Source: an uncultured Actinomycetes bacterium (GTDB lineage: Bacteria; Actinomycetota; Thermoleophilia; RBG-16-64-13). From it: a DNA stretch of 53,455 nucleotides. The notes beneath the pieces are model-generated. The model worked only from the letters and a program-made list of their open reading frames with translations, did no database searches and was not told the DNA's origin. Position 1 is the first letter of the stretch. Every line of letters begins with the position of its first letter. Where the stretch lies: NCBI GenBank assembly GCA_903873715.1, contig CAIQPS010000107.1, positions 1-53,455 of the forward strand. The letters run 5' to 3'. Shown here one piece after another: positions 1-53,455 of this stretch. A program made the translations under genes and the position numbers.

Positions 1-20
1 GCGCCACGGCGCTGCCGCCA

Positions 21-953
21 CTAGAAGAACTTCTTCCTCCAGAACACGACCGCGAACCCCGCAGCGATCACGAACGCTATCGCCACCGCGATGGTGAACC
101 CATGTACGTAATTGCTGAACGGCACCGGCACGTTCATCCCCCAGAACGACGACACGATGACCGGGACCGACAGCATGATGGTGATGCTCGTGAGCAGCTT
201 CATCACCTGGTTCAGGTTGTTCGAGATCACCGACGCGAACGCGTCCATCATCCCCGTGAGGATGTCCGTGTAGATCTTGGCCATCTCCGAGGCCTGCCGG
301 TTCTCGACGATGGTGTCTTCGAGCAGTTCCTCATCCTCTTCGTACATCTTGACGCTCTTGCCGCGCATGAGCTTCTGGAGCACGGCCTCGTTCGAGCGGA
401 GCGAGGTGGTGAAGTAGACGAGGGCTTTCTGCAGGTTGAGAAGGTCGTAGATGGACTCGTTCCGCGATGACGCCCGCAGTTCGCGCTCCAACTTGTCCGT
501 CTCGCGGTCGATGCGGTAGAGGTAGCGCAGGTAGAACGCGGATATCTGCTGCAGGATCTGGAACAGGAACCGCGTCTTCTTGTAGGTGAAGAAGCCTTTG
601 ACCGCGCCCCGCTCGAACTCGCCCAGGATGGGGTTGACCCGGAGGCAGATGGTGATGAAGTAGTCCTGGTGGACGATCATGCCCAGCGGGATGGTGGAGT
701 AGACGCGGTCCTCGTCCTCGACGGTGAGGACCGGGATGTCGACGATCACATAGGTGAGACCGTCGTCAGTCTCGACCCTGGATTTCTCCTCTTCGTCCAG
801 CGGACCGCTCAAGAGGTCGAGCGGGATGTTCAGCTCGCCGCTTACTCGTCGCAGCTCTTCCTCGGTTGGGCTGACCAAGTCGATCCAGGAGCCCGGTTCG
901 AACTCCTCGAGTTTCTCGAGACCATCTTCTGTGGTCTTGAGGATGGCAAGCAT
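21..953 (-). CDS. corA: CorA-family divalent metal (Mg2+/Co2+) channel
   Basis: The 310-residue product fits the CorA family of inner-membrane pentameric channels that import Mg2+ or Co2+ down the membrane potential. A long, charged, largely helical N-terminal region (about residues 1-245) is followed by two hydrophobic segments at the very C-terminus. The signature GMN tripeptide sits at about residue 272, at the end of the first membrane helix, and the protein ends in a basic WRKKFF tail, as is usual. The ATG at 951-953 is preceded on the minus strand by a GGGGGTGAG ribosome-binding site. It stands alone, divergent from the hydrolase gene, so context does not help with the metal. The family call is firm; substrate (Mg2+, Co2+, Ni2+ or Zn2+) cannot be read from sequence. 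Confidence 0.93.
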   Translation of the reverse strand: MLAILKTTEDGLEKLEEFEPGSWIDLVSPTEEELRRVSGELNIPLDLLSGPLDEEEKSRVETDDGLTYVIVDIPVLTVEDEDRVYSTIPLGMIVHQDYFITICLRVNPILGEFERGAVKGFFTYKKTRFLFQILQQISAFYLRYLYRIDRETDKLERELRASSRNESIYDLLNLQKALVYFTTSLRSNEAVLQKLMRGKSVKMYEEDEELLEDTIVENRQASEMAKIYTDILTGMMDAFASVISNNLNQVMKLLTSITIMLSVPVIVSSFWGMNVPVPFSNYVHGFTIAVAIAFVIAAGFAVVFWRKKFF

Positions 954-1177
954 GACTCACCCCCTTTTCTCTCTCCGCGGACGCGCCGCATTCCATGGTT
1001 CCGCTGACCTCGCACGCTCGGCAATTGGCCGCTGCGCCCAGGATGGACACAGCTAGGAAAATCCATAGCGATTGTCTCACGCGTCTCCGAAGCGCGCCAA
1101 CATGGGTGTACCGTAGTCGATAGCCGGTCCGGTGCGGATCCCCGGCCGGGTACATCCCAGCGTGCGGAGGAGGCGTG

Positions 1178-2944
1178 ATGGCGCTCGACGAGCCCGTGTA
1201 CGAGAACATGATCCAGGAACGCGACGTGATGGTGCGCATGCGGGACGGGGTGCATCTGGCCGTCGACGTGTACAGGCCCAAGACGGGCGGCCCCACGCCG
1301 GTGCTCTACACCTGCGCGGTACACAACAAGGACCTCCAGCGGCCGGAGATCGCCGAAGCTCTGCCGCCCCAGCCGGCATACGCGTCCCTCTGGTACGGCG
1401 TGGTGGAGGGCGGCGATACCAAGCGGTTGGTCGCAAACGGCTACGCGCACGTGATCGCCGAGTTGCGCGGAGTGGGCAAGTCCGAAGGCGAATACGACGC
1501 CACCAACCCCACCGACCACTACGACATGATCGAGTGGATATCGCAGCAGCCCTGGTGCGACGGCAACGTGGGCATGATCGGCATCTCCGCGTTCGGCGGA
1601 GAGCAGTTCCGGGCGGCGGTGCAGGGGCACCCGGCGTTGAAGGCCATCTACCCCTACGACTCCATGGGCGGTTACAGCGGCATGTGGAGCGTCCGCGAGT
1701 TCCACCCGGGCGGCGTCTTCCAGATGATGCCGTACCTCCTGGGCATGTTCTCCTGTGTGCACGAGCCCTGCGGGCAGCCGGGTCCGCTCTCGCCCGAGGA
1801 CGAGGCCAAGTGGGAATGGGCCATGAACAACCCCGACTACCGGATGTACGCCCACCTGTGGAACATCCTCACTCAGAAGGGGCAGCGGCAGGGGATGACC
1901 TTCTGGACGCTCATCGACCCCTACGACTATCCGGAACTGCTCGCCAAGAGCGAGGTGGACTTCCAGAAGGTGAAGATCCCGTTCGTCTGCGGGTCGGGCG
2001 CGTACGCCTACACCTACAAGATGCACTGGCAGGGCGCACAGCACTGGTTCATCAACGCCAAGAACTCGCCCAAGAAGCGGCTGCTGTTCAACGGCCCCGC
2101 CCACATGGAGCGGCCGTTCCACGACATGCACGACGACATCATCCGTTGGTACGACCACTGGCTCAAGGGTGTGGACAACGGCGCCGAGAACGACCCACCG
2201 GTGAAGACCTGGGTCATGGGGGAGAACAAGTGGCGCACGTTCGGTGACTGGCCGGTGCCGGAGACCCAGTGGACCAAGTTCTACCTGGACAGCTGGGAAC
2301 GGCTGACCACCCAGGAATCCCTGCCGCACGATCAGACCCAGAGCTACAACCCCGACCCGGACGTCTTCACCCAGATGCCCCTCAAGAAGACCATGAAGGT
2401 CGAGCGCCTGCGCTACATGAGCGAGCCCCTGCCCGACGACCTGCTGGTGGTCGGTCCCTGCTCGCTCACCATCCACGCCGCCCTCGACCAGGACGACACC
2501 AACTGGATCGTCGCCCTGTCGGACGTGGGCCCGGACGTGTCGGTGAGGACCCAGCGGGAAGGCGAGCGCAATGTGCCCGGCGACCTGCCCGAGCGCGAGT
2601 TGACCCGCGGCTGGCTCAAGGCCTCCCACCGGGCGCTCGACCCGGAGCGGAGCAAGCCCTGGGCGCCGTTCCACAAGCTCACGCGGGAAGCGCAGCAGCC
2701 CGTGGTTCCCGGGGAAATCAACGAATACCAGGTAGAATTGCTCTCGACGTCGAACATGTTCCTGCGCGGGCACCGCATCTGCGTGGACATCATGAGCCTC
2801 GACGTGCCGACGGGCACCGCCGGCCTGAGCAACATCGAATACATCGGGAACCACGTGTGCAGCAGCAAGACCGTGACACACAGCGTCTACCACAACGCGG
2901 AGTACCCGTCACACCTGCTGCTGCCGGTCATCCCTCTGAAGTGA
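1178..2944 (+). CDS. CocE/NonD-family alpha/beta hydrolase (X-Pro dipeptidyl-peptidase-like)
   Basis: The 588-residue protein matches the CocE/NonD hydrolase layout: an N-terminal alpha/beta-hydrolase domain with a GISAFGG nucleophile elbow (Ser about residue 137), a basic/aromatic WYDHWLKG segment near residue 330 that is typical of the family, and a C-terminal jelly-roll domain (about residues 375-585). These enzymes cleave esters or amides such as acyl esters, X-Pro peptides or glutaryl-amides. ATG at 1178 is chosen because GGAGGAGG lies 4 bases upstream; an in-frame GTG is directly adjacent at 1175. There is no signal peptide, so a cytosolic enzyme is expected. Its stop overlaps the GTG start of the downstream dehydrogenase (GTGA), suggesting co-translation, but the substrate link between them is unknown. 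Confidence 0.88.
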   Translation: MALDEPVYENMIQERDVMVRMRDGVHLAVDVYRPKTGGPTPVLYTCAVHNKDLQRPEIAEALPPQPAYASLWYGVVEGGDTKRLVANGYAHVIAELRGVGKSEGEYDATNPTDHYDMIEWISQQPWCDGNVGMIGISAFGGEQFRAAVQGHPALKAIYPYDSMGGYSGMWSVREFHPGGVFQMMPYLLGMFSCVHEPCGQPGPLSPEDEAKWEWAMNNPDYRMYAHLWNILTQKGQRQGMTFWTLIDPYDYPELLAKSEVDFQKVKIPFVCGSGAYAYTYKMHWQGAQHWFINAKNSPKKRLLFNGPAHMERPFHDMHDDIIRWYDHWLKGVDNGAENDPPVKTWVMGENKWRTFGDWPVPETQWTKFYLDSWERLTTQESLPHDQTQSYNPDPDVFTQMPLKKTMKVERLRYMSEPLPDDLLVVGPCSLTIHAALDQDDTNWIVALSDVGPDVSVRTQREGERNVPGDLPERELTRGWLKASHRALDPERSKPWAPFHKLTREAQQPVVPGEINEYQVELLSTSNMFLRGHRICVDIMSLDVPTGTAGLSNIEYIGNHVCSSKTVTHSVYHNAEYPSHLLLPVIPLK

Positions 2945-5900
2945 CCGAGACTGCGCCGGGCGGCGCGCCCCCTGCGGGGGGCGCCGCCCCGCCGGCAGCC
3001 CTCCCGGTGAGTGGCGCGGCGCTGCCGCCCGCCACGCGGGCCACGCACCCCACCTGGCCCGGCCCCACCGCGCCGGACTCCACCCGCATCGCGGCCGACC
3101 TCCGCCGCCTCCTCCAGGGCGACGTCGAGTTCGACGACATCTCCCGCCACCTCTACGCCACCGACGCCGGCTTGAACCAGGTGACACCCCTGGGCGTCGT
3201 GTCGCCCCGCGACACCGAGGACGTGGTGCGCCTCGTCGCCTATTGCGCCGAGAACGGGTTGCCCCTCGTGGGGCGCGGCATGGGCTCCGGCCTGGCCGGC
3301 GGCGCCGTCGGCGCCGGCATCCAAGTGGACTTCACCCGCTACATGAACCGCATCCTCGAGATCGCCCCGGACGGCTCCCAGGCGCGGGTGCAGCCCGGAG
3401 TGGTCATGGCGGACCTCAATCGCGCCGCCGCCGCGCGCGGCGCCTTCTTCGCGCCCGATCCATCGAGCGAGAACTACTGCAGCCTGGGCGGCATGATCGG
3501 CACCAACTCGTCGGGAGCACGCACCGTCGCATACGGGGGGACCAAGGATCACGTCCTGGCGCTGGAGACCGTCCTCGCCGATGCGAGCATCTTCACCGCC
3601 CGGCCCTACGCCAGCGACAGCGCGGAGTTGGCGGCGCTAATCGCCGGCGGCTCCCTCGGCGGCACCGCGTTCGCCAAGGTGCTACCGGAGTTGCAGGCCA
3701 ACGCCGCGACCATCGCCGCCGCTATCCCCAACGTGGTCAAGAACTGCTCGGGATACCGGCTGGAGACGGTCTTCGGGAGCGGCGCAGCCGCCGCAGGGGC
3801 TGCGCCGCTGGTGCATCTCCAGAAGCTGTTCGTCGGCGCCGAGGGGACCCTGGGCCTCGTCACCGAGGCGACGCTCAACCTGGTGCCGCTGCCGAAGAGG
3901 CGCGCGATAGCCATGGCGTACTTCCCCTCGGTGTTCGCGTCGGGAGAGGCGGTGCCGGGCATCCTGGCGCTCGGCCCGACTGCCGTCGAGATCATGGACT
4001 CCCGGTTCCTCGCGCTCGTCCGCAAGAACGACTCCCGCGTGGACGCCATGTTGCCCGAGCACACGGACACGGCGCTGCTCGTCGAGTTCGAGGGAGCCGA
4101 CGAAGCCGAGGTTGGCGAGAAGTTCGCCGCGCTCGGACGCCATCTGGCGGGAACGGACGCCATCACGATGGTCCGCGCCCGGTCCGCCGAAGAGACCGCC
4201 CGGCTCTGGACCGTCCGCAAATCGGCGGTGGCGCTGGCCCTGCGCATGCCGGGCCCCCGGCGAGCCCTCCCGTTCATCGAGGACGTCACCGTGCATCCCA
4301 CCGAGGTCCCCGGATACGTCGATTTCCTGCAGCGCCTCTTCGACAGCGAAGGCGTGGACGCCGTCATGTACGGTCACGTCGGCGACGGCAACATCCACAC
4401 CCGGCCGCTCCTCGATCCCAAGGACCCCGCCGACCTGCGCACCATGCAGCGCCTCTACGACGAGGTACAGGGGTACGTCCGGAGCATCCGGGGCACCATG
4501 TCGGGCGAGCACGGCGACGGCCTGCTCCGTACCCCCTACCTGCGCGAGACCTACGGGGACACCCTGTACTCCCTGTTCTGCCTGGTCAAGGACGCGTTCG
4601 ATCCCCAGGGTCTGATGAACCCCGGCAAGAAAGTGGGGCCACAGGAACAGAGTGGGACCTGGCCGGGCGGAGCCGCCCCACGGACCGCAGACCCGGCCGC
4701 CGGCGCGCCGGCCGGCGCCGCAAGCAGTCCCCTTCTCCGCGACCTGCGCTACGGCTTCGGCTACCGCACCTTCCCGCAGAAGACGCTGCTCTGCTTCTCC
4801 GGCGGGCAGTACGAGGCCGAGGTCGAGAAGTGCCACGGCTGTGCCCAGTGCAAGAGCACCGTCGTGACGACCATGTGCCCCACCTATAAGGCCACCCGCC
4901 GCGAGGCGGCGTCTCCGCGGGCCAAGGCCAACCTGTTGCGGGCGGTCATCACCGGGCGGTTGGACCCGGCGTCGAGCTACGGCGAAGCCGCCATGAAGTC
5001 GGTCACGGACTGGTGCATCGAATGTGGGATGTGCGCGGTGGAGTGCCCGTCGAACGTGAACATCCCCAAGTTGATGCTGGAGGCCAAGGCGAAATACCGA
5101 GAGGCGCACCGCGGTTCGCCTCTCGAACTGATGCTCGGGCACGCAGAAGCGACGTCGGCCGTAGGACGGGCCCTGGCGCCGATAGCCAACCCCGTGCTGT
5201 CACAGCCTCTGCTTCGCCGCATCTCCGAGCCGCTCACCGGCATCGACCGGCGCCGCCGGATGCCCCGCTTCGCGCGGCCGACCTTGACCCACGGGGGGAG
5301 CGGCGTCGTCGCCCAGCCGGAACACACCCGCAAGGGCGCCCGGCCACCACTGGCCGCCTACTTCACCGACCTCTACGCCGCCTACAACGACCCCGGGCTC
5401 GGCGTGGCGGTGGTCCGGCTGCTCCAGGCCCACGGGATCGAGGTGGTACTGCCCGAGCAGAAGGCCAGCGGTATCCCGGAGATGCTCTACGGCTATGCCG
5501 AAGCCGCCCGCCGGATCGCCGAGTTCAACGTCGCCGCCATCCTGCCCTGGCTGAAGCGCGGCACAGTGGTGCTGTCGGCGGAGCCGACAGCCACGTTCGC
5601 TTTCAAGGTCCACCATCCAGACTATCTTGCCAGCCAGGACTGCTCCGCGGTGGCCGAAGCCACCCACGACCTCGGCGAGTTCCTCGTCCGCTACCGGGCC
5701 GACCACCCGGAGATCTCCCCCATCGCCGGCGCGCTGGAGGGGCCCGCCTGGTCGAGCGTCCGCCGGATCGGCTATCACCAGCCGTGCCACCTCAAGGCCC
5801 AGGGGATCGGCAATCCCGGCGTGGACTTGCTCCGCGAGATCCCCGGCGTCGAGGTCGTCGACCTGGCAGCCGGTTGCTGCGGCATGGCCGGGACGTTCGG

Positions 5901-6084
5901 CATGAAGAAGGAGACCTACGACCTGTCGATGCTCACCGGCGCTCCGCTGTTCGAGCGCATCGCGGCGGTGGCTCCGGACCTGGTGGCCAGCGAGTGCAGC
6001 ACCTGCCGCCTGCAGATCGCTCAGGCATCGTCCATCAGGACGCTACATCCGGTGGAACTGCTGGCCGCGGCCTACGGAGTCTAG
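2941..6084 (+). CDS. FAD-linked oxidase / Fe-S fusion protein (YdiJ-like D-2-hydroxyglutarate or D-lactate/glycolate dehydrogenase)
   Basis: This 1047-residue fusion has an FAD_binding_4 domain (about residues 75-215, with a SSGARTVAYGG segment), an FAD-oxidase C-terminal domain to about 560, a two-cluster ferredoxin-like region (KCHGCAQC near 631, WCIECGMCAVEC near 690) and a CCG/heterodisulfide-reductase-like domain (HQPCHLKA near 946, GCCGMAG near 980, SECSTCR near 1018). This is the order and size of E. coli YdiJ (about 1018 aa) and of GlcD-GlcF fusions, which oxidise D-2-hydroxyacids and pass electrons via Fe-S clusters to a membrane or electron-transfer acceptor. The GTG at 2941 overlaps the hydrolase stop (GTGA); the reading frame stays open further upstream, and GTG 3007 is an alternative start. 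The first roughly 30 residues are Ala/Pro/Gly-rich, encoded by a strong GC hairpin. Its stop shares CTAG with the convergent mazF-like gene. Exact substrate is uncertain. Confidence 0.88.
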   Translation: MTETAPGGAPPAGGAAPPAALPVSGAALPPATRATHPTWPGPTAPDSTRIAADLRRLLQGDVEFDDISRHLYATDAGLNQVTPLGVVSPRDTEDVVRLVAYCAENGLPLVGRGMGSGLAGGAVGAGIQVDFTRYMNRILEIAPDGSQARVQPGVVMADLNRAAAARGAFFAPDPSSENYCSLGGMIGTNSSGARTVAYGGTKDHVLALETVLADASIFTARPYASDSAELAALIAGGSLGGTAFAKVLPELQANAATIAAAIPNVVKNCSGYRLETVFGSGAAAAGAAPLVHLQKLFVGAEGTLGLVTEATLNLVPLPKRRAIAMAYFPSVFASGEAVPGILALGPTAVEIMDSRFLALVRKNDSRVDAMLPEHTDTALLVEFEGADEAEVGEKFAALGRHLAGTDAITMVRARSAEETARLWTVRKSAVALALRMPGPRRALPFIEDVTVHPTEVPGYVDFLQRLFDSEGVDAVMYGHVGDGNIHTRPLLDPKDPADLRTMQRLYDEVQGYVRSIRGTMSGEHGDGLLRTPYLRETYGDTLYSLFCLVKDAFDPQGLMNPGKKVGPQEQSGTWPGGAAPRTADPAAGAPAGAASSPLLRDLRYGFGYRTFPQKTLLCFSGGQYEAEVEKCHGCAQCKSTVVTTMCPTYKATRREAASPRAKANLLRAVITGRLDPASSYGEAAMKSVTDWCIECGMCAVECPSNVNIPKLMLEAKAKYREAHRGSPLELMLGHAEATSAVGRALAPIANPVLSQPLLRRISEPLTGIDRRRRMPRFARPTLTHGGSGVVAQPEHTRKGARPPLAAYFTDLYAAYNDPGLGVAVVRLLQAHGIEVVLPEQKASGIPEMLYGYAEAARRIAEFNVAAILPWLKRGTVVLSAEPTATFAFKVHHPDYLASQDCSAVAEATHDLGEFLVRYRADHPEISPIAGALEGPAWSSVRRIGYHQPCHLKAQGIGNPGVDLLREIPGVEVVDLAAGCCGMAGTFGMKKETYDLSMLTGAPLFERIAAVAPDLVASECSTCRLQIAQASSIRTLHPVELLAAAYGV
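2954..2990 (+). repeat. Strong GC-rich inverted repeat at the hydrolase/dehydrogenase junction
   Basis: GGGCGGCGC followed by GCCCCC, a short TGC-type loop, GGGGG(C) and GCGCCGCCC form a near-perfect hairpin just inside the 5' end of the dehydrogenase frame. It has no T-run, so it is a poor classical terminator. It could attenuate translation or transcription between the two coupled genes, or simply be a by-product of an Ala/Gly/Pro-rich N-terminus. Confidence 0.5.
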
Positions 6085-6425
6085 CGGTCCAGGACCACCT
6101 CGATCCCGGAGAGGACCAGCTCCAGCTTGTCGCCGGCAAGCTTCCCGACACGGGGACCGATCGCCTTCCTGTCGACCGTGATCACCTGGGAGACGTTGGC
6201 GACCGACTCCTTCACCAAGCCGGTCGCTTCAGGGCCGAGAAGCACGTTCCCCGGGGCTTCCGCTCGGCGCACGTTACTCGTAAGCGGCACGCAGACCGCG
6301 GTGGCGATCCTGCTCCGGTTGAACGCGTCGCACTGTACGATGACGACCGGCCGGCGATAGGCGGGCCGGGAACCTTCGACCGGTCCGAAGTCTACCCAAC
6401 AGACATCCCCCTGGGAGATCACCAT
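6081..6425 (-). CDS. mazF: MazF/PemK-family toxin (endoribonuclease)
   Basis: The 114-residue protein has the MazF/PemK fold signature: an early G-D-V-x-W-V-D-F strand, then RPVVIVQCDAFN, then the VCVPLTS strand, and a C-terminal half with ESVANVSQVITVDR. Members cleave mRNA at short sequences and are held inactive by a cognate antitoxin. The preceding small gene overlaps it by 7 bases and encodes a ribbon-helix-helix protein, the standard antitoxin-first order. Its stop codon overlaps the convergent dehydrogenase stop through a shared palindromic CTAG. Whether the toxin is active, and its cut site, cannot be judged from sequence. Confidence 0.9.
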   Translation of the reverse strand: MVISQGDVCWVDFGPVEGSRPAYRRPVVIVQCDAFNRSRIATAVCVPLTSNVRRAEAPGNVLLGPEATGLVKESVANVSQVITVDRKAIGPRVGKLAGDKLELVLSGIEVVLDR

Positions 6426-6655
6426 TCCGAGCCCTCGAGGACCTGCTCCGCCGCCGAACGCAGGAACTCGAGGTCGCCCTCGTCCTCATCAGCGCAGGCA
6501 GCGTTCAGCGCCTCGGTCACCCTGTCGGACGACCGGCGGGCGACGTACTCCTTGACGGCTCGGCTGTAGAGCTGGCTTCGCGAACAGTGCAGCTCCGATG
6601 CCAGCAGCTCGGCATCACGAAAGATGTCATCGGGTATGGAGATAGCTATCTTCAT
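6419..6655 (-). CDS. mazE: Ribbon-helix-helix antitoxin of the MazF-like toxin
   Basis: A 78-residue protein starting M-K-I-A-I-S-I-P-D-D, the classic beta-strand of a CopG/MetJ ribbon-helix-helix DNA-binding dimer, then a helix with CSRSQLYSRAVKEYV, and an acidic C-terminal tail (ADEDEGDLEFL) that would wrap the toxin. The frame can be extended 7 codons upstream, but ATG 6655 is chosen because the homology begins there and because a TATACT element lies only 6 bases upstream, as expected for a leaderless transcript. It overlaps mazF by 7 bases. It likely represses its own promoter. Confidence 0.85.
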   Translation of the reverse strand: MKIAISIPDDIFRDAELLASELHCSRSQLYSRAVKEYVARRSSDRVTEALNAACADEDEGDLEFLRSAAEQVLEGSEW

Positions 6656-6672
6656 ACCAGTAGTATAACCAG
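6656..6672 (-). promoter_or_regulatory. Putative mazEF promoter/operator
   Basis: On the minus strand TATACT (6662-6667) ends 6 bases before the mazE ATG, so transcription would begin at or next to the start codon (leaderless). Two ACCAG direct repeats (6656-6660 and 6668-6672), 12 bases apart, flank the -10; such spaced repeats suit binding by a ribbon-helix-helix antitoxin. No good -35 match is seen. Confidence 0.45.
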
Positions 6673-6787
6673 GCATCTTCGCCGCCGCACCGCTTTCCGA
6701 ATCGGGACTCCCCTGCCAGAAGCAGCCTACCGACGCGGCGTCCCGGCCGCTATGCGCCCTTCGTCGGATATTGGCTGTGGCGCGCCC

Positions 6788-6970
6788 TCAGTCCGAGTAC
6801 AGCTTCCCGGCCTTGGCCCAGTTGGTCCGCGGATAGTCCTCGATTATCACGTCGATATGCTCGGCGGTCGCTCCGGTGTGCTTGATGACGGCCTCCGTGA
6901 CCGCCTCCACCAGGCCCCGCTTCTGCTCGACGCTCCGTCCTTCCAGCATCTTCACTATGACGACAGGCAT
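6788..6970 (-). CDS. 4-oxalocrotonate tautomerase family protein
   Basis: A 60-residue protein starting M-P-V-V-I-V, as in the 4-oxalocrotonate tautomerase superfamily, where Met is removed and Pro1 acts as the catalytic base. Arg11 (numbered after Met removal) is present in the LEGRS stretch, and the rest (SVEQKRGLVEAVTEAV... IEDYPRTNWAKAG) follows the usual beta-alpha-beta plan. A GGGAGGG ribosome-binding site lies just upstream of the ATG at 6968-6970. These small homohexamers convert 2-hydroxydienoates to enones in aromatic catabolism, but many have unknown substrates. No catabolic genes flank it, so the physiological role is open. Confidence 0.88.
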   Translation of the reverse strand: MPVVIVKMLEGRSVEQKRGLVEAVTEAVIKHTGATAEHIDVIIEDYPRTNWAKAGKLYSD

Positions 6971-7149
6971 CGCGCCCTCCCATCCGTAGCTGCACGTTCC
7001 GAGACAGTAGTACCAGAGGCCTCGCCTCGCGCCCAGCCCAAGCGGCCGCACCCAGCCCGGGCGCGCGTTCAAGCCATCGCCCGATTCTGCCGATATTCGT
7101 TCAGTCGAAGTGTGTCCAGGGCTCGCCGAGCCAACGAAGAGGTGGAAGG

Positions 7150-9306
7150 ATGAGGACCACAAAGAGATCGCTGATCAGTGCAGGAGTGCTGGCCGCGCTG
7201 CTCCTCGCGACTGCGCTGTTCGTCACGCCGGGAGCCGGCAAGGCGCTCGCCTCCGAAAGCGCGCCGGTCGTCTACGGGACGGGCCTCAGGATGCCCACCG
7301 CGGCCGAGCAGGAGTGGATGAAGAAGAACGTCCCGGTCATCCAGAAGCTCCGCCTCAACCAGTTAGCCCTCGATCGCATCAACGCCGACCGCGCCAAGAG
7401 GGGCTTGACCAAGCTCACCGCCGCCGACGTCAACCTGGCGCCGCTGGGCGGCGAAGCGGTCTTCGGTGCGGCGGCCACCGGCACCACCGGTGTCGGCGCA
7501 GCCCTGCTCCCCACCTGGGTGGACAACAGCACCGCCCCGTACTTCCCGCCGGTCCGCTCGCAGGGATCGCTCGGGTCGTGCGTGGCCTGGGCGGCCACCT
7601 ACTACCAGTTCACCTATGAGACCAACCTGGCCCGCGGCCGCACCGCCAGCGGCGGCGACAACACCGTCATCTTCTCGCCCAAGTGGACCTACAACATGAT
7701 CAACGGCGGGGCCAACAACGGCGCGTACTTCTCCTCGGCGTTCGACCTCGAATTGAAGAACGGCGCCGCCAGTTGGAGCGAGTTCCCGTACGACAGCAAC
7801 TACCTCGCCTGGCCGATGACGACCTCCGTCTGGCGCAACGCCATCAACTACCGTCCGGCGAGCTACTCGACCATCTACAACTCCGACCCCACCGCGATGG
7901 CGGACGCGCTCAAGACCCAGCTCACCAACGGGCACATCATCGTGATCGGGACGTACGTGTCCTCGTGGGCCTACACCACCCTGAAGAACGACCCGGCCAC
8001 CAGCGCCGATGACACTCTCGCCGGCCAGTACGTCGCCACCTACATGAAGAACACCTACGCCGGCGCGCACGCCATGACCGTCGTCGGCTACAACGACGAC
8101 CTGTGGACCGACGTCAACGGCAACAACGTGGTCGACACCGGTGAGAAGGGCGCCTTCAAGATCGCGAACTCGTGGGGCACCGGCGACTGGAACGCGGGCT
8201 TCCGCTGGGTCACCTACGACGCCCTGCGCGCCACCTCCGCGGTGGTGAGCACCGCCACCTGGCCGACCGCCGACCGTTCGTCCGGCCTCATCATGAGCGG
8301 CACCGGCTACACCTTGGCCGCCCGCGCGTCCTACACCCCGACCGCCATCGCCGAGGTCACTCTGAACTCGGCCAACAGGGGCCAGCTCCTCATGACCCTC
8401 GGCACCGGCAGCACCTCCGCCGCCACGCCGACCAGCACCTGGAACTCGTATGCCGTCTATCAGACCGGCGGCGCCTTCGCCTTCAACGGCACCACGACGG
8501 CAGTCGACGGCACGTTCGTGTTCGACTTCACCCAGCTGGCCGCCTCGGTCAGCGGGACCACCCGCTGGTTCGCCGGGCTCCAGGACACCGCGACCGGCAG
8601 CCCGGGGATCATCAAGGCCTTCAACCTCTACCAGGTGACCCCCGGCGGCGACGTGCTCCAGGCCTCGGCCACCAACGTCCCGGGGACCGCGGATGGCAGC
8701 AAGGTGTACGCCTGGGTCGACGCCAACCTGGGAGGCAATGCCGCTCCGACCGCCGTCATGAGCGCCGTCGTGGGTACGGGCCTGACATGGACGACCGCCG
8801 ACTTCGACGGCAGCAGTTCCTCCGATCCCGACGTCGGCGGCTACATCACCAACTACGCCTGGGACTTCGGTGACGGGTCCAGCTCCTCCGGCGCCGACAA
8901 GGCGGCCGTGAGCCACACCTACGCCGCGGCGGGCAACTACACGGTCAAGCTGACCGTCACCGACGACAAGGGGGCCACCGGCTCCACCAGCAAGGTCGTC
9001 AGCATCGTCGATCCCAGCACCGTGCTCGCCCCGTCCAACCTCGTGGGCGTGGCCGGCAAGGGCACCGCGACCCTCACCTGGAAGGACAACTCCACCAACG
9101 AGACCAACTTCTACATCGAGCGGGGTGTCAAGTCCAAGGGCGTGACCACGTGGACGCAGATCGCCACGGTCGGCGCCAACGTCACCACTTGGGCCAACAC
9201 CGGCCTCGCAAAAGCCACCTACTACTACCGGGTGCGGGCCGTCAACACGACCACCGGCAAGATCTCGGGGTATTCGAACACCGTCACGGTGAACGTCCTG
9301 AGGTAG
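7150..9306 (+). CDS. Secreted papain-family (C1A) cysteine protease with PKD and fibronectin type III domains
   Basis: The 718-residue protein opens with a Sec signal peptide (basic MRTTKR, then a hydrophobic core ending near ALA at residue 35). After a propeptide-like region come the papain catalytic elements: RSQGSLGSC with the nucleophile at Cys144, GAHAMTVVGY with His307, and IANSWGTGDW with Asn340. A region with little recognisable homology (about 375-525) precedes a PKD domain (about 530-625, containing YAWDFGDGS and the NYTVKLTVTD strand) and a C-terminal FnIII domain (about 627-718). The ancillary domains usually bind polysaccharide or protein at the cell surface. No sortase or membrane anchor is present, so free secretion is likely. 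A terminator follows immediately. It appears to be a single-gene transcript. Confidence 0.9.
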   Translation: MRTTKRSLISAGVLAALLLATALFVTPGAGKALASESAPVVYGTGLRMPTAAEQEWMKKNVPVIQKLRLNQLALDRINADRAKRGLTKLTAADVNLAPLGGEAVFGAAATGTTGVGAALLPTWVDNSTAPYFPPVRSQGSLGSCVAWAATYYQFTYETNLARGRTASGGDNTVIFSPKWTYNMINGGANNGAYFSSAFDLELKNGAASWSEFPYDSNYLAWPMTTSVWRNAINYRPASYSTIYNSDPTAMADALKTQLTNGHIIVIGTYVSSWAYTTLKNDPATSADDTLAGQYVATYMKNTYAGAHAMTVVGYNDDLWTDVNGNNVVDTGEKGAFKIANSWGTGDWNAGFRWVTYDALRATSAVVSTATWPTADRSSGLIMSGTGYTLAARASYTPTAIAEVTLNSANRGQLLMTLGTGSTSAATPTSTWNSYAVYQTGGAFAFNGTTTAVDGTFVFDFTQLAASVSGTTRWFAGLQDTATGSPGIIKAFNLYQVTPGGDVLQASATNVPGTADGSKVYAWVDANLGGNAAPTAVMSAVVGTGLTWTTADFDGSSSSDPDVGGYITNYAWDFGDGSSSSGADKAAVSHTYAAAGNYTVKLTVTDDKGATGSTSKVVSIVDPSTVLAPSNLVGVAGKGTATLTWKDNSTNETNFYIERGVKSKGVTTWTQIATVGANVTTWANTGLAKATYYYRVRAVNTTTGKISGYSNTVTVNVLR

Positions 9307-9339
9307 CGCCGGCTCCACGACCAGAGACTCCGATCGAGA

Positions 9340-9367
9340 GGGGGAGGGGCTGCGAAGCCTCTCCCCC
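9340..9367 (+). terminator. Rho-independent terminator of the secreted protease gene
   Basis: A 12-bp stem (GGGGGAGGGGCT paired with AGCCTCTCCCCC, one G-U pair) with a GCGA tetraloop is followed by a T-rich stretch (TTTTC) on the plus strand. It lies 34 bases after the protease stop and just before the convergent brnA end. Confidence 0.85.
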
Positions 9368-9380
9368 TTTTCTTTCCAGC

Positions 9381-9608
9381 CTACGAGGCGATGCGGTCCA
9401 GCCTCTCGGCGATCCACATCTTGATGAGCGACTGCCGCGTGACGCCCAGCCGCTTCGCCTCCTTGTCCAGGGACTCGACCATCCACGGAGGGAAATCCAC
9501 GTTGACACGCTGGGGCTTTGGGAACAGCGGCTGCACGGCATCCAGGTCCAGCTTGTCTGTCACATCCTCGCCGGCGTCGAACCGTCTATCGAATTCCTCG
9601 GCGTTCAT
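9381..9608 (-). CDS. brnA: BrnA-like ribbon-helix-helix antitoxin
   Basis: A 75-residue protein with an acidic N-terminus and a C-terminal ribbon-helix-helix: QRVNVDFPPWMVESLDKEAKR followed by LGVTRQSLIKMWIAERL. In BrnTA systems the antitoxin BrnA binds the BrnT dimer and represses the operon. It lies downstream of, and overlaps by 23 bases, the brnT-like gene, matching the toxin-first order of BrnTA. Family assignment rests on the partner gene and on the fold. Confidence 0.86.
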   Translation of the reverse strand: MNAEEFDRRFDAGEDVTDKLDLDAVQPLFPKPQRVNVDFPPWMVESLDKEAKRLGVTRQSLIKMWIAERLDRIAS

Positions 9609-9900
9609 AGAGATCCACCTCCTTCGGTCTCGAGCGGCGCACGGAGATCAGTCGGATCCTTTCACCGCGATGCGTGAGGATCGCCGACCAGCACGTGTCG
9701 CCCACCATGCCGATGACCACGAATCGTTCCTCGCCCACGTCGCGAGCTGGAGCCGTTATCGCTTCGAGGTCCTGCCACAACCTCTGCGCTTCCACGAAGT
9801 CGATGCCGTGCTTCAACTTGTTGGCCAGGCTCTTCGCCTTGTCGAACTCGAAATGGACCGGCTGGCCATCTGGAGCGATTATAGTATAGAAACTATCCAT
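9586..9900 (-). CDS. brnT: BrnT-family toxin (RelE-like ribonuclease fold)
   Basis: The 104-residue product carries the BrnT pattern F-E-F-D-x-A-K-S-x-x-N-K-x-K-H-G-I-D-F, the middle ERFVVIGMVGDTCWSAILTHRGE strand pair, and the C-terminal RLISVRRSRPKEVDLYE motif. BrnT proteins are RNA-cleaving toxins neutralised by BrnA. The ATG at 9898-9900 is the only ATG/GTG/TTG before the conserved core, yet it lacks a Shine-Dalgarno, and overlapping TATACT/TATAAT sequences fall just inside the frame (9878-9888), so the true 5' end deserves caution. Confidence 0.87.
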   Translation of the reverse strand: MDSFYTIIAPDGQPVHFEFDKAKSLANKLKHGIDFVEAQRLWQDLEAITAPARDVGEERFVVIGMVGDTCWSAILTHRGERIRLISVRRSRPKEVDLYERRGIR

Positions 9901-10069
9901 TTTTCGCGATTTCTGAACCGAACACCTCGATTTCTGCTGTGCATCGATCTCATTCTCTGCATGTCTTCGGGAAGCGACCTAGGACCTTGGATGGACTACG
10001 GCCGACCGCAAACCTGGGCCGCGCCCTGAGGCGCAGTAGAGCCCCAGCTGCAAACTGGCGCTCGCAAAC

Positions 10070-10103
10070 AAAAGGGGAGAGGCTTTAGGGCCTCTCCCCT
10101 TTT
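10070..10103 (-). terminator. Terminator downstream of sdhB (potentially bidirectional)
   Basis: A perfect 14-bp stem (AAAAGGGGAGAGGC with GCCTCTCCCCTTTT) around a 6-base loop. Read on the minus strand it ends in TTTTGTTT, 50 bases after the sdhB stop, so it should end the fum-sdh transcript. On the plus strand it also ends in TTTTCTTCTT. Confidence 0.85.
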
Positions 10104-10153
10104 CTTCTTGGAATCTGCGCCGCGAACGGCGCCGCGCGCCCGGCGGCCGCGTG

Positions 10154-10894
10154 TTACTTCATCCGCCCGAACAGCCTCCGCCGCACCGCCGCCTTCTTGA
10201 GCCACTGGATGCCTTCCGTCGGGCTCAGTTCCTTCGGGCAGGCTTCCTGGCAGTTCCTGATGGTGTGGCAACGATAGACGCCGCGCTCGTTGTCCCACCG
10301 AGGCAGGCGCTCCTTGCGGGCCTCGTCGCGGGAGTCGACCTCGAAGCGGTAGGCCTTGAGCAGGGCTGCCGGCCCGAGGTAGTTCTCCTCGCCCCATACG
10401 GACGGGCAGCTCGAATAGCAGCATCCGCACAGGATGCAGTCGATCGGCATGTCGATCTGCTTGCGGTCCTTGGGCGACTGGAGGATCTCCTTCTCGGGAT
10501 CCTGCGAGTTGCGGATGAGCCACGGCTCGATGTACTCGTACTTGGCGAAGAAGTCGTCCATGTCGCAGACGAGGTCTTTCACCAGTGGGACGTGCGGCAT
10601 CGGCTGGACCGTGACCACGGGCTCGGCGTCGTGGATGATGTCCAGATGCTTGATGTTGGTCTGGCAGGCCAGCCGGTAGGCGCCGTTGATGTACATGGCG
10701 CAACTGCCGCAGATGGACGCCCGGCAGCAGTACCGGAACGACAGGCTGCCGTCGTACTGCTCCTGGATGTAGAACAGGCCCTCGAGGACGGTGAGGTTAC
10801 CTTCGAAGGGGACCTTGTAGTCCTCCCAGCGGGCTTCGGGGTTCTTCTTGTCGGTCGGGTCCTGGCGCTTGACGCGGAATGTGATCTCAGCCAT
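10154..10894 (-). CDS. sdhB: Succinate dehydrogenase / fumarate reductase iron-sulfur subunit
   Basis: The 246-residue subunit carries electrons from the flavoprotein to the membrane anchor through three clusters, all of whose ligands are visible: [2Fe-2S] in CCRASICGSC with a later LAC, [4Fe-4S] in CILCGCCYSSCP, and [3Fe-4S] in CHTIRNCQEACPKELSP. The start is ATG 10892-10894, which overlaps the sdhA stop as TGATG; the frame is open far upstream but this junction fixes the start. It is the last gene of the fum-sdh operon and a strong terminator follows. Direction of catalysis (succinate oxidation or fumarate reduction) cannot be read from sequence. Confidence 0.96.
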   Translation of the reverse strand: MAEITFRVKRQDPTDKKNPEARWEDYKVPFEGNLTVLEGLFYIQEQYDGSLSFRYCCRASICGSCAMYINGAYRLACQTNIKHLDIIHDAEPVVTVQPMPHVPLVKDLVCDMDDFFAKYEYIEPWLIRNSQDPEKEILQSPKDRKQIDMPIDCILCGCCYSSCPSVWGEENYLGPAALLKAYRFEVDSRDEARKERLPRWDNERGVYRCHTIRNCQEACPKELSPTEGIQWLKKAAVRRRLFGRMK

Positions 10895-12606
10895 CAGTAC
10901 ACCCGCTCCTGAGGTTCGAAGGTGCCCAGGGTGACCGGCTTGAAGTCGAGCCGGGGGCCGGCCTCGTCGGGCCGGTAGAACGCGAGCGTGTGCTTGAGCC
11001 AATTCGCGTCGTCGCGCTTGTTGTGGTCCGTGCGGAAGTGGGCGCCCCGGGACTCCGTGCGGTTCACGGCGCCGGCGGCCATGCACAGGGCCACGTCGAT
11101 CATGCTCTCGAGGTCGAGCGTGCGGATCATGTCGAGGTTGAACGCCCCGGTGCTCACGCGCAGACCCACGTTCTTGGAGCGGGCCTTGACGTCGAGGAGC
11201 TTCTCGAGACCGGCCGCCATGGTCGCTTCGTCGCGGAACACGCCGAAGTAGTCGCGGGTGACGAGGGCCATCTCGGTGCGCAGCTTGTACGCGTCCTCGG
11301 TGCCCTTGGCCCGGTGCAGAGCGTCGACCTTGTCCTCCATGGCCCGCAGGGCCGCGTCGGCGGTGCGGGGGTTCGGCGGGCGCTTGCCGCTGAGACCCTC
11401 CATGTAGCGGACCACGTCGGCGCCGGAGCGGCGGCCGAACACGATGGTCTCCAGCAGGGAGTTGCCGCCCAGGCGGTTGGCGCCGTGGACGCTCACGCAG
11501 GCGCACTCGCCCGCGGCCCAGAGGCCGGGCATCGGGGTGGCACCGTCGTAGTTGGTGTCGATGCCGCCCATGGTGTAGTGCTGGCTCGGCACCACCGGGA
11601 TGGGCTCCTCGATGGGGTCGACGCCTTCGAAGTGGATGGCGAGGTCGCGGATGCCGGGCAGCCGCTCGAGGATCTTCTCGGCGCCGAGATGGCGGAGGTC
11701 CAGATGGACGTACGGCATGCCGTTGATGCCCCGGCCCTCGTTGATCTCGGTCTGGCCGGCGCGGGCCACGATGTCGCGCGGCGCGAGCTCCATGAACTTG
11801 GGCGCGTACTTCTCCATGTAGCGCTCGCCCAGGCCGTTGAGCAGGTAGCCGCCTTCACCGCGGGCACCTTCGGTCATGAGGATCTTGGTGGTGAAGAGAC
11901 CGGTCGGGTGGAACTGGATGAACTCCATGTCCTTGAGCGGCACGCCGGCCTGGTAGGCCATGGCCATCCCGCCGCCGGTGTTGATGAGCGCGTTGGTGGA
12001 GTTCTCGTAGATGCGGCCCGAGCCGCCGGTGGCGATGACCACGGCATGCGCAGTGAAGGCCTCGAAGCCCCCGCGGATCATGTCGTAGGCGATGACGCCC
12101 TGGCAGACGCCGTCATGCACGATGAGCTTGCTCACGTACTGCTCGACGTAGAGCTTCACGCCGAACTTGTACGACTGCTCCACCAGGGTGTGCAGCAGGT
12201 AATGGCCGGTCTTGTCGGCGCCGTAGCAGCAACGCGGGAAACCGGCGCCACCGAACGGCCGCTGGGTGATGCGCCCGTCCTCGTAACGGCTGAAGGGGCA
12301 GCCCCAGTGGTCCATCTCGTAGATGACCCGTATGGCGTCCTGGGTCATCTTCATGATGGCGTCCTGGTCGCCCAGGTAGTCGCCGCCCTTGGTGGTGTCG
12401 AACGCGTGCTTCTCCCAGGTGTCGTCGTGGCCGTCCGGGTGGTTGCCCAGAGCGGCGTTGATGCCGCCCTGCGCCGCGCCGGAGTGGCTGCGCCCGGGGT
12501 GGACCTGCGACAGGATGGCGACGTCGAGACCGGCGCGCTTGGCTTCGATCGCGGCGCGGAGCCCGGAGAGGCCGCCGCCCACGATGATCACGTCATGATG
12601 GATCAT
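10894..12606 (-). CDS. sdhA: Succinate dehydrogenase / fumarate reductase flavoprotein subunit
   Basis: The 570-residue catalytic subunit starts with a GGGLSGLRAA dinucleotide-binding motif. The covalent FAD site is GRSHSGAAQGG with His about residue 41. The dicarboxylate site is visible as HPTGLFTTKILMTEGARGEGG and the catalytic APRDIVAR arginine segment, and the C-terminal domain contains RTESRGAHFRTDHN. It oxidises succinate to fumarate with the electrons leaving through SdhB. It sits between sdhD (18-base gap) and sdhB (1-base overlap). Confidence 0.96.
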   Translation of the reverse strand: MIHHDVIIVGGGLSGLRAAIEAKRAGLDVAILSQVHPGRSHSGAAQGGINAALGNHPDGHDDTWEKHAFDTTKGGDYLGDQDAIMKMTQDAIRVIYEMDHWGCPFSRYEDGRITQRPFGGAGFPRCCYGADKTGHYLLHTLVEQSYKFGVKLYVEQYVSKLIVHDGVCQGVIAYDMIRGGFEAFTAHAVVIATGGSGRIYENSTNALINTGGGMAMAYQAGVPLKDMEFIQFHPTGLFTTKILMTEGARGEGGYLLNGLGERYMEKYAPKFMELAPRDIVARAGQTEINEGRGINGMPYVHLDLRHLGAEKILERLPGIRDLAIHFEGVDPIEEPIPVVPSQHYTMGGIDTNYDGATPMPGLWAAGECACVSVHGANRLGGNSLLETIVFGRRSGADVVRYMEGLSGKRPPNPRTADAALRAMEDKVDALHRAKGTEDAYKLRTEMALVTRDYFGVFRDEATMAAGLEKLLDVKARSKNVGLRVSTGAFNLDMIRTLDLESMIDVALCMAAGAVNRTESRGAHFRTDHNKRDDANWLKHTLAFYRPDEAGPRLDFKPVTLGTFEPQERVY

Positions 12607-12624
12607 TTACTCATTCACCTTCCC

Positions 12625-12987
12625 TTAGCCGATCCACGGCCAGAGGGCCCAGATCCCGTATCCGAGGAACACCAGACCCACGACCCAAAGCCCCGCGGTG
12701 AGCGCCAAGGCCCGGCTGCGAGTGGAGAACCAGTAATCCATGAGGACCATGCGCAGACCGTTGAGCGCATGGTAGAGACCGGCGGCCAGCAGGATGATGT
12801 CGACGGCGGTGAGGCCATGGTTGGCCAGCCGGGCGCCGATGTTCTCCATGTCGATCTGGCCGATGTTGGCGATGTGCGTGAGTATCAGGTGGATCGCCAG
12901 GCAGACGATGAGCAGCACGGCGGTGATCCGCTGGAACAGCCAGGACCACATGCCGCCCCGATGAGTGTTGATGGTCTCCGCTTTCAC
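12625..12987 (-). CDS. sdhD: Succinate dehydrogenase membrane anchor subunit D
   Basis: A 120-residue protein with three hydrophobic segments. The second membrane helix carries YHALNGLRMVLMDYW, where the His would ligate haem or help form the quinone site. The frame is open upstream but the GTG at 12985-12987 is chosen because it overlaps the sdhC stop as GTGA, and the hydrophobic anchor starts soon after. Its LYHALNG(L/V)R...LMD motif is shared with the neighbouring sdhC product, suggesting that the two anchors arose by duplication. Confidence 0.88.
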   Translation of the reverse strand: MKAETINTHRGGMWSWLFQRITAVLLIVCLAIHLILTHIANIGQIDMENIGARLANHGLTAVDIILLAAGLYHALNGLRMVLMDYWFSTRSRALALTAGLWVVGLVFLGYGIWALWPWIG

Positions 12988-13382
12988 CAGTTCACCCCCG
13001 CTCCCGTCGCGATAAAGGTGAACGCCACGTAGGCGAACACGGCGAAGCAGATGACGATGACGGCCACGGCCGTCCAGAACATCACCTTGTGGCGATGGAT
13101 GCCGATGCCGAAGTCCATGAGGATGACCCGCACGCCGTTGAGCGCGTGGTAGAGGACGGCCACGACGAGCGCCAGGTCGAGGATGACCATGAGCGGGTTG
13201 TCGAAGGCCTTCATGAGCCGGTCGAGCCAATCGAAGTGACCGGTGGAGATGACGATGATATGGGCCAGCAGATATACGGCGAGGAGCACGCCGCTGATCC
13301 GGAAGAACAACCAGGCCCACATGCCGGTCGCCTTCCAGAGGCCCGCCCCCACATTGGCGGTCTCGCGAGGTTTCGAACTCAA
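12984..13382 (-). CDS. sdhC: Succinate dehydrogenase cytochrome b556 anchor subunit C
   Basis: A 132-residue integral membrane protein with three predicted transmembrane helices and the haem-ligand-type motif LYHALNGVRVILMD in the second. With SdhD it anchors SdhAB and reduces quinone. Translation appears to start at TTG (13380-13382), which overlaps the fumB stop as TTGA and has a GAGAGGGGTGG ribosome-binding site upstream; no ATG or GTG is better placed. It follows fumB with no gap. Confidence 0.88.
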   Translation of the reverse strand: MSSKPRETANVGAGLWKATGMWAWLFFRISGVLLAVYLLAHIIVISTGHFDWLDRLMKAFDNPLMVILDLALVVAVLYHALNGVRVILMDFGIGIHRHKVMFWTAVAVIVICFAVFAYVAFTFIATGAGVNW

Positions 13383-13939
13383 GAATCCACCCCTCTCTCG
13401 TACTGCTTGCGGCCTTCCACGTAGAGGTCGCCACCGTACATATCGTTGATGACCACGACCGGGAAGTCCTTGACCTCCAGTTCGCGGATGGCCTCCGGAC
13501 CCAGATCCTCATACGCGACGACCTTCGCAGCCGTGATGCGCTGAGAGAGCAGGGCGCCGGCGCCGCCGGTGGCCCCCAGGTAGACGGCCTTGTTGCGCTT
13601 GAGGGCTTCTTTGACCGCGTCGTTGCGGGACCCTTTGCCGATCATGCCCTTGAGGCCCAGGTCGAGCAGCTTGGGCGAGTAGGCGTCCATGCGGCCCGAG
13701 GTGGTGGGCCCTGCCGACCCGATGACCTCTCCCGGCTTGGCGGGAGTGGGGCCTACGAAGTAGATGATCTGCCCCTTGACGTCGATGGGCAGCGGCTCGC
13801 CCTTGTCGACCAGCGCGACCAGCCGCTTGTGGGCGGCGTCGCGGCCGGTGTAGATGATGCCCGAGATGAGCAGCCGGTCGCCGGCGTGCAGCTTCTCGAT
13901 GAACTCGTCGCTGAGAGGGGTGGTGACCTTGTATTCCAT
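13379..13939 (-). CDS. fumB: Class I fumarate hydratase, beta (C-terminal) subunit
   Basis: The 186-residue protein is the small subunit of the two-subunit, oxygen-sensitive, [4Fe-4S] class I fumarase that interconverts fumarate and L-malate. It shows the family swivelling-domain features: GDRLLISGIIYTGRDAAHKR, GPTTSGRMD and GMIGKGSR. The start ATG overlaps the fumA stop (TGATG). It is immediately followed by sdhC. It may also be called L(+)-tartrate dehydratase beta, which has the same fold, but the sdh neighbours favour fumarase. Confidence 0.93.
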   Translation of the reverse strand: MEYKVTTPLSDEFIEKLHAGDRLLISGIIYTGRDAAHKRLVALVDKGEPLPIDVKGQIIYFVGPTPAKPGEVIGSAGPTTSGRMDAYSPKLLDLGLKGMIGKGSRNDAVKEALKRNKAVYLGATGGAGALLSQRITAAKVVAYEDLGPEAIRELEVKDFPVVVINDMYGGDLYVEGRKQYERGVDS

Positions 13940-14784
13940 CAGAGCACCGCCTCCTTGTGCCGGGCGGAATGGCACTGGATGTTCACGGCCACCGGCATGC
14001 TGGCGATGTGCGCCGGCAGTTCCTCGATGAACACGTCGATGACCGAGGTGATGCCACCCAGCCCCGCCGGCCCGATGCCGAGGGCGTTGCAGCGCTTCTC
14101 GATCTCGTCTTCGAGGGCGGCCAGACGCGGCTCGGGGTTGGTGGAGCCCACCTTCCGGAGCAGCGAATGTTTGGCCATGTACGCGGCCTTCTCGAACGTC
14201 CCGCCGAGCCCGACACCCACGATGATGGGCGGGCACGGGTTCGGCCCGGCCTTGCTGACCGTGTCGACGATGAAGTCGACGGCTCCCTGGATGCCCTGCG
14301 ACGGTTTGAGCATGCCGATGGCGCTCATGTTCTCGGCGCCGCCGCCTTTGGGAGCGACGATGACCTTGACCTTATCCCCTGGGACGATGCGGGTATGGAG
14401 CATGGCCGGCGTGTTGTCCCCGGTGTTGACCCGGGCGCCGATGGGGTCGGCCACCGCCGACTTGCGCAGGTAGCCTTCGCCGTAGCCTTTACGCACACCT
14501 TCGTCGACCGCGGTCTCGAGATCGCCCCCGACCAGGTGCACGTCCTGCCCTATCTCCAGGAAGACCACGGCAAGGCCGGTGTCCTGGCACAGGGGCATGT
14601 TGGTGTCCCGGGCGAGCTTTGCATTCTCGAGAAGTTGTCCGAGGATGTCTCTACCCGTCTCGGATTCCTCCCGCTCGGCGGCCTTCTTGAAGAAGTCCAC
14701 CATGTCGTCGCCGAGGTAGGTGCAGGCCTCCACGGCAAGCTTGGCCACCGCCTCGGTGATCCGGGCGACGTCCAATTCCCTCAC
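13939..14784 (-). CDS. fumA: Class I fumarate hydratase, alpha (N-terminal) subunit
   Basis: The 281-residue large subunit carries the [4Fe-4S] cluster ligands expected of the family: a Cys in MPLCQDTG, a Cys in NPCPPII and a Cys in NIQCHSARH. It is the first gene of the fum-sdh operon. The GTG start at 14782-14784 has GAGGAGGA 6 bases upstream. The 5' leader contains two compact hairpins. Tartrate dehydratase alpha is the alternative, but linkage to sdhCDAB argues for fumarase. Confidence 0.94.
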   Translation of the reverse strand: MRELDVARITEAVAKLAVEACTYLGDDMVDFFKKAAEREESETGRDILGQLLENAKLARDTNMPLCQDTGLAVVFLEIGQDVHLVGGDLETAVDEGVRKGYGEGYLRKSAVADPIGARVNTGDNTPAMLHTRIVPGDKVKVIVAPKGGGAENMSAIGMLKPSQGIQGAVDFIVDTVSKAGPNPCPPIIVGVGLGGTFEKAAYMAKHSLLRKVGSTNPEPRLAALEDEIEKRCNALGIGPAGLGGITSVIDVFIEELPAHIASMPVAVNIQCHSARHKEAVL

Positions 14785-14822
14785 GATCGCTCCTCCTCAC
14801 TCCCCCCGGAATAAGCACACCC

Positions 14823-14871
14823 CTGCTCGCCGAAGGCGGGCAGGCCACACCAGCGCGTGCCAGGCACGCGC
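14823..14871 (-). promoter_or_regulatory. Two hairpins in the fum-sdh leader
   Basis: The leader before fumA holds CTGCTCGCC/GGCGGGCAG (14823-14831 and 14835-14843, one G-T mismatch) and a perfect 9-bp inverted repeat GCGCGTGCC/GGCACGCGC with a one-base centre (14853-14871). The second is palindromic and could equally be an operator. No T-run follows either, so neither is a standard terminator. Confidence 0.45.
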
Positions 14872-14947
14872 CAATGGTAGTCACTGTATCGCAAACAAAG
14901 TGGTACGGGTATACCGGTTTCCAGGAAAATGTCCGTTTCCGTGCCCC

Positions 14948-14969
14948 GGCTGTTACTCTGATAACAGCC
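14948..14969. promoter_or_regulatory. Inverted repeat GGCTGTTA-N6-TAACAGCC upstream of the LCP gene
   Basis: A perfect 8-bp inverted repeat with a 6-base spacer, 26 bases before the LCP-gene start and about 165 bases before fumA on the other strand. Its size and symmetry suit a dimeric repressor site. No regulator gene for it is recognised in the window. Confidence 0.45.
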
Positions 14970-14994
14970 TGAGCCGACCTGGGAGGCATGAGTC

Positions 14995-16452
14995 GTGAGC
15001 CCACGAACCAAGCGACGCCTGACCGCGCTCGTGCCGGCCCTTGTGTTCGCAGCGGCCGTTCTCGCGGCAGGCTGCGCCTCCGGTACGCCCAGTCCCACCA
15101 GCGCCGGGTCGCCGAGCACCTCGGTCCCCGCCACTGCCACCACCCAGCCGGTCACCTCGGCCACGGTCCCGATCACCGTCCCGGCCACGGCGCCGTCCAC
15201 CACATCCACGGCACCCGCGAGACGGCTGGGCACGCAGACCATGGTCATCCTCGGCAACGACACCCGCGAGCAGACCGTGACCGGTACCGGCAACTCCGAC
15301 GTCATCATGCTGCTGCGCGTCGACCCGGAGCAGGACTTCCTGTCGGTGCTCTCCGTGACCCGCGACCTCTGGGTGGACATCCCGGGCAAGGGCAAGGACC
15401 GCATCAACGCGGCATACCGGCTCGGCCGGGCTCCGTTGGCCATGAGCACCATCGAGAGCGTGTTCGGCCTGCACGTCGACCATTACATCGAGCTCGGTTT
15501 CACGGCCTTCTCGGACATAGTCGACTCGCTGGGCGGAGCGCTCGTCGACATCGACCGCCGGTACGACAAGACGCCCTACTGGTCCATCGACATCTATCCG
15601 GGCTACCAGGTCCTGAAGGGCTCGGACGCCCTCCGTTTCGCCCGCTTCCGGTTCGACCAGAACAGCGACTTCGGCCGCATGTCGCGGCAGCAGCGCATCC
15701 TGGCGGGCATCCGCCAGCAGGCCGCGCAGTGGGACCTGGACACCAAGCTGCCCGGGTTGATCCAGCTGGCCCTGGGCTGGATCGGCACCGACCTCAGCGC
15801 CGCCGACCTGCAGGACGTCGTCACGTGGATAGTCGGGCTCGGCGGCGACAGGATAAAGCAGGCCATAATCCGCGGTCAGGGCACGATGATCGACGGCAAC
15901 GCCGTGGTCGTGGTGGACCCGTCCGTGCTGCGGGCGGCCGCGCAGGACTTCATGACCCCGCCGCCCGCCGCCGCGCCGGAGCCGAGCGCCACACCGCCCG
16001 CGCCCGGCGGCTCCACACCCGACCTGGCGAAGTGGAAGGCCGCTCAGGCCGCCACCACCTTCCCGCTCGAAGCCCCGGCGTACGTCCCGGCGGGGTTCGC
16101 CCTGGTACCGGCCGTGCCGCCGGGTGGTGCCGCCTCGCCCGGCCGCAGGTACACCATCCCGGCGGAGACCGGCAAGCAGCCCGCCGTGCGCATGGTCTAC
16201 CGGTACAAGGGCTCGGACTTCTACCTGGGAGTGACGGCCACGCCGTGGACGGCGGCGCCGGTGGCGGCCGCCGGCATCCAGGTGCGGCTGGACGGCATCG
16301 TCTACACCGTGGTCGGCACCAGCGGCAAGGTGCACCACATCTGGTGGATGAGTGACGGGGTGCTCTACTTCCTGTCGAACACGGTCATGTGGACGGTCCC
16401 GCAGGACGAGTTGCTGCGAATGGCCCTGTCGATGAAGCCCGTCGGCGACTGA
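14995..16452 (+). CDS. LytR-CpsA-Psr (LCP) family protein with a lipobox
   Basis: A 485-residue exported protein. LCP enzymes transfer lipid-linked glycopolymers (teichoic acid, arabinogalactan, capsule) to peptidoglycan outside the membrane. The LCP domain spans about residues 78-255, with conserved acidic and arginine positions in GNDTR, VTRDLWVDIPG and ALRFARFR. The N-terminus is a signal peptide ending in a lipobox, LAAGC (Cys near residue 25), then a Ser/Thr/Pro linker, so it seems to be a lipoprotein rather than the usual single-helix membrane protein. A Pro/Ala linker (about 320-340) leads to a C-terminal domain with no recognised family. GTG 14995 is preceded by GGGAGGCA. Confidence 0.88.
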   Translation: MSPRTKRRLTALVPALVFAAAVLAAGCASGTPSPTSAGSPSTSVPATATTQPVTSATVPITVPATAPSTTSTAPARRLGTQTMVILGNDTREQTVTGTGNSDVIMLLRVDPEQDFLSVLSVTRDLWVDIPGKGKDRINAAYRLGRAPLAMSTIESVFGLHVDHYIELGFTAFSDIVDSLGGALVDIDRRYDKTPYWSIDIYPGYQVLKGSDALRFARFRFDQNSDFGRMSRQQRILAGIRQQAAQWDLDTKLPGLIQLALGWIGTDLSAADLQDVVTWIVGLGGDRIKQAIIRGQGTMIDGNAVVVVDPSVLRAAAQDFMTPPPAAAPEPSATPPAPGGSTPDLAKWKAAQAATTFPLEAPAYVPAGFALVPAVPPGGAASPGRRYTIPAETGKQPAVRMVYRYKGSDFYLGVTATPWTAAPVAAAGIQVRLDGIVYTVVGTSGKVHHIWWMSDGVLYFLSNTVMWTVPQDELLRMALSMKPVGD

Positions 16453-16487
16453 GGCTCGCGCCGTCGGGCCCTGGCCCCGCCCGGCAG

Positions 16488-16505
16488 CCGCGGCCGCGGC
16501 CGCGG
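16488..16505. repeat. (CCGCGG)x3 palindrome between convergent genes
   Basis: Three tandem CCGCGG units form a fully self-complementary 18-mer in the 85-base gap between the convergent LCP and glycosyltransferase genes. It could act as a GC hairpin for both transcripts, but has no T-run on either side. Confidence 0.4.
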
Positions 16506-16537
16506 GCGGCCACCCCGGCACCGCGTCACTGACTGCG

Positions 16538-17533
16538 CTAGACGCCGCCCCCGAGCCCGAAACCGGCCCTCCGGCGGTCCATGACCACCTTGGTGAACAG
16601 CCGCGGACTCACGATCATGACGGCCAACCCGAGAAGGAACCTCGAGCGGATCCGGTACGCGAAACGGGCCCTCAGGTAGTCGCGCCGAGCGTGCCGCCGG
16701 TCGCCGCGCAGCAGCCGGTCTTCGAGATCCCGGCGGGCGGGCACCGCGGCGATCTGCTTTTCCAGCTTGGCGACCCGGGCGAGGACCATGTTGCGCTGCC
16801 CGTCGGTCAACTCCATGCCGAGACTGTCGCGGAGCTCCTCGATGAGGGCGCTCACGTGGCGCGTCCAGGCGCGCTCGTCCCTGGTGCTCCCCCGGCTCAC
16901 CGGATGCACCCAGTGCTCGTATTCGTCCGAGGCGGCGTACACGCCCTTGATGCCCGAGCCGAGGATCCTCAGCCACAGGTCGTAGTCGTCACCGCCGACC
17001 AGTCCCATCCGGAACCCGCCGATGCCCCGGATGGCCTCCGCGCGCAGGATGGTCATGCCGGTCATCAGGCCGCCACGCACGGCATCCTCGAACTGCAGGA
17101 GCTTGGTGCCCCGGGTGGGCAGGTCGCGGCTGAGACGGGAGCTTCGGCCGTGGAAATCCACCAGCACCCCACCGATGGCGAAGGCCCCGCACTCCGTATG
17201 AGCGTCCGCCAGCTGTTTCGCGTGCGCCAGATAGGTGGGCTTGATGATGTCGTCGCTGTCCAGGAACGATATGAGCCGCCCGGCTGCCACTTCGATGCCC
17301 AGGTTCCGGGCCCCGTTGGCGCTGCCGGCCTCCAGCCGGTGGACCCGCACCCGGCCGTCCCGCTCTGCAAGTCCCTCACACAGCTCGTACGTGCGATCCG
17401 TGGAGCCGTTCTCTACGAGGATGAGCTCGAAGTCCGGGAAGGTCTGCGCCAGGACGCTCGCCGCGGTCGTCTCGATGGTGCCCGCGCTGTTGTGGCACGG
17501 GATGACGACGCTGATGACCGGGCTTGCTTCCAT
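16538..17533 (-). CDS. Family 2 (GT-A) glycosyltransferase
   Basis: A 331-residue protein with the GT2 hallmark start VISVVIPCHNSAGTI, a nucleotide-sugar segment ELILVENGSTD, the DxD-type metal site LDSDD at about residue 93, and a GGDDYDLWLR motif (about 186) near the catalytic base. A basic, Arg-rich C-terminal part and one hydrophobic stretch suggest membrane association. It probably adds a sugar to a cell-envelope polymer. Its position back-to-back with an LCP ligase fits envelope glycopolymer work, though the two are convergent and not co-transcribed. Donor and acceptor are unknown. Confidence 0.9.
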   Translation of the reverse strand: MEASPVISVVIPCHNSAGTIETTAASVLAQTFPDFELILVENGSTDRTYELCEGLAERDGRVRVHRLEAGSANGARNLGIEVAAGRLISFLDSDDIIKPTYLAHAKQLADAHTECGAFAIGGVLVDFHGRSSRLSRDLPTRGTKLLQFEDAVRGGLMTGMTILRAEAIRGIGGFRMGLVGGDDYDLWLRILGSGIKGVYAASDEYEHWVHPVSRGSTRDERAWTRHVSALIEELRDSLGMELTDGQRNMVLARVAKLEKQIAAVPARRDLEDRLLRGDRRHARRDYLRARFAYRIRSRFLLGLAVMIVSPRLFTKVVMDRRRAGFGLGGGV

Positions 17534-17598
17534 GGCCGGGATTATTGCATACGCCTATCATGTGTCCGGACGGGGCCGGGATAGCACAGGGAGTCGGC

Positions 17599-18072
17599 AT
17601 GCAGGGTTCGTGCGCGGAGTTGTGGGCGGAGTTCCTCCGGTCGGGGTCGGAGGCCGCCGTGGCTGCGGCCGGGGCCACGTACTCCTGCTGGCAGTTCGGC
17701 TACGGGGTCGAGCAGGGCGACCGGCTGCTCGCCTACGTTCTGTCGGGCCCCAAGCGCGCCACCACCGGGGCGCTGTGGACCTACGAGCACCAGGGCACCG
17801 AGTTGCCCCGGACCGGCGACTTCAGCGTGGTCACCGACGGGTCGGGCGTGGCCCGGTGCGTACTGCGGACCACCTCGGTGAACGTGGCGCCCTTCGACCA
17901 AGTGGATGAAGCCTTTGCCTTCGCCGAAGGGGAGGGCGACCGCACGCTCGAGTACTGGCGGCGGACCCACTGGGACTATTTCGTGAAGGAGCTGGCGGGG
18001 TTCGGCCGCGTCGCGGTCCCGGACATGCCGGTGGTGTGCGAGCGGTTCGAGGTGGTCTACCCGCCCGCCTAG
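17599..18072 (+). CDS. ASCH-domain protein
   Basis: A 157-residue soluble protein that reads as a single ASCH domain, a PUA-like beta-barrel thought to bind RNA. Visible family features are the GYGVEQGDRLLAYVLSGPKRATTGALW region, a VARCVLRTT strand and the EGEGDRTLEYWRRTHW helix. The frame is open 25 codons upstream, but ATG 17599 has AGGGAG in front and begins at the conserved region. Some ASCH proteins hydrolyse N4-acetylcytidine (E. coli YqfB); activity here is not predictable. Its stop shares CTAG with the convergent zinc-ribbon gene. Confidence 0.82.
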   Translation: MQGSCAELWAEFLRSGSEAAVAAAGATYSCWQFGYGVEQGDRLLAYVLSGPKRATTGALWTYEHQGTELPRTGDFSVVTDGSGVARCVLRTTSVNVAPFDQVDEAFAFAEGEGDRTLEYWRRTHWDYFVKELAGFGRVAVPDMPVVCERFEVVYPPA

Positions 18073-18794
18073 TCCTCGAGGTCCTGCTCGTCGGGCCCCC
18101 GGCCGGAGGCCGGCAGGGCTATGCCGCACCACGGGCAAGTCGCCCACCCGGGCCGCACCTGCCTGCCGCAGGTCGGGCACTCCCAGACAGGCGGTAGAGG
18201 CTCCGCGCCCCCGCCGCCTTTCCGGTCCCTCTTCGGGGGCGCATCGGTGACCGGCCCTGTGAGCGGCAGCCGCAGCGGCGCCCGCCGGGCTTCCTGGGTG
18301 GCCCGCTCCAACGCGTCCAGGTCGTCGACCTCGTCGTAGGCCACACCGGGTAGCTGGCGCTTTCGTGCCTTCCCACGCCGCGACCCCGGCTCGGACCAGT
18401 CGTCGTCCTCCGGTCCGAGCCCACCCTCGCCTGCTTCGGCGGCGTCCTCCAGACCGGCCTCGTCTTCCCCGTCGCAGTCGGAGTCGCGGCCGGTATCGGC
18501 GCAGGCGTCACCGCCGCAGTCGGCGTCTTCGCCCCGTCCGGGCCGCCGGCGGGTCCACAGATCGTCGGTGAGAGGGACGTGGCACCAGGGACACTGGCCC
18601 CACCCCGCTTGGACCTGCCGCCCGCAGGCCGGGCACTCCGCGGAGGCACGCACCGGTGCCGGGCCCGATGCCGGTTCGTCGTCGTAGTAGCCCCGGGGGG
18701 CGCCCCCCACGGGCACCGAGTGGCCGCAGCGCGGGCAGACCAGCTCGTCGTCCCGCACGCGCTTGCCGCAGTCCGGACATCTCGTGTGACCCAC
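18069..18794 (-). CDS. Multi zinc-ribbon protein of unknown function
   Basis: A 241-residue protein with zinc ribbons at both ends: CPDCGKRV...CPRCGHS (about residues 6-25), CPACGRQV...CPWCHV (about 54-73) and CPTCGRQV...CPWCGIAL (about 208-227). The middle is a long acidic, low-complexity stretch followed by a short charged helix. No enzyme domain is seen. Such proteins may be scaffold or nucleic-acid-binding factors; no function is assigned. It shares its stop with the ASCH gene in a CTAG overlap. Confidence 0.7.
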   Translation of the reverse strand: MGHTRCPDCGKRVRDDELVCPRCGHSVPVGGAPRGYYDDEPASGPAPVRASAECPACGRQVQAGWGQCPWCHVPLTDDLWTRRRPGRGEDADCGGDACADTGRDSDCDGEDEAGLEDAAEAGEGGLGPEDDDWSEPGSRRGKARKRQLPGVAYDEVDDLDALERATQEARRAPLRLPLTGPVTDAPPKRDRKGGGGAEPLPPVWECPTCGRQVRPGWATCPWCGIALPASGRGPDEQDLED

Positions 18795-18974
18795 AGGCCC
18801 GCTCCTGTCGCTCGGTCCCAGCCGCTACTCTTCAACGATATCGTCGCCGGCCGGACGAGGGAAGCGTTACACTGAACACCGGCAATTTCGGCCCCCGGGC
18901 GGAGCCCCTTCACGGCGTCGCCGGCGGGGTGCCGCGGCGCCGGCGGTCATACCTCGAAGAGACTAGGCAGCGAC

Positions 18975-19946
18975 ATGCGCATCCTCTCCGGCATCCAGCC
19001 CTCGGGCAGGCCTCATCTGGGTAACTACTTCGGCGCTCTGCGGCAGTACATCTCGCTGCAGGCGGGCAACCAGCCCTTCTACTTCATCGCCAGCTACCAC
19101 GCGCTGACGACGGTGCAGGAGCCGGGCCTCCTCCATCAGTACACGCAAGGGGTGGCTCTCGACTTCCTGGCGCTCGGACTGGACCCGGAGCAATCGGCCC
19201 TTTTCGCCCAGCAAGACGTCCCCGAGGTCACCGAGCTCGCCTGGATTCTCTCGTGCGTCACGCCGATGGGCATGCTCGAGCGCGCCACCAGCTACAAGGA
19301 CAAGGTCGCCCAGGGCATCAGCCCAAACCACGGTCTGTTCGCCTATCCGGTGCTGCAGGCCGCGGACATCCTGATCTATCTGTCGGATGTGGTGCCGGTC
19401 GGCCAGGACCAGAAGCAGCATCTGGAGATGACCCGCGACATCGCGTCGAAGTTCAACCAGCAGTTCGGCGAGGTCTTCGTGGTCCCCGAGCCGTACATCC
19501 TGGACAACAGCGCCGTGGTGCCGGGCATCGACGGCCGCAAGATGAGCAAGAGCTACGGCAACGAGATCGGCATCTTCGACGAGGGCAAGAACCTCAAGAA
19601 GAAGGTGATGTCTATCGTCACCGACTCCACGCCGGTGGAAGAGCCCAAGGACCCGAGCGAATCGACCCCCTACCTGCTGCTGCGGCTGCTCGCCACCGAG
19701 GACGAGACGGCCGAGTGGGCCGACCGTTACAAGGCCGGCGGCATGGGGTATGGAGACGTGAAGAAGCGGCTGCTGGAGCTCGTGGACGACTACTTCGCCC
19801 CGGCGCGTGAACGGCGCCGCGAGCTGGAGAACGACCCCGGTTACGTGCAAGACGTCCTGCGGGACGGCGGCCGGCGCGCCCGGGCCGTGGCCCAGCAGGT
19901 CATGGAGAAGGTGCGCGAGGCGACGGGGTTGCCGACCCTGCGCTGA
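18975..19946 (+). CDS. trpS: Tryptophan-tRNA ligase
   Basis: A 323-residue class Ic aminoacyl-tRNA synthetase that charges tRNA-Trp. The HIGH-equivalent is PSGRPHLGNYFGA (residues 9-21) and the KMSKS loop is intact at residues 189-193. The length matches the bacterial family (325-340 aa). The 180-base leader contains GC-rich inverted repeats around 18916-18944 and a weak TACACT -10-like sequence at 18868-18873; no T-box could be recognised. It is followed by a cupin gene with a 38-base gap. Confidence 0.97.
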   Translation: MRILSGIQPSGRPHLGNYFGALRQYISLQAGNQPFYFIASYHALTTVQEPGLLHQYTQGVALDFLALGLDPEQSALFAQQDVPEVTELAWILSCVTPMGMLERATSYKDKVAQGISPNHGLFAYPVLQAADILIYLSDVVPVGQDQKQHLEMTRDIASKFNQQFGEVFVVPEPYILDNSAVVPGIDGRKMSKSYGNEIGIFDEGKNLKKKVMSIVTDSTPVEEPKDPSESTPYLLLRLLATEDETAEWADRYKAGGMGYGDVKKRLLELVDDYFAPARERRRELENDPGYVQDVLRDGGRRARAVAQQVMEKVREATGLPTLR

Positions 19947-19984
19947 ACACGGACGGCGCGTGTGCGCCGACAAAAGGAGGCGTC

Positions 19985-20347
19985 ATGGCAGAGTGGCAGG
20001 AACCCCCGAAGGCGTCCGGTGCAGCTCCGGCCGGCGGCGACAACTGGGCGGGCGACCTCGAGGCGATGAAGTCCTTCGCCGAGGGCGGCATCGTCAGCAA
20101 GACCATCGCGGACCGTCCCGGCGTCACGAACATCTCCCTGTTCATGATGGCCACCGGGCAGACCATGTCGTCCCACAAGGCCAGCCGCCCGGCCACCATC
20201 CACGTGCTGGACGGCAAGGGCACGATCACCATCGGCGACAACACCTACGACAGCCATCGCGGCTCGTTCTTCTACATGCCGGCCGGCCAGCCTCACGCGC
20301 TCGAGTCGACCGACAACATGATGTTCCTGCTGCATCTCATCGGTTAG
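19985..20347 (+). CDS. Small cupin-domain protein
   Basis: A 120-residue single-domain cupin. The conserved beta-barrel core is visible as VLDGKGTITIGDNTYDSHRGSFFYMPAGQPHALEST, including the PAGxPHxL metal-site His; in the first motif the usual His-x-His is reduced to a single His (SSHKAS), so metal binding may be altered. A textbook AAAAGGAGG site lies before the ATG. Small cupins act as sugar-binding modules, dioxygenases or regulators; no role is predictable. It probably shares a transcript with trpS upstream and the cyclase gene downstream. Confidence 0.84.
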   Translation: MAEWQEPPKASGAAPAGGDNWAGDLEAMKSFAEGGIVSKTIADRPGVTNISLFMMATGQTMSSHKASRPATIHVLDGKGTITIGDNTYDSHRGSFFYMPAGQPHALESTDNMMFLLHLIG

Positions 20348-20375
20348 AGCGGTCGGGGCGGCGCAGCGGGGCACG

Positions 20376-21023
20376 ATGCACGTCTTCGACCTCACCCTGC
20401 CGCTTGGCCCGCATACGCCCGTCCTCGAGGGCGACCCGCCCGTGGTCCTCACGACCGCGCGCACGCACGAAGCCGACGGCTACCGGGTGACCGCCATCGC
20501 CCTGGGATCCCACGTGGGGACGCATCTGGATGCGCCGCGGCACTTCCTGGCCGAGGGAGCCACACTCGACAGCTATCCCGTCGACCGGTTCGTCCGTCCC
20601 GGCTGGATAGTCGACGTGCGCCCACTCGGCGCCGCCACCCCTGCCGCGGCGGCCGGCCCGGCCGGACGGTCGCTCACCGCAACCTTGCCACGGATAGACG
20701 CGGCATTGCTCCGCGAGCGGCTGCGGGACGTGCACCTGGACGCCGGCGATTTCCTGCTGCTGTGGACGGGCGGCGCGCTGGTGACCGACGACGCGGTGCC
20801 GCTGCTGCTGGAGTCGGGCGCCGGCCTGGTGGGCACCGACGCCTACACCCTGGACGACGAGCCGTATCCGGCACATCAGGCACTGCTGGGTGCTGGGGTG
20901 CTGTTGGCGGAGAATCTCACGGGTCTGGACCGTCCAGGTCCGGGCCGCCTGATGTGCGCTTTCCTGCCGCTGGCCGTGATAGACGCGGACGGAGCCCCGG
21001 TGAGGGCGGTCGCCTGGCGCTGA
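20376..21023 (+). CDS. Cyclase-family metal hydrolase (kynurenine formamidase-like)
   Basis: A 215-residue protein of the cyclase/KynB fold with the zinc or manganese motif GSHVGTHLDAPRHF (about residues 47-60), which defines the family. Members hydrolyse N-formylkynurenine, isatin or related cyclic amides. It comes 28 bases after a cupin gene and just past trpS, but no other tryptophan-degradation gene (kynA, kynU) is nearby, so a kynurenine role is only one option. A Pro/Ala-rich insertion is present at about residues 90-105. Confidence 0.85.
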   Translation: MHVFDLTLPLGPHTPVLEGDPPVVLTTARTHEADGYRVTAIALGSHVGTHLDAPRHFLAEGATLDSYPVDRFVRPGWIVDVRPLGAATPAAAAGPAGRSLTATLPRIDAALLRERLRDVHLDAGDFLLLWTGGALVTDDAVPLLLESGAGLVGTDAYTLDDEPYPAHQALLGAGVLLAENLTGLDRPGPGRLMCAFLPLAVIDADGAPVRAVAWR

Positions 21024-21092
21024 CGCGCGGCCCTGGAGACGAGGCGGCCGCGCTCGCGGCGTGCCCGGGCGCGGCGGCGCCAGACCGGAGCG

Positions 21093-21656
21093 CTACTTCT
21101 CGGTGCTCGAGGTGGTGACCGCCGAGGCGTTCGTGATTCGGATGGTCCCCTCGTACCACGACGGGCTGTAGAGCAGCACGGGCTGGTAGCCGGCCTTTGC
21201 CTTGAAGGTCACGAGCACGTCGATGGAGCTGTTCTTCAGCAGACTGCGCGCCATGGGGCCGGACCAGGTCGGTTCGAGACCCACCACGCTGTTGCCCACG
21301 GCGCAGGCGAAATCCTCCGGATCGACCCGCAGGGGCATGGAGCCCCGGTTGAGGATCTTGATGAACGCCTGGTAGAACGACTCGTCGCCCTCCGGCGCCG
21401 ACGGCGTCGCTTCGCTGATGCGCTGCGCGGGCGTGATGGGGTTGAAGGTGGCGTCGAGCCAGGCCACGTTGATGAGGGCCTTGCCGAGCTTCAGGTCCTT
21501 GCCGACGAGCCCCTCGACGTCGCCCGATGCTTGGCCGGTCGGCTCGGTGGTGGTGGTCTCGGCGTCGGAGCCGCCGCCGCAACCGGCCAGTGCGCCCGCG
21601 ATAATCACCGCGAACAGCACAGCCCCCACCAGCAGCCAGAGGGTACGGCGTTTCAT
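21093..21656 (-). CDS. Putative lipoprotein with an extracytoplasmic beta-sandwich domain
   Basis: A 187-residue protein with a signal peptide and lipobox LAGC (Cys about residue 26) followed by a Gly/Ser/Thr linker. The remainder resembles the DUF4352-type immunoglobulin-like fold of actinobacterial and clostridial lipoproteins (FYQAFIKILNRGSMPLRVDPEDFA), but this is a fold-level suggestion. Its ATG overlaps the upstream dehydrogenase stop by 4 bases (ATGA). A functional link to that enzyme is not evident. Confidence 0.72.
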   Translation of the reverse strand: MKRRTLWLLVGAVLFAVIIAGALAGCGGGSDAETTTTEPTGQASGDVEGLVGKDLKLGKALINVAWLDATFNPITPAQRISEATPSAPEGDESFYQAFIKILNRGSMPLRVDPEDFACAVGNSVVGLEPTWSGPMARSLLKNSSIDVLVTFKAKAGYQPVLLYSPSWYEGTIRITNASAVTTSSTEK

Positions 21657-22741
21657 GTGAGTACCTCCGGGTTCACCGGGTGCGGCACGGGCTCCCCGCG
21701 CATCGCGGCGATGGCGTTCAGCGCCGCCAGCTCGGCCATGCGGCCCCGGGTCTCGACGGTCGCGCTGCCGAGATGCGGCAGCAGTGTGGCGTTCGGCAGA
21801 TCAGCCAGTCCGGCGGCCAGTTCGGGCTCGCGCTCGTAGACGTCCAGGCCGGCGCCGCCCAGCGGTCCGGACCGGAGCGCCGCGACCAGGGCGTCTTCGT
21901 CGACGACGGGACCGCGCGCGGTGTTGACTAGATACGAGCCCGGCTTCATGAGCGCCAGCTCCCTGGCGCCGATGAGATGCCGCGTGTCAGGCGTGAGCGG
22001 CACGTGCAGGCTCACGATGTCCGCTTCGCGCAGCAGGTCGTCCAGTGACTCGCGGTGCTCCCAGCGGGCGCCGACCGGGATATCGCCGGCCGCCAACGGG
22101 CCGCTCCGCCGGGTGTAGATGACCTTCATGTCCCAACCCAGTCCCCGCCTCGCGACCGCCTGCCCGATGCGCCCCATCCCGACGATGCCCAGCGTCGCTC
22201 CGGCCAGGTCGTGTCCGAGCAGCATGAACGGGCTCCAGCGCTGGAAGCGCCCCTCGCGCACCATCCGGTCGCCCTCCACCACCCGGCGCGCGCCGCTCAT
22301 GATGAGCGCCCAGGCCAGGTCCGCGGTGGCGTCGGTGAGCACGCCCGGGGTGTTCGTGACCAGGATGCCGCGCGCGGTAGCCGCGGCCACGTCGATGTTG
22401 TCGACACCCACGGCCATGTTGGAGATCACCCGCAAAGAAGGGCCTGCGGCGTCCATGACGGCGCCGTCGATGGTCTCGGTGAGCAGGCAGAGGAGGACGT
22501 CTGTCCCGGCGGCTCCGCGGAGCAGGGCTTCCCGCTCCAACGGGCGGTCTTCCTCGCCGCCGGTGACGTCGAACGCGTCGCGGATGAGCGCCAGACCGGG
22601 GTCGGGTATCCGCCGCGTGAGGAACAGGCGGGGCTTGGCGCCGGCGCTCGGCCCGGCGATGACGGCCGGCGCCGCGCCGGGAGCCGCGGGTCCCGCAGGG
22701 TCCTTCGGCGGCGCCGCCAGAGGTGAAGTATCAGCATCCAT
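21653..22741 (-). CDS. D-isomer-specific 2-hydroxyacid dehydrogenase (glyoxylate/hydroxypyruvate reductase type)
   Basis: A 362-residue NAD(P)-dependent enzyme. The Rossmann motif is GIVGMGRIGQAVARR; catalytic residues are visible as Arg in NTARGPVVDEDAL, Glu in YEREPE and His in LLPHLGSAT. The pattern is closest to glyoxylate/hydroxypyruvate or gluconate 2-reductases. The frame extends further upstream, but ATG 22739-22741 is chosen because a TATACT element lies 9 bases before it. About 35 extra Ala/Pro-rich residues precede the conserved domain. It is divergent from the DUF72 gene and may be co-transcribed with the lipoprotein gene downstream. Confidence 0.88.
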   Translation of the reverse strand: MDADTSPLAAPPKDPAGPAAPGAAPAVIAGPSAGAKPRLFLTRRIPDPGLALIRDAFDVTGGEEDRPLEREALLRGAAGTDVLLCLLTETIDGAVMDAAGPSLRVISNMAVGVDNIDVAAATARGILVTNTPGVLTDATADLAWALIMSGARRVVEGDRMVREGRFQRWSPFMLLGHDLAGATLGIVGMGRIGQAVARRGLGWDMKVIYTRRSGPLAAGDIPVGARWEHRESLDDLLREADIVSLHVPLTPDTRHLIGARELALMKPGSYLVNTARGPVVDEDALVAALRSGPLGGAGLDVYEREPELAAGLADLPNATLLPHLGSATVETRGRMAELAALNAIAAMRGEPVPHPVNPEVLT

Positions 22742-22750
22742 CCTCGGCCA

Positions 22751-22758
22751 AGTATATC
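22751..22758. promoter_or_regulatory. Mirror-image overlapping -10 elements of two divergent genes
   Basis: AGTATATC holds TATATC on the plus strand (22753-22758) and TATACT on the minus strand (22751-22756). Each hexamer ends exactly 9 bases before the ATG it faces (22768 on plus, 22741 on minus). Neither start has a convincing ribosome-binding site, so both transcripts may be leaderless or nearly so. Only one could be occupied by polymerase at a time. Confidence 0.5.
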
Positions 22759-22767
22759 CTTTAGCCC

Positions 22768-23670
22768 ATGAGCGGCATCCGAGTGGGCACCTGTTCCTGG
22801 ACCGACCCGACAATGGTGCGGGCCTGGTATCCCCCCGCCGTGCGCAGTGCCGCCGACCGCCTGCGCTACTACGCCGGCTTCTTCGACACGGTGGAGGTCA
22901 ACTCCAGCTACTACGGCATCCCGACGCCGGAGAACGCCCGCCTGTGGGCCGAGCGGACGCCGCCGGGGTTCGTCTTCCATGTCAAGGCGTTCGGCATGAT
23001 GACCCGCCACGGCGTCAAACCCGACCAACTACCGCCCCCGCTCCGGGAGGGCCACGCGTTCGAGCTCGACCGGGGCGGCCGCATCCTGCATCCGGACCCC
23101 GCCCTCCGCGCCGGCTCGTTCGAGCTCTTCAGCGAGGCGCTGGAGCCGCTGCGCGCAGACGGCAAGCTGGGGATGATCCTGATGCAGTTCCCGCCCTACT
23201 TCGTCGCCAACGAGGCCAACCGCGAGTACATCGCGTGGGCGCGCGACCGGCTGACGCCGGACCGCATGGCCGTGGAGTTCCGGCACAACTCCTGGGTGCA
23301 GCCCGAAATGCTCGAAGACACCCTGGACCTGCTCACCGGCCTGGGCGCCTCGTACGTCTGCGTGGACGAGCCCCGCATGCAGACCGCCAACGCGCTGCCG
23401 CCCATCAGCGCGGCCACCTCAGACATCGGCTACGTCCGCTTCAGCGGCCGCAACGCCGACACCTGGAACGCCCGGGTCCCATCCGCCGCCGAGCGCTTCC
23501 GCTACCTCTACGACGAGCCGGAGCTCAAGGAGTGGGTGGAGCCCATCCGCGCCCTGAGCGGGCAGACCGACACCACCTACGTGATGTTCAACAACTGCTT
23601 CGCCGACTACGCCCCGCGCAACGCCCGGCAGATGATGTCGCTGCTGGACGTGGCTCCGCCCGACTCCTGA
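22768..23670 (+). CDS. DUF72 family protein
   Basis: A 300-residue TIM-barrel-like protein of the DUF72 family, recognisable by the start VGTCSWTDP, DTVEVNSSYYGIP, FHVKAF, GMILMQFPPYF, AVEFRHNSW and YVRFSGRN blocks. The family is widespread in bacteria and archaea and has no established biochemical role. The ATG at 22768 starts 9 bases after a -10-like element and lacks a ribosome-binding site. It ends 24 bases before a small lipoprotein gene. Confidence 0.92.
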   Translation: MSGIRVGTCSWTDPTMVRAWYPPAVRSAADRLRYYAGFFDTVEVNSSYYGIPTPENARLWAERTPPGFVFHVKAFGMMTRHGVKPDQLPPPLREGHAFELDRGGRILHPDPALRAGSFELFSEALEPLRADGKLGMILMQFPPYFVANEANREYIAWARDRLTPDRMAVEFRHNSWVQPEMLEDTLDLLTGLGASYVCVDEPRMQTANALPPISAATSDIGYVRFSGRNADTWNARVPSAAERFRYLYDEPELKEWVEPIRALSGQTDTTYVMFNNCFADYAPRNARQMMSLLDVAPPDS

Positions 23671-23694
23671 TCAGGAGATGGGATCGAACCGCCC

Positions 23695-24102
23695 ATGAGA
23701 AGAACGCGCTGGTCATGCGTCCTTCCGTATGCCGCGGCCCTCTTCTGCGCGACGCTGCTCGCAGCGGCGCTCGCCGGCTGCGGCGGCTCCGGTCCCCCCG
23801 GCGGGATCAGCAAGTCGGAAGCCGTCAGGATCACAAAGGACTACCTCGACCAAGTCGACCGCATGCACACCACCACGGCGCCGCCCGGGGCCACCACGCC
23901 TCCGGGCGAGCCGGACTGGTGGGCCCCCATCAAGGTCGACGTGACGAGCGCGACTCTGGGCAAACCGAACCCCATATACGGCCCTTCCGACTTCGACGGC
24001 CTGGTCTGGACCATCAAGGTCAAGACCAACAAGATGGACTGGGCCCCGGTGGTGGTGATAGACGCGATGACCGGCGAGATAGTCGGCGGCATCATCTGGT
24101 AG
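23695..24102 (+). CDS. Small lipoprotein of unknown function (PepSY-like)
   Basis: A 135-residue protein with an N-terminal basic stretch, hydrophobic core and lipobox LAGC (Cys near residue 28). The mature part has SKSEAVRITKDYL near its start and ends VVVIDAMTGEIVGGIIW, which resembles the strand pattern of PepSY/YpeB domains, though similarity is too short to be sure. It follows the DUF72 gene by 24 bases and is probably co-transcribed. Confidence 0.68.
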   Translation: MRRTRWSCVLPYAAALFCATLLAAALAGCGGSGPPGGISKSEAVRITKDYLDQVDRMHTTTAPPGATTPPGEPDWWAPIKVDVTSATLGKPNPIYGPSDFDGLVWTIKVKTNKMDWAPVVVIDAMTGEIVGGIIW

Positions 24103-24398
24103 CGGCGGCCGGGAGGCCGCTCGGGCCTGCCGCGGGGCGGGTGGTGGGGCGGCGGCGTCCGGGCTTTTCCCACCTGAACGCAGCCTGACCGCCGGCGCCG
24201 TCCCCCTTGTCGGGGCGGCGGGCCCGCTGATAAAGTGGCGCGCGTTGTTGCGCAAGCTCATGAGGGTCGCGGCGTGAGCGCCGCCCCGCCGGACGTCCGG
24301 ACCACCACCCGTCAACCCCAGACCACCAAGCCCCGGCACGGGTCCCTTGAGGTCACTTGCGCACATACGGCCTGACGGCCTGCATGTTAGGAGATGTT
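24103..24398. other. 296-base non-coding gap and leader of the CAP-domain gene
   Basis: No gene was found. The left part has GC-rich inverted repeats near 24104-24150 that could terminate the lipoprotein transcript. The right part, GC-rich with several inverted repeats (for example GGCGTGAGCGCC near 24271), is a candidate structured 5' leader. It does not match the conserved cores of the cyclic-di-AMP or cyclic-di-GMP riboswitches by eye. Confidence 0.4.
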
Positions 24399-25394
24399 GT
24401 GTCCGACCATTCGATGTTCCCTGCCGTCACCCGCTCACCTCGAAAGCTGCTCGCCCTTTCCATCGCCACCATCCTGGTCTTCGCCGTGATCCTCGGTTTC
24501 GCACACACCGGACACGCGCAGGCCGCCGTCACCTACAACACCCAGGAGATAGCGTTCGCCAAGCTCCTCAACGACTACCGGGCCGCGAACGGTCTGAAAC
24601 CGGTGCTCGTCTCCGACTCCCTGTCTCTCGCGTCCGAGCGCCATGCGCACGACATGGCCGCCTTCAGCTTCTTCAGCCACACGAGCCTGCATTCTTCCTG
24701 GTTCCCGGTGGGCTCCCTGCCGAGCGATCGGATGCGCCTGTGCGGCTACGGCTATTCCACCTGGGAGGGCGAGATCATCGCCGCGGGACAGTCGACGGCC
24801 CAGACCGTGTTCCAGACCTGGAAGAACTCCTCCGGCCACAACGCGGTCATGCTCAGCGCCAACGCCAAGGTGGTGGGCATCGGCTTCGTCGCGCTCAGCG
24901 GCTCCCCGTACACGTACTACTGGGTGTGTGACTTCGGCGGCGTGGTGGACCCGACCGCGCACACGCTGACCGCCCTGACGACCGCGGCCACGGCGCTGAC
25001 GGGCCCGACGCGCTATCAGCAGACCGACTCGAACATCGCCAAGTCGGGCACCTGGTACGACTTCTACACCGCCCCCGCCTCGGCGGGCAGCTACGGCCGC
25101 TCGTGCACGAGCGGGGCCTCGGCCACCATCTACTTCGACGGCACCCGGCTGGACTGGATCGGCATGAAGGGCCTCACCACCGGCATCGCCGACGTCTATC
25201 TGGATGGGGTCAAGAAGGCGACGATCGACCTGGCCGCCCCGTATCCCACGTACAACGTCAGGGTGTGGTCCACGGGCACGTTGGCCGACGGGCTTCACAG
25301 GGTGAAGATCGTGCGGAGCTCGGCCAGCGCCCTCGGCAAGTATGTGACCCTCGACGCGGTCGACATCTGGGGGACCATCAAGTCCGCCTGGTAG
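24399..25394 (+). CDS. Secreted CAP-domain protein with a C-terminal beta-sandwich (carbohydrate-binding-like) domain
   Basis: A 331-residue exported protein. After a signal peptide with a long hydrophobic segment (mature start near AQAAV) comes a CAP/SCP domain (about residues 45-175) with the pattern LLNDYRAANGLKPV, the HAHDMAAFSFFSHT motif and GHNAVMLS. The C-terminal 150 residues contain SGASATIYFDGTRLDWIGMKG, VYLDGVKKATIDL and WSTGTLADGLHRVKI, a Gal-binding-like module often repeated in secreted actinobacterial proteins. The GTG at 24399 is chosen because AGGAG sits 5 bases upstream, although the frame opens further left. Function of bacterial CAP proteins is poorly known; adhesion or lipid binding is possible. 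Confidence 0.82.
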   Translation: MSDHSMFPAVTRSPRKLLALSIATILVFAVILGFAHTGHAQAAVTYNTQEIAFAKLLNDYRAANGLKPVLVSDSLSLASERHAHDMAAFSFFSHTSLHSSWFPVGSLPSDRMRLCGYGYSTWEGEIIAAGQSTAQTVFQTWKNSSGHNAVMLSANAKVVGIGFVALSGSPYTYYWVCDFGGVVDPTAHTLTALTTAATALTGPTRYQQTDSNIAKSGTWYDFYTAPASAGSYGRSCTSGASATIYFDGTRLDWIGMKGLTTGIADVYLDGVKKATIDLAAPYPTYNVRVWSTGTLADGLHRVKIVRSSASALGKYVTLDAVDIWGTIKSAW

Positions 25395-25454
25395 ACGGCG
25401 CGCGCTGCGGCGCCGGCGCCCACTCCCGTGCTGGGGCGACGGCCGCCCCGGTGC

Positions 25455-26495
25455 CTACTCGGTCGCCGCCGCCGGCGCCGCCACCATGTACGGGAACTCG
25501 GGGCTGCGCAGATGCTTGGCCACCGCTGCGGTCAACCCGGTCTGCACCGCCCTGCCGGCCACGAGCGAGAGCATCACCTCGACGACGTTGTCGGCCAGCG
25601 GCCGCCCGTTGAAGCCGGCGAAACTGAAGCTGGCCGGCGTGCCTATGACGTAGGGGAGGGTGTCCGGGAGCAACTCGTGGGCCACCATCTGGCCGTAGGC
25701 TTCGGGGTCGTCCGTGACCCCGCTCGCGGCCACCACCGCGGCCACCTGGCCGGCTATGCGCCCGCCTTCCGCCGCCAGGTCCTCCGAGGGGTGCCTCGTG
25801 TTGGCCGGATCCGTGAAGCGGGTGTCGTCCGGCCGGAAGATGGGCCAGATCATCGGAAAGCCGCCTCGGTTGATCTGCCGCCACCCGCCCGCGTCGGTCG
25901 CGAGCTTGGTCGCGCACCAGGAGCTGATCTCGGCGCCTGGCCACATACGGGGATAGTCGTGAGACACCTCCAGCACGATCGCCTCCACCGTGGTCCCCGC
26001 GAACGGGTTGACGGCGGTCTTCGGATCCCATTCGGAGAGATCCACCGCGGTGCCGTCCTTTATCGCCGTGTTGACGAGGCTCACTATCGGGATGTGGGCG
26101 TAGAACGGGTCGCTTGCCCGCCCGGCCCAGATCCGGACCTCGTCGCCGGTGACGGGCTCGCCGGTCCGCCCCTCGAGCAGGAGCCGGCCTACGGCGGCAT
26201 CGTCGCGGGCCTCATCCCCGGTGAGGACGTGCAGTCTCAGCGGCTGCCGCCCCTCGGCGTCCGCCTCGCCGAACGACACGCGATAGGTGAGCTCCTCAAG
26301 TTCCGCCCCATCGAAGTGGACCTTGAACTCGTATCGGGCCTCGTGGTGGAACCCGGGCTGCACGTCGGGCCCGGTGACCGTGGAATTGAGACTGACCGCA
26401 AAGACGGTCCCGCTCTCGGTCCCGAACAGGTAGAAGTCGTCGATGAGCAGCTGCCCTGTCTGGGCGGCGAGCGGTGTGTCGAGATGATGGGACAT
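25455..26495 (-). CDS. DUF4331-like protein
   Basis: A 346-residue protein starting M-S-H-H-L-D-T-P and continuing DDFYLFGTESGTVFAVSLNST, which matches the general pattern of DUF4331 proteins (start S-S-H-x-x-A-P ... TDxYAF). Later blocks such as VEAIVLEVSHDYP and GGWRQINRGGFPMIWPIF also fit, and the C-terminal ASFSFAGFNGRPLADNVVEVML is the family's end segment. No signal peptide is visible. The family is uncharacterised. It stands alone on the minus strand. Confidence 0.72.
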   Translation of the reverse strand: MSHHLDTPLAAQTGQLLIDDFYLFGTESGTVFAVSLNSTVTGPDVQPGFHHEARYEFKVHFDGAELEELTYRVSFGEADAEGRQPLRLHVLTGDEARDDAAVGRLLLEGRTGEPVTGDEVRIWAGRASDPFYAHIPIVSLVNTAIKDGTAVDLSEWDPKTAVNPFAGTTVEAIVLEVSHDYPRMWPGAEISSWCATKLATDAGGWRQINRGGFPMIWPIFRPDDTRFTDPANTRHPSEDLAAEGGRIAGQVAAVVAASGVTDDPEAYGQMVAHELLPDTLPYVIGTPASFSFAGFNGRPLADNVVEVMLSLVAGRAVQTGLTAAVAKHLRSPEFPYMVAAPAAATE

Positions 26496-26561
26496 GTGCT
26501 TTCCCCTCGCTTTCTCGCGGCGGATCGCCGCCGCTCCTATTCCAGGCCTGCGCTGTGTCGA

Positions 26562-27080
26562 TTACCCATCTGAGGCTCGGTCCAAGCCGAGCGTCAACCG
26601 CATGGAGGTCTCCCCGATCTCCAAGCCGTCCACCCGCAACGCGTCGGATTCGTATCCGCAGTCGACGAACCCCAGCGACCGGTAGAGTGCCGCGGCCTCG
26701 GGTGCGGCGTCGGTGACGGCGAGCCGCACGTAGGACACTCCTGGCTGCGACCGAGCGTACTCGACGGCGGCCATCACGAGCGACCTGCCGACGCCGGCGC
26801 CACGATGCGCGGGCTCCACGAACAGCCCCCACATATCCACGGCGTGCGCCGTCTTGCCCTTGCCGGGCGGATGGATCCCCACCAAGCCGACGATGCGCCC
26901 GCTGAAAGCACCGAAGACCGCACTCTCAGGATCCGCGAGCAGAGCGGCCGCAAAGCCGGGGGTCTCGAAGCGATCGTCCCCCGGACCGGAGCTGAACGCG
27001 CCGGGTGCTTCTTGGAGAGCCCTGGCGCGGATGGCGAGCAGAGCGGTCTCGTCCCCCGGGACCAGGCGGCGGACGCTCAT
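26562..27080 (-). CDS. GNAT-family N-acetyltransferase
   Basis: A 172-residue single GNAT domain. The acetyl-CoA pyrophosphate-binding motif A is visible as MWGLFVEPAHRGAGVGRSLV (the RGAGVG loop), and the C-terminal helix/strand pair ALYRSLGFVDCG is typical. Substrate cannot be inferred. Its ATG overlaps the stop of the ATP-grasp gene upstream by 4 bases (ATGA), so the two are very likely co-translated and may act in one modification pathway. Confidence 0.92.
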   Translation of the reverse strand: MSVRRLVPGDETALLAIRARALQEAPGAFSSGPGDDRFETPGFAAALLADPESAVFGAFSGRIVGLVGIHPPGKGKTAHAVDMWGLFVEPAHRGAGVGRSLVMAAVEYARSQPGVSYVRLAVTDAAPEAAALYRSLGFVDCGYESDALRVDGLEIGETSMRLTLGLDRASDG

Positions 27081-28258
27081 GCTCCGGACCGCATGCGGAG
27101 GTGGCAGGTGAGGTCGGCGCCGAGCACTCTGTGGAGCTCGGACAGGTCGTCGCTGGGCACCTCCACGAACGTGAAGGCGAATACCGGATATCGTCCGAAA
27201 TCGGTCGGCCGAAGTCCGAGCACCTTACTGAAGCGGGCGGCGAACGCATCGTAGTCGACCGAGTCGATGTCGCTCAGCCGCACCGAGGCCGGCAGGTCGG
27301 CCACGACGAGAGCCGTGGTCCGGCCGGCCGTCTCTTCGGCGATGCGGGCCCAGTCCGGCCGCTCGGAGCGAAGGTAGCACCGGTACGAGTCGAAGCCGTA
27401 GGCGAAGTGCGCCAAGTCTGTGGCGCACCAGCCTCCGAAGCGCATGGGGTTGATCTCGATCGGAGCGACGCTGCCGTCCGCGCGGATGCGGAGCTCGGCG
27501 TGCACCGGGAAGTCGCGCAGACCCACACGGCGCCCGACTTCTGCGAGGAAGGCGAGAGCGGGTGCGCCCAGTCGCTCCACCGTGGGCACGTCGGTGAGGT
27601 AGACCCGGTCGCTCACGTCCTCGGCCGAGGCGAACAGGTGCGCGAGCACGTTCACGAGCACGGCCTCGCCGTTCTCGTCGAAATACGCGTCGACCGCGAA
27701 CTCCTCTCCGTCGATCACCTCCTCGACGACGAACCGATCGAGGTCGAGCACCTGCTGCGGATACATCGCCGCGAACACCTCGACCTCACGCTCGATGCGG
27801 GAGACGACGGCCGGCCACTCGTCCGCCGAAGCGACCACATGCACGCCCAGGCTGAAGAAGCCGACCGCCGGCTTGACGACGAACGGAGCCCGGAGGCGCG
27901 AGGGGTCGAAGGAACGCAGCTCGGACGACGACAGGCCGAAGAAGCGGTAGCCGGGATACAGATCCGCGACGAGTTCACGGAAGGCGACCTTGTCCTTGAA
28001 GATCTCGATGCGCCTCGGTAGCTCGGTGTGCGCGAGGTGTTCCGCGATCCAACCGATAGCGTTCTCGGAGTTCGAATACACGCGCGCTCCGGGCCGCGCG
28101 GCGAGTGCGGCGAACTCGCTCTCGGACACCATGAGTGACTCGGCCGGCGTGCCGGCAAGCACGGCACGGGCCTTGGGCGTGTCGAGGACGGGCTCGCCGA
28201 GCTCGGCTACCACCGAGACGAGCATATCGGAGACGTACGGCTCTTCGAGGATGAACAT
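27077..28258 (-). CDS. ATP-grasp domain protein (carbon-nitrogen ligase-like)
   Basis: A 393-residue protein with an ATP-grasp fold. The central domain contains IFKDKVAFRELV, the nucleotide-binding PFVVKPAVGFFSLGV and VEEVIDGEEFAVDAY, and ends in the metal-binding segment APIEINPMRFGGWC. These enzymes form amide or thioester bonds between a carboxylate and an amine using ATP. It forms a two-gene unit with the downstream acetyltransferase, resembling small peptide or amino-acid-derivative modification cassettes, but product and substrate are unknown. Confidence 0.88.
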   Translation of the reverse strand: MFILEEPYVSDMLVSVVAELGEPVLDTPKARAVLAGTPAESLMVSESEFAALAARPGARVYSNSENAIGWIAEHLAHTELPRRIEIFKDKVAFRELVADLYPGYRFFGLSSSELRSFDPSRLRAPFVVKPAVGFFSLGVHVVASADEWPAVVSRIEREVEVFAAMYPQQVLDLDRFVVEEVIDGEEFAVDAYFDENGEAVLVNVLAHLFASAEDVSDRVYLTDVPTVERLGAPALAFLAEVGRRVGLRDFPVHAELRIRADGSVAPIEINPMRFGGWCATDLAHFAYGFDSYRCYLRSERPDWARIAEETAGRTTALVVADLPASVRLSDIDSVDYDAFAARFSKVLGLRPTDFGRYPVFAFTFVEVPSDDLSELHRVLGADLTCHLRMRSGA

Positions 28259-28411
28259 GGCGCTCCCAACGCGGGCGGACCGAATCGAAGCAGGATAGCA
28301 CCGGCGGCAGAGATCCCGCCCGGACCGGTCAAGCCGGAGCGTGACTGTGGCCGGCCGCCGGCTGTTCTACAGTTGCGGCGGTGGCACACACCGTCGGAAG
28401 GGGAACAGGGA

Positions 28412-28545
28412 ATGAGCACCCCTGCGCTGGTCGCACAGTTCTACGACCGCATCTGGAACGCGGGCGAAGAGGGCGCTGCCGCAGAGCTGCTCGCCGAGGA
28501 CTTCCGGTTCCGGGGATCGCTCGGGAGTTCGATGAGCGGCCGCAC
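28412..28545 (+). pseudogene. Truncated SnoaL-like/ester cyclase gene (5' fragment)
   Basis: A good ribosome-binding site (AGGGA) and ATG at 28412 begin a protein with LVAQFYDRIWNAGEEGAAAELLAEDFRFRGSLG, which is the N-terminal half-helix and first strand of SnoaL-like polyketide cyclase/NTF2 proteins (usually about 130 aa). Around 28545, after roughly 44 codons, the similarity stops; the frame continues to 28738 as unrelated sequence. The break coincides with a GCGGCCGC palindrome at 28536-28543 and looks like a deletion or recombination joint. Confidence 0.6.
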
Positions 28546-28573
28546 AGACTGCCATCAGCCTGTAAGGCTTCAT
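28546..28573 (-). pseudogene. Possible truncated gene start facing the SnoaL fragment
   Basis: On the minus strand an ATG (28571-28573) sits behind a strong GGGAGGGGG site and begins M-K-P-Y-R-L-M-A-V-C, but only about ten codons remain before the sequence becomes the SnoaL fragment read backwards. Two gene 5' ends therefore point at each other across one joint. Too little remains to name the gene. Confidence 0.35.
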
Positions 28574-28712
28574 CGTCTGGCCCCCTCCCAAGAATGCCGG
28601 TGTGATGTGGCTGCTCTGAAGAGCGTTCCCACTAGGATAGGCGATCGGAGAACTCCGGGGCGCCTCTTCCGGTGGTCCGTACTGTACGGTCTTCGAACCC
28701 CCTGCTCGAGCC

Positions 28713-29270
28713 CTAATCCGCCGGCTCCGCGAAGATGAAAGTGAAGCCGAGCCCTTGGCTTTCAGAGTTCTGCGACCAGGTAGCCGGGTCGGAGTCGATG
28801 ACTTTGTACACACCCGGCTCGACTACTTGGTTCGGATTGACGACCCAGTATGCGTTCGGCACATCGTTCATGCCGGGCACGCCCTCGGCCTGCCATGGAC
28901 CGTACGCGGTGCCATCAGCCCCTCTTAGCCCGATGGTCCCCGGGCCTGCCCCGTGAGCGTCGTTCCAGTGATACGTCTGTATCTTGGTCACCCGCAGCGG
29001 CTTCTTCACGATCCAACTGGGAGACGTACCTCCGTTCTGGACCCCGAGGTCGTTGTTGACAGCCAGTCCCAGTTCCCCGGTGCCGGGGTCGGGTGGCGCC
29101 TCCGTGGTTGAGGTGGTAGTGCTGGACGACGTGGTCGTCGGGAACATAGGGTCCTCTGGATCGTCGCAGTCGCAGGCGCAGCCACCACCTGTGTTGAAGA
29201 CTGCGGTCCCGAGGAGCAAGAGAAGGACCGAGAGTTGGACCCAGCGCCGTCGCCATGTTCTCCAGCGCAT
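28713..29270 (-). CDS. Exported protein with a Thr-rich linker and a beta-sandwich domain of unknown function
   Basis: A 185-residue protein. A very basic N-terminus (RWRTWRRRW) and an LLLLLG core form a signal or anchor segment, followed by a Cys-rich stretch (GGGCACDCDD) that may be a lipobox. A Ser/Thr linker leads to a domain containing PLRVTKIQTYHWNDAHGAG, TAYGPWQAEG, NAYWVVNPN and DSDPATWSQN, a pattern seen in secreted bacterial proteins but not in a named family I can identify. ATG 29268-29270 has a GGGGGAAAGA site. The frame runs open further upstream but without such signals. It lies between the rearrangement joint and a tRNA-like fragment. Confidence 0.7.
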   Translation of the reverse strand: MRWRTWRRRWVQLSVLLLLLGTAVFNTGGGCACDCDDPEDPMFPTTTSSSTTTSTTEAPPDPGTGELGLAVNNDLGVQNGGTSPSWIVKKPLRVTKIQTYHWNDAHGAGPGTIGLRGADGTAYGPWQAEGVPGMNDVPNAYWVVNPNQVVEPGVYKVIDSDPATWSQNSESQGLGFTFIFAEPAD

Positions 29271-29376
29271 TCTTTCCCCCACTTCTGAGAGCGCAAGCCC
29301 GTGCCTAGAATCTAGTGGACGAGCTTGGAGTTGTCCATAGTGAGGCTCCGAGCGGCGCTCAAGCCTGTCCGAAAGA

Positions 29377-29398
29377 GTGGGCCCTACTGGATTTGAAC
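29377..29398 (-). other. tRNA 3'-end-like fragment (possible old attachment site)
   Basis: The 22 bases read on the minus strand as a T-loop GTTCAAATC followed by CAGTAGGGCCCA, the usual layout of a tRNA T-arm 3' side plus acceptor strand. No matching 5' acceptor half (GGGCCCT) or anticodon arm lies upstream, and the last bases are CTC rather than CCA. Such isolated fragments are left when an element integrates in a tRNA gene elsewhere; a chance match cannot be excluded. Confidence 0.3.
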
Positions 29399-29477
29399 AA
29401 CTGGCGCAACGTGCCCGTTTCGAGCGCTCCGATAGCCCCGCCGCCCGGTACCAGCCCTGACTCACCCTAGAAAAAGA

Positions 29478-29501
29478 GCGGCGCCCCCGGAGGGGCGCCG
29501 C
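29478..29501 (-). terminator. Rho-independent terminator of the trpB2-type gene
   Basis: A perfect 10-bp stem GCGGCGCCCC/GGGGCGCCGC with a 4-base loop is followed on the minus strand by CTCTTTTT. It lies 42 bases after the trpB stop. Confidence 0.88.
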
Positions 29502-29542
29502 CCAAGAAACGTTCCTTCTCAAGAAGAAGAAATCGGTCTGCC

Positions 29543-30898
29543 TCAGATCTTGGGCAGGTTCTTCATCGACTCCTTGATCTTCTCTTCCGGGTACGCGTAG
29601 TCCTCGAGTTTGCCGTCGAGGTAGTTGTCGTACGCGGCCATGTCGAAGTGGCCGTGGCCGGACAGGTTGAAGAGGATGGTCTTCTCGTCGCCGGACTGCT
29701 TGCATTCCTCAGCCAGTTCGACCACGGCGGCGAGGGCGTGGGAGCTCTCGGGGGCCGGGACGATGGCTTCAGCGCGGGCGAAGCTCACCGCGGCGCCGAA
29801 CACGTCGTTCTGCATGACGGCGCGAGCTTCGATGAGACCCTGGTCGTAGACATGCGAGACCAGCGGGCTCATGCCGTGATAGCGGAGGCCGCCGGCGTGG
29901 ATGCCGGCCGGGACGAAGTCGTGACCCAGGGTGTGCATCTTGAGGAGCGGGGTCATCTTGGCGGTGTCGCCGAAGTCGTAGGCGTAGACGCCCTTGGTCA
30001 TGCTCGGGCATGCAGCCGGCTCGACCGCGATGATGCGGGTCTTCTTGCCGTACTTGATGTTCTGGCCGACGAACGGCATCGCGATGCCGCCGAAGTTGGT
30101 GCCGCCGCCCACGCAGCCCACGACGTAGTCGGGGTACGAGCCGACGAGTTCCATCTGCTCGATGGCTTCCTGGCCGATGACGGTCTGGTGCAGCACCACG
30201 TGGTTGAGCACGGAGCCGAGAGCGTAGTGGGTGTCGTCGTTCTTGGCGGCGACTTCCACGGCCTCGCTGATGGCGATACCCAGGGTGCCAGGGGAGTCAG
30301 GATCCTGCGAGAGGATGTGACGGCCGGCATCGGTGGTATCCGACGGGCTGGGGATGACGTTGGCGCCGAACAGCCGCATCATGCTGCGGCGGTAGGGCTT
30401 CTGGAAGTAGGAGACCTTCACCATGTAGACCAGGCATTCCATGCCGAACATGCTGCAGGCCATGGACAGTGCGGAGCCCCACTGGCCGGCGCCGGTCTCG
30501 GTGGTGAGCTTGGTGATGCCTTCCTGCTTGTTGTACCAGGCCTGCGGCACCGAGGAGTTCACTTTGTGCGAACCCGCCGGGCTTGAGCCCTCGTACTTGA
30601 AGTAGATCTTGGCCGGGGTGCCGAGGGCTTTTTCCCATCGACGCGCACGGATGAGCGGGGTGGGACGCCAGAGCCGGTAGATCTCCCGGACCTCATCCGG
30701 AATCTCGATCAGCCGTTCTGTCGAAACTTCCTGCGCGATGAGGCCCATCGGGAACAGCGGAGCCAGGTCTTCGGGACCGGCGGGCTGCAGTGTTCCCGGG
30801 TGGAGGGGCGGCGGCGGGGGCGTCTGGAGATCGGCCGCCACGTTGTACCACGACGTGGGGATCCGGTCTTCGGACAACAGATACTTCGTCTGCGCCAT
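29543..30898 (-). CDS. trpB: TrpB2-type tryptophan synthase beta-like PLP enzyme
   Basis: A 451-residue protein of the TrpB2 subgroup, longer than the usual 390-400-residue TrpB and typified by an N-terminal extension (PLHPGT...[19 protein letters not shown]). The PLP lysine is Lys112 in [15 protein letters not shown] and [11 protein letters not shown] are the substrate and phosphate loops. TrpB joins indole with serine to give tryptophan; TrpB2 proteins often work without TrpA, salvaging free indole. No trpA or other trp gene is in the window, which agrees. It is monocistronic, with its own terminator. Confidence 0.94.
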
Positions 30899-31072
30899 GC
30901 CTTTCTTGCCTTTCCATCCTTTGACGGGGCTGGGAGACTGGAAAGTAGCACAAAAGCCAGCGTGCGTGCATGATTCAAGTGGAACAGGGTATGCTGTGGG
31001 CGTTGTACATATGACCAGCGTCCGCGCACGCCCGCCGCGCTAGGCTTACCCCCAACGACACAGGGAGGTGCC

Positions 31073-32713
31073 ATGGCCGATCTTCTCCGCCTGACGCCCG
31101 AGACGCTCGAGTTCGTCCTTCTTTCGTTCGAGGGACCCGACCAGTACTCCATGGCTGGCGGCCTCGGCGTCCGCATGAAGGAGCTGGCGCTCGAACTGGC
31201 ACGCCAGGGGTACAAGACCCATCTCGTGTTCATCGGCGATCCGGACCTGCCGGCCCGCGAGTCTCCCGCAGAGAACCTGACCCTGCACCGCTGGGGGCAG
31301 TGGCTGTCCGCCCACTACCGGGGCGGCGTCTATCAGGGCGAGGAGTCGAAGCTGATCGACTGGAACGAGCAACTCCCCGGCTACGTGCTCTCCGAGATGG
31401 TGCAGCCGGCGGTGGCCGCCGGGCGCATCACCGCCATCCTGGCCGAGGAGTGGCACACGGCCTATTCCACCTGCCAGATATCGGACCGTCTCTGGGCCGA
31501 GGGCCTGCGCGACAAGGCCGTGATCCTCTGGAACGCGAACAACACCATCGGGTTCGAGCGCATCGACTGGCGGCGGCTGGACTTCTGTTCGCAGGTGACC
31601 ACCGTCTCCCGCTACATGAAGCACGTGATGTGGGACCTGGCCATCAACCCGCTGGTGATACCCAACGGCATCCCGGGCGACCGGGTGAAGCGCGCCGACC
31701 CCGCGATGGTGGCGGGGTTGCGGGCGGCGTTCCCCGGCCGCGAGCTGGTCTTCAAGATAGGCCGCTTCAGCCCGGACAAGCGCTGGAACATGGCCCTGGA
31801 CGCCCTCGCCGACGAGAAAAGGAACGGCCACGACATCGCCACGGTGATCCGCGGCGGTGTGGAACCCCACGGAGCGGAGGTGCTGGCCCGGGCTTACGCC
31901 AACGGCCTGAACATCGTGGACGTGAAGCCCCCGCGCGACCCCATGGAGGCCATCAAGGCCCTGGCCGAGGTCCCGCGGGCCGACGTCTACAACATCACCA
32001 GCTTCCTGAGCGACGAGCTCATCAACGTCTTCTACACCGGCGCCGACGCGGTGCTGGCCAACTCAGGCCACGAGCCTTTCGGCTTGGTGGGCCTGGAAGT
32101 GATGGCGGCGGGCGGTGTCACCTTCGTGGGCACCACCGGTGAGGACTACGCGGTGCCGTTCCTCAACTGCATCGCCCTCGACACCGACGACCCCACCGAG
32201 ATCAACATCGGCCTCGATTTCCTGCGCCACCACCCGGACATCGTCCAGCGGATGCGCGACGACGCCATGGAGACCGCCGAGAGCTTCAGCTGGGCCAACG
32301 TGGTGCAGGACAACCTGCTGGGCAAGCTGCGCTACGTGGCGATGCGGCAACTGGTGACCCCTCCGGGCAAGAGCCGGGTGACGCCGGGGCCCGTGGCGCC
32401 GGTCGAGCCGCCGACAGCCGCCGCTGCGAAAGCCGCGGCGGAGAAGAGCGCGGACAAGAAGGCCAAGGCTGCGAGCGGCGACGCCGCAACGAGCGCCGCT
32501 GGTGCGACAGGCGACTCCGGAGCGGCGAGCGGCGGTGACACGGCCGGCGCAGGCGGCGCAGGCGCGCCGGTCCCGGCGGAGACCGAGGCCATGACCGATG
32601 GCGCTTCCCCGAGCGGAGCGGCAGCCAACGGCGCCGGCCTCGCCTACGGCGGCCAGGCGATGACCAAGCGCCCGCGCATCAAGCCCCGCACCACCGACGG
32701 CGCCGACGCCTAG
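31073..32713 (+). CDS. GT4/GT5-like glycosyltransferase with a long Ala-rich tail
   Basis: A 546-residue protein. Residues 1-430 form a two-domain GT-B glycosyltransferase: MAGGLGVRMKELALELARQGYKTHLVF near the N-terminus (as in glycogen/starch synthases and sucrose/trehalose-type synthases), VFKIGRFSPDKRWNMALDAL at the start of the second domain, and the NSGHEPFGLVGLEVMAAGG motif (Glu-x7-Glu) near residue 331. From about 440 to the end it becomes Ala/Gly/Ser/Lys-rich and is probably disordered. It leads a cluster with two GH57 genes (12-base gap, then an overlap), so an alpha-glucan synthesis or remodelling role is likely. A GGGAGG site precedes ATG 31073. Confidence 0.88.
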   Translation: MADLLRLTPETLEFVLLSFEGPDQYSMAGGLGVRMKELALELARQGYKTHLVFIGDPDLPARESPAENLTLHRWGQWLSAHYRGGVYQGEESKLIDWNEQLPGYVLSEMVQPAVAAGRITAILAEEWHTAYSTCQISDRLWAEGLRDKAVILWNANNTIGFERIDWRRLDFCSQVTTVSRYMKHVMWDLAINPLVIPNGIPGDRVKRADPAMVAGLRAAFPGRELVFKIGRFSPDKRWNMALDALADEKRNGHDIATVIRGGVEPHGAEVLARAYANGLNIVDVKPPRDPMEAIKALAEVPRADVYNITSFLSDELINVFYTGADAVLANSGHEPFGLVGLEVMAAGGVTFVGTTGEDYAVPFLNCIALDTDDPTEINIGLDFLRHHPDIVQRMRDDAMETAESFSWANVVQDNLLGKLRYVAMRQLVTPPGKSRVTPGPVAPVEPPTAAAAKAAAEKSADKKAKAASGDAATSAAGATGDSGAASGGDTAGAGGAGAPVPAETEAMTDGASPSGAAANGAGLAYGGQAMTKRPRIKPRTTDGADA

Positions 32714-32725
32714 GAGGCGCGATCC

Positions 32726-33937
32726 ATGGCCGAGAACCTCGTCACCTACTGCGTCGTCCACCAGCCGCGCCGCATCAAGCTGCCGGCCCACGTGATCCCC
32801 AAGGGGACCAAGCCCGCCCAGATGGCCGGCTACCTTCTCGACGACGTCATGAACAAGCGCTACTTCGACAAGGTCGCGAAGTGGTGCTACTACCCCGCGT
32901 GCCAGATGTTCCTCGACATGCTGGATGCCGGATACAAGCTCGGCATCGGCTTCTCGGTGAGCTACCTGTGGCAGCTCGAGCGCTGGGACAAGGCGCTCAC
33001 GGCGCTGTTCCGCAAGCTGGTGGCCCATCCGAACTGCGAGCTCGTGGGCGTCGAACCGTATCACAGCTTCGCTTTTGCCCTGGATATCAAGCTTTTTCAG
33101 AAGGAGATGAAACGGGGCAAGGATTTCGCCGAAGCCTTCTTCGACAAAGAGATCCGCGTGACCGACACCACCGAGATGGTGATGAACAACGAGATCTACT
33201 ACGCCCTGCTCCAGTCGGGCTACAGCGCCGGCATGCTGGACGGGCGCAAGTGGGTGCTCGATTGGCGGGAGGCCACCCACCTCTACAGCTACGACGAGCG
33301 CGAACTGGGCCTGTTCTGCCGCCACCACGAGTTGTCCGACGACGTAGGCTACCGCTTCAGCAACAAGACCTGGGCCGGATATCCGCTGAAGTCCGACACC
33401 TACGCGTCCAATCTGCGCGAGGCCTGGGGCGATCTCGTGTTCATCGGCTGGGATTTCGAGACCTTCGGCGAGCACCACAACGTCGACACGGGCATCTTCG
33501 ACTTCATGCGGACGCTGCCGGCGCAGCTCAAGAAGCAGGGCGTGAAGTGCCTGACGCCCAGCGAGGCCGTGGATGAGTTCGGGGGCGCCTTCAAGCCGAG
33601 CCTGCCGCTGCCGGAGTTCGGCACCACCTGGGCCGGATCGGGCGGGATGGAGTTCTTCCTGGGCAACGCGTCGCAGCAGGCCATCTTCAGGCTGATGCAC
33701 TCGGTGCTCCACAAGGCCCGGCTCACCGGGAACAAGACCCTCATAGACCTGGCTCTGTGGCTCCTCCAGTCGGACAACCTGCATCTCATCCAGTGGGCGG
33801 GCCGGTCGGGCTCGGAGGCCGAGGTGTCGGCCTACTTCACGCCGGACGAGTGGTGGGACCTGGGTCCGGACAGGATCCTGACCGAGCAGCAGCGCGTGTA
33901 TACCAACTTCGTCCGGGCGATGGATGAGTACGTATGA
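32726..33937 (+). CDS. GH57 family alpha-glucan-acting enzyme (amylase/glucanotransferase type)
   Basis: A 403-residue GH57 protein. Motif I is VHQP (residues 11-14), motif II is GVEPYHS (108-114), motif III is NNEIYY with the predicted nucleophile Glu156, and motif IV is GWDFETFGEHH with the predicted acid/base Asp243. Motif IV closely follows the DYETFGEH pattern of archaeal GH57 alpha-amylases, and motif III the NTELIY pattern. GH57 enzymes include alpha-amylases, 4-alpha-glucanotransferases and branching enzymes; motifs alone do not decide. No signal peptide, so it should act inside the cell with the upstream glycosyltransferase. An AGGAGG site precedes ATG 32726. It overlaps the next gene by 14 bases. 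Confidence 0.9.
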   Translation: MAENLVTYCVVHQPRRIKLPAHVIPKGTKPAQMAGYLLDDVMNKRYFDKVAKWCYYPACQMFLDMLDAGYKLGIGFSVSYLWQLERWDKALTALFRKLVAHPNCELVGVEPYHSFAFALDIKLFQKEMKRGKDFAEAFFDKEIRVTDTTEMVMNNEIYYALLQSGYSAGMLDGRKWVLDWREATHLYSYDERELGLFCRHHELSDDVGYRFSNKTWAGYPLKSDTYASNLREAWGDLVFIGWDFETFGEHHNVDTGIFDFMRTLPAQLKKQGVKCLTPSEAVDEFGGAFKPSLPLPEFGTTWAGSGGMEFFLGNASQQAIFRLMHSVLHKARLTGNKTLIDLALWLLQSDNLHLIQWAGRSGSEAEVSAYFTPDEWWDLGPDRILTEQQRVYTNFVRAMDEYV

Positions 33938-36455
33938 GCCATCCGGCGAGGCGGCGCAGCCTGTAGGCGGGGAGGCCTCGCCTTCCAGTGAGGCGGCGCA
34001 GCCGGGCGCCGGACCACCACCCGATGAGGCGCCGCAGCCGGCCCGGACGCCGCACACCTGCGTCGCGTTCGTCTGGCACATGCATCAGCCGTACTACCGC
34101 TCGGCGCGGACCGGCACCTTCCAGATGCCGTGGGCCCGCCTTCACGCCATCAAGGACTACCTCGACATGGTGGAGATCCTGGCGGCCTATCCGACCATCC
34201 ACCAGACGTTCAACCTGGTGCCGTCGCTGGTGGAGCAACTCGAGGACTACGCCGCGGGCGGCTTGCCGCTGCGCGCCGATGAGGCGCCGGGCTCGGGGCG
34301 GGGCGGGGAGGGCCACTCGGCCCGGGCCGCAGCCTCTGAGGCGCCGGCCCCCGGCGGCGCGGACCTTGCGGTGCCGCACCCCGGCGGACCCGCAGGTGGC
34401 GCTTCGCGCCCGGCGGCGCCCCCCGTCGCCGACCTCTACTGGCACCACACCATCAAGCCTGCCGCCGACCTGCTGCCGAGCGAATGCGCCTTCGTGGTCG
34501 AACGCATGTGCGAACGCCCCGACCACCCGCGCGCCAAGTCGCACCCGCGCTACCTGGAACTGGCCCACAAGCGGCAATCCGACGCCTGCAAGGGCTGGGA
34601 CTCCTGCGCGGCCGGCTTCACCGTCCAGGAGTTGCTCGACCTCCAGGTGTGGTTCAACCTCTCCTGGTTCGACCCGACCCTCCTGGAGACCGAGCCGCTC
34701 CTCGGCCTCGTGCAGAAGGGCCGCGACTTCAGCGAGGAGGACAAGCTCGTCCTCGCGCAGGTGCAGAACGACACCTTCCGCAAGATCATCCCCGCGTACC
34801 GGCAGGCGCTGGCGACCGGACAGATCGAGGTGTCCACGACCCCGTACTACCATCCGATCCTCCCGCTGCTGGCCAACACCGACTCCGCCCGGATCGCCGC
34901 GGGCGACACCATCCTGCCGCATCGCCGCTTCTCGCATCCCGAGGACGCGTGGGAGCAGGTCGATGCCGGCGTGGCAAAGCACGAGCAGGTCTTCGGAGCA
35001 AGGCCGCAAGGGATGTGGTGCTCGGAACAGTCGGTCGGGGAGGACGTGCTGCCGCTCCTGATGCGGGCCGGCATCGAGTGGACCATCAGCGACCAGGCGG
35101 TCTTGGACCGGTCCGTGGCAGGAAGTGCCGCGGCGCCGGCGGCCGGCGGGCCGGAGGCGGGCCACGCCCCCCGGGGCGTCTCGCCCTACAAGCCGTACCT
35201 GCTGCAGCGCGAGGAGGGCGACGTGACCATCGTCTTCCGCGACCACACCCTGTCGGACCTCATCGGCTTCGGCTACCAGAGTTGGGATTCCCGCGATGCC
35301 GCGCTCGATCTGCTAGGCCGGATCCGCTCGATAGGCGATGCGGTGCGCGCTGAGGCGGGAACTCCGGCCCCCGGACCGGCGCAGGCAGGGGCGGCGGCGT
35401 CCCAACCGGCGGGAGCCGGAACGGGTGCGGCGCCTCAGCGCCCCAGCGATCCGCCGCTGGTCGTCATCGCCCTCGACGGAGAGAACGCCTGGGAGTACTA
35501 CCCCCACGATGGGCGTGATTTCCTGCACTTTCTTTACGAAGGGTTGGCGGCGGACCCGGACATCCGCTGCGTCACCGTCTCCGAGTACCTGCGGGATCAC
35601 CCGGCCACGGCTCGCCTCGACTGGCTCCATACCGGCTCCTGGATCGGTGGCGACCTGCGCACCTGGAGCGGGGATCCGGGGCACAACGCCGCCTGGGACC
35701 TGCTGCACGACGCCCGCGACCTGGCCGCGTGGCGGCGCCGGTCGCCGGACACTCCGGCCGAGACCGCCGAAGCGGCCTGGCGCCACATCATGGTGGCCGA
35801 GGGCAGCGACTGGTTCTGGTGGTTCGGCGAGCATCACCACACTGAACTCGACTACGTCTGGGACCTGGAGTTCCGCCAGCACCTGCAGGAGGTCTACCGC
35901 CGCCTCGGGGAGCCGATACCCATCCGCCTCTACCTGCCGGTGTTCGCAACGGCTGCTGAGGCCGCACCCATACTGCCCTCGGCCATGATCACCCCGGCAC
36001 TCAACGGCCGCATCACCGGCGAGGACGGCTGGGACAAGGCGGGTATCCTCCCTCCCGACCACCCATCCACCATGCAGCGGACGGAGGGGGCGCGCATCGT
36101 AGAAGCCCGGTTCGGCTGGGGCCGGGAACATCTCTACCTGCTACTCGTACCGCGCGACCGGTCGGACCTCGACGGGCTCGAGATAGACCTCACGGTGACG
36201 CCCACCGCCCCCGAGGATGAATCCGTCTTCCGCCTGAGGCTGGCCGGGGACGGCCGGTTGGGTGTCGAATGCCTCCGCCGCGGGCACCTGGTGGGAACGG
36301 CCAGCGGCGCCTGGGACGATGTCGTGGAGATAGCTCTGCCTCTGGACCCCGCCACCATGAGCGACGACGAACGATTGGCCCTGCTGCTACGCGTCGGCCG
36401 AGGGGGCATGACGGACCATGTTTTCAGATCCACAGGCCTTGCACCGGTCCGCTGA
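33924..36455 (+). CDS. Second GH57 family protein with C-terminal glucodextranase-like domain
   Basis: An 843-residue GH57 protein. After a low-complexity, Pro/Ala-rich start with EA(A/P)QP repeats comes motif I WHMHQPYY (HQP at residues 54-56). Candidate catalytic groups are Glu in GMWCSEQSV (about 368) and Asp in ALDGENAWEYY (about 518), with the family marker EGSDWFWWFGEHH near 630. Two Pro/Ala-rich inserts (about 125-170 and 475-510) interrupt the barrel. The last 150 residues (from GWDKAGIL) resemble a beta-sandwich DOMON/glucodextranase C-domain. Its ATG overlaps the first GH57 gene by 14 bases. It probably trims or branches the polymer made by the clustered glycosyltransferase; exact activity is unknown. 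Confidence 0.88.
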   Translation: MSTYEPSGEAAQPVGGEASPSSEAAQPGAGPPPDEAPQPARTPHTCVAFVWHMHQPYYRSARTGTFQMPWARLHAIKDYLDMVEILAAYPTIHQTFNLVPSLVEQLEDYAAGGLPLRADEAPGSGRGGEGHSARAAASEAPAPGGADLAVPHPGGPAGGASRPAAPPVADLYWHHTIKPAADLLPSECAFVVERMCERPDHPRAKSHPRYLELAHKRQSDACKGWDSCAAGFTVQELLDLQVWFNLSWFDPTLLETEPLLGLVQKGRDFSEEDKLVLAQVQNDTFRKIIPAYRQALATGQIEVSTTPYYHPILPLLANTDSARIAAGDTILPHRRFSHPEDAWEQVDAGVAKHEQVFGARPQGMWCSEQSVGEDVLPLLMRAGIEWTISDQAVLDRSVAGSAAAPAAGGPEAGHAPRGVSPYKPYLLQREEGDVTIVFRDHTLSDLIGFGYQSWDSRDAALDLLGRIRSIGDAVRAEAGTPAPGPAQAGAAASQPAGAGTGAAPQRPSDPPLVVIALDGENAWEYYPHDGRDFLHFLYEGLAADPDIRCVTVSEYLRDHPATARLDWLHTGSWIGGDLRTWSGDPGHNAAWDLLHDARDLAAWRRRSPDTPAETAEAAWRHIMVAEGSDWFWWFGEHHHTELDYVWDLEFRQHLQEVYRRLGEPIPIRLYLPVFATAAEAAPILPSAMITPALNGRITGEDGWDKAGILPPDHPSTMQRTEGARIVEARFGWGREHLYLLLVPRDRSDLDGLEIDLTVTPTAPEDESVFRLRLAGDGRLGVECLRRGHLVGTASGAWDDVVEIALPLDPATMSDDERLALLLRVGRGGMTDHVFRSTGLAPVR
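33948..34039 (+). repeat. Three in-frame copies of GAGGC(G/C)GCGCAGCC-type repeat
   Basis: GAGGCGGCGCAGCC occurs at 33948-33961 and 33990-34003, and GAGGCGCCGCAGCC at 34026-34039. Spacings of 42 and 36 bases keep frame, giving EAAQP, EAAQP and EAPQP in the N-terminal linker of the second GH57 protein. Confidence 0.75.
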
Positions 36456-36470
36456 CACGGTGGTGAAACC

Positions 36471-37361
36471 ATGAAATTCCTGCAAAATGTCACGTTTCTT
36501 ACGGACTTCGGCACTGCCGGGGGCTACGTGGCCGCCTGCGAAGCGACCATCGTCCGGATATCCCGGGACGCGCGGGTCTTCCACATCTCCCACGAGGTCC
36601 CGGTCGGCGACGTGGCCGCGGGTGCGCTGGTGCTCGCCCGGGTGGCGCCGCTGTACCCCGAGTCGGTGCATCTGGCCGTGGTGGACCCGGGTGTGGGCAC
36701 CGTGCGGCGGGCGTTGGCACTGTCGACGGCCCGGGGTGACTACCTGGTGGGACCGGACAATGGGCTTCTGCTGGATGCTGCCGAAGCGCTCGGGGGTCTG
36801 ACCGGGGGCTGGGCGCTCGACGCCGCTCGGGTCCGGACCACGGCGGGCCTCCCCGCGGGCGGCGTCTCGAGCACGTTCCACGGCCGCGACCTCTTCTCGC
36901 CCGCGACGGCGCTTCTCGCCTCCGGGTCCGACCCCGCGTCCCTCGGCGACCCGCTCGACCCGGTCACGCTGGTCCGGCTCGAACCTCGGTCGGCTGCCCG
37001 AGTCGACGGAGGGGTGACGGCGCCGATCATCGAGATAGACCGCTTCGGCAACATCGGTCTGGGGGCGGACTTCGAGGGACTGACCTCGGGCGCGGAGGGC
37101 TCCCTGTTCCTCGTCGAGGTGGAGGATGACGGCGCGCCGGAGTGGACCGCCCGCCTTGCACGGACCTACGGCGACCTCCGCCCCGGCGAACTCGGCCTAA
37201 TCCAGGACTCGTGGGGACAGGCGGCCCTCACTCTTAACGGGGCAAGTGCGGCACAATGTCTAGGAGTGGGGCTCGGCGCCATGGTGACGCTGACCCCCGC
37301 CACGGGAACGGAGATGCACTCAGCACCGCCCGCCCGCGAGAAACCACAGGAAGAGGACTGA
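36471..37361 (+). CDS. SAM hydrolase (DUF62, S-adenosyl-L-methionine hydroxide adenosyltransferase family)
   Basis: A 296-residue protein of the DUF62/chlorinase-fluorinase family. Conserved elements are FLTDFGTAGGYVA (catalytic-site Asp), VVDPGVGT, LVGPDNGLL, STFHGRDLFSPA (Arg and His of the Asp-Arg-His water-activating set) and IEIDRFGNIG. The DRH set argues for hydrolysis of SAM to adenosine and methionine rather than halogenation. It follows the GH57 gene by 15 bases and overlaps rlmN by one base (TGATG), so one transcript is likely. Physiological role of the family is unclear; proximity to the SAM-dependent enzyme RlmN is worth noting. Confidence 0.9.
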   Translation: MKFLQNVTFLTDFGTAGGYVAACEATIVRISRDARVFHISHEVPVGDVAAGALVLARVAPLYPESVHLAVVDPGVGTVRRALALSTARGDYLVGPDNGLLLDAAEALGGLTGGWALDAARVRTTAGLPAGGVSSTFHGRDLFSPATALLASGSDPASLGDPLDPVTLVRLEPRSAARVDGGVTAPIIEIDRFGNIGLGADFEGLTSGAEGSLFLVEVEDDGAPEWTARLARTYGDLRPGELGLIQDSWGQAALTLNGASAAQCLGVGLGAMVTLTPATGTEMHSAPPAREKPQEED

Positions 37362-38785
37362 TGGCAGACGACCGGCGACGCAACCAGCCGCCACGAGACG
37401 ACAGCGCCAAGCGAGGCGGGAAGGAACGCACCACGCCCACCCGCCCCGGGACCCGCCCAGCGCCAGGCAGGCCGGCACCAGGTAGGCCGGCCGGTGGTAG
37501 GCCGGCGGGGGGTAGGCCGGCTGGGCAGACTGGGCAGACGGGTGCTCGACCGGCAACTGGCCGGCGCGGCGCCGCCCGCCCCACCACTTCTCCGGCTCCC
37601 CAACCCGTCCGCAAACCCGACAACTCGCCGCCGGCTCTGCTGGAGCTCTATCGCCCGGACCTCGCCGCCGTGCTTTCCGCGGCCGACGCCCCCGGTTTCC
37701 GGTACGCGCAGGTGCTCGAGCATCTTCTGAAGCGCCCTGCGGAGAGCTTCGCCGAAGCGAGCAACCTCCCGGCGGATATGCGCGCGTCCCTCGATGCGGC
37801 CGGGACGTCCACGCTGACCATCGCCGCGACGCGGCGCGCCCCCGACGGCACCATCAAACTGCTCCTCCAGGCCCGCGACGGCGCGCAGGTGGAAGCCGTT
37901 CTGATGCCGTACGGGAATCGCCTGACCGTTTGCATCTCCAGCCAGGTGGGCTGCGCCGTCGGCTGCGCCTTCTGCGCGACGGGCGCGCTCGGTTTCCGGC
38001 GCAACCTATCTGCCGCCGAGATCGTCGACCAACTCCGGGCGGCCGCGACGGTTTCTGCCTCTGAGCAGCGACTTTCCAACGTCGTCTACATGGGGATGGG
38101 AGAACCGCTGCTCAATCTCGGGGCCGTGCTCGACTCGGTCCGCATACTCACCGCGCCCGCCGGACTGGGCCTGGGGCACCGCTCGCTGTCGATCTCCACT
38201 GTCGGGATCCCCAGCGGCATCGTGCGACTGGCCCGGACGGAGCCGCAGGTGAACCTGGCTCTCTCGCTGCACGCGGCGGATGACGAGACCCGGGCGCTGC
38301 TCATTCCGGACCAATTCCGGCACCCTCTCGAGGATGTGCTGGACGCCGCCTGGCAGCATTTCGACGTCACCAGGCGCAAACTGCTGGTCGAGTACGTGCT
38401 GATCGACGGAGTCAACGACTCCATCGACGATGCTCGCCGGCTGGCGGCGCTCCTGCGCGGTCATGTCGTCACGGTGAACCTACTCGCCTGGAACCCGATC
38501 GCTCCGGAAGCCGCCCCGCCGGCCCCTGCGCCCGACTCCTCCTCGGCGGCCGGTCGGCGCCCCGGTCCCCGTCCCGCGGCAGGCCGGCGTCGGTTCGTCC
38601 CGGCGAGCCCTGCGGCGGTCGCTGCTTTCAGAACGGCCCTGAGAGACGCCCACATCGAAGCGGTTGTGCGGCAGAGTAAGGGAGCAGGTATCGAGGCAGC
38701 TTGCGGCCAACTGGCAGCGACCATGCGGTCCTACGAAGGCCCCGGAGGACAGGGGAGACCCGGTGGCGGCGACAAGGAGATTTGA
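37361..38785 (+). CDS. rlmN: RlmN-type 23S rRNA/tRNA A2503/A37 C2-methyltransferase (radical SAM)
   Basis: A 474-residue protein, about 90 longer than typical RlmN because of a basic, Pro/Gly/Arg-rich N-terminal extension (residues 1-88) encoded by a 15-base tandem repeat. The radical-SAM cluster is CAVGCAFC (Cys about 197, 201, 204), preceded by the family Cys in TVCISSQVG. The second catalytic Cys is near 447 in EAACGQLA. GMGEPLLN, SISTVGIPSGI and LSLHAADDETR are standard RlmN/Cfr blocks. It methylates C2 of A2503 in 23S rRNA, and often A37 of tRNAs. A Pro/Ala/Arg-rich insert lies at about 385-410. ATG 37361 overlaps the previous stop. Cfr is less likely given this chromosomal context. Confidence 0.94.
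   Translation: MADDRRRNQPPRDDSAKRGGKERTTPTRPGTRPAPGRPAPGRPAGGRPAGGRPAGQTGQTGARPATGRRGAARPTTSPAPQPVRKPDNSPPALLELYRPDLAAVLSAADAPGFRYAQVLEHLLKRPAESFAEASNLPADMRASLDAAGTSTLTIAATRRAPDGTIKLLLQARDGAQVEAVLMPYGNRLTVCISSQVGCAVGCAFCATGALGFRRNLSAAEIVDQLRAAATVSASEQRLSNVVYMGMGEPLLNLGAVLDSVRILTAPAGLGLGHRSLSISTVGIPSGIVRLARTEPQVNLALSLHAADDETRALLIPDQFRHPLEDVLDAAWQHFDVTRRKLLVEYVLIDGVNDSIDDARRLAALLRGHVVTVNLLAWNPIAPEAAPPAPAPDSSSAAGRRPGPRPAAGRRRFVPASPAAVAAFRTALRDAHIEAVVRQSKGAGIEAACGQLAATMRSYEGPGGQGRPGGGDKEI
37469..37528 (+). repeat. 15-base tandem repeat in rlmN 5' region
   Basis: AGGCCGGC recurs at 37469, 37484, 37499 and 37514, an exact 15-base period, with the rest of each unit diverged (GT/GG-rich). It encodes the GRPA-type repeats in the N-terminal extension of RlmN. 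Copy number probably varies between strains. Confidence 0.85.
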
Positions 38786-38886
38786 CCAGCGACCCTGCCT
38801 CCAGCACCCTCAGGCGCCTGATGGACGGGTGGTCTTACCATTCACATGACTGCGGAGGCCTCTGAAGCAGAGGAGCGAGGCGGGAT

Positions 38887-39405
38887 CTAGTACTCGATGC
38901 CCTTCTTGGCGGGCACGCGCTCGTCGAAGGCGTGCTTGATCGGCCGCATCTCGGTGACGGTATCGGCGGCGGCGATGAGGCCGGCCGAGGCGTTCCGACC
39001 GGTGATGATCACCGAGAGACGTTCGGGCTTGCCTGCGAGGAGGTCCAGGATCTCCTGTTCGGAGATGTACCCCTCGGTCACGGCGTAATTGAGTTCGTCG
39101 AGCACGAGAAGGTCGTACTCGTCGGAGAGGGCGAGCCGCCGCGCGAGATCCCAGGCTTCCCTGGCAAAGGCCATCGGAATGGAAGGATCGGCCGTTTTCC
39201 AGGTAAAACCCGAACCGATGCGGTGGAACTCGACGTTGGGGAACTTCTCGAAGGCGTTCGCCTCCCCGTAGTTCCCGCTCCCCTTGATGAACTGGACGAT
39301 GGCGACCCTCTGACCGTGGCCCGCGGCGCGCAAGGCCGTGCCGAAGGCTGCGGTCGTCTTGCCCTTGCCGTCGCCGGTGTTGACGATGATGCGCCCCTTG
39401 CTCAT
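38887..39405 (-). CDS. cobO: Cob(I)yrinic acid a,c-diamide adenosyltransferase
   Basis: A 172-residue protein of the CobO/BtuR/CobA type, which transfers the adenosyl group of ATP to Co(I) corrinoids to make coenzyme B12. The P-loop is GDGKGKTTAAFG near the N-terminus, followed by VAIVQFIKG, and YDLLVLDELNYA provides the Walker B-like segment. Length matches the family (about 170-200). No other cobalamin gene is in the window, so it probably serves salvage or a pathway elsewhere. Its ATG overlaps the Roadblock gene stop by 4 bases. Confidence 0.94.
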   Translation of the reverse strand: MSKGRIIVNTGDGKGKTTAAFGTALRAAGHGQRVAIVQFIKGSGNYGEANAFEKFPNVEFHRIGSGFTWKTADPSIPMAFAREAWDLARRLALSDEYDLLVLDELNYAVTEGYISEQEILDLLAGKPERLSVIITGRNASAGLIAAADTVTEMRPIKHAFDERVPAKKGIEY

Positions 39406-39782
39406 CCACCCGCCTTGCCCGTGGAGAGCTGCCCGAGCAGGATGCCTACGGAACCCGGTGCAGCCAGGAGGGCCAGCATCACATCCGGCGTGAACGGAGC
39501 GAAGACCACGGTCAGGCCTTCGAATTCGATGCTCATGGTGTCCAGCGGGCCGGCGCTGACTTGGTGGCCGAACCGCTGGGCGCTCCTGACCGTATCGACC
39601 GCCAGGGCCGCGATGCTTGCGGTATCCACGCCGTCTTTGGCCATGCTGCTCACCACCAGACCCTGATCGGAGACGAGAAGGGCCGCCTTGATGCCGGGGA
39701 TGGCCAGGTAGCCCGCGAGAGCCTGCTTGAGTGGGTCCGACCCCATCGATGCGGTCTTACCCTGCTGGTGGTCGTCGGGCAT
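39402..39782 (-). CDS. Roadblock/LC7-domain protein (MglB-like)
   Basis: A 126-residue protein of the Roadblock/LC7 fold: IPGIKAALLVSDQGLVVSS, then DTASIAALAVDTVRSAQRFG, and FEGLTVVFAPFTPDVMLALLA, ending in the GSVGILLGQL helix. In bacteria, such proteins (MglB, the actinobacterial multi-roadblock families) regulate small Ras-like GTPases. No GTPase gene is close by, and the upstream partner is an unknown 109-residue protein that abuts it directly. A regulatory-complex role is inferred only. Confidence 0.8.
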   Translation of the reverse strand: MPDDHQQGKTASMGSDPLKQALAGYLAIPGIKAALLVSDQGLVVSSMAKDGVDTASIAALAVDTVRSAQRFGHQVSAGPLDTMSIEFEGLTVVFAPFTPDVMLALLAAPGSVGILLGQLSTGKAGG

Positions 39783-40112
39783 TCAGCGCTCCTCTTCGAT
39801 CCCGGCCTTGAGAAGTTGCAGTCGGATGAGCAGTGCGGCGCGCTCGGCTTCCGCCGCCTGACGATAGCCTATTTTCAGCCCATCCGTGAGCCGCGCGAGT
39901 TCAGAGATGAACAACCCGGTACGGACCAGACCGCCGCCCCCAGTCTCGGAGCCGGACGCCTGCGGGGCAAGCAGGTCACCCTCCGGCCAACTCACGATGG
40001 AATCGCCTGAGAGGAAGAGGGAGTTGGTCTCGGTAAGAGAAAGAACGACCTTCGCAGTCACCACATGACGGCCGGTGGTCGGATCGGCGCCATGGGTGAC
40101 TGCGAAGGACAT
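39783..40112 (-). CDS. Unknown protein abutting the Roadblock gene
   Basis: A 109-residue protein not assigned to any family. The first half looks beta-rich (VVTAKVVLSLTETNSLFLSGDS), a Gly/Ser linker follows, and the C-terminal half is a single long helix (SELARLTDGLKIGYRQAAEAERAALLIRLQLLKAG). It starts 21 bases after the SIMPL lipoprotein stop, and its stop is followed at once by the Roadblock ATG with no gap, so the two proteins are probably made together and may interact. A GGAG sequence precedes the ATG. Confidence 0.65.
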   Translation of the reverse strand: MSFAVTHGADPTTGRHVVTAKVVLSLTETNSLFLSGDSIVSWPEGDLLAPQASGSETGGGGLVRTGLFISELARLTDGLKIGYRQAAEAERAALLIRLQLLKAGIEEER

Positions 40113-40133
40113 CGGGCTCCTATAGTGCGAAGA

Positions 40134-40997
40134 TCAGTGTTTGAGCGTGTAGGTGACGGTCACGCTAGCGGTCACATCGAGCGTCCCGGCGCTCACAGCG
40201 GGCTCGACAGCCTTGACGGCGTCGGCCTGGGCACCACCGGACGCCGCGTAGATGGGCGTGGGCATCTGGATGGCCTGCTCGTTCACGCTCACCACGTCAC
40301 CTATGGAGACGCCGGCGGCGGCGGCAAGGGACTCGGCCTTGGCCCGAGCATGCGCGACGGCCTGCTTGAGGGCTTCGGTGGCAGCCTTGCTGTCGTCCTT
40401 GAGGCGCCAATCCGGGCCGCTCACCAGCTTGATACCGGCGTCGACACCGACCGCCAGGACCTTGGCGACCGTGGGGGCGTCTTTGAGCGTGATCTTGACA
40501 CTATTGTCGGCGCGGTAGCCCGCCAAGCTCTCTTTCCCGGTGGCCGGGTCGTAGTTCCGGACCGGGTAGAGGGTGATGCTCGACGTCTGGATTGCCGAGT
40601 CCTCGATGCCTGCAGCCTTGAGTTTGGCCAGGAGGTCGTTGGACTGGGTGGAAGTGGCGTCCATCGCGGCCTGAGCCGTCGCGCCGTCGTTTTCGACGGT
40701 CAGCACGATCACGGCTTCATCAGGCGGGCTGGTGACGGTGGCGCTGCCGCTGACGGTCACCGTGTTGGTGGCCCCCGCTCCCGACAGGACCATAGTCTGC
40801 CCGTTGCTGGCAGCGGACCCGTTCGAGCAGCCGGACACTACCACTCCCAGGCTCAGCACGGCGAGCGCGACAAGGCAAACAGCCATGATTTGCAGGAGTT
40901 TAGTTGTCTGACGCCCACCACGGGAGCTGCGCACACGGCACTGGCCGCTATCGTTGTCGCGCCGGCGTCCGCTCTTGTGCGCTGCGATCGGTCCCAT
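40134..40997 (-). CDS. SIMPL-domain (DUF541) lipoprotein
   Basis: A 287-residue exported protein. ATG 40997 has an AGAGGGGT site. A long basic N-region (about 37 residues) leads to a hydrophobic core and a VVSGC lipobox. The mature part is a SIMPL/DUF541 domain: NTVTVSGSATVTSPPDEAVI, then ITLYPVRNYDPATGK, VGVDAGIKLVSGPDW, and AVAHARAKAESLAAAAGVSIGDVVSVNE. The family occurs in outer-envelope and periplasmic proteins of unclear role. It leads a four-gene run with the unknown protein, Roadblock and CobO. Confidence 0.85.
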   Translation of the reverse strand: MGPIAAHKSGRRRDNDSGQCRVRSSRGGRQTTKLLQIMAVCLVALAVLSLGVVVSGCSNGSAASNGQTMVLSGAGATNTVTVSGSATVTSPPDEAVIVLTVENDGATAQAAMDATSTQSNDLLAKLKAAGIEDSAIQTSSITLYPVRNYDPATGKESLAGYRADNSVKITLKDAPTVAKVLAVGVDAGIKLVSGPDWRLKDDSKAATEALKQAVAHARAKAESLAAAAGVSIGDVVSVNEQAIQMPTPIYAASGGAQADAVKAVEPAVSAGTLDVTASVTVTYTLKH

Positions 40998-41092
40998 ATG
41001 TACCCCTCTCTGAGACAGCATTGTAGGCCCGTACGACGGCCGGTCGGCCTTGGTGGGTTCCTGACCTGTTCTTTGCCCGGTCGGCCGGTCTG

Positions 41093-42064
41093 CTACTGGA
41101 GCCTATCCAACAGTCGAGCCAATTCCTCAGTGTCTTTGTACGGCACCTCGATGACGCCACCCGTGCCCTTGTCCCGCACTTTCGGGACGACACCCAGCAA
41201 CCCGAAGAACGAGTCGCGGATGTGGTCCAGCACATCGCTGGGGAGACTCGAGGCCTGGACCGCCTTCTCCTGCTTCCCGGCCAGATCGGCCTCGCCCTTA
41301 CGGCGGACTTCTTCCTCCACCTGGCGCACCGAAAGGCCTTTCTCGGCGATGCGGCGGGCAAGGCGGATCTGGTCACCCCGGCCCTGGAGCCCAAGTAGTG
41401 CCCGGGCGTGCCCTTCAGAGAGCTCGCCTGTTGCCAGCGAGTCCTGGATGGGGGCCGGGAGATCCAGAAGCCGGATCTTGTTGGCGATGGCGGAGCGGCT
41501 CTTGCCGACCCGCGCAGCTAGTTTTTCCTGCGTCACGCCGAGATCTTCGAGCAGCACCTTCAGAGCGAACGCCTCGTCCACGGGATTGAGCTGCTGCCGG
41601 ACCACGTTCTCCACGAGCGCCAGTTCGAGACTCTCCACGTCGGACGCCGCCCTGATGATCGCCGGCACGACGGTGAATCCGGCCAGTTGGGCCGCTCGCC
41701 AGCGCCGTTCTCCGGCTATGAGTTCGTAGCCGTCCTCCACCCGGCGCACGATGACCGGCTGCACGACACCTACCGCGGAGATCGACGTCGCCAGTTCCTC
41801 CAGCGCGCCGGTGTCGAAGGCTCGCCGCGGCTGACGCGGATTGCGCCGGATGGCGGTCACCGGGAGGTCCACCACCCCGCCCCCGTCGCTGGGCAGAGCC
41901 TGCTCCAGGGTAGAACCGGCAGTCTGGGAGCCTCCCGAGAGCGTCGCGGCCGAGGACCCGGCGGCATCTCCGGCCGCAGACCCGAGCTCGTCGAGATAGC
42001 CGTCCGCACGCTCCTCACGAAGCAGAGCGGCCAGTCCCCTTCCCAATGCAGGCTTCTTAGCCAT
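41093..42064 (-). CDS. parB: Chromosome-partitioning protein ParB (CTPase, parS-binding)
   Basis: A 323-residue ParB/Spo0J. The N-terminus has the ParA-interacting PALGRGLAALL; the CTP-binding region contains NPRQPRR and GERRWRAAQLAG; the helix-turn-helix is around VTQEKLAARVGKSRSAIANKIRLL; and the C-terminal dimerisation helix ends ELARLLDRLQ. ATG 42064 starts 8 bases inside the end of parA. It would load on the parS site found in mnmG, about 3.1 kb upstream. The frame extends 12 codons further, but the PALGRGL motif shows that the true start is here. Confidence 0.96.
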   Translation of the reverse strand: MAKKPALGRGLAALLREERADGYLDELGSAAGDAAGSSAATLSGGSQTAGSTLEQALPSDGGGVVDLPVTAIRRNPRQPRRAFDTGALEELATSISAVGVVQPVIVRRVEDGYELIAGERRWRAAQLAGFTVVPAIIRAASDVESLELALVENVVRQQLNPVDEAFALKVLLEDLGVTQEKLAARVGKSRSAIANKIRLLDLPAPIQDSLATGELSEGHARALLGLQGRGDQIRLARRIAEKGLSVRQVEEEVRRKGEADLAGKQEKAVQASSLPSDVLDHIRDSFFGLLGVVPKVRDKGTGGVIEVPYKDTEELARLLDRLQ

Positions 42065-42815
42065 GGCTGATGACCTCCAGAGCCAGATCGAAATACGCAT
42101 CCGAGCCTGCGCAGCGCGGATCGAGCATCGAGACAGGTATGCCGTGACTGGGCGCCTCCGCCAAGCGCACGTTCCTAGGCACCACCGTGTTGAAGGTGAG
42201 GGCCGGGAAATGCTTCCTGATCTCCTCCTCGACCTGGCGAGCCAGGGCGGTCCGGAGATCCACCATAGTCAGTATCAGCCCCGCGATCCGCAGTGTCGGG
42301 TTGAGCCGGTCCTTTACCGCCGAGACCGTGGAGAGTAGCTGCGTGAGGCCTTCCAGGGCGTAGTACTCGGCCTGCACAGGGATCAGGACCGCCTCGGCGG
42401 CCACCAATCCGTTCACGGTCAGCAGCCCCAGCGACGGAGGGCAGTCGATGAAGACGAAGGAATAGCGCCCAGGTTCGAGGGAGGCTATCGCCTCCTTTAG
42501 GCGGTACTCGCGCCGTTCGAGGTCCGACAGGAGCATGCTGGCTCCCGCCATGTCCGAGGAAGAGGGCGCGACGTCCAGGCCGGGTACGGATGACGGCTGG
42601 ATGACGGAACTCAGGTCCTGCTCCCCGAGGAGCACGTCGAGGATGGCCGGCTCGCCCTGCGGGATCCGCACGCCCAGCCCGTGGGAGGCGTTGGCCTGCG
42701 AGTCCATGTCGATCAGCAGCACGCGCTCGCCCGCCTGGGCGATGCTGGCTGCCAGATTGATGGCCGTGGTCGTCTTGCCGACGCCGCCTTTTTGATTTGC
42801 GACTGCGTAGATCAG
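42057..42815 (-). CDS. parA: Chromosome-partitioning ATPase ParA/Soj, with a CTG start
   Basis: A 252-residue ParA with the deviant Walker A KGGVGKTTTAINLA beginning at about residue 10, LLIDMDSQ, and FIDCPPSLG. Together with ParB it moves and orients the replicated origins. Walker A lies only ten codons from the CTG at 42813-42815. An in-frame stop lies about 35 codons upstream and no ATG, GTG or TTG lies between it and Walker A, so translation most likely begins at CTG. GGGGGA stands 7 bases before the CTG, and the codon overlaps the rsmG stop as CTGA, like the ATGA and GTGA joints elsewhere. Product homology is certain; the start is inferred. Confidence 0.93.
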   Translation of the reverse strand: MIYAVANQKGGVGKTTTAINLAASIAQAGERVLLIDMDSQANASHGLGVRIPQGEPAILDVLLGEQDLSSVIQPSSVPGLDVAPSSSDMAGASMLLSDLERREYRLKEAIASLEPGRYSFVFIDCPPSLGLLTVNGLVAAEAVLIPVQAEYYALEGLTQLLSTVSAVKDRLNPTLRIAGLILTMVDLRTALARQVEEEIRKHFPALTFNTVVPRNVRLAEAPSHGIPVSMLDPRCAGSDAYFDLALEVISHG

Positions 42816-43537
42816 TGGTTCTTCCCCCGTTGCTTGTCGTCCCCCAGTGGCCGCTGGCTCGCCAGGCCGGGTCTGCGCGGATATGCGGGCGGAGTCGCCC
42901 GGACTTTCCTCGACATGTAGACCCAGCGGTTCTCAGCCGCCTCGAATGGCTCGAGTTTCAGCGAATCCAACTCGCCTCCGCCCAGTATATCGAGAGCCTT
43001 CTGGCCTTGAATACGCTCTTGGTTGGAGATCTCGCCCTTCATGGCGATCATGACGCCGCCCGGTGTGAGGAGCGGCATCGAGTACTCGGCGACCACCGGA
43101 AGCGCCGCCAATGCCCTGGAAACGACCAGATCGTGCGCCGTACGTCCGCCAGCTTGGCCGTACTCCTCGGCGCGGGCGCACTCGACGGATACGTTCGAGA
43201 GCCCCATCGCTGCTGCCGCCTCGGCGATGAAGGCGCACTTCTTCCTGAGCGACTCCACGGCTGTGACCCGGGCCTCCGGACGGACTAGGGCCAGAACCAG
43301 CGCCGGAAGACCGGCCCCGGACCCCAGATCGGCAGGGTACGAACAACTGCGGATGGGTTCAAGGCCCAGGAGCGAGAGGCAATCCAAGAAGTGGAACTCC
43401 TCGATCGCCAGCGGGTCGCGGATGCTTGTGACGTTGAATCCGGGACTGAGCAGCATGTCACCAAGCACGCTCAGCCCCACCAGCGCTTTGTCGTCAAGAC
43501 CGTAGGCCGCGTAGGCCCGTGTTTGAGTAAGTTCCAT
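42812..43537 (-). CDS. rsmG: 16S rRNA (guanine527-N7)-methyltransferase
   Basis: A 241-residue GidB/RsmG. The SAM-binding core is ADLGSGAGLPALVLALVRP, followed by VTAVESLRKKCAFI, and the family helix DLVVSRALAALP is present. It methylates N7 of G527 in 16S rRNA; loss in other bacteria gives low-level streptomycin resistance. ATG 43537 follows mnmG by 22 bases; the upstream open frame has no family similarity. The last 30 residues are a basic, low-complexity tail and the stop overlaps the parA start. Confidence 0.94.
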   Translation of the reverse strand: MELTQTRAYAAYGLDDKALVGLSVLGDMLLSPGFNVTSIRDPLAIEEFHFLDCLSLLGLEPIRSCSYPADLGSGAGLPALVLALVRPEARVTAVESLRKKCAFIAEAAAAMGLSNVSVECARAEEYGQAGGRTAHDLVVSRALAALPVVAEYSMPLLTPGGVMIAMKGEISNQERIQGQKALDILGGGELDSLKLEPFEAAENRWVYMSRKVRATPPAYPRRPGLASQRPLGDDKQRGKNH

Positions 43538-43559
43538 GGCGTGGGCCCGCGATCGCCGT

Positions 43560-45605
43560 CTACAGGCCGGCCGCGTCGGGTCCCGAGACACCCGGGAGGC
43601 TCGAGCGGTCAGCGGCGCCGGGCAGACCGGAGCCGTCCGCGCCCTTGCCGTCGCCGGCCCCATCGCCGTCGCCGTCCGACCGAAGATGCCGGTAGAGGTG
43701 CACCAGCAGGACGGAGATGTCTGCCGGCGATACGCCTGGTACTCGCGAAGCCTGGCCGAGCGTGGCCGGCCGCAGACGGCTCAACTTGTCCTTGGCCTCG
43801 TACGTCAGACCTTCCAGGGGCCAGTAGTCGAAGGCGTCGGGGACCGGCAGGGTCTCCGTGGCGCGATGCCGCCGGATCTCGGCGAGTTGGCGGCGGATGT
43901 AGCCTTCGTACCTGGCCTGGACCGCGAGTTGCTCGATGACCTCTGTCGGCGCCGCGGCCAAGCGGTCGCGATCGTCCTGGTCGAGCAGGGTCAGAAGATC
44001 GTCGAACGTCACCTGCGGTCTCCGCAGGAGACGACCGGCGGACTGCGATTCTTCCAGAGGCGCCGTCCCAAGAGCGGCCAAGAGGGCATCCGTCTCGGGC
44101 GTGGAGCGAATATTGATGCTCTCCAGCATCTCCGCGTACTCGTCGAACCGGCGCTGCTTCTCTTGGACGGACTCGAATTGCTCGTCCGTGAGCAGTCCGA
44201 GTCCGTGCCCCAGCCCGGAAAGCCGCTCCGCAGCGTTGTCGTGCCGCAAGAGCAGGCGATACTCCGCCCGCGACGTGAACATCCGGTACGGTTCGTCAAC
44301 GCCCTTGGTCACCAGGTCGTCTATCAGCACTCCGATATACGCCTGGCCGCGGCGCAGGATGAACGGGGCCTCCCCGCGAACGTGGAGAGCTGCGTTTATC
44401 CCTGCCATGAGCCCCTGCGCCGCGGCTTCCTCGTAGCCGGAGGTGCCATTGAGCTGGCCGGCGGAGAAAAGTCCCGCCACCGCCTTGGTCTGCAGACCCA
44501 GAGTCAGCTGTTGCGGCGGCAGATAGTCGTATTCCACGGCATAGCCGGGCCGCACCAGACGGGCGTTCTCGAGACCGGGAGTCGCCTTGATGATCTTCTC
44601 CTGCACGAAGACCGGCAGGCTGGTCGTGAGGCCTTGGAGGTACATCTCGTTCGTCGTGACCCCCTCCGGCTCGACGAACACCGGATGATGTTCCTTCTCC
44701 GGGAAGTTGATCAGCTTCCGGTCGATCGAGGGGCAGTAGCGAGGCCCCTTCCCGCTGACCGAGCCGCTCTTCAGCGGGCTCAAGTGCAGGTGCTTGGAGA
44801 CGACTTCATGGGTCGCCCCGGTCGTGTGCGTCAAATAGCAGGGGACCTGACGGCGCGGGGACGGAGTCTCCCAGTGGGAGAAGGAGAGCGGCGTCACATC
44901 CCCCTCTTGAGGGATCATCTTGTCCGGGTCGATCGTGGTGCCGTCGATCCGGGGCGGAGTGGCCGATTGGAATCTGTCCAGCTCGAGGCCAGCATCCAAT
45001 AGGCTCTGGGATAGGCGCAACGCGGGCAATTCACCGACTCGCCCTGCCGCAAAGATGCGGTCACCGATTACGATCTTGCCCCGCAGGAACGTCCCCGTGG
45101 CAAGGACGAGCGCCTGGCAGGGAAGATGGCGGCCGTCGGCCAGACGCAGTCCGCGGATTGTTTCACGTGAAACATCGAGACCGACCGCCTCCCCCTGAAC
45201 CACGTCCAGGTTGGGCGTCCGCGACAAGGTAACCTTCATCCAGTCTTCGTAGAGACGCTTGTCCGCCTGCGCCCGCAAGGCCCGTACAGCCGGCCCCTTG
45301 GAGGTATTGAGCATCTTCAGCTGGATGGATGCGCGGTCAGTATTCCGGCCCTGCTCGCCTCCAAGCGCGTCGACCTCACGCGTCAACTGCCCCTTGCCCA
45401 CCCCGCCGACAGCGGGATTGCACGGCATCAAGGCGATGTTGTCGATATGAAGGGTCACCAGCGCCGTGCGGCAGCCAATGCGTGCGGCAGCCAATGCCGC
45501 TTCGCACCCGGCATGCCCCGCCCCTACGACCACGACGTCGTATCCGCGACCTGCAGAGGGACGCGAGACCTTGCCGGCGACCACAGGTCCAGAAAGGTCA
45601 GGCAC
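43560..45605 (-). CDS. mnmG: tRNA uridine 5-carboxymethylaminomethyl modification enzyme MnmG
   Basis: A 681-residue MnmG (GidA) that with MnmE adds the 5-carboxymethylaminomethyl group to U34 of several tRNAs. The FAD motif is VVVVGAGHAGCEAA; the cysteine motif PCNPAVGGVGKGQL and the second catalytic-Cys region VPCYLTHTT are intact; the C-terminal GidA-associated helical domain that binds MnmE is complete (to RVPGVSPADISVLLVHL). Two GTG starts are possible; 45605 is chosen because of GAGG 5 bases before it and only 8 bases of overlap with the preceding gene, while 45641 would overlap by 44. A perfect parS site lies within it. Confidence 0.94.
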   Translation of the reverse strand: MPDLSGPVVAGKVSRPSAGRGYDVVVVGAGHAGCEAALAAARIGCRTALVTLHIDNIALMPCNPAVGGVGKGQLTREVDALGGEQGRNTDRASIQLKMLNTSKGPAVRALRAQADKRLYEDWMKVTLSRTPNLDVVQGEAVGLDVSRETIRGLRLADGRHLPCQALVLATGTFLRGKIVIGDRIFAAGRVGELPALRLSQSLLDAGLELDRFQSATPPRIDGTTIDPDKMIPQEGDVTPLSFSHWETPSPRRQVPCYLTHTTGATHEVVSKHLHLSPLKSGSVSGKGPRYCPSIDRKLINFPEKEHHPVFVEPEGVTTNEMYLQGLTTSLPVFVQEKIIKATPGLENARLVRPGYAVEYDYLPPQQLTLGLQTKAVAGLFSAGQLNGTSGYEEAAAQGLMAGINAALHVRGEAPFILRRGQAYIGVLIDDLVTKGVDEPYRMFTSRAEYRLLLRHDNAAERLSGLGHGLGLLTDEQFESVQEKQRRFDEYAEMLESINIRSTPETDALLAALGTAPLEESQSAGRLLRRPQVTFDDLLTLLDQDDRDRLAAAPTEVIEQLAVQARYEGYIRRQLAEIRRHRATETLPVPDAFDYWPLEGLTYEAKDKLSRLRPATLGQASRVPGVSPADISVLLVHLYRHLRSDGDGDGAGDGKGADGSGLPGAADRSSLPGVSGPDAAGL
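45159..45174. promoter_or_regulatory. parS centromere site
   Basis: TGTTTCACGTGAAACA, the perfect 16-bp palindromic ParB-binding site, lies inside mnmG, where it encodes part of the sequence around VSRETI. It is about 6.8 kb from the probable oriC, the usual distance. It is the only perfect copy noticed in the window. Confidence 0.95.
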
Positions 45606-46776
45606 CGCAGCCTCGATCCCGAAGGGCAGCGGCGACGGCACCAGCCACTTCCACGCCCGACGTCAGGCTCTCCAGGTAGGTGCGAGCGCCACCGGCCCGC
45701 CCCACAACCCACACGGCGGTGGGGCCGCCAGCGGTCCCGAACCTGCCTCCATCCAGACCCGCGACCGTCTTAGCGGTGACGCGCACGGGCATACGAGTGA
45801 GGACAGAGGCGTCCTCCACCACACCCACGGGCACCCCCGGGTCCAGGTACACCTCCCGAGTTGCGGAACCGTCAGGCGAGATCACCGGACCTTCGCCGGC
45901 CAACTCCGACGCCGCGCTGCTCTCGAGGACCATGGCGAGCCGGGGGTGGTCAAGGTGAGGGGCCGGCGGGAAACCCTCCGGCCAAGCGGTGGTCGGACTA
46001 CCAGACGCCAAGCCGCTCAGGTGACGGGTCTCCAGACTGCCGCTGTTCGCAATCCGCGCGCCGATGGCCTCCGCGAGCGCGTCGAAGTCACGTTCGAGCG
46101 CGCGAGCGCCCACTTCGAGTTCGACGGTCTGGAAACAGGCCCCAAGGCCATCGAGGGCCCGGTACAGCCCTTCGGAAGCCGGCTCCCCGTACCGCCCACC
46201 CTGGACGACGTCGCAGCCGACCTCGGTCTGAGCGTCCAGACTCAACCCGGCCGCAAGTATCACTGCATCGGCCTCGAACACCTCGCCGAAGATCGTCTCG
46301 ACCTGCGCGCGTCGGGGGTGCTGCGCGTGCAGGGGCTGGTGCCCGGCGTCGCCGTCCTGGACAAGCCGCAGATCGGTCACGAACCCCTGCCTGAACCGGA
46401 GGTTGGGAACCGCCTCGAGCAACCGTTTGGTCTCGACGCTGATCCTGCGGCGATCGACGTTGATCGAAGACCCGCCGTCCTCAGGCGCCATTCCGGCTTC
46501 GAGCCATATCGAGCGTAACGGCTCGGGAAGGGTGGCCAGTTTCTGCTCCAGTTCGCCCCGCCCCATCTCCGAAGCGACGAGATCCGGCCCGTAAGCCGGC
46601 AATCCCACGCGATCCATAGCGCTGTTTATGAGAGTCACTTGGATGCCGGACCCCGCCAATGCCACCGCGCAGGCGCAACCGGACACCCCAGCACCGACTA
46701 CAAGTGCATTGGGAGCATCGGCCCCGGCCCCCTGGCCGTCGCCCGTCACCTGATCCGTCATCCTGTCCGTGTCCAT
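45598..46776 (-). CDS. MnmG-like FAD protein lacking the cysteine motif and C-terminal domain
   Basis: A 392-residue flavoprotein placed between mnmE (14-base gap) and mnmG (its stop overlaps the mnmG start region). It begins with a Rossmann motif VVGAGVSGCACAVAL, and along its length aligns by eye with the neighbouring MnmG: GGRYGEPAS to AGRVGELPA, SPDGSATREVYL to EPEGVTTNEMYL, and VGRAGGARTYLESLTSGVEVAGAVAAAL to AGQLNGTSGYEEAAAQGLMAGINAAL. The MnmG PCNPAVGG segment is replaced by PAYGPDLVA, removing the catalytic Cys, and the MnmE-binding C-terminal domain is absent. ATG 46776 is the first start after mnmE and the frame opens only as a shadow beyond it. It may be a partner or regulator of MnmEG, or act on another substrate; no function is claimed. 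Confidence 0.78.
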   Translation of the reverse strand: MDTDRMTDQVTGDGQGAGADAPNALVVGAGVSGCACAVALAGSGIQVTLINSAMDRVGLPAYGPDLVASEMGRGELEQKLATLPEPLRSIWLEAGMAPEDGGSSINVDRRRISVETKRLLEAVPNLRFRQGFVTDLRLVQDGDAGHQPLHAQHPRRAQVETIFGEVFEADAVILAAGLSLDAQTEVGCDVVQGGRYGEPASEGLYRALDGLGACFQTVELEVGARALERDFDALAEAIGARIANSGSLETRHLSGLASGSPTTAWPEGFPPAPHLDHPRLAMVLESSAASELAGEGPVISPDGSATREVYLDPGVPVGVVEDASVLTRMPVRVTAKTVAGLDGGRFGTAGGPTAVWVVGRAGGARTYLESLTSGVEVAGAVAAALRDRGCGA

Positions 46777-46790
46777 TGCTTCGCCCGTCT

Positions 46791-48386
46791 CTACTTGCCG
46801 ATGCAGAATCGGCTGAATATCTCGTCCAGAAGGTCCTGGGTCAGGTCCTCGCCGGTGATGCGGCCGAGCGCCGACACGGCTTCCCGGATGTCCTCGCAGA
46901 CAAGCTCCTCGTCGTCTTCGCGAGAGGCGGTCGCAAGGGCGCATTCCGTGTGGGAGAAGGCTTCCCCGACCAGACCTCGCTGCCGCTCCGTGGCAAGAAC
47001 GGGCTCCTCCAGATGAAGGCCCTCACCGCCGCTGATGACCGCCTCGATGGTGGCCCTCAACTCGTCCAAGCCCTCGCCGGTCGCGGCGGAAACGCCGCAG
47101 ACACGCCATCCGCCCGCCGCGCCGGGTTCTCCACCCAACACCGCCGCCAGACTGTCGATCCTCGAAACGGCTCCCGCGCCGCCCTCTCGGGCCTCGCCAG
47201 ACTCTTCGGCGCCGCCAACCCCCGCGGCCCCGCCGGCCTCGCGGGCAGATCCACCTTCGCCGCCCCGGCCGCCCTCGCCGGACCGCGCCCGGTCGCCGAT
47301 GAGGTCCACTTTGTTGCAGACCACGATCGCACGGCCTCGATCCAGCCCACGGATGAACTCGTAGTCCTCCTCGCTCCACTCCGCCGACGCGTCGAGCACC
47401 GCAAGGACGAGATCCGCTTGCTCCATCGCCTTCACGGAGCGCGCCACGCCCAGCTGCTCGACATGGTCGCCCCCGCTCCTGATACCCGCGGTGTCGACAA
47501 GATGGATGGGGATGCCGCCGATCTCCATGAGTTCTTCGACCGTGTCGCGGGTGGTGCCGGGGATGTCCGACACGATGGCGCGTTCCCGCATGAGCAGGGC
47601 ATTGAGCAGAGAGCTCTTGCCCACGTTCGGCTTCCCGACGATTGCGGTGCGCAGACCATGCTCGAGAGCCTGGCCGACGAACGCCGTCTTGAGCAGCTTG
47701 TCCAGATCCATCCGGGCAGCCTGCAAACCTCCCCGAAGACCGGTCCAATCGAGAGCGTCGATGTCCTCGTCCGAGAAGTCGACGGTCGCCTCGATCTGCG
47801 CGAGCAGACCCACCAGCGCGTGGCGCGCCGCCCTCAGCTTCTCGGAGAGACCGCCCTCCAGTTGCCGCACCGACGCCCTCAGAGCCCCGGAGCTGCGGGC
47901 CGAGACTATCGCGGCCACACTCTCGGCCTGCGCCAGGTCTATGCGCCCGTTAAGGAAGGCCCTCTTGGTGAACTCGCCGGGTTCGGCAGGCCTTGCGCCG
48001 AGATGCACCAGCAGCCGCAGCACCGCCCGCTGCGCCGCCACTCCGCCATGGCAATGCACCTCGACCACGTCCTCACGGGTGTAGGAGTGGGGCGCGCGCA
48101 TCACGGCCACGAGCACTTCGTCAACGTCGTGCCCGTCACGCGGATCGACCACGTGGCCGTACGAAAGCTTGTACGTGCCCTGAAGCCCCCCGGCAGCCCC
48201 CTTGCCCGGCCGGAACACAGAAGCCGCGATACCTACCGCTTCTGGACCGCTCATCCTGACGATCCCGATGGCGCCGATCCCGGTGCCGGTCGAGAGCGCC
48301 ACGATGGTGTCCTCGTCCCACGCGGGAGGGCCACCGGCAATGCCGGAGCCCAGTGAAGGCTCGATATGTGGACTGTCGGACGTCAC
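46791..48386 (-). CDS. mnmE: tRNA modification GTPase MnmE
   Basis: A 531-residue MnmE (TrmE/ThdF). The formyl-THF-binding N-domain starts DTIVALSTGTGIGAIGIVRMSG; the Ras-like G domain has GKPNVGKSSLLN, DIPGTTRDT, DTAGIR and NKVDL; the protein ends FCIGK with the catalytic Cys. It works with MnmG on U34 of tRNA. The G domain has an unusual 40-residue Gly/Ala/Glu-rich insert after NKVDL (GEGGRGGEGG...), absent from typical MnmE. The GTG at 48384-48386 is the likely start; the frame is open far upstream without family similarity. Confidence 0.95.
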   Translation of the reverse strand: MTSDSPHIEPSLGSGIAGGPPAWDEDTIVALSTGTGIGAIGIVRMSGPEAVGIAASVFRPGKGAAGGLQGTYKLSYGHVVDPRDGHDVDEVLVAVMRAPHSYTREDVVEVHCHGGVAAQRAVLRLLVHLGARPAEPGEFTKRAFLNGRIDLAQAESVAAIVSARSSGALRASVRQLEGGLSEKLRAARHALVGLLAQIEATVDFSDEDIDALDWTGLRGGLQAARMDLDKLLKTAFVGQALEHGLRTAIVGKPNVGKSSLLNALLMRERAIVSDIPGTTRDTVEELMEIGGIPIHLVDTAGIRSGGDHVEQLGVARSVKAMEQADLVLAVLDASAEWSEEDYEFIRGLDRGRAIVVCNKVDLIGDRARSGEGGRGGEGGSAREAGGAAGVGGAEESGEAREGGAGAVSRIDSLAAVLGGEPGAAGGWRVCGVSAATGEGLDELRATIEAVISGGEGLHLEEPVLATERQRGLVGEAFSHTECALATASREDDEELVCEDIREAVSALGRITGEDLTQDLLDEIFSRFCIGK

Positions 48387-48675
48387 GTGCGTGAAAGTGT
48401 CCCTTGACCGCTGAAACAGGGCTGAAGATGATGCCAGAAAAACAGGCCGCCCGCATCCGTGGCCGGCTTCTCGCCGTTCGGTGCCGCCACGCCATACCGC
48501 CACGCGGCGGCCTGGCCGGTCCGCCATAAGGTCTCGGCCCGCCGGGAGGTCTCGACGATCGAGGCCGCCGCCGGCTTTCGCCGCTCAGGCCGCCGTGCGC
48601 CCTCGCCAAGCCTGAGGCAGACCGCCCTCCGAGACAGACCGCGCCCGGAGACAGCCAGCGCCCCGAGGCGCCGTG

Positions 48676-49503
48676 CTACCTGCGCGAGTCCCTGACCGGC
48701 GTGATGACCACGGCCCGGTTCGGTTCGCGGCCCTGGCTGGCAGTGGCGACGTCCCTGCGGTCGCGCAGCGTGAGGTGAACGATCTTCCGCTCGGCCGGGG
48801 TCATCGGGGTCAACTGAGCCGGGCGTCCGCGCTTCGCGACCTCGTCGGCCTTGCGCAGAGCCACCCGCTCGATCTGCCGGCGGCGGCGCTCCTTGTACCC
48901 CTCAGCGTCGAGCTCGACGCGGCGGCGCGGATGCGCCCCCGAGAACACGGCGATGCTCGCCAGGTATTCGATGGCGTCGATGGTCTGGCCGCGCCGGCCG
49001 ATGAATATCCCCATGTCCTCGCCACTCACCTCGGCGGACAGTTCTTCCGCCCCTTCAGTGATGTGGATGTCGGCGGCTAGACCCAGCTCGTCGAGCACGC
49101 GGGACAGGAACGCCCGCAACCGAGCGGCGTCCGGACTGTCGTCCTCCTCGGAGTCGGGCACCCATTGGCCCCTGGGCCGCCGGTATTCCTCGTCTTCGTA
49201 GTCGTCCTCGTCGTCCTCGTCGTCGTCGTGCCGGAGCAGCTCCGGCGGCATGGAGTCGTCCTCGGGGCCGAGGAAATCGAACTCGTCACCGACGAGCGCC
49301 ACCTCGACCACCGCATCGACGGCACCCACCCCCATGAATCCCTCTTCCGGGGGGATGATGATCGTCACTTCATACTGGTCCTCGGCGAGCTCGCCGGGGG
49401 CGAAGTCGAGCTCAGCTAGAGCCCTTTGAACCGCCATCTCCACGGTCCGGCCGTTGGCCCTTGCTACCTGCTGCCTGCCCTTTTGCTGACGTCCCTTGGC
49501 CAC
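48676..49503 (-). CDS. jag: Jag/KhpB-type KH-R3H RNA-binding protein
   Basis: A 275-residue protein with a Jag_N domain (NGRTVEMAVQRALAELD), a long acidic linker (HDDDEDDEDDYEDEEY, about residues 92-107), a KH domain containing GIFIGRRGQTIDAIEYLASIA, and an R3H domain near KERRRRQIERVALRKADE followed by LTPMTPAERKIVHLTL. In other bacteria KhpB binds many RNAs, affects envelope and cell-division control, and is normally next to yidC, as here. ATG 49501-49503 lies 92 bases inside the 3' end of yidC; later starts lose the Jag_N domain. Confidence 0.93.
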   Translation of the reverse strand: MAKGRQQKGRQQVARANGRTVEMAVQRALAELDFAPGELAEDQYEVTIIIPPEEGFMGVGAVDAVVEVALVGDEFDFLGPEDDSMPPELLRHDDDEDDEDDYEDEEYRRPRGQWVPDSEEDDSPDAARLRAFLSRVLDELGLAADIHITEGAEELSAEVSGEDMGIFIGRRGQTIDAIEYLASIAVFSGAHPRRRVELDAEGYKERRRRQIERVALRKADEVAKRGRPAQLTPMTPAERKIVHLTLRDRRDVATASQGREPNRAVVITPVRDSRR

Positions 49504-50353
49504 TGGTATTGCCTCCGCTCTTCTTAGCCGGCTGTGTCGAGGTGGTGGTCTTGGCCTTCGCAGGAGCAGTACCCGCCTTCGCCACCGGCTTTGCAGGCGC
49601 TTTGCCGGCGGTCTTGCCGGTGGTCGGCCTGCTCGTGGTCCGACTGGTCGATTTGACGGGTGTCCTCTCCTTGGCCGACGTAGCCGCCACAGGCACAGGC
49701 ATCGGCATCAACTTCTCTGCGACATACTGCTGAGCGATCGTCCACAGGTTCGATGTGAACCAGTAGATGAACAGACCTGCAGGCCATTTGCCTATGAACA
49801 TGAACACGCCGACGATGATGGGCATCATGTAGGCGATAGTCTTCTGCTGGCCGGCGCTCTTCCGAGCGGTCTGCCACGAAGCCACGAACTGGCTCCCGAT
49901 GTAGAGGAACATCAAGATGATGTCGAACTTGGTGATGTCCGCGATCCACAGCCAGCTCACAGGCGGCGACGGGAAGGCGAACTCCCCTCCCGGCTGGCCC
50001 GCTATGCGCAGCATGTAGTACAACCCAAGGAACACCGGCAACTGCAGCAGCAACGGGAGACAGGACCCGAACGGGCTGACCTTGTTCTCCTGATAGAACT
50101 CCATGGTCTTCTGGTTCAGGAGCTGCTTGTTGTCCTTATACTTCTCCTGCAGTTCCTTGATCTGCGGAGCGAGCGCCTGCATGGCGCGCATGCTCTTGAT
50201 CTGACGCCAGGTGAGCGGGACCAGCACGATCCTCACTATGATGGTGAGGACGACGATGGACCACGACCAGCTGATCCCCAAGCTGTGGATGTGCAGGATG
50301 ATCCAATGGAACAGGGAGCTCAGCGGTATGTACTGAGTGAAGATCTTTTCCAT
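49412..50353 (-). CDS. yidC: Membrane insertase YidC
   Basis: A 313-residue Oxa1-family insertase of the Gram-positive short type (no large periplasmic domain). About five hydrophobic segments are seen: WSWSIVVLTIIVRIVLVPLTW near 30-50, where the conserved Arg of the hydrophilic groove lies, LPLLLQLPVFLGLYY near 105-118, the DIILMFLYIGS segment, and the last helices around MPIIVGVFMFIGKWPAGLFIYW. The C-terminal 100 residues are Thr/Lys/Ala/Pro-rich and basic, apparently a ribosome-binding tail, whose last part overlaps jag. It inserts and folds membrane proteins. One base separates it from yidD. Confidence 0.95.
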   Translation of the reverse strand: MEKIFTQYIPLSSLFHWIILHIHSLGISWSWSIVVLTIIVRIVLVPLTWRQIKSMRAMQALAPQIKELQEKYKDNKQLLNQKTMEFYQENKVSPFGSCLPLLLQLPVFLGLYYMLRIAGQPGGEFAFPSPPVSWLWIADITKFDIILMFLYIGSQFVASWQTARKSAGQQKTIAYMMPIIVGVFMFIGKWPAGLFIYWFTSNLWTIAQQYVAEKLMPMPVPVAATSAKERTPVKSTSRTTSRPTTGKTAGKAPAKPVAKAGTAPAKAKTTTSTQPAKKSGGNTSGQGTSAKGQAAGSKGQRPDRGDGGSKGSS

Positions 50354-50354
50354 G

Positions 50355-50714
50355 CTAACCCTTCAGCGCCATAGCCTTGGTGTGAGCCTTGGCGTGGCCC
50401 ACGCAGCACGCCTTCCCGTCCCGCCCGTGGTCGTGCCGCCGGAACAGTCTCTGCCGCGACACCGGGTCGTAGCCGCCATAGCTCAGAGGGTTGCAGCGGA
50501 GCACCCGCCACACCGCCAGGACTAGGCCGCGGACCGCTCCGTATTCCCGCACCGCGTCGAGCGCGTACTGGGAACAGGACGGGTAATACTTGCAGCGGCT
50601 CGGGATGCTCGGAGACACCACTACCTGATAGAAGCGGATAGCGGCGACGAACAGCGCCTTCACCGGGTTCCTGAGAGCGCGCACGAGACCGTGCTTCAGA
50701 AGGGCCCGGGTCAT
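50355..50714 (-). CDS. yidD: Membrane protein insertion efficiency factor YidD
   Basis: A 119-residue YidD, recognisable by AAIRFYQVVVSPSIPSRCKYYPSCSQYALDAVREYG and VWRVLRCNPLSYGGYDPV. This small amphipathic inner-membrane-associated protein helps YidC insertion. It overlaps rnpA by 4 bases (ATGA) and precedes yidC, the standard rpmH-rnpA-yidD-yidC order. The extra 30 C-terminal residues contain several His and Cys (RRHDHGRDGKACCVGH) and are longer than usual. Confidence 0.95.
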   Translation of the reverse strand: MTRALLKHGLVRALRNPVKALFVAAIRFYQVVVSPSIPSRCKYYPSCSQYALDAVREYGAVRGLVLAVWRVLRCNPLSYGGYDPVSRQRLFRRHDHGRDGKACCVGHAKAHTKAMALKG

Positions 50715-51112
50715 GATGACGCCCGCCGTTCCTCCACAGAAGCCGGTACCAGAGAGGCCTTGCGGAAGACCTCGAGCATCTTCGCCTCAACGGCCTTCGA
50801 CCCGCCGGTCTCTAGCAGTTCGAGTAGCGGAGTGCGGGCGATGAGAACGAAGTCCATATTCCCCTTGAAAGACTGATCATTGGCTCGGAAGGTCTCCCGA
50901 AGGACACGCTTCACCCGATTCCGATCGACAGCCGTACCAAGACGCTTCGATACCGAGAAACCGACCCGCGGCCTTACTTCCCCTCCGGGAAGTGTTGGCT
51001 CCGTGCGCTCGAAGTAGTACAGAACTAGGTACTTGTTGGCGACAGACCGGCCCGCGCGGTAGACGCGAGCGAAGTCCTCGGAGCGAGAGAGCCGGCCGCG
51101 AGACCGATCCAC
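50711..51112 (-). CDS. rnpA: Ribonuclease P protein component
   Basis: A 133-residue RnpA that supports the RNase P RNA in tRNA 5' maturation. The start RLSRSEDFARVYRAGRS, the VGFSVSKRLGTAVDRNRVKRVLRE block (RNR motif) and the following strand are all present. Translation begins at GTG 51110-51112, 5 bases after the rpmH stop. It overlaps yidD by 4 bases. Confidence 0.96.
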   Translation of the reverse strand: MDRSRGRLSRSEDFARVYRAGRSVANKYLVLYYFERTEPTLPGGEVRPRVGFSVSKRLGTAVDRNRVKRVLRETFRANDQSFKGNMDFVLIARTPLLELLETGGSKAVEAKMLEVFRKASLVPASVEERRASS

Positions 51113-51117
51113 CTGGT

Positions 51118-51252
51118 TTACGCCGACAGGCGCTTACGACCCTTGTCGCGACGACGCTTGAGCACGGCGCGGCCGGCGGCGGTGGCCATCCGGGCGCGGA
51201 AGCCGTGGGTCTTCTTACGCTTGCGCTTGTTCGGCTGATAAGTCCTCTTCAC
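51118..51252 (-). CDS. rpmH: 50S ribosomal protein L34
   Basis: A 44-residue, very basic protein read from GTG 51250-51252: the start [18 protein letters not shown] and the end [11 protein letters not shown] are the L34 signature. A GAGGAAAC site precedes the GTG. It begins the minus-strand origin-proximal operon under a well-formed promoter. Confidence 0.98.
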
Positions 51253-51349
51253 GTTTCCTCACTTAGGCTCAGCGCCGGTGACTCTCCCTGGGCGCGAAGT
51301 AAAAGACGGTTCGATCCCTGCAGGCGCTGGGCGCGCACAAGGGTGGCGA

Positions 51350-51378
51350 AGTATACAAGTCCCGTGTGCAGCCGTCAA
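51350..51378 (-). promoter_or_regulatory. rpmH operon promoter
   Basis: On the minus strand TTGACG (51373-51378), a 17-base spacer, and TATACT (51350-51355) form a near-consensus sigma-70 promoter. Predicted start about 51343 gives a 5' leader of about 90 bases before rpmH. Confidence 0.85.
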
Positions 51379-51487
51379 TCACCCAGACACGCTGGGTCTT
51401 TCCGGCGTGCTATCACATCGGCCGAGGCAGCGCGAGACCAGTGCAAGGGCCGCTGGGGGCGTGACGCTGCAGGCGTACACAGGCTTC

Positions 51488-51505
51488 TGTGGATACTGTG
51501 GAAAA
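51488..51505 (-). promoter_or_regulatory. Two abutting DnaA boxes, left side of origin
   Basis: TGTGGATAC and TGTGGAAAA lie end to end without a spacer, both reading as boxes on the minus strand (one and one mismatch from TTATCCACA). Confidence 0.65.
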
Positions 51506-52023
51506 CTCCCCCGATACTGCTTTTCCAAGGAATAAAGGCCGGGTCCGGCTGTGGAATCCCGTCTGGGGCCAGGACGCTTCCGGCGTACGAGCCTGAGCAG
51601 GGCTCCGTGCGCGCTGTTCGCGCCTCTGGAGCTCGTTGCCCGCACAATGCTTCGTTTACCAGCCGGTTTATGAGAACACGAGGCCCGGGCGCCGCGCTCC
51701 CGCCCTGCGAACCGCGAGCGAGCAGCACAGCCGCCGGGCCGGCCGATCCCGTCTGGGACCGGTCGCTGTCCGGTGCGACCGTGGCGGCCGGACGGAGGAG
51801 GATGCCCTCCCGGGTATCCGCGCGACTCTCGAGCGACCGCGCGGCTCCCTGTCGGAGTTCCGGGTTCCCGCCAGACGCAACACAATCCACCTGCGCAGCA
51901 ACCTGACAACCGGCCCCAAAAGCACCCCGCGAAACGGACTTTCCCCATTATCAACAGAAAACATGGTCTATGCGGGGGCTGCCTTCCACGGTTCTACACG
52001 TTTTCAACAGCTGTGTACGAACA

Positions 52024-52032
52024 TGTGGATAA
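52024..52032 (-). promoter_or_regulatory. Perfect DnaA box TTATCCACA
   Basis: TGTGGATAA on the plus strand, an exact match to the consensus, in the lower-GC part of the origin region. Confidence 0.85.
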
Positions 52033-52226
52033 CTGAGCACTTCTCCCTGCTAAACCGCAATCATCTACCATGAATCGCGGGGGGCGTAAACGCTTGTTCA
52101 GAAGGAAAAAGGTGGAGTTTCCGGGGTTCCGGCAGCGACAGACCTGTGGAAAGAGGGGTCAACGGTGGATAGAATGGCGCTGTCGTTTTGACAAGCACCG
52201 CCGAACACGGTCGGGAAAGGTCGTCA

Positions 52227-53087
52227 GTGCCGACGAATCCCCCAACTGAGCCGTCAGTCCCGCTGACTACCCCCGGACAGCCCGCCGGGCAACCGGCCGG
52301 GCAACCGGCCGGGTCGCCGGCCGCAGGCCCACACCTGGGAGATGCCCTGCCGCGCATCGCGGTGTACCGGGAAGCGGGGGCGCCCCCCCAGGTGGTCACC
52401 GTCTCGGCACCCGCCGTCCCCGGTCCCCCGAGCGGCGCGGAGGCCTCCGCGCCCGGCGACGGCGACCTCATGAGCGAAGTCCTCACCTCCAGGGCGTACG
52501 GTCTGGCCAGGGAGCAAGGAGGTTCCATCCCGCTGGACGTGTTCCGGGAGTTGATCGACAACCTGGTGCACGCCTCGTTCGCGGGAGTGGTGGTGACCAT
52601 CCTCGATGGGGGCAACACCCTGCGGGTGAGCGACCAGGGGCCGGGCATCCCGGACAAGGACGCGGCCCTGCGCCCCGGCTTCACTTCTGCGGACGCCGCC
52701 GCCAAGCGCCACATCCGGGGAGTCGGCTCTGGATTCTCCGTGGTGCAGAGGGCATTGGCCGTCCTCGGCGGGACCCTGCAGATCGAGGACAACCTGGGCA
52801 GGGGCACCGTGGTGACGGCCAGCGTGCCCGCTCCTGTGGAAACTCCTCTCGCGCCCATCCCGGCCCCGGAATATAATCTCCCTGAGCGCCAGCTCAAGGT
52901 TCTGCTGCTGACGGTCGAGCTTGCGCCGGTCGGACCGACCCGCATAGCCCAGGAACTGGGCGTCTCCACGTCGACCGCGTATCGAGACCTTGTGTCACTC
53001 GAGCAGGCAGGCTTCGTAGTCTGCCGTCCAAGCGGGCACCGCTCCGCGACGGACACTGGTCTGGCGTATCTCGACGCGGTTTTGTGA
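52227..53087 (+). CDS. GHKL ATPase-HTH fusion protein between oriC and dnaA
   Basis: A 286-residue protein. A Pro/Thr/Gly-rich start (about 1-60) precedes a GHKL ATPase domain as in histidine kinases and anti-sigma factors: N-box ELIDNLVHA near residue 110, G1 box VSDQGPGIPD near 132, and G2-like GVGSGFSVV near 165. No phosphoacceptor His or receiver domain is seen. The C-terminal 80 residues form a winged helix (LTVELAPVGPTRIAQELGVSTSTAYRDLVSLEQAGFV). GTG 52227 with AAAGG is preferred; TTG 52188 is also possible. A TAGAAT -10-like sequence (52170-52175) lies beside a DnaA box. It is 29 bases before dnaA, so both are probably co-transcribed. Function unknown; ATP-responsive control at the origin is a guess. 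Confidence 0.82.
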   Translation: MPTNPPTEPSVPLTTPGQPAGQPAGQPAGSPAAGPHLGDALPRIAVYREAGAPPQVVTVSAPAVPGPPSGAEASAPGDGDLMSEVLTSRAYGLAREQGGSIPLDVFRELIDNLVHASFAGVVVTILDGGNTLRVSDQGPGIPDKDAALRPGFTSADAAAKRHIRGVGSGFSVVQRALAVLGGTLQIEDNLGRGTVVTASVPAPVETPLAPIPAPEYNLPERQLKVLLLTVELAPVGPTRIAQELGVSTSTAYRDLVSLEQAGFVVCRPSGHRSATDTGLAYLDAVL

Positions 53088-53116
53088 TCAGGGCTTAGGG
53101 GAGTGTGGAGGAGCCC

Positions 53117-53455
53117 GTGGAGGGAAGCTACAGCGACCCCATCTGGGAGAAGGCGCTCGACGTCATCTCCCGGCAGGTCAACGAGGGGACATTCAATATA
53201 TGGTTCGCCCAGACGGCGGGCCTGGGGCTCACCGACAGTCTCTATTCGGTCGGGGTGTCGTCGCAGTTCGCCAAGGATTGGATCGACGCGCGCTTCCGCA
53301 CGATCATGAGCGATGCTGTCACCCAGGTCGTCGGGTCGCCCGTCGACTGTGAGATCGTCGTGGTCCCGGGCCTGGAGCCACGCCTTTCCCAGTCCGGGGG
53401 CGGCGGGACACAGGTCCAAGCGGCGGCATCAGGTAGCGCGGCCGGCGCGGGCGCC
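53117..53455 (+). CDS. dnaA: Replication initiator DnaA (5' part, cut by the window end)
   Basis: Only the first 113 codons are present and the frame is open at the window end. They give DnaA domain I: SDPIWEKALDVISRQVNEGTFNIWFAQT, a VGVSSQFAKDWIDARFRTIM segment, and the beginning of a Gly/Ala-rich domain II linker. The GTG at 53117 is chosen because GGAGG lies 5 bases upstream; another in-frame GTG is at 53105. Location next to the DnaA boxes fits. The AAA+ and DNA-binding domains lie beyond the window. Confidence 0.93.
   Translation, partial: MEGSYSDPIWEKALDVISRQVNEGTFNIWFAQTAGLGLTDSLYSVGVSSQFAKDWIDARFRTIMSDAVTQVVGSPVDCEIVVVPGLEPRLSQSGGGGTQVQAAASGSAAGAGA

Follow-up and report, generated by a model that had tools for sequence, protein, structure and literature searches.

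A gene encoding a GHKL ATPase joined to a C-terminal winged helix (GHKL-wHTH) was found directly upstream of dnaA at the chromosomal replication origin, and dnaA was the next gene, on the same strand, in all 112 testable loci carrying a homologue. Judged from the predicted domains and the gene neighborhood, there is about an even chance that the product is a dedicated, ATP-controlled DNA-binding regulator of the oriC-dnaA locus, acting on initiation or on dnaA expression. Because the gene holds the same spot in more than 100 distantly related bacteria, it probably helps to control the timing of chromosome copying. The window (i.e., the whole stretch of DNA analyzed, 53,455 nucleotides) comprised the whole of contig C107 of an actinobacterial genome and contained the following genes around the origin:

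50711..51112, - strand: rnpA
51112..51255, - strand: rpmH, divergent, on the other flank of the oriC region (translation, with a tblastn flank in relatives)
52227..53087, + strand: gene for the GHKL-ATPase/winged-helix protein, of 286 aa with the GTG start or 299 aa with TTG 52188
53117..53455, + strand: dnaA, 5' part, starting at GTG 53117 or 53105 (DnaA N-terminal domain PF11638, E 3.6e-9)

The order near the contig end was rnpA and rpmH (- strand), a non-coding stretch of approximately 970 bp that contains DnaA boxes, the GHKL-wHTH gene, and dnaA. The original prediction placed the gene 29 bases before dnaA and after the DnaA boxes. Both placements held: 29 bp separated the stop at 53087 from the dnaA GTG at 53117, which was preceded by GGAGGA, and a box cluster lay at 51488-52032. 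The contig end split dnaA, and the rest of it was located on contig C115 (positions 6-1064) of the same genome (80% identity to the DnaA of a relative). The longest form of the GHKL-wHTH open reading frame ran from TTG 52188 to 53087 on the + strand (299 aa). The GTG at 52227 is the likelier start, since GGGAAAGG lies just ahead of this codon and the predicted -10 element TAGAAT has its last base at 52175; the promoter-like site at 52147-52175 would leave TTG 52188 with almost no leader. No Rfam matches were found in 50000-53455 and an RNA element was rejected. Reading the gene as part of a defense system was also rejected, as the PADLOC matches were to generic HTH parts only. Elsewhere in the window, a short GidA/MnmG-like FAD protein was encoded next to mnmE (45598-46944, - strand), its Pfam GIDA match covering profile positions 3-185 of 391, i.e., only the first half.

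Homologues were drawn from relatives, a named genome collection, and further Coriobacteriia, and removal of duplicates left 113 distinct loci besides the window. The 112 testable loci comprised 108 within contigs and four that ended at the origin of a circular chromosome with dnaA at the start of the record; the sequence of the remaining locus (L099) stops 2 bp past the gene. In the 108 loci within contigs, the distance from the gene stop to the first aligned dnaA codon was 5-436 nt (median 47). The gene order, which the original prediction had proposed to check in related genomes, was thus kept throughout rather than poorly conserved. Linked loci spanned Coriobacteriia, Rubrobacteria, part of the Thermoleophilia, and Hakubella. 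Named carriers included: Rubrobacter marinus (complete genome), Atopobium, Olegusella, Slackia, and Candidatus Hakubella. Further carriers were Thermoleophilia and Miltoncostaeales MAGs and a few MAGs of Bacillota, Armatimonadota, and Zipacnadia.

Of 396 genomes sampled from the phylum, a profile of the protein matched 158 (E<=1e-12), mostly once per genome, and gave no match in the other 238. Nor did the profile match families f4-f8 of the class to which the window belongs, in which the region upstream of dnaA lacked the gene. The gene tree and the DnaA tree resolved the same clades, namely: Coriobacteriales, an OPB41-like group, Rubrobacter, and three Thermoleophilia groups; deep branches were weakly supported in these trees and some MAGs had long branches. 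The simplest reading would be an old gene that traveled with dnaA.

The protein was divided into the following features, with box residues invariant in 61 of 61 aligned homologues:

52341..52844, + strand: GHKL (Bergerat) domain (AF2 model pLDDT 88.6, pTM 0.84)
52548-52571, + strand: N-box, E108/N112/H115
52632-52646, + strand: G1 box, D136-x-G-x-G
52719-52733, + strand: G2 box, G165-x-G-x-G
52869..53084, + strand: C-terminal winged helix, with invariant R253 (recognition helix) and R272 (wing)

The ATPase region matched HATPase_c (PF02518) with an E of 1.4e-15, and the C-terminal HTH exceeded the gathering scores for HTH_IclR (26.9 bits, cutoff 22) and HTH_11. A full-length AF2 model (pLDDT 85.1) showed the GHKL domain and the winged helix, the GHKL fold being preceded by about 40 residues modeled at low confidence. 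Invariant positions in the 61 homologues were E108, N112, D136, G138, G140, G165, G167, and G169 of the GHKL domain, R253 and R272 of the wHTH, and likewise H115-A116 of the N-box. The sole conserved histidine, H115, is part of the N-box, so no phosphoacceptor is present; HisKA gave no match to the window protein, and the DHp hairpin was absent from the AF2 model. A histidine-kinase-like ATPase fold without a phosphoacceptor His, fused to a winged helix, had been proposed from the sequence, and these results bear it out. In many Coriobacteriia orthologues (L128-L144) a long Pro/Gln/Tyr/Ala-rich insert separated the GHKL domain from the winged helix, giving open frames of up to ~490 aa.

Between rpmH and the gene, the origin and promoter elements of the window were:

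51488..51505, - strand: two adjoining DnaA-box-like sites (GTATCCACA, TTTTCCACA)
51948..51956, + strand: DnaA-box-like site TTATCAACA
52024..52032, - strand: perfect DnaA box TTATCCACA, 121 bp upstream of the promoter box
52047..52054, + strand: CTGCTAAA, a CTGCAAA variant; this oriC element comes after the DnaA box and is also present in gene-less relatives
52145..52175, + strand: predicted operon promoter, -35 TGGAAA (52147), 17 bp, -10 TAGAAT (52170-52175), from a promoter scan and relatives

Five near-perfect matches to TTATCCACA (<=1 mismatch) occurred in the window, where ~2.4 would be expected in 53 kb, and four of the five fell within 51488-52032. The box-like TGTGGAAAG at 52145-52153 overlapped the -35 TGGAAA. 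Across 51.2-53.2 kb, an independent promoter scan returned a single promoter-like site on the + strand, TGGAAA-17-TAGAAT. In 17 loci (the window and close relatives) TGTGGAA overlapped the -35, the -10 was TA(C/G/T)AAT, and the spacing was near-fixed; the anchor pattern itself demanded TGTGGAA and the -10, so that their presence in these loci was partly selected. One relative (L021) did not contain the anchor pattern. The DnaA-box-like site that had been predicted at 52145 in a probable promoter was therefore recovered, overlapping the -35 and similarly placed in close relatives.

A TGTGGATAA-type box lay 118-121 bp upstream of the promoter box in the 17 loci, a distance outside the anchor pattern. 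The stretch between the two boxes was scarcely kept (3 of 90 columns conserved at 80%), and this fixed spacing across an unconserved interval suggests a rigid nucleoprotein geometry. OPB41-like genomes had a TGTTGATAA box immediately before the gene. In families f5 and f7 of the window's class (L120-L123), almost no DnaA boxes were recognizable upstream of dnaA. DnaA autoregulation at dnaA promoters is established in several bacteria (PMC8203912). The promoter DnaA box would fit such autoregulation, here of a predicted operon that includes the GHKL-wHTH gene.

A de novo inverted-repeat scan found no gene-specific operator, and the enriched upstream dyads, except for TGAAANNTTTCA in some Atopobiaceae, were DnaA-box pairs. 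The CTGCAAA element was located ~14 nt after a TGTGGATAA-type box in the window, L033, L034, L036, L071-L088, L111, L113, L115, and L119. It was common to Rubrobacter and Thermoleophilia with or without the GHKL-wHTH gene. As an operator of the protein, CTGCAAA was rejected on account of its same place in the gene-less relatives L111, L113, L115, and L119, and the inverted DnaA-box pair was rejected because it too was present in gene-less relatives. Both elements thus belong to oriC rather than to the GHKL-wHTH protein, and CTGCAAA is possibly part of the oriC unwinding element.

TGAAANNTTTCA-like palindromes, often paired ~30 bp apart, were seen in the leaders of Atopobiaceae genes (L080-L110, L133, L142, L145). 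Within an Atopobiaceae subset, TGAAANNTTTCA occurred 20 times across 12 of 16 loci, against 0.12 expected. The inverted-repeat scan found no such palindrome in other clades, the exact tandem form had no match in 99 sampled genomes of that class, and TGAAANNTTTCA overlaps a weak DnaA-box-like TGTTGAAAA. These palindromes could be an operator or weak DnaA boxes; given the overlap and the absence of the exact tandem from the 99 genomes, no operator is claimed.

Altogether, the original prediction of an ATP-sensing DNA-binding regulator stood in part. The domain reading, the conserved linkage to dnaA, the invariant nucleotide-site motifs and two wHTH arginines, and the promoter DnaA box speak for it, as do the clades shared by the gene and DnaA trees and the mostly single match per genome; the failure to find a gene-specific operator speaks against it, as does the lack of a match in families f4-f8 and in 238 of the 396 genomes. 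Under the proposed mechanism the gene would be cotranscribed with dnaA, as judged from the short spacing, the shared strand, and the lack of any + strand terminator-like site between the two genes. DnaA would probably tune both genes through the box that overlaps the -35 of their shared promoter. ATP would be held in the GHKL pocket, and its state would most likely set dimerization and hence the DNA affinity of the winged helix. The protein, presumably bound in the rpmH-dnaA interval, would then modulate the amount of DnaA and/or the ease with which DnaA assembles there, and initiation would be coupled to the adenylate state.

Two alternatives are narrower versions of this explanation and partly nested within it, so that the confidences given are not exclusive. 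The protein may be purely a transcriptional autoregulator, the wHTH repressing or activating only the gene-dnaA promoter and setting the supply of DnaA, with no direct role in the orisome. This is possible but doubtful: the cotranscribed arrangement and a wHTH nearest to MarR/IclR/TrmB/CggR-type domains argue for it, and the Atopobiaceae leader palindromes could supply its operator, although their restriction to that group, the missing exact tandem, and the overlap with TGTTGAAAA weaken this last point. Somewhat less probable is a direct initiation factor that binds oriC or DnaA and gates unwinding, as SirA, Soj, or YabA act on Bacillus DnaA, leaving transcription unaffected. Position at oriC, co-inheritance with DnaA, the lack of a detected promoter operator, and the rigid 118-121 bp geometry are consistent with such a factor; that geometry, however, may have to do only with DnaA or RNA polymerase, and a wHTH suits a transcription factor equally well.

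Two further readings depart from a regulator of the locus, and each is improbable. A partner-switching kinase or anti-sigma-like protein would bind or phosphorylate a partner through its GHKL domain, as SpoIIAB/RsbW do, and use the wHTH for docking. The N-box E-x3-N-x2-HA resembles that of RsbW/SpoIIAB, and SpoIIAB was the second structural match of the GHKL domain (Z 11.3). It was tied with histidine kinases, though (CpxA, 11.1), HATPase_c_2 (PF13581) matched weakly in only 4 of 61 members (best E 9e-4), and no STAS or sigma partner gene was present in the conserved rpmH-gene-dnaA-dnaN neighborhood. Alternatively, the gene may be a passenger, an ancient regulator of the HTH type that controls some other process and sits beside dnaA only because the origin region seldom rearranges. 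The rpmH-rnpA-yidD-yidC / dnaA-dnaN order is generally kept, and regulators can act in trans. Against a passenger, the gene was never unlinked among the testable loci, including some in which rpmH synteny was lost (e.g., L042, L045, L051), and its promoter is apparently common to dnaA.

How initiation is coupled to metabolism in bacteria is a long-standing question, and what has been worked out comes mainly from E. coli, Bacillus, and Caulobacter. We know of no characterized initiation regulator in gut Coriobacteriia, Rubrobacter, or uncultured Thermoleophilia. For these lineages, an invariably dnaA-linked protein with intact ATP-site motifs and a predicted DNA-binding domain is a concrete target for that question. 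More speculatively, the locus-specific regulator favored above may represent an ancient, previously undescribed class of initiation regulator: the nucleotide state of the GHKL ATPase itself would directly govern a complex sitting on oriC DNA, and several actinobacterial lineages would thereby have an adenylate-sensing second switch beside DnaA-ATP/ADP. A search of open-licence papers turned up no account of a GHKL regulator held in place next to dnaA. Its parts are of known kinds, and the GHKL-wHTH fusion has a solved example (3LMM); the dnaA-locked arrangement is what lacks a published description in those papers.

If the protein controls DnaA at the origin as proposed, its role resembles that of the initiation regulators SirA, Soj, and YabA of Bacillus and Hda and SeqA of E. 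coli. To our knowledge all five fall outside the GHKL proteins, and their domains are unrelated to its own. Sensor histidine kinases (CpxA, EnvZ, HK853; PF02518) share its ATPase domain family (structural Z ~11), but the window protein has a wHTH in place of the HisKA/DHp, phosphoacceptor His, and sensor or membrane parts; with the HATPase_c N, G1, and G2 boxes present but no DHp or phosphoacceptor His, identity as a histidine kinase was rejected. The SpoIIAB/RsbW anti-sigma kinases are stand-alone GHKL proteins with an N-box of E-x3-N-x2-H-A/G, to which the window protein adds the wHTH. The winged helices of MarR, IclR, TrmB, and CggR share its wHTH fold (Z 11-13 over ~70 residues), and the AF2 wHTH region resembled MarR/CggR DNA-binding domains, including the DNA-bound 7oyk and 5h3r. 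The effector/dimerization (sensor) domains of these regulators are absent from the window protein, and the HATPase_c domain occupies their place. DIP2311 of Corynebacterium diphtheriae (PDB 3LMM; function unknown) differs in its large N-terminal part ahead of the GHKL domain (aligned from residue 237), which we take to be AlbA_2; the window protein, with its ~40 low-confidence residues there, gave no match to AlbA_2 (Schlafen-like). Among the matches listed, 3LMM was the best solved structure (Z 13.8 for the whole model, 13.9 for the GHKL domain alone), and like the window protein it has a GHKL domain followed by an HTH region, which Foldseek also aligned.
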